Assembly: GCA_028709785.1 (NCBI GenBank)
Contig: JAQUTK010000002.1
Coordinates: forward strand, 124,001-188,000
From: Bacteroidales bacterium
GTDB lineage: Bacteria; Bacteroidota; Bacteroidia; Bacteroidales; JAQUTK01
Direction: 5' to 3'
DNA: 64,000 nucleotides
How positions within the stretch are numbered: the first letter of the stretch is position 1; the number at the start of each line of letters is the position of its first letter. The notes beneath the pieces are model-generated. The model had not been told where the DNA came from, searched no databases, and saw only the letters and a program-made list of their open reading frames with translations. Shown piece after piece: positions 1-64,000 of this stretch. A program made the position numbers and the translations under genes.

Positions 1-680
1 CAAGCTATCGAATACCTGTTATTGTGGATGAAGTTTCAAAAGGTTCTTCTGCTGAAGCAGCCGGACTTACAGCCGGAGACAGCATCTATGCGGTCAATGA
101 CACTGTACAAACCTTTACTTTGATAGATTTTAAGAACCAGGCAAATTTGCATAAGTCTCAGCCGATAAAGATTAATTTCTACAGGAATGGCGTTGCTTCT
201 TCTTGTATGGCAACTCCTGATACAGCTGGAATTGTTGGCTTCTCAACTCTTTATTCTCCATTGGATATTTATAAGACTGTGACGAAAGAATATGGTTTTT
301 TCCAATCGTTCCCTGCAGGAGTCAACCTCGCGCTAAATACATTGAAAGGTTATGTCAGTGATATGCAATATGTCTTTACCAAAGAGGGAGCACAGAGTGT
401 GGGAAGTTTTTTCACCATTGGAAGTCTATTCCCGGCTCAATTTGATGGACGTGTTTTCTGGCAAATGACAGCCTTCCTGTCTATTATACTTGCTTTTATG
501 AATATTCTTCCAATTCCTGCACTGGATGGAGGACATGTATTCTTCTTGTTGGTGGAAGTTATTACCCGTCGCAAACCAAGTGATAAGTTCCTGGAATATG
601 CACAAATGGTTGGCATGTTCTTATTGATTGCTCTTATGGCTTTGGCCTTAAGCAATGATATCAGAAGGTTCTTTTTCTAA
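1..680 (+). CDS. rseP: RIP metalloprotease RseP, 3' part
   Basis: C-terminal part of a site-2 intramembrane zinc protease that cuts anti-sigma factors and leftover signal peptides in the inner membrane. The reading frame is open from nucleotide 3, so the gene starts upstream of the window and the HExxH motif lies outside. Visible parts are a PDZ domain in the first third (SAEAAGLTAGDSI is the typical PDZ loop), the conserved NILPIPALDGGH segment whose Asp is the third zinc ligand, and a last membrane helix near the C terminus. A long hairpin terminator follows the stop codon. The family call is firm; the substrate is unknown. Confidence 0.92.
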   Translation, partial: SYRIPVIVDEVSKGSSAEAAGLTAGDSIYAVNDTVQTFTLIDFKNQANLHKSQPIKINFYRNGVASSCMATPDTAGIVGFSTLYSPLDIYKTVTKEYGFFQSFPAGVNLALNTLKGYVSDMQYVFTKEGAQSVGSFFTIGSLFPAQFDGRVFWQMTAFLSIILAFMNILPIPALDGGHVFFLLVEVITRRKPSDKFLEYAQMVGMFLLIALMALALSNDIRRFFF

Positions 681-690
681 AAGATTCTTC

Positions 691-753
691 CTGTAATACA
701 TAAAAGAGAGCGGATGTCCTTTTAGGGCATCCGCTCTCTTTTATGTATTACAG
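691..753. terminator. Bidirectional terminator between rseP and the GH38 gene
   Basis: Nearly perfect inverted repeat with a stem of about 29 bp. Arms are 691-719 and 725-753, with a GC core (GAGAGCGGATG) flanked by A-rich and T-rich ends on both sides. It sits between two convergent genes and can serve both. Confidence 0.85.
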
Positions 754-755
754 GC

Positions 756-3700
756 TTAGCCGTGAATAATAAACTTCTTGGTAGCTACTTTTTGCTTTCC
801 TTTTACAGTTACATAATATATGCCATTGCTTATTCGATTCTTCAAAGTCAGAGTTAATGAGGACGAATTATCCCTCTTTGAGCGATAGACTTCTCTACCA
901 TTATTGTCTGTAATGGTAACTAATACTTCTGTTTCTTCATCAAAGCCTGATAGCTGAACTTCGAACGATTCGGAGGTAACCGGGTTTGGAGAAACAGTGA
1001 TTGAAGGTTTCTCTTTTGAGGATATTTCGTTCACTTCGGTGGGGTTATGGCCAAATAATTGAAACTCATAAATACGAGCTGCATTATCGCTTCCTGAATT
1101 AGTTATGTAAAGGCGAACTTTCTGTGCTGTAAATGGTGTTACCGACCTGCTGGTTGTGTTAAGTGTATTTCCGGTAATTGCGTCCACGTCAATCCATTGT
1201 GTACCTTCTAACCTTTGAATCTTGAAGTCTTTTGTGATGTAATTTACACTTTCAATCCCACCATGTTTTACCAGGTATTCACAGATCTCCATGCGGGACC
1301 CGAGGTCAATAATAAGCCATTTGTCTGAAGCAATATTTTGACACCATTTGGTCGATTCATTTCCATCGAGAGCCATTGACGGACTTTCGGCACTTCCGGT
1401 CATTCCTGAAGCTGTTGCCGTTTTTCCATTAGAGAGATTTTCTCCACAATGGACTGGTACAGATAAAGGAGCTTCTGTTTTTTGTACTTCTACTAATTCA
1501 GTTGCTGGTTTGGTGTCATCGTTCTCGTTATTGGCAGCTGTTACTGCGAAGATTGCTATTTGGGTATCATTGGGCAGAATCAACTCTTTTGCTCCATCAG
1601 GAAGTTTGATGCAATACTTAAACAAATAAGTAAATTGGTAAGGCTGATCGGTTTTAGAAATTCCATTGTGCATGTGATCTCCTACCCAAGCAATATTGTC
1701 CTTTTTAAAATAGTTATTAGTCATAATGGTATCACCTCCAACAACTTTGTAGAAAGAAGCCTGTCCTACAAAATTAGAGAAATAGGGAATGCTTAGCTTA
1801 AATCGAGTATTATCTACATAAAAATCGGCCGTAGAGCCATCCGTGTTTGAAGAGGCGGTAAGGATGTATAGTTTCTTATAGCCGCCGGGAATGGTGATCT
1901 TATTTCCATTACATTTCAACGCATTCTTTTTCCAGGTCTTTACAGAACCCATGGCAAAGGTTATTCCGTCAGAAAGAATTGTGTCGGGTAGTAACTCGGC
2001 AGAATATGTGTTCGAATTGCCATCAAAATTGCCATCATTCATATATAACTGACTGGTAACCACATCTGCATTGTAAGGGATTACTATTGGCATGCTTTCA
2101 GGTGTTGAAGAAGTTGTCACCGGACTTTCCAGCTTTACACTATATGTTTTTGGTTGAAAAGCGGTCATGTTTATGATTAAAGTGCTATCGGAGAAACTAG
2201 CACTTCCGATTTCTTCTTCAATACCATTCAGTTCTTTCGCATTCAGAATCCTGGATGCAAACTTCACTTTAATATTTGAGGCATCAAGACCTTTCGTTTC
2301 ATATAATCGGAGCACGTAGTCGTCACTTGTTTCTGCTCTTTTTAGCATCTTAACTGCTACCTGTGATGAATCAACAGAAATAAAAGAAAAGCTTTTTCCT
2401 AAATCTCCATTATGTTTGACAGTCTCAAAAGCCATAAGAGGCTGATTTAGTTTAGCTGCTTCCCATGTGGATCCTGCTTCCAGGCAAGAGTTTGTATGTC
2501 CATAGATAGAGTAGGTGAACTTATTGTTACCTAAATCCTGGTTTTCCTGAAACTCATATCCTCTGCCTGTATTGCACTTTGGTGAATGGATTAATGATAA
2601 GCGCAATGTATTATATGCGGGTTTGTCCCATCCGTATTTGCAATCATTAAGGATCGATACTCCGTATGAATTACTTACATTGGTAATATCAGCCCATTGT
2701 TGGGCGGGTATTTCATAGCTTTTGGATGTATTATTGGAACGCTTGATTACTCCTAGGCCTAAATCATAGGTTGCTTTATTGTTTGAGACATTCAGAGAGA
2801 AAACCGCTTTTAGCAATGTTCCTGTTGTTTTCCAGTTTATATCATTCTCGACATCTATACGTCTTTTTGTGTCCGAGTTTGTCAGGCGTATATATTGGAC
2901 AAAGGTCGAGTTTTCTTTTGTGCGTGTAATTTTTAAGGATATTCTTACAGGCCCTTCTTCCTCAATACTAATTTGGGGTGTAGCATCTACATAAGCCCTT
3001 GGCTCATTTGCTATTGTCTCATACGGGACTTCCCAAGATGGCCAAAAGCCAGAGCCCTGAGCTGTTAATAAAGCCAGACGAACGGGGCTTTTAAGTAATT
3101 CCTTGCTTGCATTTTGTTTGTCGATGATTGAACTAATGTCTCCGTTTGAATCAATTGATACTTTATATTGTGAATTTTCCAGTGAATGGGATGAGATTTG
3201 CAAATTAGCATCATTGGCAGGAGAAGTTGCCGATGGCCTGACGTCATATACCTCATATCCTAAAGAAGGTACTGTTGCAACAAAAATCAGTTTTATTACT
3301 CCATCGGAAGATTCGATGATTTGCGACGGAACTTCAATTCCCGATTTGTTATACACTTTTACGTACTCCATCATTTCAGTGACATTAATATTTACCTCTA
3401 CAACATCTTCCCGGCAGATGGACAATGGGTTGTAAACAACAATTGGAGTGCCAATAGTTTGAGTATTTAGCGAACGTACACTTGCACCAACACTATTAGT
3501 TAGTACTGTTGCAAATTTGTTTTGAGCGATTACCTCATCGTTATACGAGAAAGTATAGGCCCTCTCGCAACTTGTACCGGTCAGATCATCATGAAACTGG
3601 TGCCATAAGAACTTGATCCATGCATTATTAAGTTCTTCCGTTGGATATGATAAGCCACCCAGCCAATCTGCAATTACCGCACTTCTCTCAGTCGCATCAG

Positions 3701-4661
3701 CCAGGAGTTCGTTCTTTCTATTCCAGCGTTTCATCATGGTTCGCGAAGTATAACAACCTGTACCGTGGGTAGTCATTAATAATTCACCGTTATGTGTTGG
3801 AAAATCGTTTATTGATCCAAGATAATCTTCGTACATCTGACCGGCAGATGCGCTTTTTATTTTGACCGGCCCATTGCTGATTATACTTTTCTCAATCCAA
3901 TTAACGGTATTGTCTTGTGGACTTCCACCTCTGTCGCCAGTGCCATATAATCGATAGGTAATCGCATGTTTACCATTTGTTGCATTTGAGGTTTCATTTG
4001 TCCAATTGATTAGCTCAGTTCGATAACTTAGATCTTCGTTAAAGTTATCCCCATAGCCACCAGCATTAGCTGCTGCTATAACCTTTGAGCCATCTACACC
4101 TTGCCATGCACCGATCCTGAAAGGGATTGTAACTCCTCCCCATGAAAGCTTTTGTGTACAAAATCCAATTAGTCCAGCATGGCGCATGATGGTCGGGAGC
4201 GTGTAGCCGAAGCCGAAACAGTCTGGAAGAAAAATATCATTGCTTTTAACTCCAAACTCTTTTTTATAGAATGTCTGACCAATCAGAATATTTCGGAACT
4301 GTGATTCAGGAGAAGGGACATTTACGTCAGCCGCATCCAGAGAACTACCACATACATTCCACTGTCCATTCTTTATATATGTTTTAAGTTCTGCATACTG
4401 TTGGGGGTAATATTGCTTCATCCACATGTATTTTATAGCCCCTTCAAAATTGAACTTGTAATTGGGGTACTTTTTAAACAGAGCAAAGTTGTCCGTTAAC
4501 GTGTTTTTGATGTATTGATTGATAGTCGTTTGCACATCCCAGTCCCACTGAGTGTCGAGGTGAGCATCGGCTACCATGTAAGCCGTTTTCTCTTGAGAAT
4601 AGCAGTTCACTCCGATGAAACTGTAAAGCATCAATACAAGTAGTCTGGCGTAGTTCTTCAT
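756..4661 (-). CDS. Secreted GH38 alpha-mannosidase with F5/8 C domain and T9SS sorting domain
   Basis: Predicted exported glycoside hydrolase family 38 enzyme that releases alpha-linked mannose from glycans. Residues 1-22 look like a signal peptide. The GH38 metal motif is present (His34 and Asp36 in AHLDTQWDWD), Asp147 in LPDCFGFGY fits the nucleophile, and HQFHDDLTGT supplies the later zinc histidine. The GH38 core and beta-sandwich domains fill the first 850 or so residues. Around 1065-1200 a discoidin-like (F5/8 type C, CBM32) carbohydrate-binding domain is seen (NESTKWCQN, KWLIIDLGS). The last 85 or so residues begin SITVSPNPV and end in VATKKFIIHG, the pattern of a type A T9SS C-terminal sorting domain. 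It is monocistronic. Mannosidase class is firm; linkage and real substrate are not known. Confidence 0.88.
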   Translation of the reverse strand: MKNYARLLVLMLYSFIGVNCYSQEKTAYMVADAHLDTQWDWDVQTTINQYIKNTLTDNFALFKKYPNYKFNFEGAIKYMWMKQYYPQQYAELKTYIKNGQWNVCGSSLDAADVNVPSPESQFRNILIGQTFYKKEFGVKSNDIFLPDCFGFGYTLPTIMRHAGLIGFCTQKLSWGGVTIPFRIGAWQGVDGSKVIAAANAGGYGDNFNEDLSYRTELINWTNETSNATNGKHAITYRLYGTGDRGGSPQDNTVNWIEKSIISNGPVKIKSASAGQMYEDYLGSINDFPTHNGELLMTTHGTGCYTSRTMMKRWNRKNELLADATERSAVIADWLGGLSYPTEELNNAWIKFLWHQFHDDLTGTSCERAYTFSYNDEVIAQNKFATVLTNSVGASVRSLNTQTIGTPIVVYNPLSICREDVVEVNINVTEMMEYVKVYNKSGIEVPSQIIESSDGVIKLIFVATVPSLGYEVYDVRPSATSPANDANLQISSHSLENSQYKVSIDSNGDISSIIDKQNASKELLKSPVRLALLTAQGSGFWPSWEVPYETIANEPRAYVDATPQISIEEEGPVRISLKITRTKENSTFVQYIRLTNSDTKRRIDVENDINWKTTGTLLKAVFSLNVSNNKATYDLGLGVIKRSNNTSKSYEIPAQQWADITNVSNSYGVSILNDCKYGWDKPAYNTLRLSLIHSPKCNTGRGYEFQENQDLGNNKFTYSIYGHTNSCLEAGSTWEAAKLNQPLMAFETVKHNGDLGKSFSFISVDSSQVAVKMLKRAETSDDYVLRLYETKGLDASNIKVKFASRILNAKELNGIEEEIGSASFSDSTLIINMTAFQPKTYSVKLESPVTTSSTPESMPIVIPYNADVVTSQLYMNDGNFDGNSNTYSAELLPDTILSDGITFAMGSVKTWKKNALKCNGNKITIPGGYKKLYILTASSNTDGSTADFYVDNTRFKLSIPYFSNFVGQASFYKVVGGDTIMTNNYFKKDNIAWVGDHMHNGISKTDQPYQFTYLFKYCIKLPDGAKELILPNDTQIAIFAVTAANNENDDTKPATELVEVQKTEAPLSVPVHCGENLSNGKTATASGMTGSAESPSMALDGNESTKWCQNIASDKWLIIDLGSRMEICEYLVKHGGIESVNYITKDFKIQRLEGTQWIDVDAITGNTLNTTSRSVTPFTAQKVRLYITNSGSDNAARIYEFQLFGHNPTEVNEISSKEKPSITVSPNPVTSESFEVQLSGFDEETEVLVTITDNNGREVYRSKRDNSSSLTLTLKNRISNGIYYVTVKGKQKVATKKFIIHG

Positions 4662-4780
4662 AATTCAAATAGTGGTCTTTATGTGTTGTCAAAAGGAAAG
4701 CATTCGTTCAAAAGAGAGAAAAAAGTACTTACAGACAGATACAAACTCGTCATTTGCTACTTTTCTTCATCTTAAGACAC

Positions 4781-4788
4781 AAAAGTAT
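4781..4788 (-). promoter_or_regulatory. -7 box of the GH38 gene
   Basis: Minus-strand TACTTTTG matches Bacteroidetes TAnnTTTG. It would give a leader of roughly 110 nt. No clear -33 element is seen at 19-21 bp. Confidence 0.5.
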
Positions 4789-4977
4789 TTGTTTTTCTTT
4801 CGAAAGTAGTTTAAGAATGTGACATATTAGTCTGAAATTGAGCAGATTTCCTCTTTTCGAGCCAATTATAAAGAATAAGACGGAATATTCATTCTTCCTT
4901 TAAGGCACTTTTTGATTTTCAAATAATTGTCATACAGCATCTTAGAGAGTAGTAAAAAGGATGCCTATCCGTTGACA

Positions 4978-4995
4978 ATTTCATTTAAATGAAAT
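4978..4995. repeat. 18-bp perfect palindrome
   Basis: ATTTCATTTAAATGAAAT is a perfect palindrome with no loop, in the gene-free space upstream of the GH38 gene. It resembles a dimeric operator more than a terminator. No regulator is encoded nearby. Confidence 0.5.
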
Positions 4996-5080
4996 GGGAA
5001 AGGGATCAGTATGAAAAGAGAAAAACATCCATATGTTTTTTTGGCACGAAAAGGACTGTTTTGCGCTTGGTTAGAAAGAT

Positions 5081-5114
5081 AAAAAGAGGATATCCTTTGG
5101 GATATCCTCTTTTT
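5081..5114 (-). terminator. Terminator of tRNA-Met
   Basis: Perfect 15-bp stem (5081-5095 with 5100-5114), 4-nt loop and T tract, starting 2 bp after the mature 3' end of the tRNA on the minus strand. Confidence 0.88.
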
Positions 5115-5116
5115 CG

Positions 5117-5190
5117 TGGGCCATCTTGGGCTTGAACCAAGGACCTCCAGATTATGAGTCTGTTGCTCTAACCAACTGAGCTAAAAGCCC
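5117..5190 (-). tRNA. tRNA-Met(CAT), probably elongator
   Basis: A 74-nt cloverleaf on the minus strand: acceptor GGGCTTT with ATGGCCC, D arm GCTC/GAGC, anticodon loop CTCATAA (anticodon CAT), T arm CTTGG/CCAAG with loop TTCAAGC, discriminator A. The paired G1-C72 argues against initiator tRNA. A tRNA-Ile2, which also carries CAT and needs lysidine, cannot be fully excluded. CCA is not encoded (CGA follows). Confidence 0.92.
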
Positions 5191-5215
5191 GAAAGATTTC
5201 CTCTGAAATCTGGTG

Positions 5216-5247
5216 CAAAACTACTCTTTTTTTCCATAAACTACAAA
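5216..5247 (-). promoter_or_regulatory. Promoter of tRNA-Met
   Basis: Minus-strand TTTG (5244-5247), a 20-bp spacer and TAGTTTTG (5216-5223). This is a full match to the Bacteroidetes TTTG-N19-21-TAnnTTTG promoter and lies just upstream of the tRNA. Confidence 0.8.
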
Positions 5248-5318
5248 GAAAAAGTTGCTAAAAACCAATAATCCCTTTAAAAGGAGCTTCCAGACTCTCA
5301 TTTCCAAGAGATTTTGAG

Positions 5319-5326
5319 TATTTTTG
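5319..5326 (+). promoter_or_regulatory. -7 box of the HAD-ribF operon
   Basis: TATTTTTG matches TAnnTTTG. It lies inside the longer open frame that begins at 5314, so translation must start downstream, at the ATG at 5368. Confidence 0.6.
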
Positions 5327-5367
5327 CACCCGTAAAGCAGACTCAATGCTTGATAATTCTGTTTATT

Positions 5368-5988
5368 ATGAAGGATATTCGTACCGTTGTATTTGATTTT
5401 GGAGGAGTTCTGATAGATTTGGATATGCCTGAGACTATAAGGCAAGTGGAAGAACTTGGAGTTCCTGCGTTTGGTAAAATGCTTGTAAATCACTATGTCT
5501 GTTATGGGTTTTTGGGGGAATTTGAGAAAGGGGAGGTTTCTCCGGATGAATTTCGCAGTAAGATTCGTGAACTGGCTGGTAAACCATCTCTGACTGATGA
5601 AGCGATTGATAAAGCATGGTGTGCTATGCTCACCCATGTACCTGCCTATAAGCTGGATCTGCTGCTTGAACTGAACAAGAAATACCGCGTTTTTATGCTG
5701 AGTAATACGAATAAGATTCACATCGATTATTCGCTTCGCAAGTGTTTTTATAATGACGGCCACAAGCTATCGGACTATTTTGAAAAATGCTTTCTCTCCA
5801 ATGAAATGGGGCTATCAAAGCCTGATCCCACTATTTTTAAGATGTTTCTGAGAGAAACAGGTGTTTCTCCGGAACAAACCCTCTATATTGATGATGCAGT
5901 CAAGAACGTAGAGGCAGCTTCCAGTCTTGGGTTCAAAGCCCATTTATATGTTCCCGGTGAAGACTTACGGAAATTCTTTTCTGTATGA
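5368..5988 (+). CDS. HAD-IA family hydrolase
   Basis: Cytosolic haloacid-dehalogenase-type phosphatase of 206 residues. Motif I is VVFDFGGVLIDLD with Asp10 as nucleophile. The usual Asp two residues later is Gly, as in the YihX-like glucose-1-phosphate phosphatase group. Motif II is MLSNTN, motif III KPDP, motif IV YIDDAVKN, with a helical cap between motifs I and II. The start at 5368 is preferred over the in-frame ATG at 5314, which lies upstream of the probable transcription start. The gene overlaps ribF by 4 nt (ATGA), so they form one operon. The substrate may be a sugar phosphate or FMN, but this is inference. Confidence 0.85.
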   Translation: MKDIRTVVFDFGGVLIDLDMPETIRQVEELGVPAFGKMLVNHYVCYGFLGEFEKGEVSPDEFRSKIRELAGKPSLTDEAIDKAWCAMLTHVPAYKLDLLLELNKKYRVFMLSNTNKIHIDYSLRKCFYNDGHKLSDYFEKCFLSNEMGLSKPDPTIFKMFLRETGVSPEQTLYIDDAVKNVEAASSLGFKAHLYVPGEDLRKFFSV

Positions 5989-6917
5989 GATCTTATTACC
6001 AATCTCAGCCAGTTTCAGTCACCGGGTTAGTTGCTACAATAGGTGTCTTTGATGGTGTTCATGTCGGACATCGCTCTTTGATTCTGACAGTGCAGCAAGA
6101 AGCTCAGAAACGAGGTCTTGAATCTGCTGTTATCACCTTTTCTTCTTCACCTTCAGCTCTTTTTGATCCTGATTTTGTGTTGCAGTCTATTTCTGATCCG
6201 AAGGAGAAGGAACAGTTGCTTGAAGATGCCGGAGTAGATGTTTGTATCACTTTGGATTTTAATCAGGAGATAGCGGCTCTGACTGCTGAAGAGTTTATTT
6301 GTAAGCTGCTTGTCCCATGGAATGTTAAGTGTCTTGTAATAGGTTATGATCATCGTTTCGGAAGAGGTCGCACGGAAGGTCTTGAGGAGTATATCCGTTA
6401 TGGTTCTGCAGTGGGCATTGATGTCGTGCAAGCACCTGTTTTTTTGCTGAATGGGACAGAAAAGGTTTCTTCATCAAAAGTCCGCTCTTTGATTCGTAAA
6501 GGAGAGGTTCATGAAGTTTCCCGGTATTTGGGACAATATTATTCTTTGTCCGGCAAGGTAACTGAAGGATTCCAGATCGGAACTTCTATTGGATTTCCAA
6601 CTGCAAATATCGTTCCGCACTTTTCTGAGAAACTTGTTCCGGGCAAGGGTGTTTATGCAATTCTGGCCAAAGTAAACGGGAAAGTCTATGGTGGGATGCT
6701 TAACATTGGCACACGGCCGACATTTCACAAGAATGCCGAAACTTCGATTGAAGCTAATCTGTTCGACTTTTCCGGTGATATCTATAATGAAGAAATTGAA
6801 ATCTCATTCATTTCACGTCTCCGAGAAGAACGCAAATACGAAAAGATAGATCACTTACAGGAACAGATGCGAAAAGATAAAATGGCAGCTGAAGAATATT
6901 TAAAAGAGCTGTTATAA
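5985..6917 (+). CDS. ribF: Bifunctional riboflavin kinase/FAD synthetase
   Basis: Makes FMN from riboflavin and then FAD, using ATP. The N-terminal half is the nucleotidyltransferase FAD synthetase (GVFDGVHVGHRSLI with the HxGH-type motif). The C-terminal half is the flavokinase, with GFPTANI and PGKGVYAI. Length 310 is normal for the family. The start overlaps the end of the HAD gene by 4 nt. No FMN riboswitch is seen, as expected for an internal operon gene. The stop shares a TTATAA hexamer with the stop of the convergent permease gene, leaving no intergenic space. Confidence 0.96.
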   Translation: MRSYYQSQPVSVTGLVATIGVFDGVHVGHRSLILTVQQEAQKRGLESAVITFSSSPSALFDPDFVLQSISDPKEKEQLLEDAGVDVCITLDFNQEIAALTAEEFICKLLVPWNVKCLVIGYDHRFGRGRTEGLEEYIRYGSAVGIDVVQAPVFLLNGTEKVSSSKVRSLIRKGEVHEVSRYLGQYYSLSGKVTEGFQIGTSIGFPTANIVPHFSEKLVPGKGVYAILAKVNGKVYGGMLNIGTRPTFHKNAETSIEANLFDFSGDIYNEEIEISFISRLREERKYEKIDHLQEQMRKDKMAAEEYLKELL

Positions 6918-8138
6918 AGATTTCAACCAGCGCTTTCCAAGGTAACGTACCGGAAACCATACGGCGAAGAATCCAATAATAAGTACGGTAATAAAGACGA
7001 GAATCAGATCCGTCATATCCAATCTTACAGGATAGCTGTCCACAATAAAAGTATTGCTCTCACCTAGTCGGAGAATGCCAAAATACTGCTGAGTAAGGGT
7101 AAGAATCACTCCGAGCAGGATGCCTGACAAGACTCCTCCCAAAGAAATCAAACTTCCTTCTATCAAAAAAATGCGGGTGATAAAAGTGTCATTGGCTCCT
7201 AGATTGCGGAGTGTAATGATATCATCCTTCTTGTCAAAGATGAGCATGGAGAGCGAACCAATAATATTAAAGGTGGCAATCAGCATGATAAAACTCAGAA
7301 TCAAGAAGGATATCCACTTCTCTAGGTTCATCATCTTATAAAAATCTTCTTGTTGCTCGTACTGGTCTTTTACAAAATAGTCTTCTCCCAGAGCTTGCTC
7401 GATTTTGTGTTTTATTTCAAGAACCGACGAGTTTTCCGCTAGTTTGAGTTCGATGCTGCTGACCTCTTTCTCATAGTCGAAAAGACGACGGGCGAAGTGA
7501 AGTGGAACAATCACATATTTTTCGTCATACTCAGGCTGCTCTAATGAAAAGATAGCTGATACAAACAAATAGTCTTGCGTACAGGAGGCAGCCGGATTAG
7601 TCATGTTTATGCGTACCCCTCTTTTGGGGGCAAAGACTTCCAGTGGGTCAACAAAAGAAGAACCTGTTCCCAGCACGTTCGCTAGTCCCACACCCAACGT
7701 CCCATAGTCAACAAGACTATCGTAAAGCATGAAATGACCGTTGACAATAATACTGTCAATCGATGTGAGTTGTTCAAAATTGTCAGCAACCCCTTTTATG
7801 GTTGCAGGCACTTGTCGATCCTGATATTTGAGTAAAGCATTTTCTTCCAGTACTTCCGTAAAGATGGCAACTTCTTTCATCTTCCGTATGGCATCGAATT
7901 CTTTTGACGTGGGATCAAAGACCTTTCCTTGTCGCGAAGTAATCTCGATCTGCGGATCAAAGTTGCAAAACAGGGTCGAAAATAGTTCTTGAAATCCATT
8001 AAATACGGACAATGTGCAGACCATTGCCATGGTAGCAACAGCAACACCACAGACTGAAATCCAGGAAATCACATTAATGGCATGATGAGATTTCCTGGCA
8101 AAAAGATACCGTTTAGCAATGAGGTAGTGAAGTGCCAA
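6912..8138 (-). CDS. LolC/LolE-type ABC transporter permease
   Basis: Inner-membrane FtsX/MacB-fold permease of 408 residues. It has one membrane helix near residues 20-50, a large periplasmic domain, and three helices in the last third (LISFIMLIATFNIIGSLSML, then two more). This is the arrangement of the lipoprotein-releasing LolCE family, in which Bacteroidetes often have a single homologue. No ATPase gene lies next to it, so LolD would be encoded elsewhere. It is the last gene of the aroQ-methyltransferase-rbfA run, 3 bp after rbfA. A role in lipoprotein sorting is likely but not proven. Confidence 0.85.
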   Translation of the reverse strand: MALHYLIAKRYLFARKSHHAINVISWISVCGVAVATMAMVCTLSVFNGFQELFSTLFCNFDPQIEITSRQGKVFDPTSKEFDAIRKMKEVAIFTEVLEENALLKYQDRQVPATIKGVADNFEQLTSIDSIIVNGHFMLYDSLVDYGTLGVGLANVLGTGSSFVDPLEVFAPKRGVRINMTNPAASCTQDYLFVSAIFSLEQPEYDEKYVIVPLHFARRLFDYEKEVSSIELKLAENSSVLEIKHKIEQALGEDYFVKDQYEQQEDFYKMMNLEKWISFLILSFIMLIATFNIIGSLSMLIFDKKDDIITLRNLGANDTFITRIFLIEGSLISLGGVLSGILLGVILTLTQQYFGILRLGESNTFIVDSYPVRLDMTDLILVFITVLIIGFFAVWFPVRYLGKRWLKSL

Positions 8139-8141
8139 TGC

Positions 8142-8477
8142 TTATTGCTTTAGCAGGTTGTCAATATTTTCCAGATAATCCAGAGAGTCATCAAGATAAA
8201 AGACCAGACTAGGCATTTTCCTCAATTGGAAGCGTACCTTCTGAGCAATATCAAAACGGGTAGTCTGGCTACTCTCATTGATCTCTTTCAAGATGGCTTG
8301 TGCCTTCTCCGAAGGAAAGATGCTTAGATATACCCGTGCGATACTCATGTCGGGACTGATACGTACGATGCTTACAGAAATCAGTACGCCGTGTAAAGCT
8401 TGAGTCTGAAGGCGAAAATGCTCGCTCAGCTCTTTTTGCAACAATCGTGCAATTTTATTTTGTCTTGTTGTTTCCAT
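8142..8477 (-). CDS. rbfA: Ribosome-binding factor A
   Basis: Small KH-fold protein (111 residues) that binds the 30S subunit and is needed for late 16S rRNA maturation. The sequence has the family pattern: an N-terminal helix ending in KELSEHFR, the SVSIVRISPDMSIARVYLSIFP strands, and PSLVFYLDDSLDY near the end. It lies 14 bp after the methyltransferase gene and 3 bp before the permease gene, as in other Bacteroidales. Confidence 0.94.
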   Translation of the reverse strand: METTRQNKIARLLQKELSEHFRLQTQALHGVLISVSIVRISPDMSIARVYLSIFPSEKAQAILKEINESSQTTRFDIAQKVRFQLRKMPSLVFYLDDSLDYLENIDNLLKQ

Positions 8478-8491
8478 TGTCTTTTGATAAA

Positions 8492-9124
8492 TTATAATTT
8501 CAGAATCATCGTAAGACCATCGCGTAAAGGAAGAATCACCTTTTCCACGCGAGAGTCTGCTTTGATCATGTTGTTGAACTCCAGAATACCCTTTGTCTGA
8601 GAGTCGTTATTTGCTACAGGTTGAACTACTTTTCCATCCCACAATGTGTTGTCTGCTAAGATCAGACCCCCTTTCTTTACCTTAGGAAAGACACAGTCGT
8701 AGTACTTACAATAATCTCGTTTATCAGCATCAATAAATACAAGATCAAAAAGAATGTCCATGTCAGGCAAGGTTTCGAGTACATCACCGACGTGAAAGAA
8801 GATCTTCTCCTTGTGTTCCGACTGTTCCAGATAGGAGCGCGTAAAGTCCTCCAGTTCGTCATTGATCTCAAAGGTATGCAATTCGCTTCCGCTATCCATT
8901 CCTGACGCCATGCTGATTGCCGAATAACCCGTAAAGGTGCCTATCTCCAGCACATACTGAGGCTGTACCATTCGGCATATCATTTTCAATATTTTCCCTT
9001 GTAGATGTCCGGAGACCATACGTGGACGCAGCAGATTCACATAAGTATCTCTGCGCAATTTGGCCAATAAGCTATCTTCCGAATCGATATGGGCTAGGAT
9101 ATATGCTTCAAGTTCCTCAGTCAT
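8492..9124 (-). CDS. O-methyltransferase, caffeoyl-CoA type
   Basis: Class I SAM-dependent methyltransferase of 210 residues in the cation-dependent (Methyltransf_3) family. Motif I is VLEIGTFTGYSA, and DLVFIDADKRDYCKYYD carries the metal-binding Asp residues. The substrate in Bacteroidales is unknown; a catechol or hydroxylated small molecule is usual for the family, though some members modify tRNA. It is second in the aroQ operon, with a 17-bp gap. Confidence 0.9.
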   Translation of the reverse strand: MTEELEAYILAHIDSEDSLLAKLRRDTYVNLLRPRMVSGHLQGKILKMICRMVQPQYVLEIGTFTGYSAISMASGMDSGSELHTFEINDELEDFTRSYLEQSEHKEKIFFHVGDVLETLPDMDILFDLVFIDADKRDYCKYYDCVFPKVKKGGLILADNTLWDGKVVQPVANNDSQTKGILEFNNMIKADSRVEKVILPLRDGLTMILKL

Positions 9125-9141
9125 GCTTCTTTTGGACAGTA

Positions 9142-9573
9142 CTATTTAGTTGTTGAACGTTCCACTATAGCTTCTACGGCTAGTCTGTAGGAGTCCATCC
9201 CAAAACCGGCAATACTTCCTACACATGCCGCGGCAATCATAGAGGTGTGCCGGAATGACTCACGGGAGTGAATATTTGAAATATGCACCTCGATCACAGG
9301 TGTTTTAATACCGCGAATCGCATCATGCAATGCAATAGAGGTGTGTGTGTACGCACCAGCATTCATTACAATCCCATCATAAGAGAATCCAACTTCATGA
9401 ATCTTGTTAATCAATTCTCCTTCAATATTTGATTGGAAATAGTCAAACTTGATAGTCGGAAAACGAAGTTTCAGCTTCTCAAGATAGGACTCAAAAGAGG
9501 CATCGCCATAAATCGATTTCTCTCGAATCCCAAGCAGATTGAGGTTCGGACCATTGATAATCTGTATGTTCAT
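9142..9573 (-). CDS. aroQ: Type II 3-dehydroquinate dehydratase
   Basis: Converts 3-dehydroquinate to 3-dehydroshikimate in the shikimate pathway. The 143-residue length, NGPNLNLLGIREKSIYG at the N terminus (catalytic Tyr and Arg), NAGAYTHTS and EVHISNIHSRESFRH are the signatures of the dodecameric AroQ type. The open frame extends 24 codons upstream, but a -7 box at 9591-9598 lies inside that extension, so the start is set at the ATG at 9573. First gene of a four-gene run with the methyltransferase, rbfA and the permease. Confidence 0.95.
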   Translation of the reverse strand: MNIQIINGPNLNLLGIREKSIYGDASFESYLEKLKLRFPTIKFDYFQSNIEGELINKIHEVGFSYDGIVMNAGAYTHTSIALHDAIRGIKTPVIEVHISNIHSRESFRHTSMIAAACVGSIAGFGMDSYRLAVEAIVERSTTK

Positions 9574-9590
9574 ACTTCTATAGTTTTGCA

Positions 9591-9598
9591 CAAAGGTA
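9591..9598 (-). promoter_or_regulatory. -7 box of the aroQ operon
   Basis: Minus-strand TACCTTTG, a perfect TAnnTTTG, 18 bp upstream of the aroQ ATG. No clear -33 partner. Confidence 0.6.
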
Positions 9599-9630
9599 CG
9601 AATAATAATTGAACGAAGGTATAAAAGAAA

Positions 9631-9664
9631 AAAAAGGCTATACATATAGTGTATAGCCTCTTTT
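9631..9664 (-). terminator. Terminator after pgi
   Basis: Stem GGCTATAC/GTATAGCC (9636-9643 with 9651-9658), flanked by T tract and A tract, downstream of pgi on the minus strand. It separates the lysS-gpsA-pgi operon from aroQ. Confidence 0.8.
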
Positions 9665-9677
9665 GATGATGATTTGA

Positions 9678-11018
9678 TTACAAACGAGCCTTGATGGCTT
9701 TGGTCTCTGCTTCGAATCCTGGTTTCTCAAGCAAAGCAAACATGTTCTTTTTGTATGCTTCTACACCCGGTTGGTCAAAAGGATTCACACCGAGGAGATA
9801 ACCGCTGATACCACAACCCTTCTCAAAGAAGTAGATCAACTGACCAATGTAATATTCATTCAGCAAAGGCAACTCGATCTTGATATTGGGCACTCCCCCA
9901 TCCACATGAGCAATTTGAGTTCCGAGTTCAGCCATTTTATTGACCTGATCCACTCTTTTACCCGCCAGGAAGTTTAGTCCGTCCAGATTCTCTTCGTCAG
10001 AAGGGATTTCAACCTTTGTATTCGGTTCTTTCACTGAGATTACAGTTTCAAAGATCGTACGTTCGCCGTCTTGAATCCACTGACCCATGGAGTGCAAATC
10101 GGTTGTGAAGTCAACAGCAGCTGGGAAAATACCCTTGTTTTCTTTTCCTTCACTCTCACCGTAGAGTTGTTTCCACCATTCTGATACATAATGAAGTTTA
10201 GGATGGTAGTTTACCAAAATCTCAATCTTTTTTCCGCTCTTGTATAACTCGTTGCGAGTAGCCGCATATACAGCAGCCGGATTTTCTGCAAAAGGAGTAT
10301 CCAGTCCGCAAACCTCTTCCATCTTAACAGCTCCATTGATCAGCGCTTTGATATCAAAGCCGGCAACAGCGATTGGAAGTAACCCAACAGGTGTTAGTAC
10401 AGAGAAACGACCTCCTACATTATCAGGAATTACATAAGTCTTATATCCTTCCTGCGTAGAAAGTTTGCGTAGTGCACCTTTGGCAGCATCTGTAATTGCG
10501 ACAATGCGGTTTTTCGCTTCTTCTTTTCCAACCTGTTTTTCCAGTTGAGTTTTGAGAAGGCGAAAAGTTAAAGCTGTTTCAGTTGTTGTACCTGATTTGG
10601 AAATATTGATGATACCAAATTGTTTGGTTTTCAAAAAGCTTGTCAGTTCGTACAAATAATCCTCACTGATATTGTTTCCCGCATACAATACGACAGGCGA
10701 TTCGCTTTTCTGAAGCAAAGAGAAGCTGTTAGAGAGTGCGTCGATGATTGCTTTTGCACCCAGATAACTTCCGCCAATACCGGCAACAACGACAACTTCA
10801 CAACGTGAGCGAAGATCTGCCGCAGTCTTCTCGATATCTGCAATATCCTCTTTGGTGATTGAAGAGGGAAGGTGTAACCATCCAAGAAAGTCGCGACCTT
10901 TACCTGTACCGTTTTGGAGCATTTTAGAGGCGTTTATCACATCATTCTCGTATGCATGAACAGATGCTTCAGAGATGAATCCCAGCGTTTTTTGAATGTT
11001 TAAACTAATATTTTCCAT
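9678..11018 (-). CDS. pgi: Glucose-6-phosphate isomerase
   Basis: Interconverts glucose 6-phosphate and fructose 6-phosphate in glycolysis and gluconeogenesis. At 446 residues it is the short bacterial form. Visible signatures are [11 protein letters not shown] (phosphate loop), [12 protein letters not shown], the [11 protein letters not shown] segment with the PGI signature, and [12 protein letters not shown]. Third gene after lysS and gpsA; gaps of 18-21 bp and a shared terminator indicate one transcript. Confidence 0.96.
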
Positions 11019-11036
11019 TGTTTATCGTTTTGTGAA

Positions 11037-12035
11037 TTATCTGAATCGTTCAGATAACAGTTTTATTTCTTTACTTGGAGACATTTTTTCATATAAGATA
11101 TGGTGCATGGTATCAAGTATCGGCATGTCCACCTTATATTTCTCATTAATTTCCTTGATACATTTGGTCCCGTAATAACCTTCAGCTATCATCTCCATTT
11201 CAATTTGTGCAGTCTTGACAGAATACCCTTTGCCAATCATTGTTCCGAAAATCCGGTTTCGGCTAAACATCGAATAAGCTGTCACAAGAAGGTCTCCAAG
11301 ATAAGCAGAATCTTTTATGTTGCGGTTGATAGGGTGTACGGCATTTACAAACCGAAAGATCTCCTGAATCGCATTAGAGATCAATACTGCCTGAAAGTTA
11401 TCTCCGTATTTTAGTCCGTAGCAGATTCCTGCAGCAATGGCATACACATTTTTCAAAACAGAAGCATACTCCATGCCAATCACATCTTCGCTGATAGAGG
11501 TCTTTACAAAATTGCAGTTCAATCTCTTGGAAAAGAGCTTTGCTTTGACCGTATCCTTGCATGAGACCGTGAGGTATGAGAGGCGCTCAAGAGCTATCTC
11601 TTCCGCGTGGCACGGTCCGGCAAGAACAATAATGTTTTCAGAAGGAATACTATAGAATTTTGAAAGATATTCAGAAACAATCATGTTTTCATCCGGGACT
11701 ATTCCTTTTATTGCAGACACGATAATCTTGTTATCCATTTTCGTGCGCACCTTCTTTAAATGCATCTTAAGAAAAGGAGAAGGAACCGCAAAAATAAGCG
11801 TATCAGAATCTTTGATAATCTTATTAATGTTTGAGTAAAAATGAATACGGTCGGTGTCAAACTTAATGCCTGTCAGGTACGCAGGATTATGCTTCAAACG
11901 TATAAAATCGTCGATCCGGTCCTGACGACGCATATACCAATTGATTGAATCATCATTGTTCAACATCATTTTTGCAATAGCGGTAGCCCAACTTCCACCT
12001 CCTATTACAGCTATTCTACCTGGTAGTTTTTCCAT
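11037..12035 (-). CDS. gpsA: Glycerol-3-phosphate dehydrogenase [NAD(P)+]
   Basis: Reduces dihydroxyacetone phosphate to sn-glycerol 3-phosphate, the backbone for phospholipids. The N-terminal Rossmann loop is IAVIGGGSWATAIA, followed by AIKGIVP with the catalytic lysine, LAGPCHAEEIA, and the C-terminal YLGDLLVTAYSMFSRNRIFG block with the substrate Arg-Asn pair. 332 residues, normal for the family. It lies between lysS and pgi, all on the minus strand. Confidence 0.95.
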   Translation of the reverse strand: MEKLPGRIAVIGGGSWATAIAKMMLNNDDSINWYMRRQDRIDDFIRLKHNPAYLTGIKFDTDRIHFYSNINKIIKDSDTLIFAVPSPFLKMHLKKVRTKMDNKIIVSAIKGIVPDENMIVSEYLSKFYSIPSENIIVLAGPCHAEEIALERLSYLTVSCKDTVKAKLFSKRLNCNFVKTSISEDVIGMEYASVLKNVYAIAAGICYGLKYGDNFQAVLISNAIQEIFRFVNAVHPINRNIKDSAYLGDLLVTAYSMFSRNRIFGTMIGKGYSVKTAQIEMEMIAEGYYGTKCIKEINEKYKVDMPILDTMHHILYEKMSPSKEIKLLSERFR

Positions 12036-12056
12036 AAGCGATTGATTGGGTCTTAT

Positions 12057-13787
12057 TTAGTTTCCTGCTTTTTGAATCCATCCATCCACTTCTTCAACCG
12101 AAGGATTCTTTAGTTCGAGCTTATATTTCTTGTTAAGTCCGCAAATTTCCTGATGCAAACGTCCCGGATTAAGATCCTTCAGGTCTTCAACACAGTAAAC
12201 TCCATTTTTCTGAAGTACCTGTACCCACTCTTCGGGAACTCCTAAAGCCGTATATTTGGAAGCGGGATCTTTCTTCTGAACCTTTTCCGGCTTCATTTGA
12301 GGGAAGAAGAGCACTTCCTGAATAGTCGTCTGCCCGGTCATTAACATCACCAGACGATCCATTCCGATACCCATTCCCGATGTAGGAGGCATACCATATT
12401 CCAGAGCGCGTACAAAGTCCATATCAATAAACATGGCTTCGTCATCTCCTTTTTCGCTCAGTCGGAGTTGGTCCTGAAACCGTCCCAATTGATCGATCGG
12501 GTCATTAAGTTCGGAATAGGCATTACAGAGCTCCTTGCCATTGACCATCAGTTCGAAACGTTCGGTTAGTTCCGGATTATTGCGATGTCGTTTGCAAAGC
12601 GGAGACATATCAATCGGATAGTCGGTAATGAATGTCGGCTGGATATAGTTACCTTCGCATTTCTCACCGAAGATCTCGTCAATTAATTTCCCCTTACCCA
12701 TTGTCTCGTCAGCCTCGATACCTAGTTTTTTGCAGACATCACGCAGCTGCATTTCATCCATATCAGTGATGTCGATACCGGTAAAATCCTTAATCGCGTC
12801 GATCATTGTTACCCGTTTGAATGGAGCCTTGAAGCTGATCGTCTGTTCGCCCACTTTCACTTCCGTGGTACCGTTCACATCCAGACAGATTTTTTCCAGC
12901 ATCTTTTCAGTAAAGTCCATCATCCAGTTGTAGTCTTTGTAGGAAACATAAATCTCCATACAAGTAAACTCCGGATTATGTGTGCGGTCCATTCCTTCAT
13001 TACGGAAGTTTTTCGAGAACTCATATACACCTTCAAAACCACCCACGATGAGGCGCTTCAGATAAAGTTCGTCGGCAACCCGCAGATACAACGGAATATC
13101 CAATGCGTTGTGATGGGTGATAAACGGACGCGCAGCAGCACCACCGGGAATAGCCTGAAGAATGGGTGTCTCCACTTCCATATATCCTTCTTTATTGAAG
13201 AACTCTCGCATGGAGCTATATACTTTGTTACGTTTGATGAAGATATCTTTCACCCCGTCATTCACGACTAAATCAACATATCGTTGTCTGTATCGAAGTT
13301 CAGGATCTTCAAAAGCATCGTAAGCGACCCCGTCTTTATATTTGACAATTGGGAGGGGACGGATAGACTTGGATAAAACTGTTAGTTCCTGAGCATGAAT
13401 GCTGATTTCTCCCATTTGGGTACGAAAGACAAATCCTTTGATTCCAACAAAGTCACCGATGTCCAACAGTTTCTTGAATACCGTATTGTACATTTCCTTG
13501 TTTTCATCCGGACATAAATCATCTCTGGATATGTAAATCTGAATGCGACCTCTGGAATCTTGCAATTCCATGAATGAGGCCTTTCCCATAATACGTTTGG
13601 ACATAAGGCGACCGGCAACGGAAACCTGGCGGGACTCTTCGCTTTTTTCAAATAGTTCCTTTATAGTTGTGGAAAAGTCTGTGGTTGCATATTCTGCAGC
13701 CGGATAAGGTTCTATGCCTAATGCGCGCAGCTCATCGAGACTTTTTCTTCGGATAATCTCCTGTTCGCTTAATTCAAGTAAATTCAT
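12057..13787 (-). CDS. lysS: Lysyl-tRNA synthetase (class II) with C-terminal extension
   Basis: Charges tRNA-Lys. It has the N-terminal OB-fold anticodon-binding domain, motif 2 ([15 protein letters not shown]) and motif 3 ([12 protein letters not shown]). At 576 residues it is about 70 longer than E. coli LysS. The extra part after FFPQMKP begins near [13 protein letters not shown] and looks like a small helical, HhH or RNA-polymerase-alpha-CTD-like domain. The open frame runs 10 codons further upstream, but the -7 box at 13815-13822 overlaps that ATG, so MNLLELSEQ at 13787 is chosen. First gene of the lysS-gpsA-pgi run. Confidence 0.96.
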
Positions 13788-13814
13788 TTGAATAGTCTGA
13801 TTTGAAATATTATG

Positions 13815-13822
13815 CAAAAGTA
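13815..13822 (-). promoter_or_regulatory. -7 box of the lysS operon
   Basis: Minus-strand TACTTTTG, a perfect TAnnTTTG. It covers the upstream ATG at 13817 and so helps decide the lysS start. Confidence 0.6.
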
Positions 13823-13991
13823 CAAAAGTTCGTACATCCTGCCTCGTTTTTTTATTATAATTAGGTCTTTACGAACAAATATAGCAGTTTTCAACGATTC
13901 GGGAAGAAGAAAAAGAGGCTGATATACCCTTTTGAATTTTTAGTGTCATCAGAGTTTGCATACTGGTAATATCATTTCTTTTCCCTCATAT

Positions 13992-14022
13992 TTTGATTTA
14001 TAGCAAAATAGGATTACTTTTG
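13992..14022 (+). promoter_or_regulatory. Promoter of psd-pssA operon
   Basis: TTTG (13992-13995), a 19-bp spacer, then TACTTTTG (14015-14022), followed by CA. Full match to the Bacteroidetes housekeeping promoter, 26 bp upstream of psd. Confidence 0.85.
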
Positions 14023-14047
14023 CACATCTTATTTTAGAAGAAGCAAA

Positions 14048-14704
14048 ATGAAAATACATAAAGAAGGTACAGAAATTATTCTTGCTGTTGGATTAGGTTT
14101 TTTGGCGATAAATGTACTCTCGTACTTTTACGCTCCCAGAATTTTGTTTTATGTTATCTTATTGCTAACCGCCATACCTTATTGGGTAGTTATAAATTTC
14201 TTCCGTTCTCCCTCCCGTCATTTTCAAGGTGATACAAAGAAAACTGTTGTTTCTTCTGTTGATGGAAAAGTTGTAGTTGTCGAGGAAGTACTTGAGGATG
14301 CTTACTTTCATGACAAGCGGTTGCAGGTTTCAGTTTTTATGACGTTGCTCAACGTTCACGCCAACTGGTTCCCGGTAAATGGTGTAGTGAAGCATGTTTC
14401 GCATCAGGATGGGCGTTTCATGGCCGCATATCTTCCAAAGTCAAGTACGGAAAATGAACGTTCAACGGTAATTATTGAAACGCCGGAAGGTGTTGAAATT
14501 CTGGTTCGTCAGATAGCGGGAGCTATGGCGCGTCGTATTGTAACGTATGCGGAAGAAGGAGATACATGTCATATAGATGATCATCTGGGCTTTATTAAGT
14601 TTGGTTCTCGTGTGGATATTTTTCTTCCTCTGGGTACCGAGGTTTGTGTAAAAGTGGATGAAATTGTGACCGGAAACCAAACTGTTATTGCGAAGCTAAA
14701 ATAA
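14048..14704 (+). CDS. psd: Phosphatidylserine decarboxylase proenzyme
   Basis: Membrane enzyme that decarboxylates phosphatidylserine to phosphatidylethanolamine. The 218-residue form is the short type with two N-terminal membrane segments (about residues 10-28 and 32-50). [11 protein letters not shown] carries the conserved His. Near the C terminus [11 protein letters not shown] contains the Gly-Ser self-cleavage site that yields the pyruvoyl group. It precedes the gene for the preceding pathway step (pssA) by 9 bp, so the two steps are co-transcribed. Confidence 0.94.
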
Positions 14705-14713
14705 TTAGAGTTG

Positions 14714-15412
14714 ATGCAAACCATTACCAAGTATATCCCCAATACAATCACCTGCCTGAATCTGTTTTCGGGTTGTGTGGCCTGTGTTATGATCAGTCAG
14801 GGAGAGTTCTTTCTTGCCGGTCTGTGGATTATCTTTGCTTCTGTTTTTGATTTTATGGACGGATTTGTAGCCCGTATGCTTAAAGCGTTCTCCCCGATAG
14901 GCAAAGAGCTGGACTCTTTGGCAGATGTTGTCAGCTTTGGGGTTGCCCCTTCTTTTATGATTTACATGTTGTTAGCGAACTGGATGGCAGGGTTTGAGGG
15001 TGTTTTCGCTCAGTATTTCCCTTATCTGGGTTTTCTTGTAGCTGTTTTCTCCGGCTTGCGTCTTGCAAAATTCAACATTGATGATCGTCAGACTACCTCT
15101 TTTATCGGACTGCCTGTACCTGCCAATGCGCTTTTTTGGTGTGCGTTGATCGTTGGCGCCAGAGAATGGCTTGATAACGTTCCGTACAACTATTTGTGGC
15201 TTTCAATACTGGTGTTCTTCTCTTCCTGGATGTTGGTTTCTGAAGTGCCCATGTTTGCTTTGAAGTTTAAATCCTTTGCGTGGAATCAGAATAAGTTACG
15301 TTATATATTCTTGCTTCTGTCCATAGCGCTTATAGCTCTGGCAGGGGTTCCCGGGATCTCGCTTGCTATTATTCTGTATGTCCTGCTTTCTCTTTTGAAC
15401 AACAGGAAATAA
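14714..15412 (+). CDS. pssA: CDP-diacylglycerol-serine O-phosphatidyltransferase
   Basis: Makes phosphatidylserine from CDP-diacylglycerol and serine. The CDP-alcohol phosphotransferase motif is exact: DG-2-AR-8-G-3-D-3-D, from DGFVAR to ELDSLAD. The protein has about eight hydrophobic helices. The frame is also open from a TTG at 14711, but the ATG at 14714 is the more likely start. It sits between psd and a DUF4834 gene. Confidence 0.94.
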   Translation: MQTITKYIPNTITCLNLFSGCVACVMISQGEFFLAGLWIIFASVFDFMDGFVARMLKAFSPIGKELDSLADVVSFGVAPSFMIYMLLANWMAGFEGVFAQYFPYLGFLVAVFSGLRLAKFNIDDRQTTSFIGLPVPANALFWCALIVGAREWLDNVPYNYLWLSILVFFSSWMLVSEVPMFALKFKSFAWNQNKLRYIFLLLSIALIALAGVPGISLAIILYVLLSLLNNRK

Positions 15413-15434
15413 CTTTCTTTATCTCGATCTTATT

Positions 15435-15674
15435 ATGAAGTACTTATTAATATTTATATTATTTCTGGCTATCCTTTATGCCGGCATCAATGCGTTAATG
15501 GGTGGATTCTTCAGGATGTTGTTTGGTTATGATCCCCGCAAACAACAGCCGCCCAGAAATAATCAACAACAACGTAGAATGGAGAAGGACAAATGGTATG
15601 CGCCTAAGAAAGACAAAAAGAAGGTCATTGATAAGAATGAAGGCGAATATGTTGACTACGAAGAAGTCGATTAA
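15435..15674 (+). CDS. DUF4834 family small membrane protein
   Basis: 79 residues: one N-terminal membrane helix (about 3-30) and a polar tail rich in Gln, Arg and Lys that ends acidic (EGEYVDYEEVD). It fits the DUF4834 family, which commonly follows pssA in Bacteroidales. The position suggests a role near the membrane or lipid synthesis, but no function is known. The stop overlaps the tadA stop on the other strand (TTAA, 15671-15674). Confidence 0.78.
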   Translation: MKYLLIFILFLAILYAGINALMGGFFRMLFGYDPRKQQPPRNNQQQRRMEKDKWYAPKKDKKKVIDKNEGEYVDYEEVD

Positions 15675-16102
15675 CGTTTCCCTTTAAAGAAAGAACTCAT
15701 CAGTTGGCTGCATTCTTTTTCCATTATACCACGGGTTACCTCTGTCTTAGGATGTAGCGGAGAAGGAGAAAAGAGCGAATACCCCCGTTTCTCGTCAGAC
15801 GCTCCATAGACAATTCTGCTTATTTGTGACCACCCTAAAGCTCCTGCACACATAATGCACGGTTCGACGGTTACGTAAATGGTACATCCCGATAAATATT
15901 TAGCACCGAGCATATTCATGGCCGAAGTAATTGCCTGCATCTCGGCATGTGCCGTAACGTCGTTCAAACGTTCAGAGAGGTTGTGTGCCCTTGCAATGAT
16001 CCTGTCTTGAAAAACAACGACGGCTCCCACTGGAACTTCGTCTGACTGAAAAGCTTTTTCGGCTTCTTTCAAAGCCATTTTCATAAAATAATCGTCGTTC
16101 AT
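15671..16102 (-). CDS. tadA: tRNA-specific adenosine deaminase
   Basis: Zinc deaminase that converts A34 to inosine in tRNA-Arg(ACG). The 143-residue protein has HAEMQAI (zinc His and catalytic Glu) and PCIMCAGA (two zinc Cys) in the standard spacing. It ends with the basic FFKGKR typical of TadA. It follows a 76-residue small gene by 3 bp, so the two are co-transcribed. Confidence 0.94.
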   Translation of the reverse strand: MNDDYFMKMALKEAEKAFQSDEVPVGAVVVFQDRIIARAHNLSERLNDVTAHAEMQAITSAMNMLGAKYLSGCTIYVTVEPCIMCAGALGWSQISRIVYGASDEKRGYSLFSPSPLHPKTEVTRGIMEKECSQLMSSFFKGKR

Positions 16103-16105
16103 TTA

Positions 16106-16336
16106 TTATCCTTTCATCTCCCAGGGTTCAAATAATGTGGGGTAATCTTCGTCCAGTTTCTGTAAAACTTGAGAAAGTAAGGTTTCGCGCAGATAATGAG
16201 AACGGTTATCTATTTTGTATTTATTCAGATAGTGGTTCATCGCTTTCAGTTCCTCTGAGTTAAGCAAAAAAGAAACTTTGAATTGGCGTAATCCTGTATT
16301 CTTATGCACGACCTTTGCTTTCTTCATTTCACGCAT
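16106..16336 (-). CDS. Small conserved-looking protein, possibly ribbon-helix-helix
   Basis: 76 residues (73 if translation starts at the second Met, 16327). After a basic N terminus there is a strand-like RQFKVSFLLN followed by two predicted helices (SEELKAMNHYLNKY and SHYLRETLLSQVLQKL). This is the outline of a MetJ/Arc ribbon-helix-helix DNA-binding protein, though I cannot assign a family. A full promoter lies just upstream and tadA begins 3 bp after it, which supports a real gene. Function unknown. Confidence 0.72.
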   Translation of the reverse strand: MREMKKAKVVHKNTGLRQFKVSFLLNSEELKAMNHYLNKYKIDNRSHYLRETLLSQVLQKLDEDYPTLFEPWEMKG

Positions 16337-16372
16337 TTTTTGGACATTGGTATTCGATTACAATTGCTTACA

Positions 16373-16404
16373 CAAAAGTAACTTTTTGTGCTGTCAGTGC
16401 CAAA
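16373..16404 (-). promoter_or_regulatory. Promoter of the small gene-tadA operon
   Basis: Minus-strand TTTG (16401-16404), 20-bp spacer, TACTTTTG (16373-16380). Full Bacteroidetes consensus. Confidence 0.82.
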
Positions 16405-16485
16405 TTTATCTTTTGTTTTTAAACAATTCCCCTTTGAAAGAGTAGATTTATTGCACAAAACATCTCTTTGTGTGTAATATAATCG

Positions 16486-16493
16486 TACCTTTG
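16486..16493 (+). promoter_or_regulatory. -7 box of fabI
   Basis: TACCTTTG, a perfect TAnnTTTG, 23 bp before the fabI ATG. The nearest TTTG is only 15 bp upstream, so the -33 element is unclear. Confidence 0.6.
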
Positions 16494-16516
16494 CGACAAA
16501 TTAAGAACTTTATAGT

Positions 16517-17374
16517 ATGAGTTACAACTTATTGAAAGGGAAAAGAGGAGTCATTTTCGGGGCTTTAAACGAAATGTCTATTGCCTGGAAGGTAGCTGAA
16601 AGAGCCGTTGAAGAGGGTGCGGTTATCACATTGACAAATACACCCATGGCGGTGCGCATGGGAACTATTAATGATTTGGCAGAGAAGTTAAAAACAGAAG
16701 TTATTCCTTGTGATGCAACAAGTGTTGAGGATTTGACAACTGTGTTTGAACGCTCTCAGGAGTTGCTTGGAGGCAAGATTGATTTTGTCCTTCACTCGAT
16801 AGGAATGTCGCCGAATGTTCGCAAGAAACGCACCTATGATGATCTTGATTATGACATGTTGAGTAAGACACTCGACATATCTGCCGTTTCATTTCATAAA
16901 ATGATTCAGTGTGCGAAGAAGCTGGATGCAATCAATGAATATGGCTCAATCGTAGCCTTATCTTATGTAGCATCTCAACGTACATTTTTCGGATATAACG
17001 ATATGGCAGATGCGAAGTCTTTGTTGGAATCTATAGCACGCAGCTTTGGCTATATTTACGGACGTGAAAGAAACGTTCGTATCAATACCGTTTCTCAGTC
17101 TCCGACACAGACGACAGCCGGAAGCGGAGTGAAGGGAATGGATCATCTGATGGACTTTTCCGACAAGATGTCTCCGCTTGGTAATGCTAATGCAGATGAG
17201 TGTGCCGACTATTGTATTACCCTCTTCTCTGATTTAACCAGAAAAGTCACGATGCAGAATCTATTTCATGATGGAGGATTCTCCAGTATGGGTATGAGTT
17301 TGCGTGCTATGAACCAGTACAGCAAAGGAATAGAAGAGTTTATCGATGAAAACGGAAAAATTATTTACGGTTAA
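16517..17374 (+). CDS. fabI: Enoyl-[acyl-carrier-protein] reductase (NADH)
   Basis: Last step of each fatty acid elongation round. It is a short-chain dehydrogenase fold of 285 residues with the FabI cofactor loop (RGVIFGALNEMSIAWKVAE) and the active-site Tyr-x6-Lys in GYNDMADAKSLLE. FabI is the triclosan target. Two further genes, a YrdC-domain gene and a sirtuin, follow at 9 and 20 bp and are probably co-transcribed, although no functional link to lipid synthesis is evident. Confidence 0.95.
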   Translation: MSYNLLKGKRGVIFGALNEMSIAWKVAERAVEEGAVITLTNTPMAVRMGTINDLAEKLKTEVIPCDATSVEDLTTVFERSQELLGGKIDFVLHSIGMSPNVRKKRTYDDLDYDMLSKTLDISAVSFHKMIQCAKKLDAINEYGSIVALSYVASQRTFFGYNDMADAKSLLESIARSFGYIYGRERNVRINTVSQSPTQTTAGSGVKGMDHLMDFSDKMSPLGNANADECADYCITLFSDLTRKVTMQNLFHDGGFSSMGMSLRAMNQYSKGIEEFIDENGKIIYG

Positions 17375-17383
17375 CAGGGCTCC

Positions 17384-17992
17384 ATGTTATTACAGATTTA
17401 TCCGGTCAATCCCAATCCGAAAGAGATTCAAAAAGTAGTTTCTGCGTTACAAGAGGGCGAGTTGGTTATTTACCCGACAGATACTTCTTATGCAATCGGT
17501 TGTGATGCTCTGAATATAAGAGCCGTTGAACGGATATGTAAGCTGAAAGGTGTAAATCCTCAAAAAGCGAACCTTTCCATCATCTGTGCCGACATGAGTA
17601 CCGCCAGTGAATATGCAAAGATAAATGACCGGGCTTTTAAACTTCTGAAAAGAGGATTGCCCGGTCCTTTTACTTTTATTCTACCGGTTAATTCCTCGCT
17701 GCCCAAGCTATATAAGCATCGAAAGACCGTTGGAATCAGAATTCCCGATAGTGCTATTGCGATCGAGATAGTACGTCAGTTGGGCAATCCTTTGCTCACA
17801 ACTTCTGTTCCTGTACTGGAGGAAGAAGTAGAATATAGCACAGACCCGGAATTGATTCATGAGCTTTGGCAAAGAGAAGTTGCCATTGTTGTTGATGGAG
17901 GTATTGGAGATGGATCCTTTTCTACTGTTATTGATTGTTCGGAGGACGAATTTATACTTATCCGTCAGGGGAAGGGTGAGATCGAACTCTGA
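17384..17992 (+). CDS. Sua5/YciO/YrdC-type threonylcarbamoyl-AMP synthase
   Basis: 202-residue YrdC-fold protein without the C-terminal Sua5 domain. The fold makes threonylcarbamoyl-AMP from threonine, bicarbonate and ATP for t6A37 modification of tRNA. Seen in the sequence: PTDTSYAIGCDA, KGVNPQKANLSII (basic nucleotide-binding loop), GPFTFILP and TVGIRIPD. The KxR-S/T-PL motif of strict TsaC is only partly kept, so a YciO-like paralogue is possible. Between fabI and a sirtuin. Confidence 0.85.
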   Translation: MLLQIYPVNPNPKEIQKVVSALQEGELVIYPTDTSYAIGCDALNIRAVERICKLKGVNPQKANLSIICADMSTASEYAKINDRAFKLLKRGLPGPFTFILPVNSSLPKLYKHRKTVGIRIPDSAIAIEIVRQLGNPLLTTSVPVLEEEVEYSTDPELIHELWQREVAIVVDGGIGDGSFSTVIDCSEDEFILIRQGKGEIEL

Positions 17993-18012
17993 AACTCTTT
18001 TATAGTATTGTC

Positions 18013-18714
18013 ATGAAAATAGTTGTTTTTACCGGTGCCGGTGTCAGTGCTGACAGTGGCCTTTGTACCTTTAGAGGAGGAGATGGGCTGTGGGACTCCT
18101 ATCGAATTGAAGATATATGCACAGCAGATGCGATACGATATAATCGCGAAGAGGTCATCCGGTTTTATAATATCCGTCGCAAGGAACTTCTTTCCGTGGA
18201 GCCAAATCCTGCTCATGTAGCCATACATAATTTAGAAGCGTATTTTGAGGTGCAGGTTGTCACACAAAACATTGATGATCTTCATGAACGTGCCGGAAGT
18301 AGTCATATTATTCATTTGCATGGAGAACTCCGAAAACTACGAAGCACAAAAGATGAATCTCTTATATATCCCATTGAAGGATGGGAACAGGATCCTGAAC
18401 TCCGCAGTAAGGACGACGGTGCGCTGCTGCGCCCTTTTGTTGTCTTTTTTGGTGAGTCGGTTCCGCAGTTTGAACATGCAGCAGAGATCGTATCCACGGC
18501 AGACCTGTTTGTTATTGTCGGGACTTCATTGGCAGTCTATCCCGCAGCTTCTTTATTAAACTACGTACGTCCTGGCGTAAAGATATTTGTGGTTGACCCT
18601 GATATTCCCAAAGTGAGTGTGACGACCAATCCGGTCGAATATATTCAGAAGAAAGCAGCTTTGGGAATGCCTTTGCTTGCTGATAAGCTGATCAAAGAGT
18701 ACGCCGGGAAATAG
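18013..18714 (+). CDS. Sir2 NAD-dependent deacylase lacking zinc cysteines
   Basis: Sirtuin fold of 233 residues. NAD-binding FTGAGVSADSG, TQNIDDLHERAG and catalytic His103 in HLHGEL are intact, so catalysis seems possible. Tyr52 and Arg55 (FYNIRR) match the YxxR pair of SIRT5/CobB-type enzymes that remove succinyl and other acidic acyl groups from lysine. Unusually there is no cysteine after residue 36, so the normal four-Cys zinc ribbon is absent; the region 107-135 is short. It probably acts in the cytosol. Third gene of the fabI run. Confidence 0.9.
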   Translation: MKIVVFTGAGVSADSGLCTFRGGDGLWDSYRIEDICTADAIRYNREEVIRFYNIRRKELLSVEPNPAHVAIHNLEAYFEVQVVTQNIDDLHERAGSSHIIHLHGELRKLRSTKDESLIYPIEGWEQDPELRSKDDGALLRPFVVFFGESVPQFEHAAEIVSTADLFVIVGTSLAVYPAASLLNYVRPGVKIFVVDPDIPKVSVTTNPVEYIQKKAALGMPLLADKLIKEYAGK

Positions 18715-18747
18715 TTAGTATCCTTTTTACTCTCTCTTTGCTCATAT

Positions 18748-18790
18748 AAAAAAGAGGCTGCATCCTGATTCGGGAGCAGCCTCTTTTTTT
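18748..18790. terminator. Bidirectional terminator between the sirtuin gene and typA
   Basis: Stem AAAAAAGAGGCTGC with GCAGCCTCTTTTTT and a partly paired loop, between convergent genes. Confidence 0.85.
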
Positions 18791-18805
18791 AAATCTACAA
18801 TATAC

Positions 18806-20608
18806 TTACTTGCGTTGATTCCGTTTGCGTTCGTTTTCATCCAGGATGATTTTACGCATACGCATTGCTTTTGGAGTAATTTCTACGTATTCATCTTCCT
18901 TGATATATTCCAACGCTTCTTCCAGACTGAACTCAATTGGAGGAGGTAATACCGCTTTAGCATCCGATCCCGAAGCGCGCATATTGGTCAGTTTCTTTGA
19001 TTTGGTGACATTTACGACAAGATCTCCCTCTTTGCAATGTTCACCAACAACCTGGCCGGCATATACTTCGTCTTGTGGATTAACAAAAAACCGTCCTCTG
19101 TCCTGGAGTTTGTCCAACGCATACGCGAAAGCAGTTCCACTCTCCATGGCAATGATTGATCCGTTGTTTCTACGGTCGATATCTCCTTTCCAAGGTTCGT
19201 AGCAGAGGAAACGATGTGCCATCACAGCCTCACCCGCAGTGGCAGTTAATACGTTTGTTCGTAGTCCGATAATACCACGTGAAGGCATTTTAAACTCCAG
19301 ATGCATTCGTTCGTTTTTGCTTTCCATCATGGTCATCTCTCCTTTACGGCGGCTTACCATGTCAATGACACGGCTGGCAACATCTTCCGGCAGATTAACG
19401 GTCAGTTCCTCAATAGGTTCACATTTCTGTCCATCAATTTCTTTTACGATCACCTGCGGCTGACCAATCTGAAGTTCATATCCTTCGCGACGCATTGTTT
19501 CAATAAGCACAGAGATGTGCAATACACCACGACCCGAAACGGTCCACACATCAGACGTCTCGTTTTTGCTTACCCGCAAAGCCAGATTCTTATCCAGTTC
19601 TTTCAGCAGTCGGTCATTTATATGGCGAGAGGTGACATATTTTCCATCTTTTCCGAAGAAAGGAGAATCATTGATCGTAAAGACCATGCTCATGGTTGGT
19701 TCATCGATTGCAATAGGCTTCAGTGGTTCCGGATTCTGTAAATCGCAAATAGAGTCTCCAATTTCAAATCCGTCAATTCCGATCAAAGCACAGATATCAC
19801 CCGAGGAAGCGCTTTTTACTTTCACACGGCCGAGACCTTCAAAGACATGAAGCTCTTTGATCCTGGATTTAGTGATTGTTCCATCCCTTTTACTCAGAGA
19901 TACATCCATACCTTCGCGAAGTTCGCCGCGATGGATGCGTCCCACAGCAATACGACCCTGATAAGAAGAATAATCGAGAGAAGTAATCAGCATCTGAGGT
20001 GTTCCTTCCAAGCACTTCGGTGCCGGAATATTTTCTATAATTGCATCAAGTAGCGGAGTGATGTTGTCAGTTGGTTTTTTCCAGTCATCTGATATCCAAC
20101 CTTGTTTAGCAGAGCCATAGACCGTTGGAAAATTCAACTGATCTTCAGTAGCATCCAGACTATACATCAAGTCAAATACCATCTCCTGAACTTCATCGGG
20201 ACGACAGTTAGGCTTATCTACCTTATTAATAACAACGATGGGTTTCAATCCGATTTCAATTGCTTTCTGTAACACGAAGCGAGTCTGAGGCATCGGTCCT
20301 TCAAAAGCATCCACAAGTAGCAGACAGCCATCTGCCATGTTTAGTACGCGTTCCACTTCACCACCAAAGTCCGAGTGACCGGGAGTGTCAATGATGTTTA
20401 TTTTTGTTCCGTTATAGGTGATAGAAACGTTTTTAGAAAGGATCGTGATCCCTCTTTCGCGTTCCAGGTCATTGTTGTCTAAGATCAGTTCGCCACTAGT
20501 TTGGTTATCGCGGAAGAGATGACCGGCTAAAAGCATTTTATCTACTATTGTTGTTTTGCCGTGATCGACGTGTGCGATAATCGCGATGTTCCTAATATTT
20601 TGCTGCAT
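18806..20608 (-). CDS. typA: Translational GTPase TypA/BipA
   Basis: Ribosome-binding GTPase of the EF-G group that acts in stress and 50S assembly. G1 is AHVDHGKTT, G3 DTPGHSDFG, G4 NKVDKP, followed by EF-Tu-like domain 2, EF-G-like domains and the BipA-specific C-terminal domain. 600 residues, normal length. Monocistronic, with its own -7 box and divergent from rpsO. Confidence 0.96.
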   Translation of the reverse strand: MQQNIRNIAIIAHVDHGKTTIVDKMLLAGHLFRDNQTSGELILDNNDLERERGITILSKNVSITYNGTKINIIDTPGHSDFGGEVERVLNMADGCLLLVDAFEGPMPQTRFVLQKAIEIGLKPIVVINKVDKPNCRPDEVQEMVFDLMYSLDATEDQLNFPTVYGSAKQGWISDDWKKPTDNITPLLDAIIENIPAPKCLEGTPQMLITSLDYSSYQGRIAVGRIHRGELREGMDVSLSKRDGTITKSRIKELHVFEGLGRVKVKSASSGDICALIGIDGFEIGDSICDLQNPEPLKPIAIDEPTMSMVFTINDSPFFGKDGKYVTSRHINDRLLKELDKNLALRVSKNETSDVWTVSGRGVLHISVLIETMRREGYELQIGQPQVIVKEIDGQKCEPIEELTVNLPEDVASRVIDMVSRRKGEMTMMESKNERMHLEFKMPSRGIIGLRTNVLTATAGEAVMAHRFLCYEPWKGDIDRRNNGSIIAMESGTAFAYALDKLQDRGRFFVNPQDEVYAGQVVGEHCKEGDLVVNVTKSKKLTNMRASGSDAKAVLPPPIEFSLEEALEYIKEDEYVEITPKAMRMRKIILDENERKRNQRK

Positions 20609-20627
20609 AAAGAAAAGTTTGAGAGTG

Positions 20628-20635
20628 CAAAGGTA
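20628..20635 (-). promoter_or_regulatory. -7 box of typA
   Basis: Minus-strand TACCTTTG, 19 bp before the typA ATG. No clear -33 element. Confidence 0.6.
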
Positions 20636-20729
20636 CGAGAAAAATCCTTTTCTATGTCATTAAGCATAGTTTTTTTCATTTTGACCACTTGATTGCCAGA
20701 TAAATTGAATAAAAAAAGAGGAAGAAAGG

Positions 20730-20759
20730 TTGCTGATAAAAAACTATTGCCTATCTTTG
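20730..20759 (+). promoter_or_regulatory. Promoter of rpsO
   Basis: TTG (20730-20732), 19-bp spacer, TATCTTTG (20752-20759). Good consensus, 42 bp before the rpsO ATG. The leader may also carry S15 autoregulation, but I see no defined structure. Confidence 0.8.
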
Positions 20760-20801
20760 CAGACTCAAATAACATCGTATTAACAATTTAAAAAGAACAA
20801 G

Positions 20802-21071
20802 ATGTATTTAGATTCAGCTAAAAAGCAAGAAATCTTCGAAAAGTACGGAAAGTCTAACACTGATACTGGCTCTTCTGAGTCCCAGATAGCATTGTTTTCA
20901 TACCGTATTTCTCATTTGACTGAGCATCTCAAGTCAAATAAAAAGGATTATAGCACTGAAAGAGCTCTGAGAATGTTGGTAGGTAAACGTCGTCGTTTAT
21001 TGGATTACCTGATCAAGGTTGATATCGAAAGATATCGTGCCATCATCAAAGAACTTGGTATCAGAAAGTAA
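20802..21071 (+). CDS. rpsO: 30S ribosomal protein S15
   Basis: Primary 16S rRNA-binding protein of the small subunit, 89 residues as usual. Conserved segments GSSESQIALFSYRISHLTEHL and GKRRRLLDYL are clear. Single gene with its own promoter and terminator. Confidence 0.97.
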   Translation: MYLDSAKKQEIFEKYGKSNTDTGSSESQIALFSYRISHLTEHLKSNKKDYSTERALRMLVGKRRRLLDYLIKVDIERYRAIIKELGIRK

Positions 21072-21092
21072 AAAGTACTTCGGTACGAAACG

Positions 21093-21129
21093 AAAAGGAG
21101 AGTGTCCATTGGGATATTCTCCTTTTTTT
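21093..21129 (+). terminator. Terminator after rpsO
   Basis: Stem AAAAGGAGAGTGTCC with GGATATTCTCCTTTT (one G-T wobble), 4-nt loop, then T tract. Confidence 0.85.
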
Positions 21130-21736
21130 ATTTGCTCTTTGCTCCTTGTGTAACCTTAGCTGTAAACCGCATTTAGGATTAACGAAAATAATGTAAAGTC
21201 AATTTCGTAATTAAACACGAAGGCGTAAACCCATTTCAGGAAAGGACAATCTCTCTAATCCAACTGAAAAGTTTTCTAATAGTTTTGCTCAAAACTATTA
21301 GAAAACTTTTCCATTTCATCCGTATGTTTTTCCAAAGTTTCCCGTATGTTTTTTTTGAGATTTCTCACTGTTTTATCGTGTTTTCGGTAACTAATGTATG
21401 AAAAGTGCCTTTTTTACTGGAAAAAATGGAAGCAATTTTTCCAGAGCAAGTCAGGAAATAGAAAATTGACCTGCCTTACAGAGCCCTGAGAGCCATATCG
21501 TGGTGGAGTGGTTGAGATAAATACTACTTTTTTTGTCTTCGAAAATTCTGAAATAAAAAAAACAACAGATTTGACACTCAGGGATGGATCAACGCACCGA
21601 CTAAACCAATTTCCAAACGGGTGAAGAACTCGCATAATATAGGAGAGGCAATTCATTCATTGCAATTCAATAAGATAATTCTCAGAAACTGTTTTCCCGG
21701 GTGAGCCAATAGTGTGAAGTTTTGAGAATAAAAAAG
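21130..21736. other. Gene-poor interval between rpsO and tRNA-Leu
   Basis: About 600 bases without a convincing gene. It contains the 21-bp hairpin at 21266-21311, runs of T, and an 80-codon minus-strand frame (21414-21656) that lacks a promoter and any recognisable domain. The region may be a decayed gene or mobile element, but no terminal repeats or transposase pieces are visible. Confidence 0.5.
21266..21311. repeat. Perfect 21-bp inverted repeat (hairpin)
   Basis: Arms 21266-21286 and 21291-21311 are exact reverse complements around a 4-nt loop (GCTC). The arm starts GAAAAGTTTTCTAATAG. No T tract follows on either strand and it is 140 bp from the nearest terminator, so it is not a standard terminator. 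Confidence 0.85.
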
Positions 21737-21774
21737 AACTCCCCAACTATCTGAACAGATAGTTGGGGAGTTTT
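21737..21774 (-). terminator. Terminator of tRNA-Leu
   Basis: Perfect 17-bp stem (21737-21753 with 21756-21772) with a 2-nt gap, immediately 3' of the tRNA CCA end on the minus strand. Confidence 0.85.
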
Positions 21775-21777
21775 ACT

Positions 21778-21862
21778 TGGTGCGCCTGATAGGACTCGAA
21801 CCTACATACCGCGAAGTACCAGATCCTAAGTCTGGCGTGTCTACCAATTTCACCACAGGCGC
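21778..21862 (-). tRNA. tRNA-Leu(TAG) with encoded CCA
   Basis: Long class II tRNA on the minus strand. The acceptor is GCGCCTG with CAGGCGC, discriminator A, and CCA is encoded at 21778-21780. Anticodon loop CTTAGGA gives TAG, which reads CUN leucine codons. The long variable arm (TACTTCGCGGTA) confirms the Leu/Ser class, and the T loop is TTCGAGT. Confidence 0.94.
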
Positions 21863-21876
21863 GTTCTAAACGGATG

Positions 21877-21907
21877 CAAAGGTATGAATAATTTTCATTT
21901 CTGCCAA
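21877..21907 (-). promoter_or_regulatory. Promoter of tRNA-Leu
   Basis: Minus-strand TTG (21905-21907), 20-bp spacer, TACCTTTG (21877-21884). Confidence 0.78.
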
Positions 21908-21935
21908 CTAAAACGCTGAAAAGTCTCTCAAGCTC

Positions 21936-22961
21936 TTATTGGAGGTACTGATTATTGATGTGTTTTCTTGCTGTTTCGATAATAGTATCCAACCCTTTGT
22001 CTTCATCTTCTTTCGTCATGCTTACCGGAATGTCGGGGTTGATGCCAAACTCAATTTGTTTCATCTGAGGGGAGAGAGAGAGTGAAGCGGAGAAGCGTAC
22101 TCCCCATCCGTTGGGAAGTTCGGAAGAAAAAGGAAAACCGGAACCGCCTCCTGTTTTATCTCCCATAATTGTGACATTGGGCAATTGCATCATCGCGTTT
22201 ACAAACTCATTGGCTGCACTGTAACAGTTGCGGTTGGTGAGTACGACAACTTGTTTGTAGTAATTATAAGTGCCTGAAGACCTTGGATAAAGGTATTTGG
22301 GATAGGGCTTTGAGAAGTCGGAATGCCCCTTGCCTGTTTTGTGGGATACATACCCGGTGAGTACTTTCGACTCTGTAAAACTGGAGGCAATGTTTTGAAC
22401 GTTGGTCAGTTCGCCGCCCCCGTTGTTGCGAATGTCAAAAATGATTCCCCGGCAAAGAGCGAGACGATACAGGATATGATCCATATTATATTCCCCTGTT
22501 TCATCTTGAAAACTGGAATAGTAGATGTAGCCGATGTTATCGTCCAGAACGGTATATTTAATGCCGCCGGAGATATAATAGTCTGTTTTCAGGTAATTCT
22601 TCTGGATCTTTTCGTCAAAGTTTTCAGGATAGGATTCAAACCACTCCCAATAACGTGCAATATTGAATGAGGTAGATACATTGACATGGCCGTCTTGCAG
22701 GATGTCAAGCATCTCATCCATCAGATTGAGTAGTGATTCCTGTGTAGTCACTTTTTTTATGCGAGGCATGAACGCGGTGTGAACACTATCCCAGTTTATT
22801 TTCTTAGAGTCCAGAAAGCAATAATGTTCATCGATGATCTGCCACAATGCTTCCATATTTCCGGAAGGAGTATTGTTGTACTCATCTTCTTTGTCGCAAG
22901 AGAAAAGAGAGAGTGAGAGTACAAGCAACGGGATCAAAGGAATGAATCTGAATTCTTTCAT
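21936..22961 (-). CDS. S41 family peptidase, lipoprotein
   Basis: C-terminal-processing-type serine protease of 341 residues. The start at 22961 gives a lipoprotein signal with lipobox LFSC (Cys22), followed by DKEDE. An acidic patch after the Cys resembles the Bacteroidetes surface-export signal. Catalytic-core segments are GIIFDIRNNGGGEL and NRNCYSAANEF, where the Ser is the likely nucleophile. The frame is open further upstream to 23069, but that overlaps the previous gene and lacks a signal. Third gene after parC and the DUF3316 gene. Substrate unknown. Confidence 0.86.
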   Translation of the reverse strand: MKEFRFIPLIPLLVLSLSLFSCDKEDEYNNTPSGNMEALWQIIDEHYCFLDSKKINWDSVHTAFMPRIKKVTTQESLLNLMDEMLDILQDGHVNVSTSFNIARYWEWFESYPENFDEKIQKNYLKTDYYISGGIKYTVLDDNIGYIYYSSFQDETGEYNMDHILYRLALCRGIIFDIRNNGGGELTNVQNIASSFTESKVLTGYVSHKTGKGHSDFSKPYPKYLYPRSSGTYNYYKQVVVLTNRNCYSAANEFVNAMMQLPNVTIMGDKTGGGSGFPFSSELPNGWGVRFSASLSLSPQMKQIEFGINPDIPVSMTKEDEDKGLDTIIETARKHINNQYLQ

Positions 22962-22972
22962 AGCTTTGGGAG

Positions 22973-23818
22973 TTAATATACCGGACTTTGATAGCCGGCC
23001 GGTTTTATGCGTTTCTTTCCGGAGAAGAAAATACCCTCTTTTACAAATCCGATGAAGAAGGAATTGCAATTGATCTGCGTTTCCAACTGATGTAGCGTGG
23101 ATCTCATGTATGTGTTTGAGAAGCCAAGACGTAAGGTAACGCTGTTGAAAGGAATCTCTGCAGAAAACATGTTTTCAAGTTCAAACAAATTGAACGGCGA
23201 ACTGACAAGATAGACTCCCTTGTCATTTCCAAGCGTGAAGATCTCGTAGTACGACTGTCCGTAGTGGGGAGAGAAGGTAAATCCAAGGCTTGGAAGGTTG
23301 ATCTGATAACGAAAGTGAATAGGATAATTCCTGATCCTCACCTTATATAATGCGATGCCCGAAAGTGATAGTCCCAGGTTAATCTTGGCTTGCGCCGGAT
23401 TATTGCTGTTGCGGATGTTATAAAGTCCCCCGATAGTACCTCCGATCAAAGCTCCACCTAAGAGTTGCAGCGACGGATCAACCCGCCACCGATAGTGAGC
23501 TCCCCACCGATAGCTGAGGAAGCCACCCCACATCTCCCCGTTTCGGACTTTATTATCCATCTTTGAAAGATCGATTCTGAAAAGACTCTGGTAGGAAATA
23601 TTCTTGTAAGAATCCGAGAGTTTTATCTGATCATAGAGATATCCCAGATTTACCCCTTTGTACGAGGAAGGAGATAAATAGGTATCCCAGGCGGATCTGC
23701 TTCCTATCAATATCAGGTGAGAAGAATTAATACTTCTGTATTGAGTCGCCTCTTTCTCAATCGCCTTACAAGGTAGGGCTAGATAGAGAAGAATCAATAT
23801 CAGTAGATTAGACCTCAT
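22973..23818 (-). CDS. DUF3316-like outer-membrane protein
   Basis: 281 residues with an N-terminal signal peptide (LLILILLYLALPCKA). The rest is made of alternating amphipathic strands with many aromatic residues, such as YLSPSSYKGVNLGYLYDQ and GFLSYRWGAHYRWRVDP, suggesting an outer-membrane beta barrel. I read it as the DUF3316 family of Bacteroidales, function unknown. It overlaps the end of parC by 4 nt and is followed by the S41 lipoprotein gene 11 bp later, so it is in the same operon. Confidence 0.7.
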   Translation of the reverse strand: MRSNLLILILLYLALPCKAIEKEATQYRSINSSHLILIGSRSAWDTYLSPSSYKGVNLGYLYDQIKLSDSYKNISYQSLFRIDLSKMDNKVRNGEMWGGFLSYRWGAHYRWRVDPSLQLLGGALIGGTIGGLYNIRNSNNPAQAKINLGLSLSGIALYKVRIRNYPIHFRYQINLPSLGFTFSPHYGQSYYEIFTLGNDKGVYLVSSPFNLFELENMFSAEIPFNSVTLRLGFSNTYMRSTLHQLETQINCNSFFIGFVKEGIFFSGKKRIKPAGYQSPVY

Positions 23819-26493
23819 TCATTATCACTAAATAAACTCATCTGACCGGATTCGTCATCTTCCAGGCTCTCACCGGAAGTTGTGTCCTGGTCGTCGGAGG
23901 AATCGTCTTCCGGTTCGGCAAAGCGAAGAGGTTCCAGTTCTTTGATACTCTCGATCTCGAAGGTGCTGATTCTCTTTCCGTGTGCCTTAAATCCTTTGAC
24001 AGCAATAAACTCTTCGATGTCAAGAACCAAAGGCTCCCGGAAGTTGTCGTTGCCTCCAAAGGTTGTTTCAAAGCGTGGATATACCGTATCGGTCAAAAGG
24101 ATCAAGCGCGACAAGGGGTTGTCACCAAGGAAACTCTGTTTTTTGTTGGAGTCTTCAAAACAGAATCTTTTGATGTAAAAGAACTTTGCATCCGCATCAT
24201 AGAAAGCGGCAGACCATACTTTATTGGAATTATACTTCTCAATAACCAGGATATTATCTGTGAAGTGATTGCTCAGATCAAAGGTCGAAAGGTAATACTC
24301 TCCGGTTTGGGTCACAACCAGAATCTGTTCGTCTGAGTTAAACTCTCCGAGGTACTCGCCCCGTTCGTCGTAATTTAAGCGCAGCACATCTTTGTCAAAC
24401 CAGACTTTCCGTCCACCCAATGTGGAACCTCCTTTTTGTTTCAAGGTAATCTTGTGCACTTCGTTTCGTGTGAGAAGATTGCCCATTGCCGAACGTCCCT
24501 TGATACTTATTTCGCCAAAGTCCCGTTCAAACATCAGTGTTTTCAGTCTGAACTTCGGTTTAAGAGTGACACGGACTACTTCCGCTTCTCCATTTGGATT
24601 AGCAGTGAAATATACGATCCTGGACCCCGGTTTTCCCAGTGTAACATCGTACCATTTATCTCTTGTCAGGGAAGTGACGGCAAACCGTTTGATATAATAG
24701 GGCCCGTCTTTCCCGTCTTTGTATATGACATTGTAGATCGTCCGACTGTCATTCTTCTTGAAAACATTCAGGTAGAGTACATTTTTGCCGATAGACATCT
24801 TCTCAGATACTTTGACAATCTTGTAGGTTCCATCCCTGAAGAAGAGTATGATGTCATCAATATCGGAACAGTTGCATACAAACTCGTCTTTCTTAAGGGA
24901 GGTGCCGATGAAGCCTTCTTCCCGATTGATGTATAGTTTTTCATTTGCTTCGACCACTTTGGCTGCCACAATCGTGTCAAAGCTGCGGATCTCTGTCTTT
25001 CTCGGGAATTCTGATCCGTATTTATTTTTCAATTTGAGAAACCAGTCAATCGTATATTCCACCAAATGAGAGAGATGATAATCAATCTGGTTGATATCAG
25101 CAGTCATCTGTGTGATGAGTTCCTCTGCTTTTTTCGAGTTGAACTTCAGGATTCGTCCCATCTTGATTTCCATTAACCGCAGGATATCATCTTTGGTTAC
25201 TTCGCGTATGAAAGACGGTTTGAATGGAGTGATCCGTTTGTCAATATGGGCAACAGCTTCGTCCATCGAATTGCTGTTTTCAAATTCTTTATCTTTGTAG
25301 ATACGCTCTTCGATGAATATCTTCTCCAATGAAGCAAAGTGCAGGGACTCCTGAATATCTCCTTTTTGAATCTCAAGTTCTTTTTGAAGCAGGTCTTTTG
25401 TGTGTAACGTGGAGTGAATCAACACTTGACTGACATTCAAAAAATAGGGTTTGTTATTCTCGATTACGCAACAGTTTGGCGAAATGCTAACTTCGCAATC
25501 AGTGAAAGCGTAAAGAGCATCAATTGTTTTGTCGGAAGAGGTGCCCGGGGCAAGATGAACCAGGATCTCAACATTTGCAGAGGTGTTGTCGTCCACTTTT
25601 CGGATCTTAATCTTCCCTTTGTCATTCGCTTTGATAACCGAATCGATGACTGTAGAGGTTGATCTTCCGAATGGGATTTCTGTGATTACTAACGTCTTGT
25701 TATCTTGTTTTGTGATTTTAGCCCGGATCTTTACACTGCCTCCCCGCTCTCCATCATTGTATTTGGACACATCAATATACCCGCCGGTCTGGAAATCAGG
25801 ATAAAGTTCAAAGGGCTCATTTTTCAGGATGCAGACAGAAGCGTCCAGAAGTTCGTTGAAATTGTGTGGAAGAATTTTGGAAGAAAGACCTACCGCAATA
25901 CCTTCTACACCTTGCGCAAGCAACAAAGGGAACTTCACAGGAAGCGTAATTGGTTCTTTGTTTCGTCCGTCATAAGAGAGCTTCCAGTCTGTTGTTTTAT
26001 TGTTGAAAACCACATCAAGGGCAAACTTGGAAAGGCGTGCCTCAATATAACGGGAAGCCGCGGCATCGTCGCCCGTGAGAATGTTGCCCCAGTTTCCCTG
26101 ACAGTCAACGAGTAACTCTTTTTGCCCTAACTGAACTAAAGCATCCCCGATAGAGGCGTCACCATGAGGGTGAAACTGCATGGTGTGCCCCACAATATTG
26201 GCTACTTTGTTGTATCTGCCATCATCCAGACGCTTCATGGAATGAAGGATACGACGTTGTACCGGTTTTAACCCATCATGAATATGCGGAACTGCACGTT
26301 CTAAGATTACGTATGAAGCATAATCCAGAAACCAATGCTCATACATGCCAGAAAGCTGATGTTTAATGGCTTCGTTTGATATTTGTGGCACTTGATAATC
26401 AGAATGCGCGGCTTTATCAGTAAAATCGATTATGTCTTCCTGTTCTTCAGGCAGTTCATTTTCAGAGATCTCGTTTACATCGTCTTTGTTCAT
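23815..26493 (-). CDS. parC: DNA topoisomerase IV subunit A
   Basis: Type IIA topoisomerase DNA-cleavage subunit that unlinks daughter chromosomes. 892 residues from the ATG at 26493; an earlier ATG at 26514 is possible but less likely. Tyr149 in AAASRYIEARL is the catalytic tyrosine. The helix that binds quinolones reads HPHGDASIGD, so the classical Ser position is Ala113 and the acidic position Asp117 is kept. The C-terminal half has the beta-pinwheel repeats and ends in a long acidic tail. parE is not adjacent. First gene of an operon with the DUF3316 and S41 genes. GyrA was considered; the tail and ASIGD motif favour ParC. Confidence 0.9.
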   Translation of the reverse strand: MNKDDVNEISENELPEEQEDIIDFTDKAAHSDYQVPQISNEAIKHQLSGMYEHWFLDYASYVILERAVPHIHDGLKPVQRRILHSMKRLDDGRYNKVANIVGHTMQFHPHGDASIGDALVQLGQKELLVDCQGNWGNILTGDDAAASRYIEARLSKFALDVVFNNKTTDWKLSYDGRNKEPITLPVKFPLLLAQGVEGIAVGLSSKILPHNFNELLDASVCILKNEPFELYPDFQTGGYIDVSKYNDGERGGSVKIRAKITKQDNKTLVITEIPFGRSTSTVIDSVIKANDKGKIKIRKVDDNTSANVEILVHLAPGTSSDKTIDALYAFTDCEVSISPNCCVIENNKPYFLNVSQVLIHSTLHTKDLLQKELEIQKGDIQESLHFASLEKIFIEERIYKDKEFENSNSMDEAVAHIDKRITPFKPSFIREVTKDDILRLMEIKMGRILKFNSKKAEELITQMTADINQIDYHLSHLVEYTIDWFLKLKNKYGSEFPRKTEIRSFDTIVAAKVVEANEKLYINREEGFIGTSLKKDEFVCNCSDIDDIILFFRDGTYKIVKVSEKMSIGKNVLYLNVFKKNDSRTIYNVIYKDGKDGPYYIKRFAVTSLTRDKWYDVTLGKPGSRIVYFTANPNGEAEVVRVTLKPKFRLKTLMFERDFGEISIKGRSAMGNLLTRNEVHKITLKQKGGSTLGGRKVWFDKDVLRLNYDERGEYLGEFNSDEQILVVTQTGEYYLSTFDLSNHFTDNILVIEKYNSNKVWSAAFYDADAKFFYIKRFCFEDSNKKQSFLGDNPLSRLILLTDTVYPRFETTFGGNDNFREPLVLDIEEFIAVKGFKAHGKRISTFEIESIKELEPLRFAEPEDDSSDDQDTTSGESLEDDESGQMSLFSDNE

Positions 26494-26574
26494 AGTACAA
26501 ATGTTAGTGCACAAATCAGGAGGATCAACCCCTCGCTTATTTAGCGATTAGGATAAAATAACACCATGGGAATG

Positions 26575-26582
26575 CAAATATA
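26575..26582 (-). promoter_or_regulatory. -7 box of the parC operon
   Basis: Minus-strand TATATTTG matches TAnnTTTG. No clear -33 partner, so moderate confidence. Confidence 0.5.
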
Positions 26583-26653
26583 CAAACAAAATCGAAAAAA
26601 ATGAGTTACTTTGCACTCTCAATTTGTAAATAATAATTAAGCGGTTATATACT

Positions 26654-28192
26654 ATGGCACAAGAGGATGTATTTAAGAAGATCGTATCTCATTGTAAAGA
26701 ATATGGGTTTGTGTTTCCGTCAAGTGATATTTATGACGGATTGGGCGCTGTGTATGATTACGGCCAAAATGGTGTGGAGTTAAAAAATAACATCAAGAGA
26801 TATTGGTGGGAAAGTATGGTGCTCCTGCATGATAATATTGTGGGTATTGATTCTGCAATTTTTATGCATCCGACTATTTGGAAAGCTTCAGGGCATGTGG
26901 ATGCCTTCAATGATCCTTTGATTGATAACCGGGATTCTAAAAAGCGCTATAGAGCTGATGTGCTCATTGAAGAGCAATTGGCCAAAATGGATGATAAAAT
27001 AGAAAAGGAAGTTGCCAAAGCTGCGAAAAGATTTGGTGAATCGTTTGATGAGGCACAGTTTCGGTCAACCAACGAAAGAGTTCTGGAGCATAGCAACAAA
27101 CGGGAAGCCTTGCATCAGCGGTTTGCGAAGGCGTTGAATGATAGCAACCTGGAAGAGCTTCGTCAGATTATTATTGATGAAGAAATTGTATGTCCTATTT
27201 CAGGAACAAAGAACTGGACAGAGGTTCGTCAGTTTAACCTGATGTTTAATACCGATATGGGCTCCACGAGCGATGGTGCTATGAAAGTTTATCTCCGTCC
27301 TGAAACAGCTCAGGGTATTTTTGTCAACTACCTGAATGTCCAGAAGACAGGACGCATGAAAATTCCTTTTGGAATCGCCCAGATCGGAAAAGCTTTCCGG
27401 AATGAAATTGTGGCCCGTCAGTTTATTTTCCGTATGCGCGAATTTGAACAGATGGAAATGCAGTTCTTCGTTCGCCCCGGAGAAGAGCTTGAGTGGTTTA
27501 AACAGTGGAAAGAGACGCGCCTTAAATGGCACAAAGCCTTAGGATTTGGTGATAAGAGCTACCGTTATCATGATCATGATAAATTGGCTCATTATGCCAA
27601 TGCAGCAACTGATATTGAGTTTCTCATGCCTTTTGGTTATAAGGAGGTAGAGGGAATCCATTCACGCACGAACTTTGACTTGAGTCAGCATGAGAAATAT
27701 TCAGGAAAGAGCATTAAGTATTTCGATCCGGAACTGAACGAATCGTATACTCCTTATGTGATAGAGACGTCAATCGGTGTGGATCGTATGTTTCTCAGTG
27801 TGATGTGTGCTTCTTATTGTGAAGAGCAGCTTGAAAACGGAGAGAGTCGCGTAGTTCTTAAGTTGCCTGCTCCATTAGCTCCGATCAAGCTTGCAGTCAT
27901 GCCTTTAATCAAGAAAGATGGTCTTCCGGAAAAAGCACGTGAAATAATCGATACACTGAAGTTTGAGTTTACCTGCCAATATGATGAAAAAGACTCTATC
28001 GGAAAACGTTATCGTCGTCAGGATGCGATCGGAACTCCTTATTGTGTGACTGTTGATCACCAGACTTTAGAAGATGACTGTGTCACAATTCGTTTCCGTG
28101 ACACCATGGAACAAGAACGAGTGCCTGTCAAAGAGTTGAGTAATATCATTTCAGAGAAAGTCTGCATGAAATCACTTTTAAAGAAGATCTAG
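26654..28192 (+). CDS. glyS: Glycyl-tRNA synthetase (alpha2 type)
   Basis: Charges tRNA-Gly. This is the single-chain homodimeric class II form (512 residues), not the two-subunit GlyQ/GlyS form. Visible: LRPETAQGIFVNY (motif region near the active site), FRNEIVARQFIFRMREFEQMEMQ (motif 2) and ETSIGVDRMFL (motif 3), then the anticodon-binding domain. The leader contains TTACTTTG at 26606-26613, one mismatch from the -7 consensus. The FKBP gene starts 1 bp after the stop. Confidence 0.96.
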   Translation: MAQEDVFKKIVSHCKEYGFVFPSSDIYDGLGAVYDYGQNGVELKNNIKRYWWESMVLLHDNIVGIDSAIFMHPTIWKASGHVDAFNDPLIDNRDSKKRYRADVLIEEQLAKMDDKIEKEVAKAAKRFGESFDEAQFRSTNERVLEHSNKREALHQRFAKALNDSNLEELRQIIIDEEIVCPISGTKNWTEVRQFNLMFNTDMGSTSDGAMKVYLRPETAQGIFVNYLNVQKTGRMKIPFGIAQIGKAFRNEIVARQFIFRMREFEQMEMQFFVRPGEELEWFKQWKETRLKWHKALGFGDKSYRYHDHDKLAHYANAATDIEFLMPFGYKEVEGIHSRTNFDLSQHEKYSGKSIKYFDPELNESYTPYVIETSIGVDRMFLSVMCASYCEEQLENGESRVVLKLPAPLAPIKLAVMPLIKKDGLPEKAREIIDTLKFEFTCQYDEKDSIGKRYRRQDAIGTPYCVTVDHQTLEDDCVTIRFRDTMEQERVPVKELSNIISEKVCMKSLLKKI

Positions 28193-28193
28193 C

Positions 28194-28793
28194 ATGAAAA
28201 GAATTGGATTAGTTCGTTTTTTATTGCTTTTTTTCGTTACGGGGATGATATCTTCATGTAGCGATGACGATGAGAATGCGTGGAAAACACGCAATGAGTC
28301 TCTTTTTGATGCTCTTGGCAAGAAAGAAGTTGTTTTGCCCCGGTATCAAACGATTGGTCCAAATGACACAGTGAAGGTTGCGTACGATACACTGTTGTCT
28401 GTAAAGGTTCTTCCGGAAGAGGTTATTACTGATACGGCTTCCAATGGCTCCCTAATCAAATACAAAGTTCTCAGAAGGAGTGGCAATACTCAGACGCCCT
28501 ATTTTAATTCTATTGTAAAAGTTAATTATGAAGGCCGGCTGTTGAATGGTACCCTATTTGATACGACATACGGCAAGAATAGCACAGGACCGATGTCAAC
28601 CCTCGTTCGTGGTAATAATGTGGGCGGAATAATCAGGGGATGGACGGAGGTTCTGCAGAAAATGCATGTAGGTGATAAATATGAGGTGTATATACCCTGG
28701 AATATGGGATACGGGGATAGTAATAAAGGAAAGATACCGGGATATTCTACTTTAATATTCATCATGGAACTTGTCGAGATTACTGAATTATAA
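28194..28793 (+). CDS. FKBP-type peptidyl-prolyl isomerase lipoprotein
   Basis: 199-residue lipoprotein. The signal peptide ends in GMISSC, and the Cys is followed by SDDDE, the acidic pattern that directs Bacteroidetes lipoproteins to the cell surface. The C-terminal half is an FKBP domain: VNYEGRLLNGTLFDTTY, GWTEVLQKMHVGDKYEVYIPWNMGYG and STLIFIMELVEI. It probably helps fold exported proteins. It follows glyS by 1 bp and ends at a terminator. Confidence 0.92.
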   Translation: MKRIGLVRFLLLFFVTGMISSCSDDDENAWKTRNESLFDALGKKEVVLPRYQTIGPNDTVKVAYDTLLSVKVLPEEVITDTASNGSLIKYKVLRRSGNTQTPYFNSIVKVNYEGRLLNGTLFDTTYGKNSTGPMSTLVRGNNVGGIIRGWTEVLQKMHVGDKYEVYIPWNMGYGDSNKGKIPGYSTLIFIMELVEITEL

Positions 28794-28801
28794 GAAATAG
28801 T

Positions 28802-28831
28802 AAAGGGAGCTTTTTAAGGCTCCCTTTGTTT
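28802..28831 (+). terminator. Terminator after the glyS-FKBP operon
   Basis: Stem AAAGGGAGC with GCTCCCTTT, 8-nt loop, followed by TTGTTTT. Confidence 0.82.
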
Positions 28832-28877
28832 TGGAAATAAAGTGCAAAATATTGCTGACTGGTTTGTTGAGTTTTTG

Positions 28878-28885
28878 TACCTTTG
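28878..28885 (+). promoter_or_regulatory. -7 box of the NagB-like/PIG-L gene
   Basis: TACCTTTG, a perfect TAnnTTTG, 49 bp before the ATG. No well-spaced -33 element. Confidence 0.55.
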
Positions 28886-28934
28886 TAATTGATAATACTT
28901 TCTGCATGCGTTAAACTAAACAATATACTTTTTT

Positions 28935-30923
28935 ATGAGAACCAATCTTAGTTCAAAAATTAATCTTAACCAGGTCTCTACGAAATATTATAAACCTGGG
29001 AATTCTTTTGAGCGCTCTGTTCTAACCCGTTATGAAAAGGTTCCAACTAATATCTTTGAGACGACGGAAGAAGGCGTTAAATACATTGCTGATGATATTG
29101 CACAGCTTCTTCGTGAATCACAAAAGGAAGGTAGAAACTTTGTGATGGGACTTTCAGGCGGACATTCTCCGAGATATGTGTTCAGTGAACTGATACGTAT
29201 GCACAAAGAAGAGGGACTTTCATTCCGAAATGTCATTGTCTTTAACTTGTATGAATACTATCCAGTTTCGATGGAAGTAGCAAGCAGTAATTTCAGAAGT
29301 CTGAAGGAGTCATTCCTCGATTATGTGGATGTGAAAGAGGAGAATATTCATACGCCGGATGGCTCTGTTTCTATGGATAACGTGGCAGATCATTGCCGTG
29401 CATACGAACAGTCGCTAAAGGCTGTCGGAGGAATGGATCTTGCTCTTCTTGGTATTGGAAAAGAGGGAAATATCGCTTTTAATGAACCCGGTTCGCAGAT
29501 CAACTCAACTACGCGGTTGATTCTTTTGGACGGCACCTCCCGGGCGGAAGCATCGAAGCAATTCGGTGGAATGAAAAACGTGCCTATCAGTTCCATAACG
29601 ATGGGGATTGGTTCAATCATGGCTGCCAAGAAGATTTTTCTTGTTGCATGGGGTGAAGAGAAAGCTTCAAAGATCAAGATGACGGTTGAAGACAAAATGT
29701 CTGACACAATACCTGCTTCTTTTCTTCAGGCGCATAGTAACTCAAACATCGTCATTGATCTTTCCGCTGCGGCTAACTTGACCCGTATTCAGCGACCATG
29801 GCTGGTGACTTCCTGCGAGTGGAACAACAAGTTGATTCGCAGTGCTGTTGTCTGGTTATGTCAACTTACGCAAAAACCAATTCTGAAGTTGACGAATAAA
29901 GATTACAACGAGAATGGGTTGAGTGAACTTCTTTCGATGTATGGATCGGCATACAATGTAAATATCAAGATATTCAATGATCTGCAACATACGATAACCG
30001 GTTGGCCGGGAGGTAAACCGAATGCGGATGACAGCAATCGTCCGGAAAGGGCTAATCCTTATCCGAAACGTGCGATCGTATTTTCTCCGCATCCGGATGA
30101 TGACGTTATTTCCATGGGAGGTACAGTCAGAAGACTTGCCGAACAAGGTCATGAAGTGCATATTGCATATCAAACTTCCGGCAACATTGCTGTTGATGAT
30201 GAAGAAGTAACTCGTTTCATGATGTTCGTCAATGGTTTTAATGAGATGTTCAATCTCAATAATGCTCAAATAACCGAGCACTATAATGAGATTCGATCGT
30301 TTATCGGAAATAAGAAAGACGGAGATTTTGACAATAGTGATATATTGAGGATCAAAGGATTGATTCGTCGCGGAGAGGCACGTACGGCCTGTACGTATGC
30401 AAAGATAAAACCTCTGAATGTGCACTTCCTGGATCTTCCTTTCTATGAAACCGGAAAGATTGAGAAAAATCCGATTAGTGAGAAAGATGTCGAAATCGTA
30501 TTACAGTTACTTCGTGAAGTGAAACCTCATCAGATATTTGTAGCGGGTGATTTGGCGGATCCTCACGGAACGCACCGTGTTTGTACAGATGCCGTTCTTG
30601 CTGCAGTGGATGAGGAGAAGAGTCTTGGTGCGGAGTGGCTCAACGATTGCCGTATCTGGATGTACCGTGGCGCATGGGCAGAATGGGAAATAGAAAATAT
30701 TGAAATGGCTGTTCCGATGTCACCGGAGGAACTTCGTTTGAAACGGAATACCATTCTGAAACATCAGTCTCAGATGGAGGGTGCTCCATTCCTTGGAAAC
30801 GATGAAAGACTATTCTGGCAACGTTCTGAGGACCGTAATCGTGGCACTGCTGATTTGTATCATAACCTCGGGCTTGCTTGTTATGAAGCTATTGAGGCTT
30901 TTGTTGAGTATAAGCCTCTCTAA
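28935..30923 (+). CDS. NagB-like domain fused to PIG-L/LmbE deacetylase
   Basis: 662-residue two-domain protein usually annotated as glucosamine-6-phosphate deaminase. Residues 40-290 have the NagB fold (MGLSGGHSPRYVFSEL, GIGKEGNIAFNEPGS). Compared with E. coli NagB, catalytic Asp72 is Tyr106, Asp141 is Glu177 and ring-opening His143 is Asn179; only Glu148 (Glu184) is kept, so normal deaminase activity is doubtful. Residues 378-655 form a PIG-L/LmbE N-acetylglucosaminyl deacetylase domain with intact metal ligands His386-Pro-Asp388-Asp389 and His544/His547 (DPHGTHR). It converges on a sugar transporter gene, fitting amino-sugar use. Deacetylation of a GlcNAc derivative with sugar-phosphate binding by the NagB part is inference. 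Confidence 0.88.
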   Translation: MRTNLSSKINLNQVSTKYYKPGNSFERSVLTRYEKVPTNIFETTEEGVKYIADDIAQLLRESQKEGRNFVMGLSGGHSPRYVFSELIRMHKEEGLSFRNVIVFNLYEYYPVSMEVASSNFRSLKESFLDYVDVKEENIHTPDGSVSMDNVADHCRAYEQSLKAVGGMDLALLGIGKEGNIAFNEPGSQINSTTRLILLDGTSRAEASKQFGGMKNVPISSITMGIGSIMAAKKIFLVAWGEEKASKIKMTVEDKMSDTIPASFLQAHSNSNIVIDLSAAANLTRIQRPWLVTSCEWNNKLIRSAVVWLCQLTQKPILKLTNKDYNENGLSELLSMYGSAYNVNIKIFNDLQHTITGWPGGKPNADDSNRPERANPYPKRAIVFSPHPDDDVISMGGTVRRLAEQGHEVHIAYQTSGNIAVDDEEVTRFMMFVNGFNEMFNLNNAQITEHYNEIRSFIGNKKDGDFDNSDILRIKGLIRRGEARTACTYAKIKPLNVHFLDLPFYETGKIEKNPISEKDVEIVLQLLREVKPHQIFVAGDLADPHGTHRVCTDAVLAAVDEEKSLGAEWLNDCRIWMYRGAWAEWEIENIEMAVPMSPEELRLKRNTILKHQSQMEGAPFLGNDERLFWQRSEDRNRGTADLYHNLGLACYEAIEAFVEYKPL

Positions 30924-30940
30924 AAGAAATCCTGAAAAAG

Positions 30941-30978
30941 AATAAGCCCCGTCTCTGAATCAAGAGATGGGGCTTATT
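30941..30978. terminator. Bidirectional terminator after the NagB-like gene
   Basis: Stem AATAAGCCCCGTCTCT with AGAGATGGGGCTTATT, 6-nt loop, between convergent genes. Confidence 0.85.
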
Positions 30979-30999
30979 TCTTTTACTGAGGTTTCTGTC

Positions 31000-32238
31000 T
31001 TATTTCTTCAAGCCAGTTTTATAGCCGATGAATGCATAATAAACAATGAACAGGTACATTGGGAAGCAGATCCAATATGCTTTCTGGATATCACCAAAGA
31101 GATCTTTACATGCTCCAAAGAGTAAAGGAATCAAGGCGCCACCTACAATAGCCATGGTGAGTAATGCTCCACCTTTCTTTGTGTAATTGCCGAGGTGCTG
31201 CATAGCAAGCGCCCAGATGGGTCCCCAAAGCAGCGAATTGCCAAGTCCCATCAATGCTACCATAAAAATAGCGTAACTTGGAGGAACCAATACTGCCCCC
31301 AAAGAAGCAACAACACCGATACCTGCACATGCTTTCAAAGCGGTGTTTTGTGTGAAGACTTTAGGGATGGCTACAGCTCCGATAATATATCCTGCCCACA
31401 TACAAAGCACGGTAAACGTCACATAGTTAGCAGTATTAGCAAACCATTCAATCCCGAAAGTCTGAAGAAGTCCCGATTTTTCCAGACTTTTGGCAAAGTC
31501 AACCGGAGTTGCAAGAGCAATGGTTTCAACACCAACATAGAAGAACAAAGCAATCAAACCAAGTATCAGGTGAGGGTATTGAACAAGAGAACCTTCGGAA
31601 ACTTTAGTCTCTTTACTGTCGCTTTCTCCTTCCGCTTTTACTTCTGGAAGTGGTGAGAAATAAGAGAAAATTCCTAACCCGATGAATAAACAAACAATAA
31701 TGTAGAAAGGACTAATCATTTCACTCAAGTTCACTTTTGCACCTGCAGCCGTATTTATAAATATGGCAAGGAACATGGGTGCAATTGCCCAGCCTGCTTT
31801 ATTGAGGACACCCATGATAGCCATACGTTGAGTCGCACTTTCAATCGGTCCGCAGATGGTAATATACGGGTTTACAGAAGCTTGCAGGAAAGTATTTCCT
31901 GTTCCGCTGATGAAAGAACCTACTAAGAATAGCGGGAAGCTGACAATCTTGGCTGCAGGAATAAACAGATAGAGCCCTACAGCAAAAAAGAGAAAAGAAA
32001 GAGCCATTGTTTTCTTGTAACCAATCTTCTTGATGCAAGCTCCTGCAGGAATTCCAAAAAGGATGAATGGCAGGAACGTAGCGGTCAGTAGTAAATAAGA
32101 TTCCGTATCAGAAATATGTAAAGCATTTTTCAGATGAGGAATCAATATGGGATTAATTCCGAAAGCAAAACCAATTGCAAGAAATAAAATGCCGACGATT
32201 GATATCGCGACCAGATTTGTTTTTCCAGTGTTACTCAT
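31000..32238 (-). CDS. FHS-family sugar MFS transporter
   Basis: 12-helix major facilitator of 412 residues in the FucP/GluP (fucose-galactose-glucose-H+ symporter) group. The start (AISIVGILFLAIGFAFGINPILIPHL), the repeated Gly-rich loops and NPYITICGP in helix 5 are family marks. The polar linker around residues 200-215 separates the two halves. It faces the NagB-like/PIG-L gene, so a hexose or amino sugar is a plausible substrate. It has its own -7 box; the exact sugar is unknown. Confidence 0.88.
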   Translation of the reverse strand: MSNTGKTNLVAISIVGILFLAIGFAFGINPILIPHLKNALHISDTESYLLLTATFLPFILFGIPAGACIKKIGYKKTMALSFLFFAVGLYLFIPAAKIVSFPLFLVGSFISGTGNTFLQASVNPYITICGPIESATQRMAIMGVLNKAGWAIAPMFLAIFINTAAGAKVNLSEMISPFYIIVCLFIGLGIFSYFSPLPEVKAEGESDSKETKVSEGSLVQYPHLILGLIALFFYVGVETIALATPVDFAKSLEKSGLLQTFGIEWFANTANYVTFTVLCMWAGYIIGAVAIPKVFTQNTALKACAGIGVVASLGAVLVPPSYAIFMVALMGLGNSLLWGPIWALAMQHLGNYTKKGGALLTMAIVGGALIPLLFGACKDLFGDIQKAYWICFPMYLFIVYYAFIGYKTGLKK

Positions 32239-32321
32239 TGTGTAAAGTTTTTAGATGTATAAAATGTATTAGTAATTTCTATTTACGTTTCATGATAGGA
32301 CAAGTTTCAGCATACGCTGTG

Positions 32322-32329
32322 CAAAAATA
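32322..32329 (-). promoter_or_regulatory. -7 box of the sugar transporter gene
   Basis: Minus-strand TATTTTTG matches TAnnTTTG, giving a leader of about 75 nt. Confidence 0.5.
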
Positions 32330-32410
32330 AGGAAAAAAATAAGGAATCGAATAGAAAGGAGGGGCGATTTTTCTTACGAGAGGAATTAGGGTAGTTCCTG
32401 AACAGAATAA

Positions 32411-32448
32411 GAAAGGTCTTATCCTTGATGTCAAAGATAAGACCTTTC
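32411..32448 (-). terminator. Terminator after metK
   Basis: Perfect 13-bp stem GAAAGGTCTTATC with GATAAGACCTTTC and a partly paired loop, directly after the metK stop. Confidence 0.83.
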
Positions 32449-32458
32449 TATCTTCTTG

Positions 32459-33754
32459 TTATTTTAATTCAAATGCTCTCTTTACCTTGTCCACATAGTC
32501 CAATTTTTCCCATGTAAAGAGTTCGACCTCTTTTACAATTGGATTAGCCAGATATCTGGATGTAAACGTTTTTGTTACAGTTTCGGGAGTACGTCCCATG
32601 TGTCCATAGGCAGCAGTCTCTGCGTATATAGGATTACGCAATTTCAAACGTTCTTCAATTGCTTTTGGACGCATATCAAAGAGCTCTTCAACTTTGTTGG
32701 CAATCTCACCATCTGAAATCTTCAGTTTGCTTTTTCCGTACGTATTAATAAAAATATTCATAGGTTTGGCAACACCGATTGCATAAGCTACCTGAACTAA
32801 TATTTCATCGGAAACACCAGCTGCAACAAGGTTCTTTGCAATGTGACGGGCTGCATAAGCAGCCGAACGGTCCACCTTTGAAGGATCTTTTCCTGAGAAT
32901 GCTCCTCCTCCGTGTGCGCCTTTGCCACCGTAGGTATCCACGATAATCTTACGACCTGTAAGACCTGTGTCTCCATGAGGACCACCGATCACAAATTTAC
33001 CGGTTGGATTGACTAAGTATTTTACTTCTCCATTAAACAAAGCTCTTTCACGTTTAGACAGTCTTCCTTTTACGCGGGGCATCAGGATGTTGATCACATC
33101 GTCTTTGATCTTCTCAACCATCTGTTCGTCAGCCAACTGTTGAGAGTCTGCCGAGTCATCGATTGGAAGATAAAACTCATCATGTTGTGTTGAAACAACG
33201 ATCGTGTCAATGCGGATTGGACGGTCGTTGTCATCGTATTCAATAGTAACCTGCGATTTAGCATCCGGACGAAGGTATTTCATTTTCTTTCCTTCACGAC
33301 GAACGGCTGCAAGTTCTCTCAATATCAGATGTGATAGATCCAAAGCAATCGGCATGTAGTTTTCTGTTTCCTTGGTAGCATAACCAAACATCATTCCCTG
33401 ATCACCTGCTCCTTGATTCATTGCATCCTCACGCTCTACTCCGCGATTGATATCTCCTGATTGCTCATGAATAGCAGAGAATACGCCGCACGAATTGCCG
33501 TCAAACATATATTCGCTTTTGGTGTATCCAATCTTATTGATAACACCTCTGGCTACATCTTGTAAATCTACATAGGCTTTGGATTTTACTTCTCCGGCCA
33601 AAATAACCTGACCGGTGGTTACTAATGTTTCGCAAGCTACTTTTGAGCTTGGGTCAAATGCCAAAAACTCATCAAGCAAAGCATCCGATATTTGATCGGC
33701 TACCTTATCGGGGTGTCCTTCAGACACCGATTCTGAAGTGAAATAATAACTCAT
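32459..33754 (-). CDS. metK: S-adenosylmethionine synthetase
   Basis: Makes S-adenosylmethionine from methionine and ATP. 431 residues, with [15 protein letters not shown] at the N terminus, [13 protein letters not shown] (signature 1) and [16 protein letters not shown] (signature 2). The leader (33755 to about 33886) begins with a SAM-II-like aptamer, which fits feedback control by its product. ahcY, the enzyme that clears the methylation by-product, is about 10 kb away on the other strand. Confidence 0.97.
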
Positions 33755-33832
33755 AACGATATAATTTAAAAAAGTTTATAGTTAGGAGCTAAGAGGAAGG
33801 AGGTTTGCAGCAAGGTACTTACACGTAAGTGT

Positions 33833-33882
33833 AGGTTTTAGCATTTTTTACTGTGGTTGCAAGCAATCAAATCTTTCCACTT
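33833..33882 (-). ncRNA. SAM-II-like riboswitch in the metK leader
   Basis: On the minus strand, just after the -7 box, the leader has stem GTGG (33877-33880) with CCAC (33853-33856). Between and after the arms are the segments GATTT, TTGCAA and GCTAAAA in the same order and similar spacing as the SAM-II (metA motif) pseudoknot. In that fold the loop and the 3' A-rich tail form the SAM pocket. It precedes metK, an expected target. The call rests on motif comparison by eye; no covariance model was run. Confidence 0.72.
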
Positions 33883-33891
33883 TAGCAGCCA

Positions 33892-33899
33892 CAAAGGTA
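33892..33899 (-). promoter_or_regulatory. -7 box of metK
   Basis: Minus-strand TACCTTTG. It places the transcription start just upstream of the SAM-II-like element. A TTG lies 17 bp further upstream (33917-33919), slightly short spacing. Confidence 0.65.
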
Positions 33900-34016
33900 C
33901 ATATTATTTTTATATACAAGAGATGCGCATCCATATTTTCTTTGATTAATGGTTGTTTTGTAGGAATATAGATGCCAAAAAATCCCGAAAAGCAGGAGGA
34001 GGAAAGACGAAACGTT

Positions 34017-34050
34017 ACGGGCAAAGAACGTAAGATGGTTCCTTGCCCGT
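34017..34050 (-). terminator. Terminator of the eight-gene operon
   Basis: Stem ACGGGCAAAGAAC with GTTCCTTGCCCGT (one mismatch), 8-nt loop, 27 bp after the flavodiiron gene stop. The T tract is weak. Confidence 0.65.
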
Positions 34051-34077
34051 GACTAAAGCGCTTGTGTTATTAGATGC

Positions 34078-35274
34078 TTATTTGGAATTTAGAAGCTTTT
34101 CAGCCATTGCTTTGGCCAATGATTCGCATGCTTCGTAGCTGTCCGAATTCATTCCCATCTTATTCTCTATGGGAGTGCCTATGACTTCCCATTTGATTCT
34201 TTCTGAAAATAAGGCAAATTGTTTGCTTGCGCCATTCGCCCAGGAAAATGAACCAAAATAGCCAAAGTATCGGTTTTTTATTTCTCTATTCTCAATCTTT
34301 TTCAAGATCGAGTCAACTTCCGGATAGAGAGCTGTGTTATAGGTGGGACTGCCAATAATCACTCCTTTATAACGGAATATATCTTCCAGAATATACGAAC
34401 TATGAGAGTTGGTTACATTATGGACGGCTATATGTTTGATACCGCACGCTGATAATTCTGTGGCTATTGCCTCGGCCATCTTTGCTGTATTGCCGTACAT
34501 GCTCCCATAGATAATCACAACTCCGTCTTCTGCCTCGTATTTGCTGAGTTTGTCGTATATTGAGACTACTTTGCCAATCTCTTTTTGCCAAACAGGACCG
34601 TGTGTCGAACAAATGGTTTTGATCTCCAGAGAAGCGAGTTTCTTTAATGCTTTCTGAACCGGCGAACCGTATTTGCCAACGATGTTGGCATAATACCTGA
34701 TCATCTCCGGATAGTAGAGGGATGTATCCAAATCTTTGTCCAATATGCCACCATTCAGAGCCCTGAAGCAACCAAATGCGTCGCCTGCAAAAAGAGTGAG
34801 ATCGGTAGCATCGTAAGTCATCATTGTTTCTGGCCAATGCACCATAGGAGTGAGGTAGAAATGCAGATTACGCCTGCCCAAACTGAGATTGTCCCCGTCT
34901 TTTACTGTAAGAGTATGATCTTTGATTCCATAAAAACCGTAAGTCATATCGAAAGTCTTGCCGTTACCAACCAATGTCACATCAGGATAGACACGCAAGA
35001 TGTCTTTCAGCGAGCCGGAATGATCTGGTTCCATGTGATTGATAATTAAATAGTCAAGTGAGCGTCCTTCTAATGCAGTCTCTATCTTTTGAAGAAATTC
35101 TTCCGAATAGCACGTATCAACAGTATCAATTAAAGCCGTTTCTTCATCAACAATTAGATAGGAATTGTATGATATGCCATATGGGAGTGGCCACATATTC
35201 TCAAACAGAACTTTATTTCTGTCATTAACACCTACATAATAGAGCGAGTCAGTCAGTTTTACTTTTTTGAACAT
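34078..35274 (-). CDS. Flavodiiron protein (FprA family A-type flavoprotein)
   Basis: Cytosolic oxygen or nitric oxide reductase of 398 residues. The N-terminal beta-lactamase-like domain keeps all di-iron ligands: HMEPDH (His-x-Glu-x-Asp-His), VHWPET, AGDAFG and STHGPVW. The C-terminal flavodoxin domain binds FMN (IIYGSMYGNTAKMAE). No rubredoxin domain is fused, so electrons would come from a separate rubredoxin. In anaerobes such proteins remove traces of O2 or NO. Last gene of a tight run, overlapping folK by 16 nt; this neighbourhood gives no obvious functional reason. Confidence 0.93.
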   Translation of the reverse strand: MFKKVKLTDSLYYVGVNDRNKVLFENMWPLPYGISYNSYLIVDEETALIDTVDTCYSEEFLQKIETALEGRSLDYLIINHMEPDHSGSLKDILRVYPDVTLVGNGKTFDMTYGFYGIKDHTLTVKDGDNLSLGRRNLHFYLTPMVHWPETMMTYDATDLTLFAGDAFGCFRALNGGILDKDLDTSLYYPEMIRYYANIVGKYGSPVQKALKKLASLEIKTICSTHGPVWQKEIGKVVSIYDKLSKYEAEDGVVIIYGSMYGNTAKMAEAIATELSACGIKHIAVHNVTNSHSSYILEDIFRYKGVIIGSPTYNTALYPEVDSILKKIENREIKNRYFGYFGSFSWANGASKQFALFSERIKWEVIGTPIENKMGMNSDSYEACESLAKAMAEKLLNSK

Positions 35275-35738
35275 CGTAAGTTAACTTTTATGGTGGATAT
35301 TGTTTGGTGTAGTACCGGGTGTTCCCATTCCGGGGCAATTTCTGACATTGGATCCAAAACGAACAGACGGGTGTGGAGAAGAGGGTGCGGAATCGTTAAT
35401 TCGGGTGTGCTCATTTCAATATTATCGTAAAAGAGTATATCCAGATCAATGACTCTATCCTCATAGAAGGAATTTTCTGAAGATTTTCCTGATCTTCCCA
35501 TTAATCGTTCTATTGTCTTGCTAACCAACAACAATTCATCAGGCGAAAGAGAGGTGTTCACTTTAATAGCCATATTCAGGAACAGATTCTCCGATGAGAA
35601 TCCGCAAGGCGCAGTCTCATATACAGAAGAAGAAGAGATAATATTTCCAATTCGTTCCTGAATATATATGAGTGCCTGATCCAGATTCTCTTTCTTATTT
35701 CCAAGATTGCTCCCTAACCCGATGAATACGATGCCCAT
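35259..35738 (-). CDS. folK: Dihydropterin pyrophosphokinase
   Basis: Transfers pyrophosphate from ATP to 6-hydroxymethyl-7,8-dihydropterin in folate synthesis. 159 residues, with FIGLGSNLGNKKENL, YETAPCGF and FYEDRVIDLDILFYDN (HPPK signature, metal Asp pair), then TIPHPLLHTRLFVLDPM. The frame extends to a TTG at 35744, but the ATG at 35738 is preferred. It sits immediately after queA. Confidence 0.94.
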   Translation of the reverse strand: MGIVFIGLGSNLGNKKENLDQALIYIQERIGNIISSSSVYETAPCGFSSENLFLNMAIKVNTSLSPDELLLVSKTIERLMGRSGKSSENSFYEDRVIDLDILFYDNIEMSTPELTIPHPLLHTRLFVLDPMSEIAPEWEHPVLHQTISTIKVNLRCSKK

Positions 35739-35740
35739 CG

Positions 35741-36793
35741 TCAAATAATTAGCATGGCATCACCGTAGGTGCCAAATCTGTAGTTTTCTTTTAATGCGAT
35801 ATCGTAAGCCTTCATAATTAAATCATAACCTCCAAAGGCTGCCGTCATCATGAGAAGAGTGGAATAAGGCGCATGGAAATTTGAAATCATTGCATCTGCG
35901 ATTCCAAAGTCGTAGGGAGGAAAGATAAACTTGTTAGTCCATCCTTCAAAGGGCTTTATCTTTCCATCGGTACTGACACATGTTTCGAGCGTCCGCATTA
36001 CTGATGTCCCAACAGCAATGACTTTATGACCATTCTCTTTTGCCTTGTTTACAATGTTAGTAGATTCTTCAGTTACAATCAGCTGTTCGGAGTCCATTTT
36101 GTGCTTTGTAAGATCTTCCACATCAATCTCCCGGAAGTTGCCTAATCCTGAATGCAATGTTATGTATGCAAAGTCAATGCCTTTAATCTCCATTCGTTTA
36201 AGGAGTTCGCGACTGAAGTGCAAACCTGCTGCGGGTGCAACTACTGCTCCTTCGTTTTTTGCATAAATCGTTTGAAACCTTTCCTCGTCTTCAGGTTCCA
36301 CAACACGTGAGATGCTTCTTGGCAGGGGAGTTTCTCCCAAAGCAAAAAGAGCATTTTTGAAATCTCCGTGAGAACCGTCATAAAGAAAACGAAGTGTGCG
36401 TCCCCGGGATGTTGTGTTGTCAATGACTTCAGCAACGAGCGATTCATCATCTCCAAAATAGAGCTTGTTTCCAATACGGATCTTTCTTGCAGGATCCACT
36501 AACACATCCCAAAGATGCATCTCTGCATTTAATTCACGGAGTAAAAAGACCTCAATCTTTGCCCCTGTCTTTTCTTTATTTCCGTATAAGCGAGCCGGAA
36601 AAACTTTTGTATCATTAAAAACAAAACAATCTCCTTCATCGAAGTAATTTAATATCTCTTTGAAATGCTGTTTCTGTTCTATTTCTCCCGTTTTCCGATT
36701 GACAATCATTAATCTTGCTTCATCCCTGTTTGCTGTCGGATACAATGCGATCCGCTCCTCGGGCAGTTTGAATTTGAAATTGGATAGTTTCAT
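35741..36793 (-). CDS. queA: S-adenosylmethionine:tRNA ribosyltransferase-isomerase
   Basis: Adds the ribosyl part of SAM to the queuosine precursor in tRNA. 350 residues; N-terminal [35 protein letters not shown] and the C-terminal [25 protein letters not shown] are family signatures. Between truB (2 bp) and folK (overlapping or adjacent), within the eight-gene run, so two tRNA-modifying enzymes are side by side. Confidence 0.96.
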
Positions 36794-36795
36794 TC

Positions 36796-37500
36796 TTACT
36801 CACTTTCTTTTTTAAATTCTGTTTTTTCTAATACTTCTTCGAACTCTTCCATGTTGAAGCACTGATCTAAAGTAACTTCTCCTATCCTTGTTCGTTGTAA
36901 TCCCACTAAATGCCCCCCGCAGTTTAGTGCCTCTCCGATATCTCGTGCCAATGCACGGATATATGTTCCTTTGCTGCATGTAATCCGGAGCTTTATATCC
37001 GGTATATTACATTCAACCAATTCAATCTCATCAATGACCAGTACTTTCGGTTTCAGAACAACTTCCTTTCCTTTTCTGGCGAGTTCGTATGCCCGTTTAC
37101 CGTCTACTTTACAAGCAGAATAGGCGGGTGGAATCTGCTCTATGCGACCTACAAAGTTACTTATTTTTTCTCTGATCAATTCCTCATTAAGATGGGAAGT
37201 ATCATATTCTTTGTCAATAGGAGTCTCCAAATCAAAAGAAGGAGTTGTAGAACCTAATCGAATCGTCGCCAAATATTCTTTTGTCTGGTACTGAAAAGTG
37301 TCGATTAGTTTCGTGGCTTTTCCGGTGCATAATATCAATACTCCCGAAGCCAAAGGATCCAATGTTCCTGCATGTCCGACTTTGAGCTTTTTTACTCCGA
37401 GTTTCTGAGATAACTTGTATCTTATCTTATTAACAAGAAAAAAAGAGGTTACCCCAAACGGTTTGTTGAAATATAAAACTTCTCCTTCGATAAAATCCAT
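36796..37500 (-). CDS. truB: tRNA pseudouridine(55) synthase
   Basis: Makes pseudouridine 55 in the T loop of tRNAs. From the ATG at 37500 it is 234 residues, with [12 protein letters not shown], the catalytic Asp in [14 protein letters not shown], and [15 protein letters not shown]. The frame is open to 37557, but this would overlap uppP and has no TruB homology. 14 bp after uppP and 2 bp before queA. Confidence 0.95.
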
Positions 37501-37514
37501 TCTTTGTTGACTTT

Positions 37515-38303
37515 CTATAGTGAATAGATAATTGTAGCAATACCTGCTATAGCACAATAGATTGCAAAATAGATCAGCTTACCTTTCTTTACGATCTCAA
37601 TCATCCATTTACAAGCAATAGAACCGGAAACAAAAGCAGCCAGAAAACCAACGATCAATGAAGCAATTGGTATGGCTGTTCCTTCAGTGAACTCTCCTTT
37701 CATAAGATCAAGTAACACCTCTCCGATAATGGGTGCAAGAACCATGAGAAAGGAAAATTGAGCCACTTTTGCTTTGTTATTGCCCAGTATCAGTCCGGTA
37801 GCAATTGTTGCACCAGAACGGGATATTCCGGGTGCAATTGCAATTGCTTGAGATATTCCAATAATGAATGCGTCTTTTAGAGAAATACTCTCTTTCTGAC
37901 GTGGCTTATAATAATAAGAAAACGTCAATAAGCATGCAGTCAAAAGGAGCATGCTACCAACCATCCAGAGACCACCGTTGAAAATTGCTTCCACTTCTTC
38001 TTTAAAGAAGACACCTACAATACCAACAGGTATCATTGAAACGAGGATACTTATTGTATATTTAGTCTCACTATTCCACTGAAACCTGAACAATCCCTTG
38101 AAAATCCAAGCTATTTCTTTCCATAGAATAAAGAGTGTGCTAAAAACGGTTCCCGCATGAACAGCAATCGCGAACGTAAGGTTTTCTTCTCCATCAAGTC
38201 CAAACAAGGCAGAGCCAATTGCCAAATGTCCGCTACTACTAACGGGTAAGAACTCAGTAAATCCTTGGAGAATTCCAAGGATTAGTGCTTCCAATATACC
38301 CAT
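37515..38303 (-). CDS. uppP: Undecaprenyl-diphosphatase (BacA type)
   Basis: Integral membrane phosphatase that recycles the lipid carrier for peptidoglycan and other envelope polymers; it also gives bacitracin resistance. 262 residues with [14 protein letters not shown] and [11 protein letters not shown], the two family signatures, and about eight membrane helices. Three bp after the DUF3098 gene. Confidence 0.95.
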
Positions 38304-38306
38304 ATA

Positions 38307-38525
38307 TTATTTTGACTTTCTTACGATACCGTAGATGATAAAAATAAAGCCGAACAGACTAACAGTCGGAGCGATGACAATCCGCTGTTTGCTGAAAATG
38401 TCCGGATTAAACTCTTGTTCTGTGCCACCTCCTGTCATTAAAAAAAAACCAATTAATATAATCAGAAATCCTATTGCAATGAGAATAAGATTTGTCTTCC
38501 CTAAGGCCAATTCTTTTTTGTCCAT
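38307..38525 (-). CDS. DUF3098 family membrane protein
   Basis: 72-residue protein with two membrane helices (about 12-30 and 50-68) joined by a short polar loop (GGGTEQEFNPDIFSKQR). It matches the DUF3098 family found between ftsX and uppP in Bacteroidetes. The place suggests a role in the envelope or cell division, but no function is established. 11 bp after ftsX. Confidence 0.82.
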   Translation of the reverse strand: MDKKELALGKTNLILIAIGFLIILIGFFLMTGGGTEQEFNPDIFSKQRIVIAPTVSLFGFIFIIYGIVRKSK

Positions 38526-38536
38526 TTGCTTACGTT

Positions 38537-39418
38537 TTAAATATAATATAAGTTGTCATTATTCATGTTGAGGTATTTGTTGACTGAAAAGAATGCTGAT
38601 GATAAAGTAATCAGCAATCCAGCAACAAAGATGACTCCGAAAACCAATAGCAGAGATTCCATCTGTAAAAGACTAAAGAAGTTCGGTATCTGTCCGGATA
38701 TGTAATAGATAGCACCCAGTAACAAAAGAATTGCGATTATAGATGCAATGATCCCACTTACGATGTTCTTTATGATAAAGGGTCTTCTGATAAAGCCTCG
38801 GTTGGCACCCACAAGCTTCATTGTATGTATTAGAAATCTGCGTGAGTAAATGACCAGCCGAATGGTGTTATTAATAAGCGTATATGAAATAATAGTCAGC
38901 ACAAAGGCCAGAATGGAAAGAATAATTCCGATACGGGTCACATTCTCATTGACTGCCTGAATCAGATCTTTCCGATATATTACGTCTTCTACGCCTCTGT
39001 ATTGTCGTATTTTGTTTTCCAGGATGCTTATGCTTTCGTTATTTGCAAAATCAGAATGCATTTTCACCTCTATGGATGCGGAAAGAGGGTTGTAACCAAG
39101 AAATTCGTTTGGATCTTCTCCAAGTTCATCAATCAAAGATTTCAACGCATCTTCTTTGCTTATAAGAATTGCTTCTTTGATCTCAGGCATTGTAACGAGC
39201 CTTTTTTGTATACGAACCATTTCGCTTTCTTGCAAATCGTTGTTAAGAACAATTGAAAACCCGATATTCTCTTTTATATAGACAGACAGATCTTTTGCTA
39301 CGAAAAACAACAAAGAGACAATACCCAAAAGAAAGAGCACTAATGAAATGCTGATTACAGCTGTTAATTGAGAATTAAACAGTCGCAAAGAGATTAACGA
39401 AGATGGTTTTTGGCTCAT
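38537..39418 (-). CDS. ftsX: Cell division protein FtsX
   Basis: Four-helix inner-membrane protein of 293 residues with a periplasmic domain between helices 1 and 2. With FtsE it controls peptidoglycan hydrolases at the septum. Features: TAVISISLVLFLLGIVSLLFF (helix 1), EAILISKEDALKSLIDELGEDPNEFLGYNPLPAS-like region (actual NPLSASIEVK), and KLVGANRGFIRRPF before the last helices. ftsE is not in this window. Overlaps the methyltransferase gene by 4 nt. Confidence 0.92.
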   Translation of the reverse strand: MSQKPSSLISLRLFNSQLTAVISISLVLFLLGIVSLLFFVAKDLSVYIKENIGFSIVLNNDLQESEMVRIQKRLVTMPEIKEAILISKEDALKSLIDELGEDPNEFLGYNPLSASIEVKMHSDFANNESISILENKIRQYRGVEDVIYRKDLIQAVNENVTRIGIILSILAFVLTIISYTLINNTIRLVIYSRRFLIHTMKLVGANRGFIRRPFIIKNIVSGIIASIIAILLLLGAIYYISGQIPNFFSLLQMESLLLVFGVIFVAGLLITLSSAFFSVNKYLNMNNDNLYYI

Positions 39419-40317
39419 TGTTCAGCTTTTTTTTTCAGTATATAAATAAGAGAACTTGTGTTTTCTGCATCTGAGAGACTCTTTATCCATCCGATCGAAC
39501 CATGATAGAAAGCGAGAAATTTGCCAAAACGTCTGTTCATATATTTCTCACTGAGTAGTGCGATATAAAATACATCAAACGGCATACGGACTGTTTTTAT
39601 TATTTGAAATCCGTGTTGTTGTGCAAGACGGTTAAAGGTCTCGGGGCAGAAATGCCATAAATGACGTGGCATATCGTAAGCAGCCCAATACTTCTCATAA
39701 ACCCGGGCATCATAAGAGTCACTATTTGGTACAGCAATGATCAGTTTGCCATCGTCCTTCAGGATCGTATGCATCTGTTGCATTGTTTCATTCAGTTGCT
39801 CTATATGTTCCAGAACATGCCATAAAGTAATTACATCAATTTTCTTTTCCGGGATCTTGTAAAGCAGCTCTGAATCTTCGGCATTTATCCCCCAGGTTGC
39901 TTTTACGAACTCGCGGGCCTTGGGATTTTTTTCAATGGCCAGAACATCCCATCCGTTTTGCTTCATTTTTCCGGCAAAATATCCTGTTCCACATCCAATA
40001 TCCATCAAGATTCCTTTCGTTGAAGAACAGGTGTTGACCAGTGATGTCTTCTTATTCAACATGAACGAACGGACCCAATGGTATATGGAGTTTACAAAGC
40101 CCTTGCGGGTGTCGCTATGCGAAATATATTCCGGAGAGTCATAATAGGAAGATATATTCGCTTCATTCGGAAAATCTTTGGTAAACTTAAAACCGCAAGA
40201 CTTACATTGTACAACATCAAAGTCTTCCTTAGAAGAAAAGAAATCTTTTCCACGTAAAAACGTTTCAATTTTTGAACTACCACAGACAGGGCAATTATTC
40301 AGATGCACGACTTTCAT
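39415..40317 (-). CDS. Class I SAM methyltransferase with zinc ribbon
   Basis: 300 residues. The N terminus has a probable zinc ribbon (CPVCGSSK and CKSCGF), then a Rossmann methyltransferase domain with LMDIGCGTGYFAGKM and ITLWHVLEHIE. The layout resembles methyltransferases acting on sugars or ubiquinone-like compounds, but the substrate is unknown. First gene of the eight-gene run; the ATGA-type overlap with ftsX indicates coupling. A weak -7-like TTATTTTG lies upstream near 40360. Confidence 0.85.
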   Translation of the reverse strand: MKVVHLNNCPVCGSSKIETFLRGKDFFSSKEDFDVVQCKSCGFKFTKDFPNEANISSYYDSPEYISHSDTRKGFVNSIYHWVRSFMLNKKTSLVNTCSSTKGILMDIGCGTGYFAGKMKQNGWDVLAIEKNPKAREFVKATWGINAEDSELLYKIPEKKIDVITLWHVLEHIEQLNETMQQMHTILKDDGKLIIAVPNSDSYDARVYEKYWAAYDMPRHLWHFCPETFNRLAQQHGFQIIKTVRMPFDVFYIALLSEKYMNRRFGKFLAFYHGSIGWIKSLSDAENTSSLIYILKKKAEQ

Positions 40318-40586
40318 TCAATAGGATTATTTACATTGAGGATATAACGTCCCCAAATTCTCTGCAAAATAACGAATAATATATCAGATACACTATTTAT
40401 TTTCGTCTCAAATTTAATTTGTTAATTGAGAAATCTTGTTTTATCAATCAGCAAATAGGGAAGAATCTTTTTTGCAGATATTTTAAATAGGTTGTTTTGC
40501 ATTGTCAATGGTTTTTTGTTCCTTTGGCATTGAAATTGAGTAGACCATTAGATAATACGACCTCAGGTAATGAATTTTGTACAGTA

Positions 40587-41495
40587 ATGAAGAATAACGC
40601 TAACCCAATAATAAAAAACTATTATGTTTTCTTGCGTTTAGAAAAAGGCTTGTCAGAAAATACTTTGTTCGCGTATAAACGGGATTTATCCAAACTTTAT
40701 ACATTTCTTTCCAAACAAAATATTGAATTGGAGGCTGTGGATGTAGCAATGTTGCATCAATTCGTTATATGGATGGGAGAAACTCAGATAAAACCAAGAT
40801 CTCAGGCAAGAATTCTTTCAGGATTACGGTCTTTTTATCAATATCTTTTACACGAAGATATCATTCAGTCTGATCCAACCACAATGATTGATATGCCCAG
40901 TATCGGAACCCGACTTCCATCTGTCTTGACTGTTGAAGAAATAGACCGTATGATTCATGTGATTGACCTCTCGAAACCTGATGGTCAACGTAACAGAGCC
41001 ATTATTGAAGTTCTTTATGGTTGTGGATTAAGAGTCTCTGAGCTGGTAAACTTGAAAATGTCTGAGCTATACTTGGATGAGCAGTTTCTGATGGTAACAG
41101 GAAAAGGGAACAAGCAACGGTTGGTACCTATCTCTTCCGTCGCAATTAAAGAGATTGAAAAGTACAAATATGACCGTAACCAATGTCCGATAAAGAAAGG
41201 TGAAGAAGATATTCTTTTCCTGAATCGATTTGGTCACAGACTGACTCGGGTGATGGTTTTTTACATTATAAAAAAGCATGCAGGACTTGCTGGTGTTTCC
41301 AAGCAAATTAGTCCTCATACTTTACGTCATTCGTTTGCCACCCATTTGCTTGAAGGAGGAGCGAACCTTCGTGTAATTCAGGAGATGCTTGGTCATGAAA
41401 GTATTACCACTACAGAAATCTATACGCATCTCGATACGGACTTCCTTAGAAGTGAGATAATGAGTTGTCATCCACGGAATAATAAAAGAAGTTGA
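40587..41495 (+). CDS. xerD: Tyrosine recombinase XerD
   Basis: Site-specific recombinase that resolves chromosome dimers at dif. From the ATG at 40587 it has 302 residues: an N-terminal SAM-like core-binding domain (1-90) and the catalytic domain with Arg149, Lys173, His244, Arg247, His270 and nucleophile Tyr279 (CGLRVSEL, GKGNKQR, HTLRHSFATH, GHESITTTEIYTH). All catalytic residues are present. The frame is open 30 codons upstream without homology. No phage or integron genes nearby, so this is the chromosomal enzyme. Confidence 0.92.
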   Translation: MKNNANPIIKNYYVFLRLEKGLSENTLFAYKRDLSKLYTFLSKQNIELEAVDVAMLHQFVIWMGETQIKPRSQARILSGLRSFYQYLLHEDIIQSDPTTMIDMPSIGTRLPSVLTVEEIDRMIHVIDLSKPDGQRNRAIIEVLYGCGLRVSELVNLKMSELYLDEQFLMVTGKGNKQRLVPISSVAIKEIEKYKYDRNQCPIKKGEEDILFLNRFGHRLTRVMVFYIIKKHAGLAGVSKQISPHTLRHSFATHLLEGGANLRVIQEMLGHESITTTEIYTHLDTDFLRSEIMSCHPRNNKRS

Positions 41496-41574
41496 AAAAG
41501 CGTGTTAATTTTGTAATTGCCTTCTGGAGGCTGTATATTTCCTATTCAATGATCCTTTTTTGAGAAATAAGTAT

Positions 41575-41582
41575 TACTTTTG
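41575..41582 (+). promoter_or_regulatory. -7 box of the OmpA/TPR lipoprotein gene
   Basis: TACTTTTG, a perfect TAnnTTTG, 38 bp before the ATG. Confidence 0.6.
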
Positions 41583-41620
41583 TGGCTGTTTTTAAATGAA
41601 CAATATCAAATATTTTAACT

Positions 41621-43315
41621 ATGTATAAACATTTATGTTTGACCCTTGTAGCTGCTATGCTACTGGTGTTTTCTTCTTGTAGCAAGAAGATGGGAGGTTT
41701 GACTTCCGATTATTTTACAACAACTCCAGAAGTTTTGGAGGAAGTGGCCGGTGAAGTTCCTGTTACTATTAACGGAAAATTCCCCGCTAAGTTCTTTAAC
41801 AAAAAAGCCATTGTCACTGTTACTCCTGTGTTAGCTTACAACGGAGGTGAGGCTTATGGTGAATCTACAACATTTCAGGGAGAGAAAGTAGAAGGTAACA
41901 ACAAGACTATCTCTTATAGTGAAGGTGGTCTGTTTACCATGAAAACATCTTTTAAATACAAAGATGTAATGGCAAAATCAGAGTTGTATCTTGAGTTTAC
42001 GGCTAAGATTGGCAAGAAGGAAGTGAAAATTCCACGTGTGAAGATTGCTGATGGTGTTATTTCAACAGCCTTGTTGTCATCTGCTGCTTCAAGCACACCA
42101 GCTATCGCTCCTGATAAATTTCAACGTATCATTAAAGAGGCTCATCAAGCTAACATTATGTTCCTTATCCAACAAGCAGAGCTTCGTGCAAGTGAGTTGA
42201 AAGGACAATCAGTAAAAGGTTTGAAAGAGAAACTTGCTGACGCTAGCAAGGCTGAGAACAAAAAAGTAACAAGTTTGGAGATTTCTTCTTATGCTTCTCC
42301 TGATGGAGGTCTTGATTTGAATGAGAAACTGGCTGCTAAACGTGAAAAGGTTTCAACCGACTTTATGAATAAAGAGCTGAAGAAAGCAAATGTAAAAACT
42401 GAAGTTGAAGGTAAATTTACTGCTGAGGACTGGGATGGATTCAAAGAGTTAGTAGAAAAGAGCAATATCCAGGATAAGGAAATCATCGTTCGCGTACTTT
42501 CTATGTATTCTGATCCGGAAGAAAGAGAACGTGAAATCAAGAATATTTCTGTAGCTTACAAAGATTTGGCTGATGAGATTCTTCCTCAGTTGAGACGTTC
42601 TAAGTTGACTTTGAATGTTGAAATTATTGGAAAATCTGACGATCAAATCCTTCAGTTGGCAAAATATACTCCTACAGAGTTGACTGTTGATGAGATTCTT
42701 TACGCTGCTACCTTGGTTGATACAGATGCAGAAAAAGTGGCTATCTACAAGAAAACAGCAGAATTATTCCCTGCAGACTATCGCGCAGTTAACAATATCG
42801 GTGTAATCAGCTTTAAAGAAGGTGATTTTGAAACTGCACAATCACAATTTGAGAAAGCAGCTAAGATCAATGCCAATGCTCCTGAAGTTAACATGAACAA
42901 AGCTTTGTTGAGCTTGAAAGATAACAATGCAGCAGCAGCAAAGACTTTGCTTGGTAAAGCTACAGGTGTGAAGGAATTGGAGGAGACAATGGGATTGATG
43001 TATATCCAGACAGGTGATTACAAGAATGCAGTTAAGGCTTTTGATGGCGTGAAGAGTAACAATGCAGCTTTGGCTTTCATCTTGAACAAGGATTACAACA
43101 AGGCTAAAACTATTTTGAATGAAATAGCTCAACCAGATGCAACAACAGGTTACTTGTCTGCTATTGTAGGTGCGAGAACAAATAATGCTTCTATGGTTAT
43201 TGAAGGATTGAAAGCTTCTGCCGCTAAAGATGCAACAGTAGCTCGCAAAGCTCTTACAGATATTGAGTTTGCTAAGTTTGTTACAAACGCTGACTTCCTC
43301 AAGATCGTTAAGTAA
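41621..43315 (+). CDS. OmpA-like/TPR lipoprotein
   Basis: 564-residue lipoprotein (lipobox VFSSC, Cys20, followed by SKKM). Residues 25-170 form a beta-rich domain (VPVTINGKFPAKFFNKK). The middle (about 180-350) has an OmpA-like peptidoglycan-binding pattern, with SSYASPDGGLDLNEKLAAKREKV resembling the OmpA-C loop. The C-terminal part (about 355-560) carries TPR-like repeats (AVNNIGVISFKEGDFETAQSQFEKAA). It may tie the outer membrane to the wall, but its role is unknown. Codon use is typical of a highly expressed gene. Own promoter and strong terminator. Confidence 0.8.
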   Translation: MYKHLCLTLVAAMLLVFSSCSKKMGGLTSDYFTTTPEVLEEVAGEVPVTINGKFPAKFFNKKAIVTVTPVLAYNGGEAYGESTTFQGEKVEGNNKTISYSEGGLFTMKTSFKYKDVMAKSELYLEFTAKIGKKEVKIPRVKIADGVISTALLSSAASSTPAIAPDKFQRIIKEAHQANIMFLIQQAELRASELKGQSVKGLKEKLADASKAENKKVTSLEISSYASPDGGLDLNEKLAAKREKVSTDFMNKELKKANVKTEVEGKFTAEDWDGFKELVEKSNIQDKEIIVRVLSMYSDPEEREREIKNISVAYKDLADEILPQLRRSKLTLNVEIIGKSDDQILQLAKYTPTELTVDEILYAATLVDTDAEKVAIYKKTAELFPADYRAVNNIGVISFKEGDFETAQSQFEKAAKINANAPEVNMNKALLSLKDNNAAAAKTLLGKATGVKELEETMGLMYIQTGDYKNAVKAFDGVKSNNAALAFILNKDYNKAKTILNEIAQPDATTGYLSAIVGARTNNASMVIEGLKASAAKDATVARKALTDIEFAKFVTNADFLKIVK

Positions 43316-43331
43316 TCGATTACGAACAGAA

Positions 43332-43377
43332 TTAAACAGAAGAGGCTGTCCAAATTTGGACAGCCTCTTCTGTTTAA
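43332..43377. terminator. 46-nt perfect palindromic terminator
   Basis: Perfect 23-bp self-complementary sequence from TTAAACAGAAGAGGC to GCCTCTTCTGTTTAA, centred at 43354/43355. It ends the OmpA/TPR gene. Confidence 0.85.
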
Positions 43378-43418
43378 ACTTTATCCTCTATAAATGAGGA
43401 TATTCGAATAGAAACTAC

Positions 43419-43426
43419 TACTTTTG
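43419..43426 (+). promoter_or_regulatory. -7 box of ahcY
   Basis: TACTTTTG, a perfect TAnnTTTG, 20 bp before the ahcY ATG. The leader is too short for a riboswitch. Confidence 0.6.
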
Positions 43427-43445
43427 CAGTCGATAAAATTAAAAA

Positions 43446-44870
43446 ATGAATATGTCAGAAAAGTTATTCTCTGGTCTGCCTTATAAGGTGGCAGACATCA
43501 ACCTTGCAGATTTCGGTCGCAAGGAAATCGAATTGGCAGAACAAGAAATGCCTGGTCTAATGGCCTTACGCGAAAAATATGGAGAGACAAAGCCCTTGAA
43601 AGGGGCTCGAATTATGGGTTCGTTGCATATGACCATTCAAACGGCAGTTCTTATTGAGACATTGGTTGAACTTGGTGCTGACGTGCGTTGGTGTTCCTGT
43701 AATATTTATTCCACTCAGGATCATGCAGCTGCAGCGATTGCCGCCGCCGGTGTCCCTGTATTTGCATGGAAAGGTGAAACATTGAAAGATTATTGGTGGT
43801 GTACGTTACAGGCACTGACCTTTCCGGGTAATCAAGGTCCAACTTTAATCGTGGATGATGGTGGGGATGCAACAATGATGATTCATGTTGGATTTGACGC
43901 CGAAAACAATTCTTCTGTGCTTGATCAGGAGGTTGTTGCGGAAGATGAGATTCAGCTCTATTCAATTTTGAAGAAAGTTTTAAAGGAGCAATCAAACTTA
44001 TGGACCGGCATGATTCCGGAGATCCGTGGTGTTTCCGAAGAGACTACTACGGGAGTTCATCGGTTGTATCAGATGAAAGAAGAAGGAAAACTTTTGTTCC
44101 CTGCTTTCAATGTGAACGACTCAGTAACCAAATCCAAGTTTGATAATCTCTACGGTTGTCGTGAATCACTGGCTGACGGAATCAAACGTGCCACGGATGT
44201 GATGATAGCCGGAAAGGTTGTTGTCGTATGCGGTTATGGTGATGTAGGTAAGGGATGCGCTCATTCCATGCGTTCATACGGAGCGCGTGTCTTAATTACA
44301 GAGATTGATCCGATTTGTGCTTTACAAGCAGCGATGGAGGGTTTTGAAGTCATAACGATGGATGAGGCTTGTTCGCAGGGAAATATCTTTGTGACAACGA
44401 CCGGTAATATTGATATTATTCGTATTGATCATATTGAGAAGATGAAAGATCAGGCGATTGTATGTAATATTGGTCACTTTGATAATGAAATTCAGGTGGA
44501 GAAACTGAAGACATTCCCCGGAATCGTCTGTCGTAATATTAAACCACAGGTAGATCAGTATTTCTTCCCTGATGGCCATTCTATTCTCTTGCTGGCTGAC
44601 GGCCGTTTGGTCAATCTCGGTTGCGCTACCGGTCACCCTTCTTTTGTGATGAGTAACTCGTTTACAAACCAAACTCTTGCGCAAATCGAACTGTTTAGCA
44701 AGGACTACCCAATTGATGTTTATCGTTTGCCGAAATATCTGGACGAAGAAGTCGCTCGTCTCCACCTGAGTAAACTGGGTGTGAAACTGACTGTCTTAAC
44801 TCCTCAGCAAGCAGCTTATATCGGAGTATCTCAGGATGGTCCGTATAAAGCCGATCATTATCGTTATTAA
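43446..44870 (+). CDS. ahcY: Adenosylhomocysteinase
   Basis: Splits S-adenosylhomocysteine into homocysteine and adenosine, clearing the methylation by-product. 474 residues, with [20 protein letters not shown], the NAD loop [24 protein letters not shown], and the C-terminal [10 protein letters not shown] that completes the partner subunit's active site. Works with metK in the methyl cycle, but its leader carries no SAM or SAH riboswitch. Confidence 0.96.
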
Positions 44871-44878
44871 TTCATTAT

Positions 44879-44925
44879 CGAAGAGAGACTTCTGCTGCCA
44901 GGTGGATAAGTCTCTCTTCGCTTTT
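44879..44925 (+). terminator. Terminator after ahcY
   Basis: Perfect 13-bp stem CGAAGAGAGACTT with AAGTCTCTCTTCG, 16-nt loop, then CTTTTTAT. The next gene starts 14 bp later, so partial read-through is possible. Confidence 0.8.
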
Positions 44926-44938
44926 TATCCTTAACAAC

Positions 44939-47452
44939 ATGAAAGAAACATTCAAAAAACTCATTCCCGATTTAGTAGCGATTATTTTCTTTGTGTTTTT
45001 ATCGCTTGGCTACTTTGCTTCTGAAATCTCTGATAACAAGGTTTTAAATCAACATGACTCTCAGACCGGTATCGGGACCGGTCAGGAAGCTGTGGCTTAT
45101 AAGAAAGCTACCGGTGAAACGACGCGTTGGACAAACTCTTCGTTTGGAGGAATGCCTACTTATCAGATCTCTCCGAGCTATGACTCAACCAATCTGATCA
45201 AGAAAGTGCAAAATCTGTATGACCTCTCTTTGCCGGCACCGGCCAATTTGGTCTTTTTGATGTTGTTGGGCTTTTATATACTTTTACGTGCTTTTGGATG
45301 TCGTCCTATGGTATCTGCTTTAGGAGCGGTGATGTATGGGCTTTCCTCCTATTTCTTCATTCTTATTCAAGCAGGTCATATCTGGAAGTTTATCACTTTG
45401 GCCTATATTCCACCCACAATAGCCGGTATTGTTCTTGCCTATAACAAGAAATATCTGCTGGGAGGGATCGTTACGGCCTTCTTCCTTGCCATGCAGATTC
45501 TTTCCAATCACATGCAAATGACCTATTACTTCGCGTTTGTAATCATCTTTCTTGGTATCGCTTATTTTATTGATGCAATCCGAAAAAAAGAACTTCCTCA
45601 CTTCGTCAAGGCAAGTGGCATTCTGATTATTGCTGCTCTTATTGGAGTTTCGATTAACTTATCTACAATGTACCATACGTATGAGTATTCGAAGTATACC
45701 ATGCGTGGTAAGTCTGAATTGCAGCAGAATGTAGAGAATCACACGAAAAATGGGCTTGAACGTGATTATATAGTTCAGTGGAGTTATGGTATCGGAGAGA
45801 CCTTCTCTCTGTTAGTTCCTAATATTAAAGGAGGATCTTCTTTCCTTCCAATGTCAGAAAGTAAAGCTGCAATGGGAAAGGCAAATCCTCAATTGAATCA
45901 ACTCTATCAATACTTTACACAATATTTTGGTGAACAACCCGGAACATCCGGACCGGTTTATGTGGGAGCTTTTGTACTTACCTTATTTATTTTGGGCCTT
46001 TTCTGGGTAAAAGGTCCCGTGAAATGGGCTTTGCTCGCGGCAACCATACTCTCTATCCTGCTATCGTGGGGTAAAAACTTCATGGGATTCACTGACTTTT
46101 TCCTCGATTACATCCCGATGTATAACAAGTTCAGGGCTGTTTCGTCTATTTTGGTCATTGCCGAGTTTACCATTCCGCTGCTTGCTATCTTATGTGTAAA
46201 GAAGATTTTTGATAATCCGGAGTTACTTAAACAAAAAGCCAGAGACCTTTATATAAGTATCGGTTTCACGTCGGGTATCTGCTTGCTTTTTGCGTTGTTT
46301 CCCACTACCTTCTTTTCTAGTTTTGTACCAGAGGGAGATCAGGCAAGGATCAATATGATTATCACTCAGATGCAGGCTCCTGATCAGTATTACAATATTT
46401 TTGTTTCAAGCTTGACAGAGATGCGTGCAGCTATGTTGTCTGCTGATGCGTGGAGAAGTCTGCTTTTTATATTAATAGGTAGTGCCTTGCTGTTAAGTAT
46501 TCGTTATCTAAAGCTGAAACCGGTATATGCCATTGTAGGTATGATTATCCTATGTGTTGTGGACCTGGGAGGTGTGGACAAACGCTATCTGAATGAATCT
46601 CAGTTTGTTTCTAAACGTGATGTAGTCGCAACCTTTACTCCTTCTGATGCTGATAATTTTATACTTCAGGATAAGGATCCGAATTACCGTGTGCTGAACT
46701 ATGCGACAGCAGACCCATTTAGCGATGGATTGACTTCTTACTTCCATAAATCTATAGGTGGATATCATGCAGCCAAACTGCGTCGCTATCAAGACATGAT
46801 AGATGTGCATATTGTTCCGGAAATGAATGTTTTGTTTAAGGCATTGGTTGCAGCAAATGCACAGATGGATTCAGTGGATGGCAATTTGTTCAAAGTCATC
46901 AATATGTTGAATGCAAAATATCTCATCCTGGGAGGCAAAGAAGGGAAAACGATTCCATTAAAAAATCCACATGCCTACGGAAATGCCTGGTTTGTAAAAG
47001 AGGTGAAGTATGTTGCGACTCCGGACGAGGAAATAGCTGCTTTGAAGAGTATATTACCGCTTCAAACGGCTGTGGTAGATCAGAAATTCAAAGAAATGGC
47101 TAAGAATATTCAATCAGCTTTTAAAGACTCTTCAAGTGTTATCTCTCTGAAAGAATACAAACCGAATCGCCTCACCTATTCGACATCTTCCAAGAAAGAA
47201 GGAGTCGTCGTTTTTTCGGAGATCTATTATCCGAATGGATGGACAGCGTATGTAGATGGAGTGGAGACACCTCATTTCCGTGCTGATTACATACTTCGGG
47301 CGATGATTGTTCCGGCAGGAAAACATACCATTGAATTTGTTTTTGATCCTGCTTCCATTCATATTACCGAGACTGTTGCATACATCTCAATTCTTCTATT
47401 AGTATTGGGCAGTGCAACTTTTATATATTATAGTACCCGGAAGAAAAGCTGA
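44939..47452 (+). CDS. YfhO-like multi-pass membrane protein
   Basis: 837 residues. About 12 membrane helices in residues 10-540, then a soluble domain and a last helix near 810-830. The soluble part ends with NGWTAYVDGVETPHFRADYILRAMIVPAGKH, the typical YfhO C-terminal motif. YfhO proteins resemble GT-C glycosyltransferases and are linked to glycosylation of envelope polymers in Gram-positive bacteria; in Bacteroidetes the function is unknown. The leader is short and it begins just after the ahcY terminator. Confidence 0.82.
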   Translation: MKETFKKLIPDLVAIIFFVFLSLGYFASEISDNKVLNQHDSQTGIGTGQEAVAYKKATGETTRWTNSSFGGMPTYQISPSYDSTNLIKKVQNLYDLSLPAPANLVFLMLLGFYILLRAFGCRPMVSALGAVMYGLSSYFFILIQAGHIWKFITLAYIPPTIAGIVLAYNKKYLLGGIVTAFFLAMQILSNHMQMTYYFAFVIIFLGIAYFIDAIRKKELPHFVKASGILIIAALIGVSINLSTMYHTYEYSKYTMRGKSELQQNVENHTKNGLERDYIVQWSYGIGETFSLLVPNIKGGSSFLPMSESKAAMGKANPQLNQLYQYFTQYFGEQPGTSGPVYVGAFVLTLFILGLFWVKGPVKWALLAATILSILLSWGKNFMGFTDFFLDYIPMYNKFRAVSSILVIAEFTIPLLAILCVKKIFDNPELLKQKARDLYISIGFTSGICLLFALFPTTFFSSFVPEGDQARINMIITQMQAPDQYYNIFVSSLTEMRAAMLSADAWRSLLFILIGSALLLSIRYLKLKPVYAIVGMIILCVVDLGGVDKRYLNESQFVSKRDVVATFTPSDADNFILQDKDPNYRVLNYATADPFSDGLTSYFHKSIGGYHAAKLRRYQDMIDVHIVPEMNVLFKALVAANAQMDSVDGNLFKVINMLNAKYLILGGKEGKTIPLKNPHAYGNAWFVKEVKYVATPDEEIAALKSILPLQTAVVDQKFKEMAKNIQSAFKDSSSVISLKEYKPNRLTYSTSSKKEGVVVFSEIYYPNGWTAYVDGVETPHFRADYILRAMIVPAGKHTIEFVFDPASIHITETVAYISILLLVLGSATFIYYSTRKKS

Positions 47453-47504
47453 TAAAAGAAATTCTGTCAGTAAATCCGGTTCTTTTTGTCAGTATTGGCA
47501 CGAT

Positions 47505-47520
47505 GGCACGGGTTTCGCTA
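47505..47520 (+). promoter_or_regulatory. Sigma-54-like -24/-12 element before groES
   Basis: TGGCACGGGTTTCGCT matches the sigma-54 pattern TGGCACGrNNNTTGCW with exact spacing and a single deviation (TCGC for TTGC). A second TGGCACG lies 8 bp upstream (47497-47503). No good TAnnTTTG box is seen in the same interval. Predicted start near 47531, giving a leader of about 53 nt. Confidence 0.5.
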
Positions 47521-47583
47521 TCATCCGAATGATATGATATATAAACACATACGTTTTAATAACTAATTAAAAATATAATTGAA

Positions 47584-49510
<1,927 letters not shown>

Positions 49511-49530
49511 TATCTCAATTCAAGTTTATA

Positions 49531-49566
49531 AAAACAGGCTGTCTCAAAAGGACAGCCTGTTTTTTT
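49531..49566 (+). terminator. Terminator after groEL
   Basis: Perfect 12-bp stem AAACAGGCTGTC with GACAGCCTGTTT, 7-nt loop, T tract. Confidence 0.88.
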
Positions 49567-49925
49567 GTATCCTTTGTGTAGGATATATAGATTGCTGTTT
49601 TTGGTGATTTCTTCTGTTTCCGCCGGTGCCATGAATTTCTGTCATTTCTTTCCTTATATCTTTTGTCATCTGATAGGAAGAGATGTATGCTTTCTCAAAC
49701 TGAAAAGTTTATCACTTGCAGATGCATTATTCATATTGAACCACGGAACGATCATCCTGAAGCGTAGAATGATCGTTTTGCGGTTCAGGACGATCATTCT
49801 GCGCTTCAGAATAACTAATGCATCCTTACTGCCGACTTTTATCTGACTTGTCGAAGCAGAAAGCAATATAAGTATGGATGTAAAACAGTTGCATGATTTT
49901 ATGCCCCGTATTGCCTGTTTATTTG
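49567..49925. other. Intergenic region between groEL and argB
   Basis: About 360 bases without a credible gene. The centre is the imperfect palindrome at 49721-49822; the rest shows no recognisable feature. Short open frames on both strands across it are created by the repeat arms. Confidence 0.6.
49721..49822. repeat. MITE-like imperfect palindrome upstream of argB
   Basis: Outer arms GATGCATTATTC (49721) and GAATAA-CTAA-TGCATC (ending 49822) are complementary apart from a 4-nt insertion. Inner arms 49757-49776 and 49790-49809 form a 20-bp stem with one G-T wobble (CTGAAGCG... / ...CGCTTCAG). A third copy of CGATCAT-YCTG at 49749 and a short TCCTGAA/TTCAGGA pair allow a competing fold. Confidence 0.7.
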
Positions 49926-49933
49926 TAGTTTTG
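49926..49933 (+). promoter_or_regulatory. -7 box of argB
   Basis: TAGTTTTG, a perfect TAnnTTTG, 22 bp before the ATG. No well-spaced -33 element. Confidence 0.55.
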
Positions 49934-49955
49934 CAGAAAATAAAAAGAATGATAT

Positions 49956-50726
49956 ATGGAAAAGTTGACATTAGTGAAAGTCGGAGGAAAGATTGTAGAA
50001 GAAAATGATTCTCTTCAGACACTTTTGAATGACTTTATGATGCTGGACGGATACAAAGTTCTGGTTCATGGAGGAGGGCGGTCTGCCACTAAAATAGCTA
50101 CCCGACTGGGAATTGAAAGTAAGATGATTGATGGCCGCCGTGTGACGGATGAAGATATGCTCAATGTTGTGACAATGGTTTACGGCGGATTGGTAAACAA
50201 GAAAATAGTTGCCGCACTGCAAGCCAGAGGGGTGAATGCAGTTGGACTTACAGGTGCCGACATGAACATTATTCAGTCTGTAAAGCGTCCGGTAAAAGAG
50301 ATTGACTATGGTTTTGTGGGTGATGTGGAAAAGGTGAATGCGCAGTTATTATCCTTGTTGATTCAACAGGGTATTGTTCCGGTGCTTGCGCCTCTGACTC
50401 ATGATGGACAAGGTAATATGCTTAATACCAACGCAGACACCATTGCAGGAGAAACTGCTAAAGCTCTTTCTTCATTCTTTGATGTGACACTGATTTATTG
50501 TTTCGAAAAGAAAGGCGTACTAATGGATGAGAATCAGGAGGATAGTGTTATTGAAACGATCAATCGCCCGGACTATGAAAAATATGTTGCTCAAAAAGTG
50601 ATTCAGGGTGGTATGATTCCCAAAATAGAGAATGCTTTTCAGGCGTTGAACGCAGGAGTTAGTAAAGTAATCATTACCGAAGCAAGCCAAGTATTGAAAG
50701 GGGGAGGTACGTCGATCGTTTTGTAA
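49956..50726 (+). CDS. argB: Acetylglutamate kinase (or succinylglutamate kinase)
   Basis: Amino-acid-kinase fold protein of 256 residues, second step of arginine synthesis. LVKVGGKIVEE, VLVHGGGRSATKIA, VGLTGADMN, NTNADTIAGETA and GGMIPKIENAF match ArgB. In Bacteroides fragilis the pathway uses succinylated intermediates, so the substrate here may be N-succinylglutamate; this cannot be decided from sequence by eye. Single gene. Confidence 0.93.
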   Translation: MEKLTLVKVGGKIVEENDSLQTLLNDFMMLDGYKVLVHGGGRSATKIATRLGIESKMIDGRRVTDEDMLNVVTMVYGGLVNKKIVAALQARGVNAVGLTGADMNIIQSVKRPVKEIDYGFVGDVEKVNAQLLSLLIQQGIVPVLAPLTHDGQGNMLNTNADTIAGETAKALSSFFDVTLIYCFEKKGVLMDENQEDSVIETINRPDYEKYVAQKVIQGGMIPKIENAFQALNAGVSKVIITEASQVLKGGGTSIVL

Positions 50727-50795
50727 GAACAAAGACTTTAAGCGTATCAAAAAGACAGTTATATTGATTTTGTATTAAATTATTGCTATGATTGA

Positions 50796-50825
50796 TTGGA
50801 TATTGGTTTCAAAAGTGTATATTTG
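50796..50825 (+). promoter_or_regulatory. Promoter of asnB
   Basis: TTG (50796-50798), 19-bp spacer, TATATTTG (50818-50825), 55 bp before the asnB ATG. Confidence 0.75.
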
Positions 50826-50880
50826 CAGCCGATACCTTTTATGGAAGGAATAACTAGTCACAACTTAATTTGTATAGAAT

Positions 50881-52551
50881 ATGTGTGGATTTGTTGGTGC
50901 GTTTGATTTAAAGCAAGAGGCGAAAGAACTCAGGCCTCAGGTGCTGAAGATGTCGAAGAAGATTCGCCATCGCGGACCGGATTGGTCCGGCGTGTATTGC
51001 TCTGATAAGGCAATATTATCTCATGAACGCTTGTCTATCGTGGATGTGGCGTCAGGTAAGCAACCATTGTATAGTGAGGACGGGAAGCTGGTATTGGCAG
51101 TCAACGGTGAAATATACAATCACCGGTCAATCCGCGAACGTCAGAAAGATAATTATAATTTCCTTACTCAATCAGACTGCGAAGTGATCCTTTCTTTGTA
51201 TAAAGAGAAGGGCATCCACTTTTTTGAAGATCTGAGTGGAATCTTTGCTTTTGCCTTGTATGATGTTGAAAATGATTGTTACCTGATTGGTCGTGATCAT
51301 ATGGGAATAATTCCATTATATATAGGATGGGATGCCTTGGGACAGTTTTTTGTTGCCAGCGAACTGAAAGCACTGGAAGGCTATTGTGTCAAGATTGAGG
51401 AATTTCTTCCGGGTCATTATCTGTACAGCAAAGAAGGCGTTATGAAGCCGTGGTATTCACGTGATTGGACATCGTATGAAGCTGTAAAAGACAATGAAAC
51501 CAGCATAGAGGATCTTCGTGAGGCCTTAATGCAGGCAGTTCAGCGTCAGCTAATGTCTGATGTGCCTTATGGAGTACTTCTTTCCGGTGGTCTGGACTCG
51601 TCCATTATCTCAGCTGTTGCAAAGCTTTATGCTGCCAAACGGGTAGAGAGCGGCAGTGTGAGCGATGCGTGGTGGCCACAACTTCACTCTTTTGCAGTAG
51701 GACTGGTCGGCTCTCCTGATCTTGCTGCTGCCAAACGAGTTGCAGAGGCAATTGGTACGGTGCATCATGAGATTCATTTCACAATAGAAGAAGGACTTGA
51801 TGCGATCAGTGATGTCATTTACCATATTGAGACGTATGATGTGACAACGGTTCGTGCTTCTACTCCCATGTATTTATTGGCTCGTGTCATCCGTTCGATG
51901 GGTGTCAAGATGGTTCTTTCAGGAGAAGGCGCCGATGAACTATTCGGAGGATATCTATACTTCCATAAGGCTCCCAATGCTCAGGCTTTTCATGAGGAAA
52001 CTGTCCGAAAGCTGAACAAGCTTCATCTGTATGATTGTCTGAGAGCGAATAAGTCGCTTTGTGCATGGGGTGTAGAGGGACGTGTACCTTTTCTTGATAA
52101 AGAATTCATGGATGTGGCAATGCGCTTGAATCCAAAAGATAAAATGGCTGGCAACGGCAAGATGGAGAAATGGGTACTCCGGAAGGCTTTTGAAGATATG
52201 TTGCCCAAGGAGATCGTCTGGAGACAGAAAGAACAGTTCTCAGATGGTGTTGGATACAACTGGATTGATACGCTGAAGCAGGTTGCGATACAAAAAGTCT
52301 CTGACGAACAAATGGCTCATGCTGCAGAACGCTTTCCGATTAATCCGCCCATGAATAAGGAAGAATATCTTTACCGCACGATATTTGCGGAACATTTCCC
52401 TTCTGATCAGGCGGCAAGTTGTGTGCCTTCTGTACCTTCTGTGGCTTGTAGTACGGCAGAAGCTCTTGCGTGGGATGCCAGTTTCAAGAACCTGAATGAT
52501 CCGTCTGGTCGGGCTGTTGCCCAAGTCCATGAGGATGCTTACAAAAAATAA
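50881..52551 (+). CDS. asnB: Asparagine synthase B (glutamine-hydrolysing)
   Basis: Makes asparagine from aspartate, glutamine and ATP. The N-terminal class II amidotransferase domain begins MCGFVGAF, with Cys2 as nucleophile. RHRGPDWSG and NGEIYNH follow. The synthetase domain holds the pyrophosphate loop VLLSGGLDSSI and GEGADELFGGY. 556 residues. A short Ser/Val/Ala-rich stretch near the C terminus (CVPSVPSVACSTAEAL) is a low-complexity insert. Confidence 0.96.
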   Translation: MCGFVGAFDLKQEAKELRPQVLKMSKKIRHRGPDWSGVYCSDKAILSHERLSIVDVASGKQPLYSEDGKLVLAVNGEIYNHRSIRERQKDNYNFLTQSDCEVILSLYKEKGIHFFEDLSGIFAFALYDVENDCYLIGRDHMGIIPLYIGWDALGQFFVASELKALEGYCVKIEEFLPGHYLYSKEGVMKPWYSRDWTSYEAVKDNETSIEDLREALMQAVQRQLMSDVPYGVLLSGGLDSSIISAVAKLYAAKRVESGSVSDAWWPQLHSFAVGLVGSPDLAAAKRVAEAIGTVHHEIHFTIEEGLDAISDVIYHIETYDVTTVRASTPMYLLARVIRSMGVKMVLSGEGADELFGGYLYFHKAPNAQAFHEETVRKLNKLHLYDCLRANKSLCAWGVEGRVPFLDKEFMDVAMRLNPKDKMAGNGKMEKWVLRKAFEDMLPKEIVWRQKEQFSDGVGYNWIDTLKQVAIQKVSDEQMAHAAERFPINPPMNKEEYLYRTIFAEHFPSDQAASCVPSVPSVACSTAEALAWDASFKNLNDPSGRAVAQVHEDAYKK

Positions 52552-52560
52552 TGAATAGGG

Positions 52561-52589
52561 AATGAGATCGGGAAACCGATCTCATTCAT
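52561..52589. terminator. Bidirectional terminator after asnB
   Basis: Perfect 11-bp stem AATGAGATCGG with CCGATCTCATT and a GAAA tetraloop between convergent genes. Confidence 0.85.
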
Positions 52590-52590
52590 T

Positions 52591-53040
52591 TTAGAAAAGT
52601 CCGATAACACTATAGACCATCTCCATCCAGATAATGTAACGGATCAGTTTGCCGAGAAACATGGAGATCGAAACAATCCATATATTGGCCCGCATATACC
52701 CCATCGCGATAGCTATGATGTCTCCAATGCCGGGCAAAAAGACAAAAAAAGCGATCCAGGCGCCTTTCCCTTTCAGAGAATGAATCATTTTAAGTACAGT
52801 CTCTTCTTTGATCTTAAGATACTTTTCCATCCATTCAGTCTTTCCCAGCCTACCTGTATAATAACAGGTAAGTCCTCCGAGAAAGTTTCCAATAGTTGCC
52901 ACAATGGTACATGTCCATAGATTAAGTCCCGCAAGAACGACACCACTATACACCACCTCCGAACTAAAAGGAAGGATAGTGGCAGCCAGAAAGGCGGCAA
53001 TGAACAGTCCGATGTAACCCAAGCCGATAAGAGTGCTCAT
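52591..53040 (-). CDS. DedA/YqaA-type membrane protein
   Basis: 149 residues, four membrane segments, with the VTT (SNARE-associated Golgi) core: PFSSEVVYSGVVLAG, GNFLGGLTCYYTGR and FFVFLPGIGDIIAIAMGYMR. It belongs to the short YqaA branch. DedA-fold proteins are lipid scramblases or flippases in several bacteria; this one is uncharacterised. Last gene of the five-gene run; its start overlaps the preceding stop. Confidence 0.85.
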   Translation of the reverse strand: MSTLIGLGYIGLFIAAFLAATILPFSSEVVYSGVVLAGLNLWTCTIVATIGNFLGGLTCYYTGRLGKTEWMEKYLKIKEETVLKMIHSLKGKGAWIAFFVFLPGIGDIIAIAMGYMRANIWIVSISMFLGKLIRYIIWMEMVYSVIGLF

Positions 53041-53990
53041 TATAATGTGATAATAAAATAGAGTAAATAGATTGCGGTGAGCAGATAAAACAGCAGCGAT
53101 ACAAATTTGTTGCGCTGTAGCGTGAACAGATGGGCAAGAAGGATGGGAGATGAAAGATAAAACAGGTAGATATATAAAACGCTCTCATTCGGATATAGGT
53201 AAGTGAGCAACAAACAGATGATTTGAAGCCATACAGTAAACTGAAGAAATATTCTGGCTTGAATTTTGCAGTGATATGTATTTCTCAGTATTTGAGTAAT
53301 AGCGATAAAAGATGAAAACAAGGTTATTATCAGGAGAGCAGCTACATGCCATGCAAGACCGGTTGAATGGATAAAACCCGTCTGAAAAGATTCAGTAGGG
53401 AAATAGATTAACTCTGATTTGCCGGATACCAGGTAATAGCCGATTAGCATCCAGTAAGGAGCCATAAATCCGATAATGGAAGCGAAAAAAGATTTCCAGG
53501 TCAAGGAGCGAAACTGATAAAATCCCCAATAAAAAAGAGGAAAGCACAATAGCAGGTGAATGTTTAAAAGAGAAGCTATTGAGAAAAGTATAGCCGAATT
53601 AAATATCTCTTCAGTAGCATTCTCTTTCTGATAACTTAGAAAAAGAGGAAAAAACGCAGCCACTATACAAAGTCCTGCTAAAGTGTAGGAATAAGGAAGT
53701 GAATGAATGACTGTGCAGGTTGAGAAATACAGCGGAAAGAAAAAGGTCAGTTTGGTGCGTTCTCGAATGATTTGGTATTGGTTGTTGAGCATAGCAATCA
53801 AAGCGGCAGTTAATGTTATAATGCCCCAATTGATAAGAATAGAAAAACGCCCATCAAGAAATCCAAAGAGCAGGTTATTATCTGCCGGCAACGTGAAAAA
53901 CAGAATCAACGCAAGTAACAACGTAAGTAGTACCGTGCCGATCATTGCAAACCTGCCGGAGATAAGTGTAGATAATAACCTGTCTGTCAT
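53040..53990 (-). CDS. Unknown multi-pass membrane protein, possibly DUF6427-like
   Basis: 316 residues with about nine membrane helices and no motif I can name with confidence. A region around YQFRSLTWKSFFASIIGFMAPY is relatively conserved-looking. In other Bacteroidetes, DUF6427 proteins occur near purine-synthesis genes and this may be one. It lies 5 bp after purD and its stop overlaps the start of the DedA gene. Function unknown; membrane location follows only from hydrophobicity. Confidence 0.65.
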   Translation of the reverse strand: MTDRLLSTLISGRFAMIGTVLLTLLLALILFFTLPADNNLLFGFLDGRFSILINWGIITLTAALIAMLNNQYQIIRERTKLTFFFPLYFSTCTVIHSLPYSYTLAGLCIVAAFFPLFLSYQKENATEEIFNSAILFSIASLLNIHLLLCFPLFYWGFYQFRSLTWKSFFASIIGFMAPYWMLIGYYLVSGKSELIYFPTESFQTGFIHSTGLAWHVAALLIITLFSSFIAITQILRNTYHCKIQARIFLQFTVWLQIICLLLTYLYPNESVLYIYLFYLSSPILLAHLFTLQRNKFVSLLFYLLTAIYLLYFIITL

Positions 53991-53995
53991 GTGCC

Positions 53996-55264
53996 TTATA
54001 AATCGAATCCAATATCGGATCTGAAATACTTTCCTTCGTACTCGATGAGCTGTGCGTTTGTAAATGATTGAGCCAATGCCTCTTCTTTCGTCTCGCCATA
54101 CGAACTGATCGCAATCACACGACCGCCGTTGGTGACGATATTACCATTGGAAACGGCTGTTCCTGCATGAAACAGGATGCTTCCTTTCACTTCTTCCAAC
54201 CGGGTGATTATTTTTCCTTTCTCATAATCACCAGGATAACCACCGGCAACGAGCATGACTGATACGGCATAACGAGGGTCTTCAACAAGCTCTTTTGTGT
54301 CAAGGTTTTGGTCGGCAACCCCTTGCAACAAGTCAACAAAGTCCGATTTAATACGTAGCATGACTGATTCGGTTTCCGGATCTCCCATTCGTACATTGTA
54401 TTCGATCACAACAGGCTCTCCCTTGACATTGATCAGACCCAGGAAGATGAATCCCTTGTAATCTATTTTCTCAGCAGCAAGTCCCTTGATGGTCGGGATG
54501 ATAATCCGCTCATTCACTTTTTGCATGAAGGTAGCATCGGCAAAAGAAACCGGAGAGACAGATCCCATACCACCGGTATTCAGACCGCTGTCGCCAACTC
54601 CGATTCGTTTATAATCTTTGGCAACCGGTAATACTTTGTAGGACTTTCCATCAGTCATCACAAAAACCGAACATTCAATGCCTGAAAGGAATTCTTCGAT
54701 GACAACTGTCTTGCTGGCATCACCAAACATTCCATTCAGCATATTGGACAACTCTTCTTTCGCTTCGTTCAGGTCTTGAAGGATAAGAACTCCTTTTCCT
54801 GCTGCCAGTCCGTCTGCTTTCAAAACATATGGAGCCTCCAATTCTTCCAGAAAAGCGATTCCTTCAGAGAGGTTATTCTTCGAGATACTTTTGTAGCGGG
54901 CAGTCGGTATGTTGTGCCGCATCATAAAAGCCTTGGCAAAGTCCTTGCTTCCTTCCAGTTCGGCGCCAGCTTTCGACGGACCAATTACCGGTATCTTGCT
55001 CAGTGATTCATCATTCTTGAAGTAATCGTAAATACCCTCTACTAAGGGAACTTCCGGTCCGACTACAATCATATCTATCCCGCTCTTCAATACAAATTCT
55101 TTGATTGCGGCAAAGTCTGTGACCTTTAGAGGAACATTGGTGCCAACCTGCGCCGTACCAGCATTTCCCGGGGCTATGTAAAGATTATTTACTTTCTTGC
55201 TTTGAGCTATTTTCCAAGCGATGGCATGTTCTCTTCCACCGGAGCCTACTAATAGAATATTCAT
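53996..55264 (-). CDS. purD: Phosphoribosylamine-glycine ligase
   Basis: Second step of purine synthesis, joining glycine to phosphoribosylamine with ATP. 422 residues with [17 protein letters not shown] at the N terminus, [27 protein letters not shown] (ATP-grasp) and [12 protein letters not shown] (metal-binding signature). One bp after the peptidase gene and 5 bp before the unknown membrane gene, so within one operon. Confidence 0.96.
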
Positions 55265-55265
55265 A

Positions 55266-57425
55266 TCATTGTTGTTTTAAGAAGTCTTCAAAATAACGGG
55301 TAATCTTTTCATGTAAATGTATTTGATCGGGACCAGATACATTGTGAGGATGTCCTGGATATATAAAATAGTCAGGATATGTATTTGCTTTCACGCAGGC
55401 TTTCAGAAATCCGATGCTATGCTGTAGCACAACAGTGTCGTCCATATCATCGTGGATAATTAATAAACGTCCTTTCAGCTTGCCTGCATTTTCTATCAGA
55501 CTGCTGTTCATATATCCGTCAGGATTCTTTTCCGGAGTACTCATGTATCTCTCTCCGTACATAATCTCATAATACTTCCAGTCGCAGACCGGTCCGCCGG
55601 CAACACCAACCTTAAATATATCAGGATAGCGTAAAAGTAAGTTGATTGTCATGAATCCGCCAAAGCTCCATCCGTGAACACCTAGTCGCTCGCCATCAAC
55701 AAAAGGCAGACTTTGCAAATATCTGGCGCCTACCACCTGATCTTCCGCTTCGCACACGCCCAAGTGCTTGTGTGTTTCCTGTTCAAACTTTATTCCCCGA
55801 TAACTTGTTCCTCTTCCGTCCATGCAAAAGATGATATATCCCTTTTGTGCCATGTAAAGCTCCCAACCGCGGTAGTTTGCCAACCAACTGTTGTTTACCA
55901 TTTGCGACTTTGGTCCACCATATACATATACCACAGTGGGGTATTTCTTCTTCGGATCGAAGTTGACAGGTTTTACCATGCGATAGTACAAATCATATTC
56001 TCCATCGGCAGACTTGAGGGTACCTAAAGTAATGTCAGGCGTATCGAAATCTGCAAATGGGTCGGAGGATGTCAGCAGTTTTGTTTTCTGCAGCGTGTTC
56101 GTCTGAATCACTTCCGTGATTCGTGGGGTATGAATGGCAGTATATGTATCAGCAATATATTTGCCCGATGGGCTAAGTTTAGCATTGTGAATACCTTCAG
56201 GGGCACTCAACAAGGTTCTGTTCCCGCTTTTGATATCCACCTTCCAGATAGTCTTATCCACCGGACTATTTTCTGTTGAGACTATATAGATGGTTTTTTC
56301 TTTCTCATCCATTCCGAGTATGTCGATCACAGTCCATTCTCCAGAGGTAAGTTGTTTATCCAAAGTGCCATCCATATTATAAAGGTATAGATGATTGAAA
56401 CCATCGCGTACACTTTGCCAGATGAATTTCGGACAATTCTTTAAGAACAGAGCCGGGTTTTCCGGTTCAACATACTTCTCACTATGTTCGGATAGTAGTT
56501 CCTTTGTAGTTTTTCCGGTATGTATATCATAGCTTTTCAGACAGCAGTCCGTTTGATCCCTGTTCAGCTCGGCAACAAATAACTGTTGTTCGTCTGGGGT
56601 CCAGGAGAGATTGGTAAAGTAACGATCCAACGGTTCGCCTGTTTGCAGATACGACAGTTTATTCTTGTTTACATCATAGATACCAATAGTCACATGATGA
56701 CTGGCCATTCCGGCCATAGGATATTTAACAGGCTTTACTTCTGCTTCCCGGGCTGAGATATCTACGATAGGGTAATTGCCGACCATGGTTTCATCCATCC
56801 GGTAAAATGCAAGATAGTTTCCTTTGGGAGACCAAAAGATTCCTTTGTTGATGCCAAACTCGTTGCGATGAACAGCTGTGCCACAAGTTATTTCCGGATT
56901 ACTCTCCTGCGATACCTGAGTGACAATCCCCTTTTCATCGATGATAAAGACATTCTTCCCTTCCGTGAAAGCTAATTTTTGTGCAGTAGGCGAAATGGAA
57001 CGATTCTTATATGTATCATTCATCGGAATGTGACATAAGATCTTCTTCTTTATCCAATCCAGTTGAAAGAAATTTTTATTTGTCTGGAATTGAATGACGG
57101 TCTCTGCTCCATTGGGGAACCTTAGTTGAGGAAACCCCTTCAGACTATCCTTATTTGCAGAAAGGAGAATGTGGTTTATATCATCCAGGGAGAAGAGATG
57201 CTTGTTTGCACCGCTACGCACATCCGTAGTTACAATTGATTTCCCAATTTCCTGCACACAGCGATCACCCCACCAACCCAACTGGAGAATGCTTTCCATA
57301 CGGAGATTTTCAGCATTCTTTCCGGCAGACATTACATCATCTAAGGTGAAAGCTTTTTTTTGTGCCGATATGCTCATAGTACACAATTGAAGAATTACAA
57401 TAATGATATAGCAGGATCGCATCAT
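55266..57425 (-). CDS. S9 family dipeptidyl-peptidase IV-like protease
   Basis: Exported serine peptidase of about 719 residues that cuts X-Pro or X-Ala dipeptides. The start at 57425 gives a signal peptide ([17 protein letters not shown]). Residues about 60-470 form the beta-propeller (DPPIV_N), and the C-terminal alpha/beta-hydrolase has GWSFGGFM (nucleophile Ser), HDDMDDTV (Asp) and GHPHNV (His). A GTG at 57449 is an alternative start but overlaps the previous stop. It lies between the THUMP methyltransferase gene and purD. Periplasmic or surface peptide use is likely. Confidence 0.9.
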
Positions 57426-57445
57426 AGAATTAATAAAACGGGTAA

Positions 57446-58630
57446 TCACTTGTCAGTATTTCTCTTTTCGATAAGTTCCTTTTTGTAGGAATTATATTTT
57501 CCACCAAAGATTTGATATTTTCGGAACTCACATTCCAAGGCTCCATTCATCAGAGGAATTTTTCTACTTGGTTTGAGCCCAATCTTTTCAAAACACTCTT
57601 CCTGGTAGCTTATGATCCAGGCGTCGTAACCGGTAAATACATGTTTCAATCGTTCGCCAATCATCTCGTATAATCCGAGCAGATCCCGGGTTGTGATTCT
57701 TTCACCATAGGGAGGATTGGTGATCAGCATTCCATTCTTCGGGGCTTCAGTATATTGCTGGAAAGGTTTTGTTGTCAGTTCGATGTATTTCTTGACTCCG
57801 GCGCTTGAAATGTTTTTCATCGCTATTTCGCAGGCAATAGGAGAGATATCCGACCCGTAGATCTTATATTCAAATTTCCTTTCATCGCTTTCATCATTGA
57901 ATACCTTTTCAAACAGTTCCTCGTCAAAATCAGGCCACTTCTCAAAGGCAAATTCTTTCCGGTATATTCCCGGCGGTATGTTCAGCGCAATCATCGCTGC
58001 CTCAATCAATAGAGTGCCCGAGCCGCACATCGGGTCGATCAAATTGCATTGTCCGTCCCATCCGGCAAGAAGTAACATGCCGGCAGCCAATACCTCGTTC
58101 AAAGGAGCCTCCGTCTGTTCTACGCGATAACCTCTTTTGTGAAGTGACTCTCCTGAACTGTCCAAAGAAACCGTGCATTGGTTGTGTGAGATATGAATGT
58201 TGATATATACATCAGGCTTGATGACTCTTACAGAAGGACGTTCACCATATTTATCATTAAAATAGTCTGCGATCGCATCTTTGGTTTTGTACGCAACAAA
58301 CTTTGAATGTTTAAACTTCTCGGAGTAAATTACAGGATCCACCGCAAAAGTTTTCTTTACATCCATGTAACGCTCCCATTGAATCTTTCTGACAGCTTCA
58401 TACACTTCATCAGCACTTTCTGCCTTGAATTTGTAAATTGGTTTTAAGATGCGAAGTGCGGTTCGACAGTGAAGATTGGCTTTGTACATGATTTCCAGAT
58501 CGCCGTTAAATGAGACCATTCTCCGGCCAATCTCGGTTACCTCTGCTCCTAATGAGGTTAACTCTTTTGCTAATACTTGTTCCAGCCCCTGGAATGTCTT
58601 AGCTACTAATTCATAATTTTGATTGTGCAC
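57446..58630 (-). CDS. THUMP-domain RNA methyltransferase, RlmL-like
   Basis: 394 residues: N-terminal ferredoxin-like/THUMP RNA-binding region (LVAKTFQGLEQVLAKEL to RVIKPD), then a Rossmann methyltransferase with DPMCGSGTLLIEAA and TNPPYGER (NPPY motif for base N-methylation). This is the RlmL N-terminal-type enzyme that makes m2G2445 in 23S rRNA; the fused RlmK half is absent, as is usual outside enterics. First gene of the five-gene minus-strand run. Confidence 0.9.
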   Translation of the reverse strand: MHNQNYELVAKTFQGLEQVLAKELTSLGAEVTEIGRRMVSFNGDLEIMYKANLHCRTALRILKPIYKFKAESADEVYEAVRKIQWERYMDVKKTFAVDPVIYSEKFKHSKFVAYKTKDAIADYFNDKYGERPSVRVIKPDVYINIHISHNQCTVSLDSSGESLHKRGYRVEQTEAPLNEVLAAGMLLLAGWDGQCNLIDPMCGSGTLLIEAAMIALNIPPGIYRKEFAFEKWPDFDEELFEKVFNDESDERKFEYKIYGSDISPIACEIAMKNISSAGVKKYIELTTKPFQQYTEAPKNGMLITNPPYGERITTRDLLGLYEMIGERLKHVFTGYDAWIISYQEECFEKIGLKPSRKIPLMNGALECEFRKYQIFGGKYNSYKKELIEKRNTDK

Positions 58631-58665
58631 GCTGTCGGAATTATTCAGTAAATATCATTTTAAAA

Positions 58666-58698
58666 AAACGGGTCGGTCTTATGCAAACCGATCCGTTT
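58666..58698 (-). terminator. Terminator after trxA
   Basis: Stem AAACGGGTCGGT with ACCGATCCGTTT (one wobble), 9-nt loop, downstream of trxA on the minus strand. Confidence 0.8.
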
Positions 58699-58707
58699 CT
58701 CTTGCTT

Positions 58708-59025
58708 TTAAGCTAAAAGCTTTTCGAGTTTTCCTTCTAAAGCAGTTTTTGAGGTTAATCCTACATTCTTGTCAACGAGTTGCCCGTCTTTAAAGAAAAG
58801 GACTGTTGGAATGCTCATGATGCCATAATCCGAACAGGTATCCGGATTTGCGTCAACATCCATCTTTCCGACTGTAATCTTACCTTCATATTGTTTGGCA
58901 AGTTCTTCAATAATGGGACCTAATGTACGGCAAGGACCGCACCACTCTGCCCAAAAGTCAACTGCAAAAGGTTTGCCTGAAGCAAGCAATTCCTTAAAAC
59001 TGTCATCAGTAATTTGTAAAGCCAT
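58708..59025 (-). CDS. trxA: Thioredoxin
   Basis: 105-residue disulfide reductase with the classic WCGPC at residues 28-32, cis-proline in MSIPTVLFF, and no signal peptide, so cytosolic. Single gene with its own -7 box; dnaE lies upstream on the same strand, 73 bp away. Confidence 0.97.
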   Translation of the reverse strand: MALQITDDSFKELLASGKPFAVDFWAEWCGPCRTLGPIIEELAKQYEGKITVGKMDVDANPDTCSDYGIMSIPTVLFFKDGQLVDKNVGLTSKTALEGKLEKLLA

Positions 59026-59067
59026 TTTTTAATTCCTTTATTTAGCATTAGTAAATGATTCAGCTTC

Positions 59068-59075
59068 CAAAGATA
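59068..59075 (-). promoter_or_regulatory. -7 box of trxA
   Basis: Minus-strand TATCTTTG, a perfect TAnnTTTG, in the gap between dnaE and trxA. Confidence 0.6.
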
Positions 59076-59098
59076 CAATGATTTTTTTTATTAGCGGT

Positions 59099-62000
59099 CT
59101 AATTGATTTGAAAAGCAATATTTTCATTTCTGTTCAGATAATCAATCAGTTCTCTGTTTACGTTTATTTTTAGTGCTTCCGATCTTAATTGGACTCTGTA
59201 TCCCGTTTCCTCATCCACAAGATTAAAGTAGACCTTCGTCTCTCCTTTCTGATTATCAGTAAGAACATCCAACTCGTTAATAAACACTTCATCAATCGCC
59301 TCAGATGGCATAGAGATAGTCAGGCGATCAATGATACGCTCTTTGATACTATCCAGTTCCTTCACAGAAGTAATTACAAAGTCCAGCTCGTTTTCCTTGA
59401 AGCGATGTGGCTGCATTTTACCCTCAATAAGCAAGAAGAGCCCCTTCTTCATAAAATTACCGAAGTCAATATAGTTTTTTCCAAAGAGTGCAACTTCTGA
59501 ACTTCCCGAATAATCTTCAATTTTAGCTATACCATACGGTTTGCCGCTTTTGGTTAATCCTTCTCTGAAGTTCTCCACAAGTCCTCCCATACGTATATCG
59601 ACATCTTTCAGACTCTCTTTGTCTTCTGCAAACATCTTGAGTGTAGTGTTGCAGTAGTAATTCAGAATCATGTAATACTGATCCAAAGGATGCGCGGAAA
59701 GATAGATACCAACCAACTCTTTCTCTTTGTTTAGTCGTTCTATGTCTGGCCAACGTTCTGTTGATGGAATCTCCGGGGTCGCTATTTCAATGCCACTGTC
59801 ATCACCAAACAAAGAATTCTGGGAAAAAGAGTGATCCTGCTGATATTTGTTGCCATATCGGAGTAAACTCTCCAGAAACAGCTCCCCTTTGCTGTTTAAT
59901 GCAAAATATTGCTCCCGTGTGAGTTCTGGAAAATTGTCAAATGCACCAGCTAATGCGAGACATTCAACATTTTTTTTGTTGCAGGCGGAAAGATTCACCC
60001 GTTGGATGAAATTAAATATCCCGGTAAAGGGCCCATTGGCCTGGCGCTCTTCCAATATATTCTGAACAGCATTCTCCCCAACTCCCTTGATAGCGCAAAG
60101 TCCAAAGCGAATGTTTCCTGCGGTATTGACCGTAAACTTCTTATTACTCTCATTTACATCAGGGCCTAACACCTGGATCCCCATCGACTTACATTCATCC
60201 ATAAATCTGGAAATGTCTGTAATATCTGAAATATTCCGGCTCAATACAGCTGCCATATACTCCGACGGATAGTTTGCTTTCAGATAGGCCGTTTGGAAAG
60301 CGACCCAGGAATAACATGTTGCATGCGATTTGTTGAATGCATAAGAAGCAAACTTCTCCCAGTCTCCCCAAATTTTTTCTAATACTTTGGGATCGTAACC
60401 GTTTTTCTTACCACCTTCGATAAACTGTGGTTTCATGTGATCCAGCTTGTCTCTCAGCTTTTTTCCCATAGCCTTTCGGAGACTGTCTGATTCGCCTCGG
60501 GTAAAATTTGCCAGCAAACGGGATAGGAGCATCACCTGTTCCTGATAGACAGTAATACCATATGTATCCTTCAGATACTTTTCCATAATTGGAATATCAT
60601 ATTCTATCTTCTCTATTCCATGTTTACGGTTAATAAACTGAGGTATGTATGACATTGGACCCGGACGATATAGTGCATTCATTGCAATCAGGTCTTCAAA
60701 GGTGGAAGGTTGAAGTTCTTTCAGGTATTTCTGCATTCCCGCCGATTCAAACTGAAAAGTACCTATTGTTCGTCCTTCGCAGTATAATTTATAGGTCGCA
60801 GGATCATTAAAATCAATATTTTCTATATCTAATGTTATGGAATGACGTTGTTTGATATTCTCAATAGCTTCTTTTATAATTGATAATGTTTTCAATCCTA
60901 GAAAGTCCATTTTAATCAGTCCGGTTTCTTCAATGACAGATCCTTCGTACTGAGTAACAAGCATTTTCTCTCCGGTAAGCTTGTCATCGGCGGTACTCAC
61001 CGGTACCCAATCTGTGATGTCATCACGACAGATAATTGTTCCGCAGGCATGCACACCGGTGTTTCGCACGTTGCCTTCCAGCATTTGTGCATATTTCATC
61101 GTGTTTCGAATCTTATCATCCGAATTGGTACAAGCTTCCTGAAGTTCCTGAACATTCTTGATACAATTCTTGAGATTTATCTTTTGAGCTTTCCCATCAA
61201 TCTCAGGCAAACGATCAGGAATCAACTTTGTGAGGCGGTCTGATTCGGCTAAGGATAACTTTTCTACCCGCGCCACATCCTTTATGGCCATTTTTGTAGC
61301 CATTGTACCATATGTAATGATATGAGCCACTTTTTCCGTACCATATTTTTCTGTCACCCAATGTAGTACATCACCACGCCCGTCATCATCAAAGTCAATA
61401 TCTATATCAGGAAGAGAAATACGATCCGGATTTAAGAAACGCTCGAATAGTAAATCGAATTTAATCGGATCTATTTGCGTTATACCTAAACAATAAGCAA
61501 CAGCAGAGCCGGCTGCAGAACCACGTCCGGGACCAACCGAGACATTCATATTTCGTGCTGCTGCAATAAAGTCTTGAACGATAAGAAAGTAGCCGGGGAA
61601 TCCCATGTTCTTGATCGTTTCAAGTTCAAAGTCTACTCGTTCCTTTTGTTCATCGTTCATCTCTCCCCATCGTTTTTCCGCTCCTTTGTAGGTAAGATAT
61701 CTGAGGTATTCATTGTCGTCATGAAAGCCTTCTGGTTTTGGGAAGTTTGGAAGGATTGGATCATTGTCGATAGAGTAGAATTCCACCTTGTCAAGTACCT
61801 CCAATGTATTGGAGAGAGCGTCAGGAACATCAGAGAAGATGGCATTCATCTCTTCTTTTGTTTTCATCCATTCCTGTTTAGAATAAAGCATCCGGTTGGG
61901 ATCGTCCAGATCTTTTCCTGTACTTAAACAGATCAGGTGGTCATGAGCTTCCGCATTTTCTTCATTAACGAAGTGTACATCATTTGTACAAATAAGTTTT

Positions 62001-62758
62001 ACCTGATGTTTTTGAGCCAGTTTTATCAATTGCTCATTCACCTTCTGCTGCATGGGATAAGCTTCATAGTTAGCCCGTGCTACCGTTGCCTTATGCCGTT
62101 GTAACTCCAGATAAAAGTCCTCTCCAAAGAGATTTTTGTACCAGAGAATGGCCTCTTCAGCTTCCTCAATCTTTTCAGCATATATTTTTCGGGGAACTTC
62201 TCCTGCTAAGCAGGCTGTTGAAATTATCAGTCCTTCATGATATTTTAGAAGTTCTTCTCTGTCAGTCCTTGGTCTGTAATAAAAACCTTCAGTCCACGAT
62301 TTTGAGACGAGCTTGATCAGATTGTGATATCCTGTTTCGTTTTTTGCTAAAACAATCAAATGGTAACCACTTTGGTCTTCTTTCCCGTTTTTATCATTGA
62401 GCCGTTTCCGTGCCACATACATCTCACAACCCAGAATAGGTTTGAAAAGATTCTCTTCTAATTTCTTAAGTGTATCAATGCAATTCTCTAATTCGGATTT
62501 GTTTTCGTCCGTGACAATCTCTTGTGATTGTATGGATGCAATCTGTTTTTTAATTTTTTTAATTTCGCTGTTCTTATCGTAGTTTTTTTTCTTCACATAG
62601 TTGAAAAATTCTTTGATCCCGAACATATTGCCATGATCGGTAAGAGCGATACCTTTCATGTTATTATTAATAGCTTTGTCAACTAAAGCCTGGATGCTGG
62701 CTTGCCCGTCAAGTAAAGAATATTGTGAATGGACATGGAGATGAATGAAATCCTGCAT
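59099..62758 (-). CDS. dnaE: DNA polymerase III subunit alpha
   Basis: Replicative polymerase, 1219 residues. The N-terminal PHP domain starts HLHVHSQYSLLDG. The catalytic palm is marked by SLPDIDIDFDDDGRGDV (three Asp). FASYAFNKSHATCYS is in the fingers, and an OB domain and C-terminal region follow. The open frame continues 45 codons upstream, but PHP homology starts at the ATG at 62758. A -7-like TATCTTTA lies just upstream. Confidence 0.96.
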   Translation of the reverse strand: MQDFIHLHVHSQYSLLDGQASIQALVDKAINNNMKGIALTDHGNMFGIKEFFNYVKKKNYDKNSEIKKIKKQIASIQSQEIVTDENKSELENCIDTLKKLEENLFKPILGCEMYVARKRLNDKNGKEDQSGYHLIVLAKNETGYHNLIKLVSKSWTEGFYYRPRTDREELLKYHEGLIISTACLAGEVPRKIYAEKIEEAEEAILWYKNLFGEDFYLELQRHKATVARANYEAYPMQQKVNEQLIKLAQKHQVKLICTNDVHFVNEENAEAHDHLICLSTGKDLDDPNRMLYSKQEWMKTKEEMNAIFSDVPDALSNTLEVLDKVEFYSIDNDPILPNFPKPEGFHDDNEYLRYLTYKGAEKRWGEMNDEQKERVDFELETIKNMGFPGYFLIVQDFIAAARNMNVSVGPGRGSAAGSAVAYCLGITQIDPIKFDLLFERFLNPDRISLPDIDIDFDDDGRGDVLHWVTEKYGTEKVAHIITYGTMATKMAIKDVARVEKLSLAESDRLTKLIPDRLPEIDGKAQKINLKNCIKNVQELQEACTNSDDKIRNTMKYAQMLEGNVRNTGVHACGTIICRDDITDWVPVSTADDKLTGEKMLVTQYEGSVIEETGLIKMDFLGLKTLSIIKEAIENIKQRHSITLDIENIDFNDPATYKLYCEGRTIGTFQFESAGMQKYLKELQPSTFEDLIAMNALYRPGPMSYIPQFINRKHGIEKIEYDIPIMEKYLKDTYGITVYQEQVMLLSRLLANFTRGESDSLRKAMGKKLRDKLDHMKPQFIEGGKKNGYDPKVLEKIWGDWEKFASYAFNKSHATCYSWVAFQTAYLKANYPSEYMAAVLSRNISDITDISRFMDECKSMGIQVLGPDVNESNKKFTVNTAGNIRFGLCAIKGVGENAVQNILEERQANGPFTGIFNFIQRVNLSACNKKNVECLALAGAFDNFPELTREQYFALNSKGELFLESLLRYGNKYQQDHSFSQNSLFGDDSGIEIATPEIPSTERWPDIERLNKEKELVGIYLSAHPLDQYYMILNYYCNTTLKMFAEDKESLKDVDIRMGGLVENFREGLTKSGKPYGIAKIEDYSGSSEVALFGKNYIDFGNFMKKGLFLLIEGKMQPHRFKENELDFVITSVKELDSIKERIIDRLTISMPSEAIDEVFINELDVLTDNQKGETKVYFNLVDEETGYRVQLRSEALKINVNRELIDYLNRNENIAFQIN

Positions 62759-63058
62759 AAAAGAAATTTTTTTGATGTCGGGCATAAAGATACAAAGCCT
62801 CTTTCGATTGAACATAAAAACAGTTCTGTTTTTGCAAATAAATAACAGCTTGTTGATAGTATGCTTCTTTCCCCCATGTTGTAAATAATGCATTTTTCCG
62901 GAGAAATTGAATTAATTTGGGTACTTACTTGTAAGACTAAACTATTTTTCTTTACTTTGGGCGCTTTTTAAGACATCCTCGAGTGAAATGAAGATCCTTA
63001 AGAAGGTTTGTATTAATCGATTTATAAATAGTTTTCATACAATTAAATTTTTATTGCC
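62759..63058. other. Divergent intergenic region dnaE / sugar transporter
   Basis: 300 bases holding both leaders. A TTG-N20-TTACTTTG promoter candidate for the transporter lies at 62929-62959. No other feature seen. Confidence 0.5.
62929..62959 (+). promoter_or_regulatory. Promoter candidate of the second sugar transporter
   Basis: TTG (62929-62931), 20-bp spacer, TTACTTTG (62952-62959), one mismatch from TAnnTTTG. Leader of about 95 nt. Confidence 0.45.
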
Positions 63059-64000
63059 ATGGCACAAAAACAGCAAAATTATTCATTCGCTCTTTCGGTG
63101 ATGTTCATTGTAAGTTTCCTGTTGGGATTCATTACCACTATGAACAACTCCATGATTAACTTCTGTAAATGGGCATTTGAACTTGACCAAATGCAAGGTC
63201 AATTAGTAAATACTGCATTTTACGGAGCTTATGTCTTGTCTATTCCATTAGCTATTCTTATGAATAAGCTCGGTTACAAACGTACGCTGGTATTGGGGCT
63301 TTTTGTAATAGCCTTCGGCTTTATTCTGAATTATTTTGCAATTGGTATTTTTAAGGGAACAGATAAGATATACTGGGCATTTCTTTCATGTATGTTTGTG
63401 GTTGCGATAGGTATTGTTTTCCTGCAATTAGTGATGAATCCATATGTGAAAGCCCTGGGTACAGTAGAAACATCGGCAAGCCGTATGACTTTAAACCAGT
63501 CACTCAATTCATTGGCTACAACCCTGGCTCCGATGTTTGTTTCTATCCTTATCGTTTCCAATAATAAAAGTGCAGGTTTGCCTCCTACAGTTGACGATGC
63601 TTTAGGTATTCAAAATCCGTTTATCTTTTTAGGCTTGTTTACGCTCTTATTGGGTGGTATTCTGCTGATGCTTAAATTGCCTTCAATCAAAGAAGAAGAG
63701 CAGGTGTCCAGCGATGGTAAGGCACAACAGTTCCACAAGAGTATCTTTAAATATCCTCACATATTTTTAGGAGCTTTAGGTATATTCTGTTATATGGGTG
63801 TTGAGATTGGTATTCCAAGTTTTCTGCCTCAGCGTATGGAAGGTCTTGGACTTACCTCTGCGATTTTGATTCCCGGATTCATCTCCGATTTCTTCACATT
63901 CTTAGGAATGAATATGAATGAAGCAACATCCATTCTTGTGCTTTATTGGTTTGGAATGCTTGTTGGTCGTGCTTGCGGATCGTTTGTACTTGGTAAGTAT
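63059..64000 (+). CDS. FHS-family sugar MFS transporter, 5' part
   Basis: The first 314 codons are in the window and the gene runs off the end. The sequence from MAQKQQNYSFALSVMFIVSFLLGFITTMNNSM shows the FucP/GluP family start, GFITTMN in helix 1, NKLGYKRT in the first inner loop, and VMNPYVKALG with helix 5. At least eight membrane helices are visible. It differs from the transporter at 31000-32238 in length of the inner loops, so the two are paralogues. Substrate unknown; a hexose or GlcNAc is likely. Confidence 0.88.
   Translation, partial: MAQKQQNYSFALSVMFIVSFLLGFITTMNNSMINFCKWAFELDQMQGQLVNTAFYGAYVLSIPLAILMNKLGYKRTLVLGLFVIAFGFILNYFAIGIFKGTDKIYWAFLSCMFVVAIGIVFLQLVMNPYVKALGTVETSASRMTLNQSLNSLATTLAPMFVSILIVSNNKSAGLPPTVDDALGIQNPFIFLGLFTLLLGGILLMLKLPSIKEEEQVSSDGKAQQFHKSIFKYPHIFLGALGIFCYMGVEIGIPSFLPQRMEGLGLTSAILIPGFISDFFTFLGMNMNEATSILVLYWFGMLVGRACGSFVLGKY

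Follow-up and report, generated by a model that had tools for sequence, protein, structure and literature searches.

The NagB-like/PIG-L fusion family

Proteins in which a glucosamine-6-phosphate (GlcN6P) deaminase-like domain is fused to a PIG-L/LmbE domain are gathered in the named family NF002557 (PRK02122), "glucosamine-6-phosphate deaminase-like protein". No publication dealing with PRK02122 or with any NagB/PIG-L fusion was found in the literature searched. The PIG-L/LmbE proteins are recognized by the HxDD motif as defined in PMC4101496. Concerning NagB, expression of the nagB of the F. johnsoniae chitin locus failed, and chitin use was unaffected when the gene was deleted (PMC5127042).

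The window analysed here is a stretch of 64,000 nucleotides from a Bacteroidales bacterium. It encodes a fusion protein with the following parts:

28935..30923, + strand: NagB-like/PIG-L fusion gene, 662 aa, member of NF002557 (PRK02122)
29064..29783, + strand: NagB-like domain, approximately residues 44-283, predicted to be catalytically dead (PF01182; AlphaFold model)
29784..30062, + strand: linker, residues 284-376, helical in its first part and disordered at about 358-368 (alignment and model)
30063..30920, + strand: PIG-L/LmbE domain, residues 377-662, predicted to be active (PF02585; fold match 8bgo)

The ORF check gives one open frame with an ATG start, in which the NagB-like domain, the linker and the PIG-L domain follow each other in this order. 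The protein matches NF002557 with 1047.4 bits (cut-off 384) from position 3 to 652 of the 653 positions of the profile; since this match covers the whole length, the databases already record the fusion and already label it with the word "like". Pfam Glucosamine_iso (PF01182) is matched by residues 44-268 (84.8 bits, cut-off 27) and Pfam PIG-L (PF02585) by residues 381-558 (69.0 bits, cut-off 28.2). With the nagB equivalog model TIGR00502 the score is 196.9-199.5 bits, under the cut-off of 236.9. The protein is a member of PRK02122 and is not to be filed as NagB. An identity as 6-phosphogluconolactonase was ruled out (TIGR01198, 79 bits for a cut-off of 124.45), as was the bacillithiol deacetylase BshB1 (TIGR04001, 28.4 bits for a cut-off of 182.5); for the PIG-L part, the scores for BshB1, BshB2 and MshB are all far under the cut-offs.

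Catalytic residues of the NagB-like domain

Three codons of the NagB-like domain correspond to positions of the E. coli NagB active site:

29250..29252, + strand: Tyr106 codon, replacing catalytic Asp72 (alignments)
29463..29465, + strand: Glu177 codon, where E. coli NagB has Asp141, a site that also varies among active NagB and among intact fusions (alignments)
29469..29471, + strand: Asn179 codon, replacing catalytic His143 (alignments)

The initial annotation had claimed that these three catalytic residues were lost. The alignment to E. coli NagB (the match to 1cd5 covers the same region) is gap-free and pairs Asp72 with Tyr106, Asp141 with Glu177 and His143 with Asn179, while Glu148 and Lys208 are retained as Glu184 and Lys243. 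The claim is borne out for Asp72 and His143. The motif FNLDEYY of the nearest fusions reads FNLYEYY in the window, and around His143 the motif GRTGHIGFNEPG of the nearest fusions reads GKEGNIAFNEPG. Tyr106 and Asn179 are invariant throughout the first homologue alignment (82 rows) and in all 85 rows after three rows were added, which rules out a sequencing error or chance; the gap-free motifs and the fixation of the changes in more than 80 relatives likewise rule out a misalignment or a frameshift. Nor did the alignment with E. coli NagB restore the Asp and the His.

The third replacement exists as a substitution, but it was dropped as a sign of lost activity. The Asp141 site is occupied by Val, Leu, Met or Glu in the window's clade, by Thr, Ser or Asn in fusions with Asp72 and His143 intact, and by Asn in the active NagB of B. 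subtilis (alignment with 2bkv). Because active NagB and intact fusions both vary here, Glu177 is not counted as a loss.

The doubt that the initial annotation cast on the deaminase label was well founded, since both key residues are lost, the score lies under the nagB equivalog cut-off and the genome has a canonical nagB elsewhere (C65:287-1063, about 150 kb from the fusion, 423 bits, with all catalytic residues present). In our judgement, it is very likely that the window protein lacks GlcN6P deaminase activity. The fold would nevertheless be kept: in an AlphaFold model built from 40 relatives (mean pLDDT 87.7), the match between the NagB domain and B. subtilis NagB 2bkv has a TM-score of 0.96 and an rmsd of 1.2-1.3 Å, and the domain is therefore predicted to fold.

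Conservation of the PIG-L domain

The metal-binding motifs of the PIG-L domain are located as follows:

30090..30101, + strand: His386-Pro-Asp388-Asp389, metal ligands and general base (HxDD motif), invariant
30558..30575, + strand: DPHGTH, residues 542-547, with third metal ligand His544 or His547, conserved in both groups of fusions

The metal motif of LmbE/PIG-L proteins (HxD1D2 and a further H) is represented by H386, D388, D389 and H544/H547. The HPDD and HGTH ligands had been described as kept in the window, and the alignments extend this to the family: HPDDD (386-390) and DPHGTH (542-547) are conserved in 85 of the 85 clade rows and, almost without exception, in the other 68 fusions. 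The linker is also strongly conserved in Bacteroidaceae. In the model, the solved fold nearest to the PIG-L domain is that of diacetylchitobiose deacetylase 8bgo (TM 0.63). Judged by its motifs the PIG-L domain looks intact, and it is likely, in our estimation, to have deacetylase activity on some GlcNAc-type compound. The protein as a whole is probably a PIG-L/LmbE deacetylase that depends on a metal and acts on a small GlcNAc-type compound, with a pseudo-NagB domain that has kept its fold and would no longer be a GlcN6P deaminase.

Intact and eroded fusions

Fusions were gathered from the phylum and the order, giving 213 distinct sequences. Both Asp72 and His143 are kept in 100 of them, both are lost in 109 and one is lost in four; the pair Tyr/Asn occurs in 92 of the 113 non-intact sequences. 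This split of the PRK02122 fusions into intact and eroded NagB sites is new here and is not made by the family model; Asp72 and His143 provide a simple residue rule for annotating the two kinds. The fusions with Asp72 and His143 intact also deviate from E. coli NagB at Asp141 and Arg172, so that their deaminase activity is an assumption.

The tree was obtained from the columns of the linker and the PIG-L domain only; with the NagB columns omitted, the trait does not shape the tree. One Bacteroidales clade holds 45 of the 50 eroded rows, with an SH-aLRT support of 89 (99 when the intact sister L165 is included), and three further small losses are found outside this clade. Forcing all eroded rows into a single clade gave a tree 136 log units worse, which was rejected (p-AU 2.8e-6).

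Within the eroded clade, the Asp72 position is occupied by Tyr, Ser, Gly, Cys, Phe or Ala and the His143 position by Asn, Ser or Ala. Bacteroidaceae, by contrast, have fixed Tyr/Asn. The invariance of Tyr106 and Asn179 in this family, and the fact that they move together, might be read as a new catalytic pair carrying out another reaction. We consider this highly improbable: in the sister lineages position 106 is taken by Ser, Gly, Ala, Cys or Phe and position 179 by Ser or Ala, and no family with a Tyr/Asn catalytic pair was found. The varied residues at the lost Asp and His look like decay, not like one new catalytic motif.

The divergence of the NagB domain points in the same direction. At equal PIG-L divergence, the median ratio of NagB to PIG-L divergence is 1.70 in the eroded clade vs 1.03 in intact fusions. 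In genome G504, the corresponding locus (L222:5944-7140, + strand) encodes a protein of 398 aa that comprises only the linker and the PIG-L domain and shares 68% identity with residues 288-660 of the window protein; the NagB domain is cleanly absent, and tblastn of the locus detected no NagB remnant. The NagB domain is therefore dispensable, at least there. The suggestion of the initial annotation that the NagB part may bind a sugar phosphate or have a different reaction gains no support from the variation of both sites in sister lineages, the faster divergence and this deletion.

Conversely, the Bacteroidaceae show more constraint than a pure relic needs. Their pocket is fixed for Tyr106, Glu107, Asn179, Asn183, Glu184 and Lys243, and a binding or structural role of the NagB-like domain may thus persist there. 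The domain could be ligand-binding or regulatory, sensing an amino sugar phosphate and controlling the PIG-L domain, as the invariance of the remaining pocket residues and the NagB fold kept in the model would allow. Such a sensor seems unlikely to us, since the positions of Thr41, Glu148 and Lys208 vary too in the eroded clade outside Bacteroidaceae and the domain has been deleted in one relative.

Under the preferred reading of a deacetylase with a pseudo-NagB domain, the ancestor would have combined both domains in one enzyme and had a functional NagB site, and most genomes whose fusion keeps such a site would have no other NagB. In Bacteroidales owning a separate canonical NagB, the proton-shuttle Asp and the ring-opening His would have disappeared jointly from the fused site; the NagB-like domain would then have diverged faster and been deleted in one lineage, while the PIG-L domain would have stayed under strong constraint.

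Co-occurrence with a standalone nagB

A canonical standalone nagB is present in 36 of the 37 genomes with an eroded fusion vs seven of the 43 genomes with an intact fusion (Fisher p 1.5e-14, uncorrected for kinship). The independent-pairs test leaves two pairs on well-supported branches and four on all branches; with only two to four independent losses, the association cannot reach significance in a phylogenetic sign test, and it is consistent in every one of these losses. The sole eroded-fusion genome devoid of a canonical nagB is a strongly reduced genome of 1.2 Mb (G386, locus L207).

The standalone nagB adjoins the fusion in four of the 80 Bacteroidaceae loci, in 19 of the 35 other eroded loci and in none of the 43 intact loci. 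In Phocaeicola and relatives (L078-L081), a 2.7 kb tblastn match corresponds to a canonical, standalone nagB that immediately precedes the eroded fusion. The adjacency in many genomes would suit a scaffold, in which the NagB-like domain joins the canonical NagB and thus brings deacetylase and deaminase into one complex. This we regard as very unlikely: the best fold match is the monomeric NagB of B. subtilis, the nagB of the source genome lies some 150 kb away and one relative has dispensed with the domain.

Neighbouring genes and the NagA question

The fusion gene of the window is flanked by hairpins (28780-28935 and 30923-31000) and is preceded by a promoter-like TACCTTTG element (TAnnTTTG-type, read by eye), which suggests that it is transcribed alone. 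It is followed by a convergent gene:

31000..32238, - strand: MFS sugar transporter, convergent to the fusion (NagP-like, sub-cut-off)

Relatives of this transporter (35-46% identical) directly follow intact fusions on the same strand in other Bacteroidales. The neighbours of intact fusions are ROK kinases and MFS sugar transporters, and nagA is found near the fusion in 26 of the 80 Bacteroidaceae loci, mostly directly upstream. All these neighbours point to amino sugar use. Five loci (L016, L026, L030, L188 and L247) have two tandem nagA-like genes beside the fusion.

A second type of fusion, of about 790 aa, was detected in genome G492 (L206:7889-10261, + strand), directly after an intact PRK02122 fusion and between ROK kinases and an MFS transporter. 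Similar frames of about 780-800 aa occur in G515, G415, G368, G407, G426, G495 and G572. The N-terminal NagB-like part seems to keep the Asp and the His (IDEFYP, GPDGHIAFN), and the C-terminal part contains the PIG-L-like motif GPHHDD. These proteins reach neither the NF002557 nor the Pfam Glucosamine_iso cut-off, and they have no Pfam PIG-L match.

The substrate of the PIG-L domain could be GlcNAc-6-phosphate (GlcNAc6P). The domain would then stand in for NagA: the ancestor would have converted GlcNAc6P into Fru6P in two steps on one chain, and in the source genome the PIG-L domain would work with the separate NagB. No NagA-like protein was found in this genome at E<=1e-3, and in the phylum sample NagA is present in 30 of 122 fusion genomes vs 17 of 25 genomes with a standalone nagB and no fusion (p 7e-5, hand count); the ROK kinases and MFS sugar transporters adjoining intact fusions agree with this proposal. 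However, the Bacteroidales control weakens it. There, NagA occurs in six of 37 eroded-fusion genomes, five of 43 intact-fusion genomes (mostly Bacteroidales) and six of 22 genomes with nagB and no fusion, values that are not different. Moreover, 21 of the 32 Bacteroidaceae genomes reached via fusion loci possess NagA, and the nagA genes near Bacteroidaceae fusions count against a replacement as well. We have left the replacement of NagA as a rival, tentative and somewhat doubtful, and not as the main reading.

These proposals can be combined into a more daring scenario, in which PRK02122 started out as an enzyme, unrelated to NagA, that deacetylated and deaminated GlcNAc6P in two steps. The deaminase half would have become a pseudoenzyme in Bacteroidales and, in Bacteroidaceae, would use the fixed Tyr106/Asn179 pocket to bind an amino sugar phosphate and control the deacetylase. 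Taken as a whole it is decidedly unlikely.

Comparison with known systems

In common gut bacteria (Bacteroides and relatives) the fusion gene accompanies a true nagB, adjacent to it or elsewhere in the genome. If the fusion is taken for a second deaminase, the reconstruction of mucin and chitin sugar use is distorted. The separation of intact and eroded fusions directs attention to the PIG-L domain as the part whose activity is of interest, and the family clearly illustrates how a fused enzyme domain decays where a separate enzyme exists.

Compared with NagB (TIGR00502; E. coli 1cd5/1dea, B. subtilis 2bkv), the window protein shares the fold and the equivalents of Glu148 and Lys208; it differs by the replacement of Asp72 by Tyr and of His143 by Asn, by its score under the equivalog cut-off and by the attached PIG-L domain. 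With NagA (TIGR00221), the GlcNAc6P deacetylase, it possibly shares the reaction, but NagA has an unrelated amidohydrolase fold and is absent from the source genome (E<=1e-3). With diacetylchitobiose deacetylase (8bgo, 3we7) it has in common the HxDD and H metal motif and the fold, whereas the identity in the fold alignment is only 19-20% and the fusion contains inserts and an additional N-terminal domain. In NF002557/PRK02122, both domains are matched over the whole length; this family model pools proteins with intact and with lost NagB residues, and the window protein belongs to the second kind.
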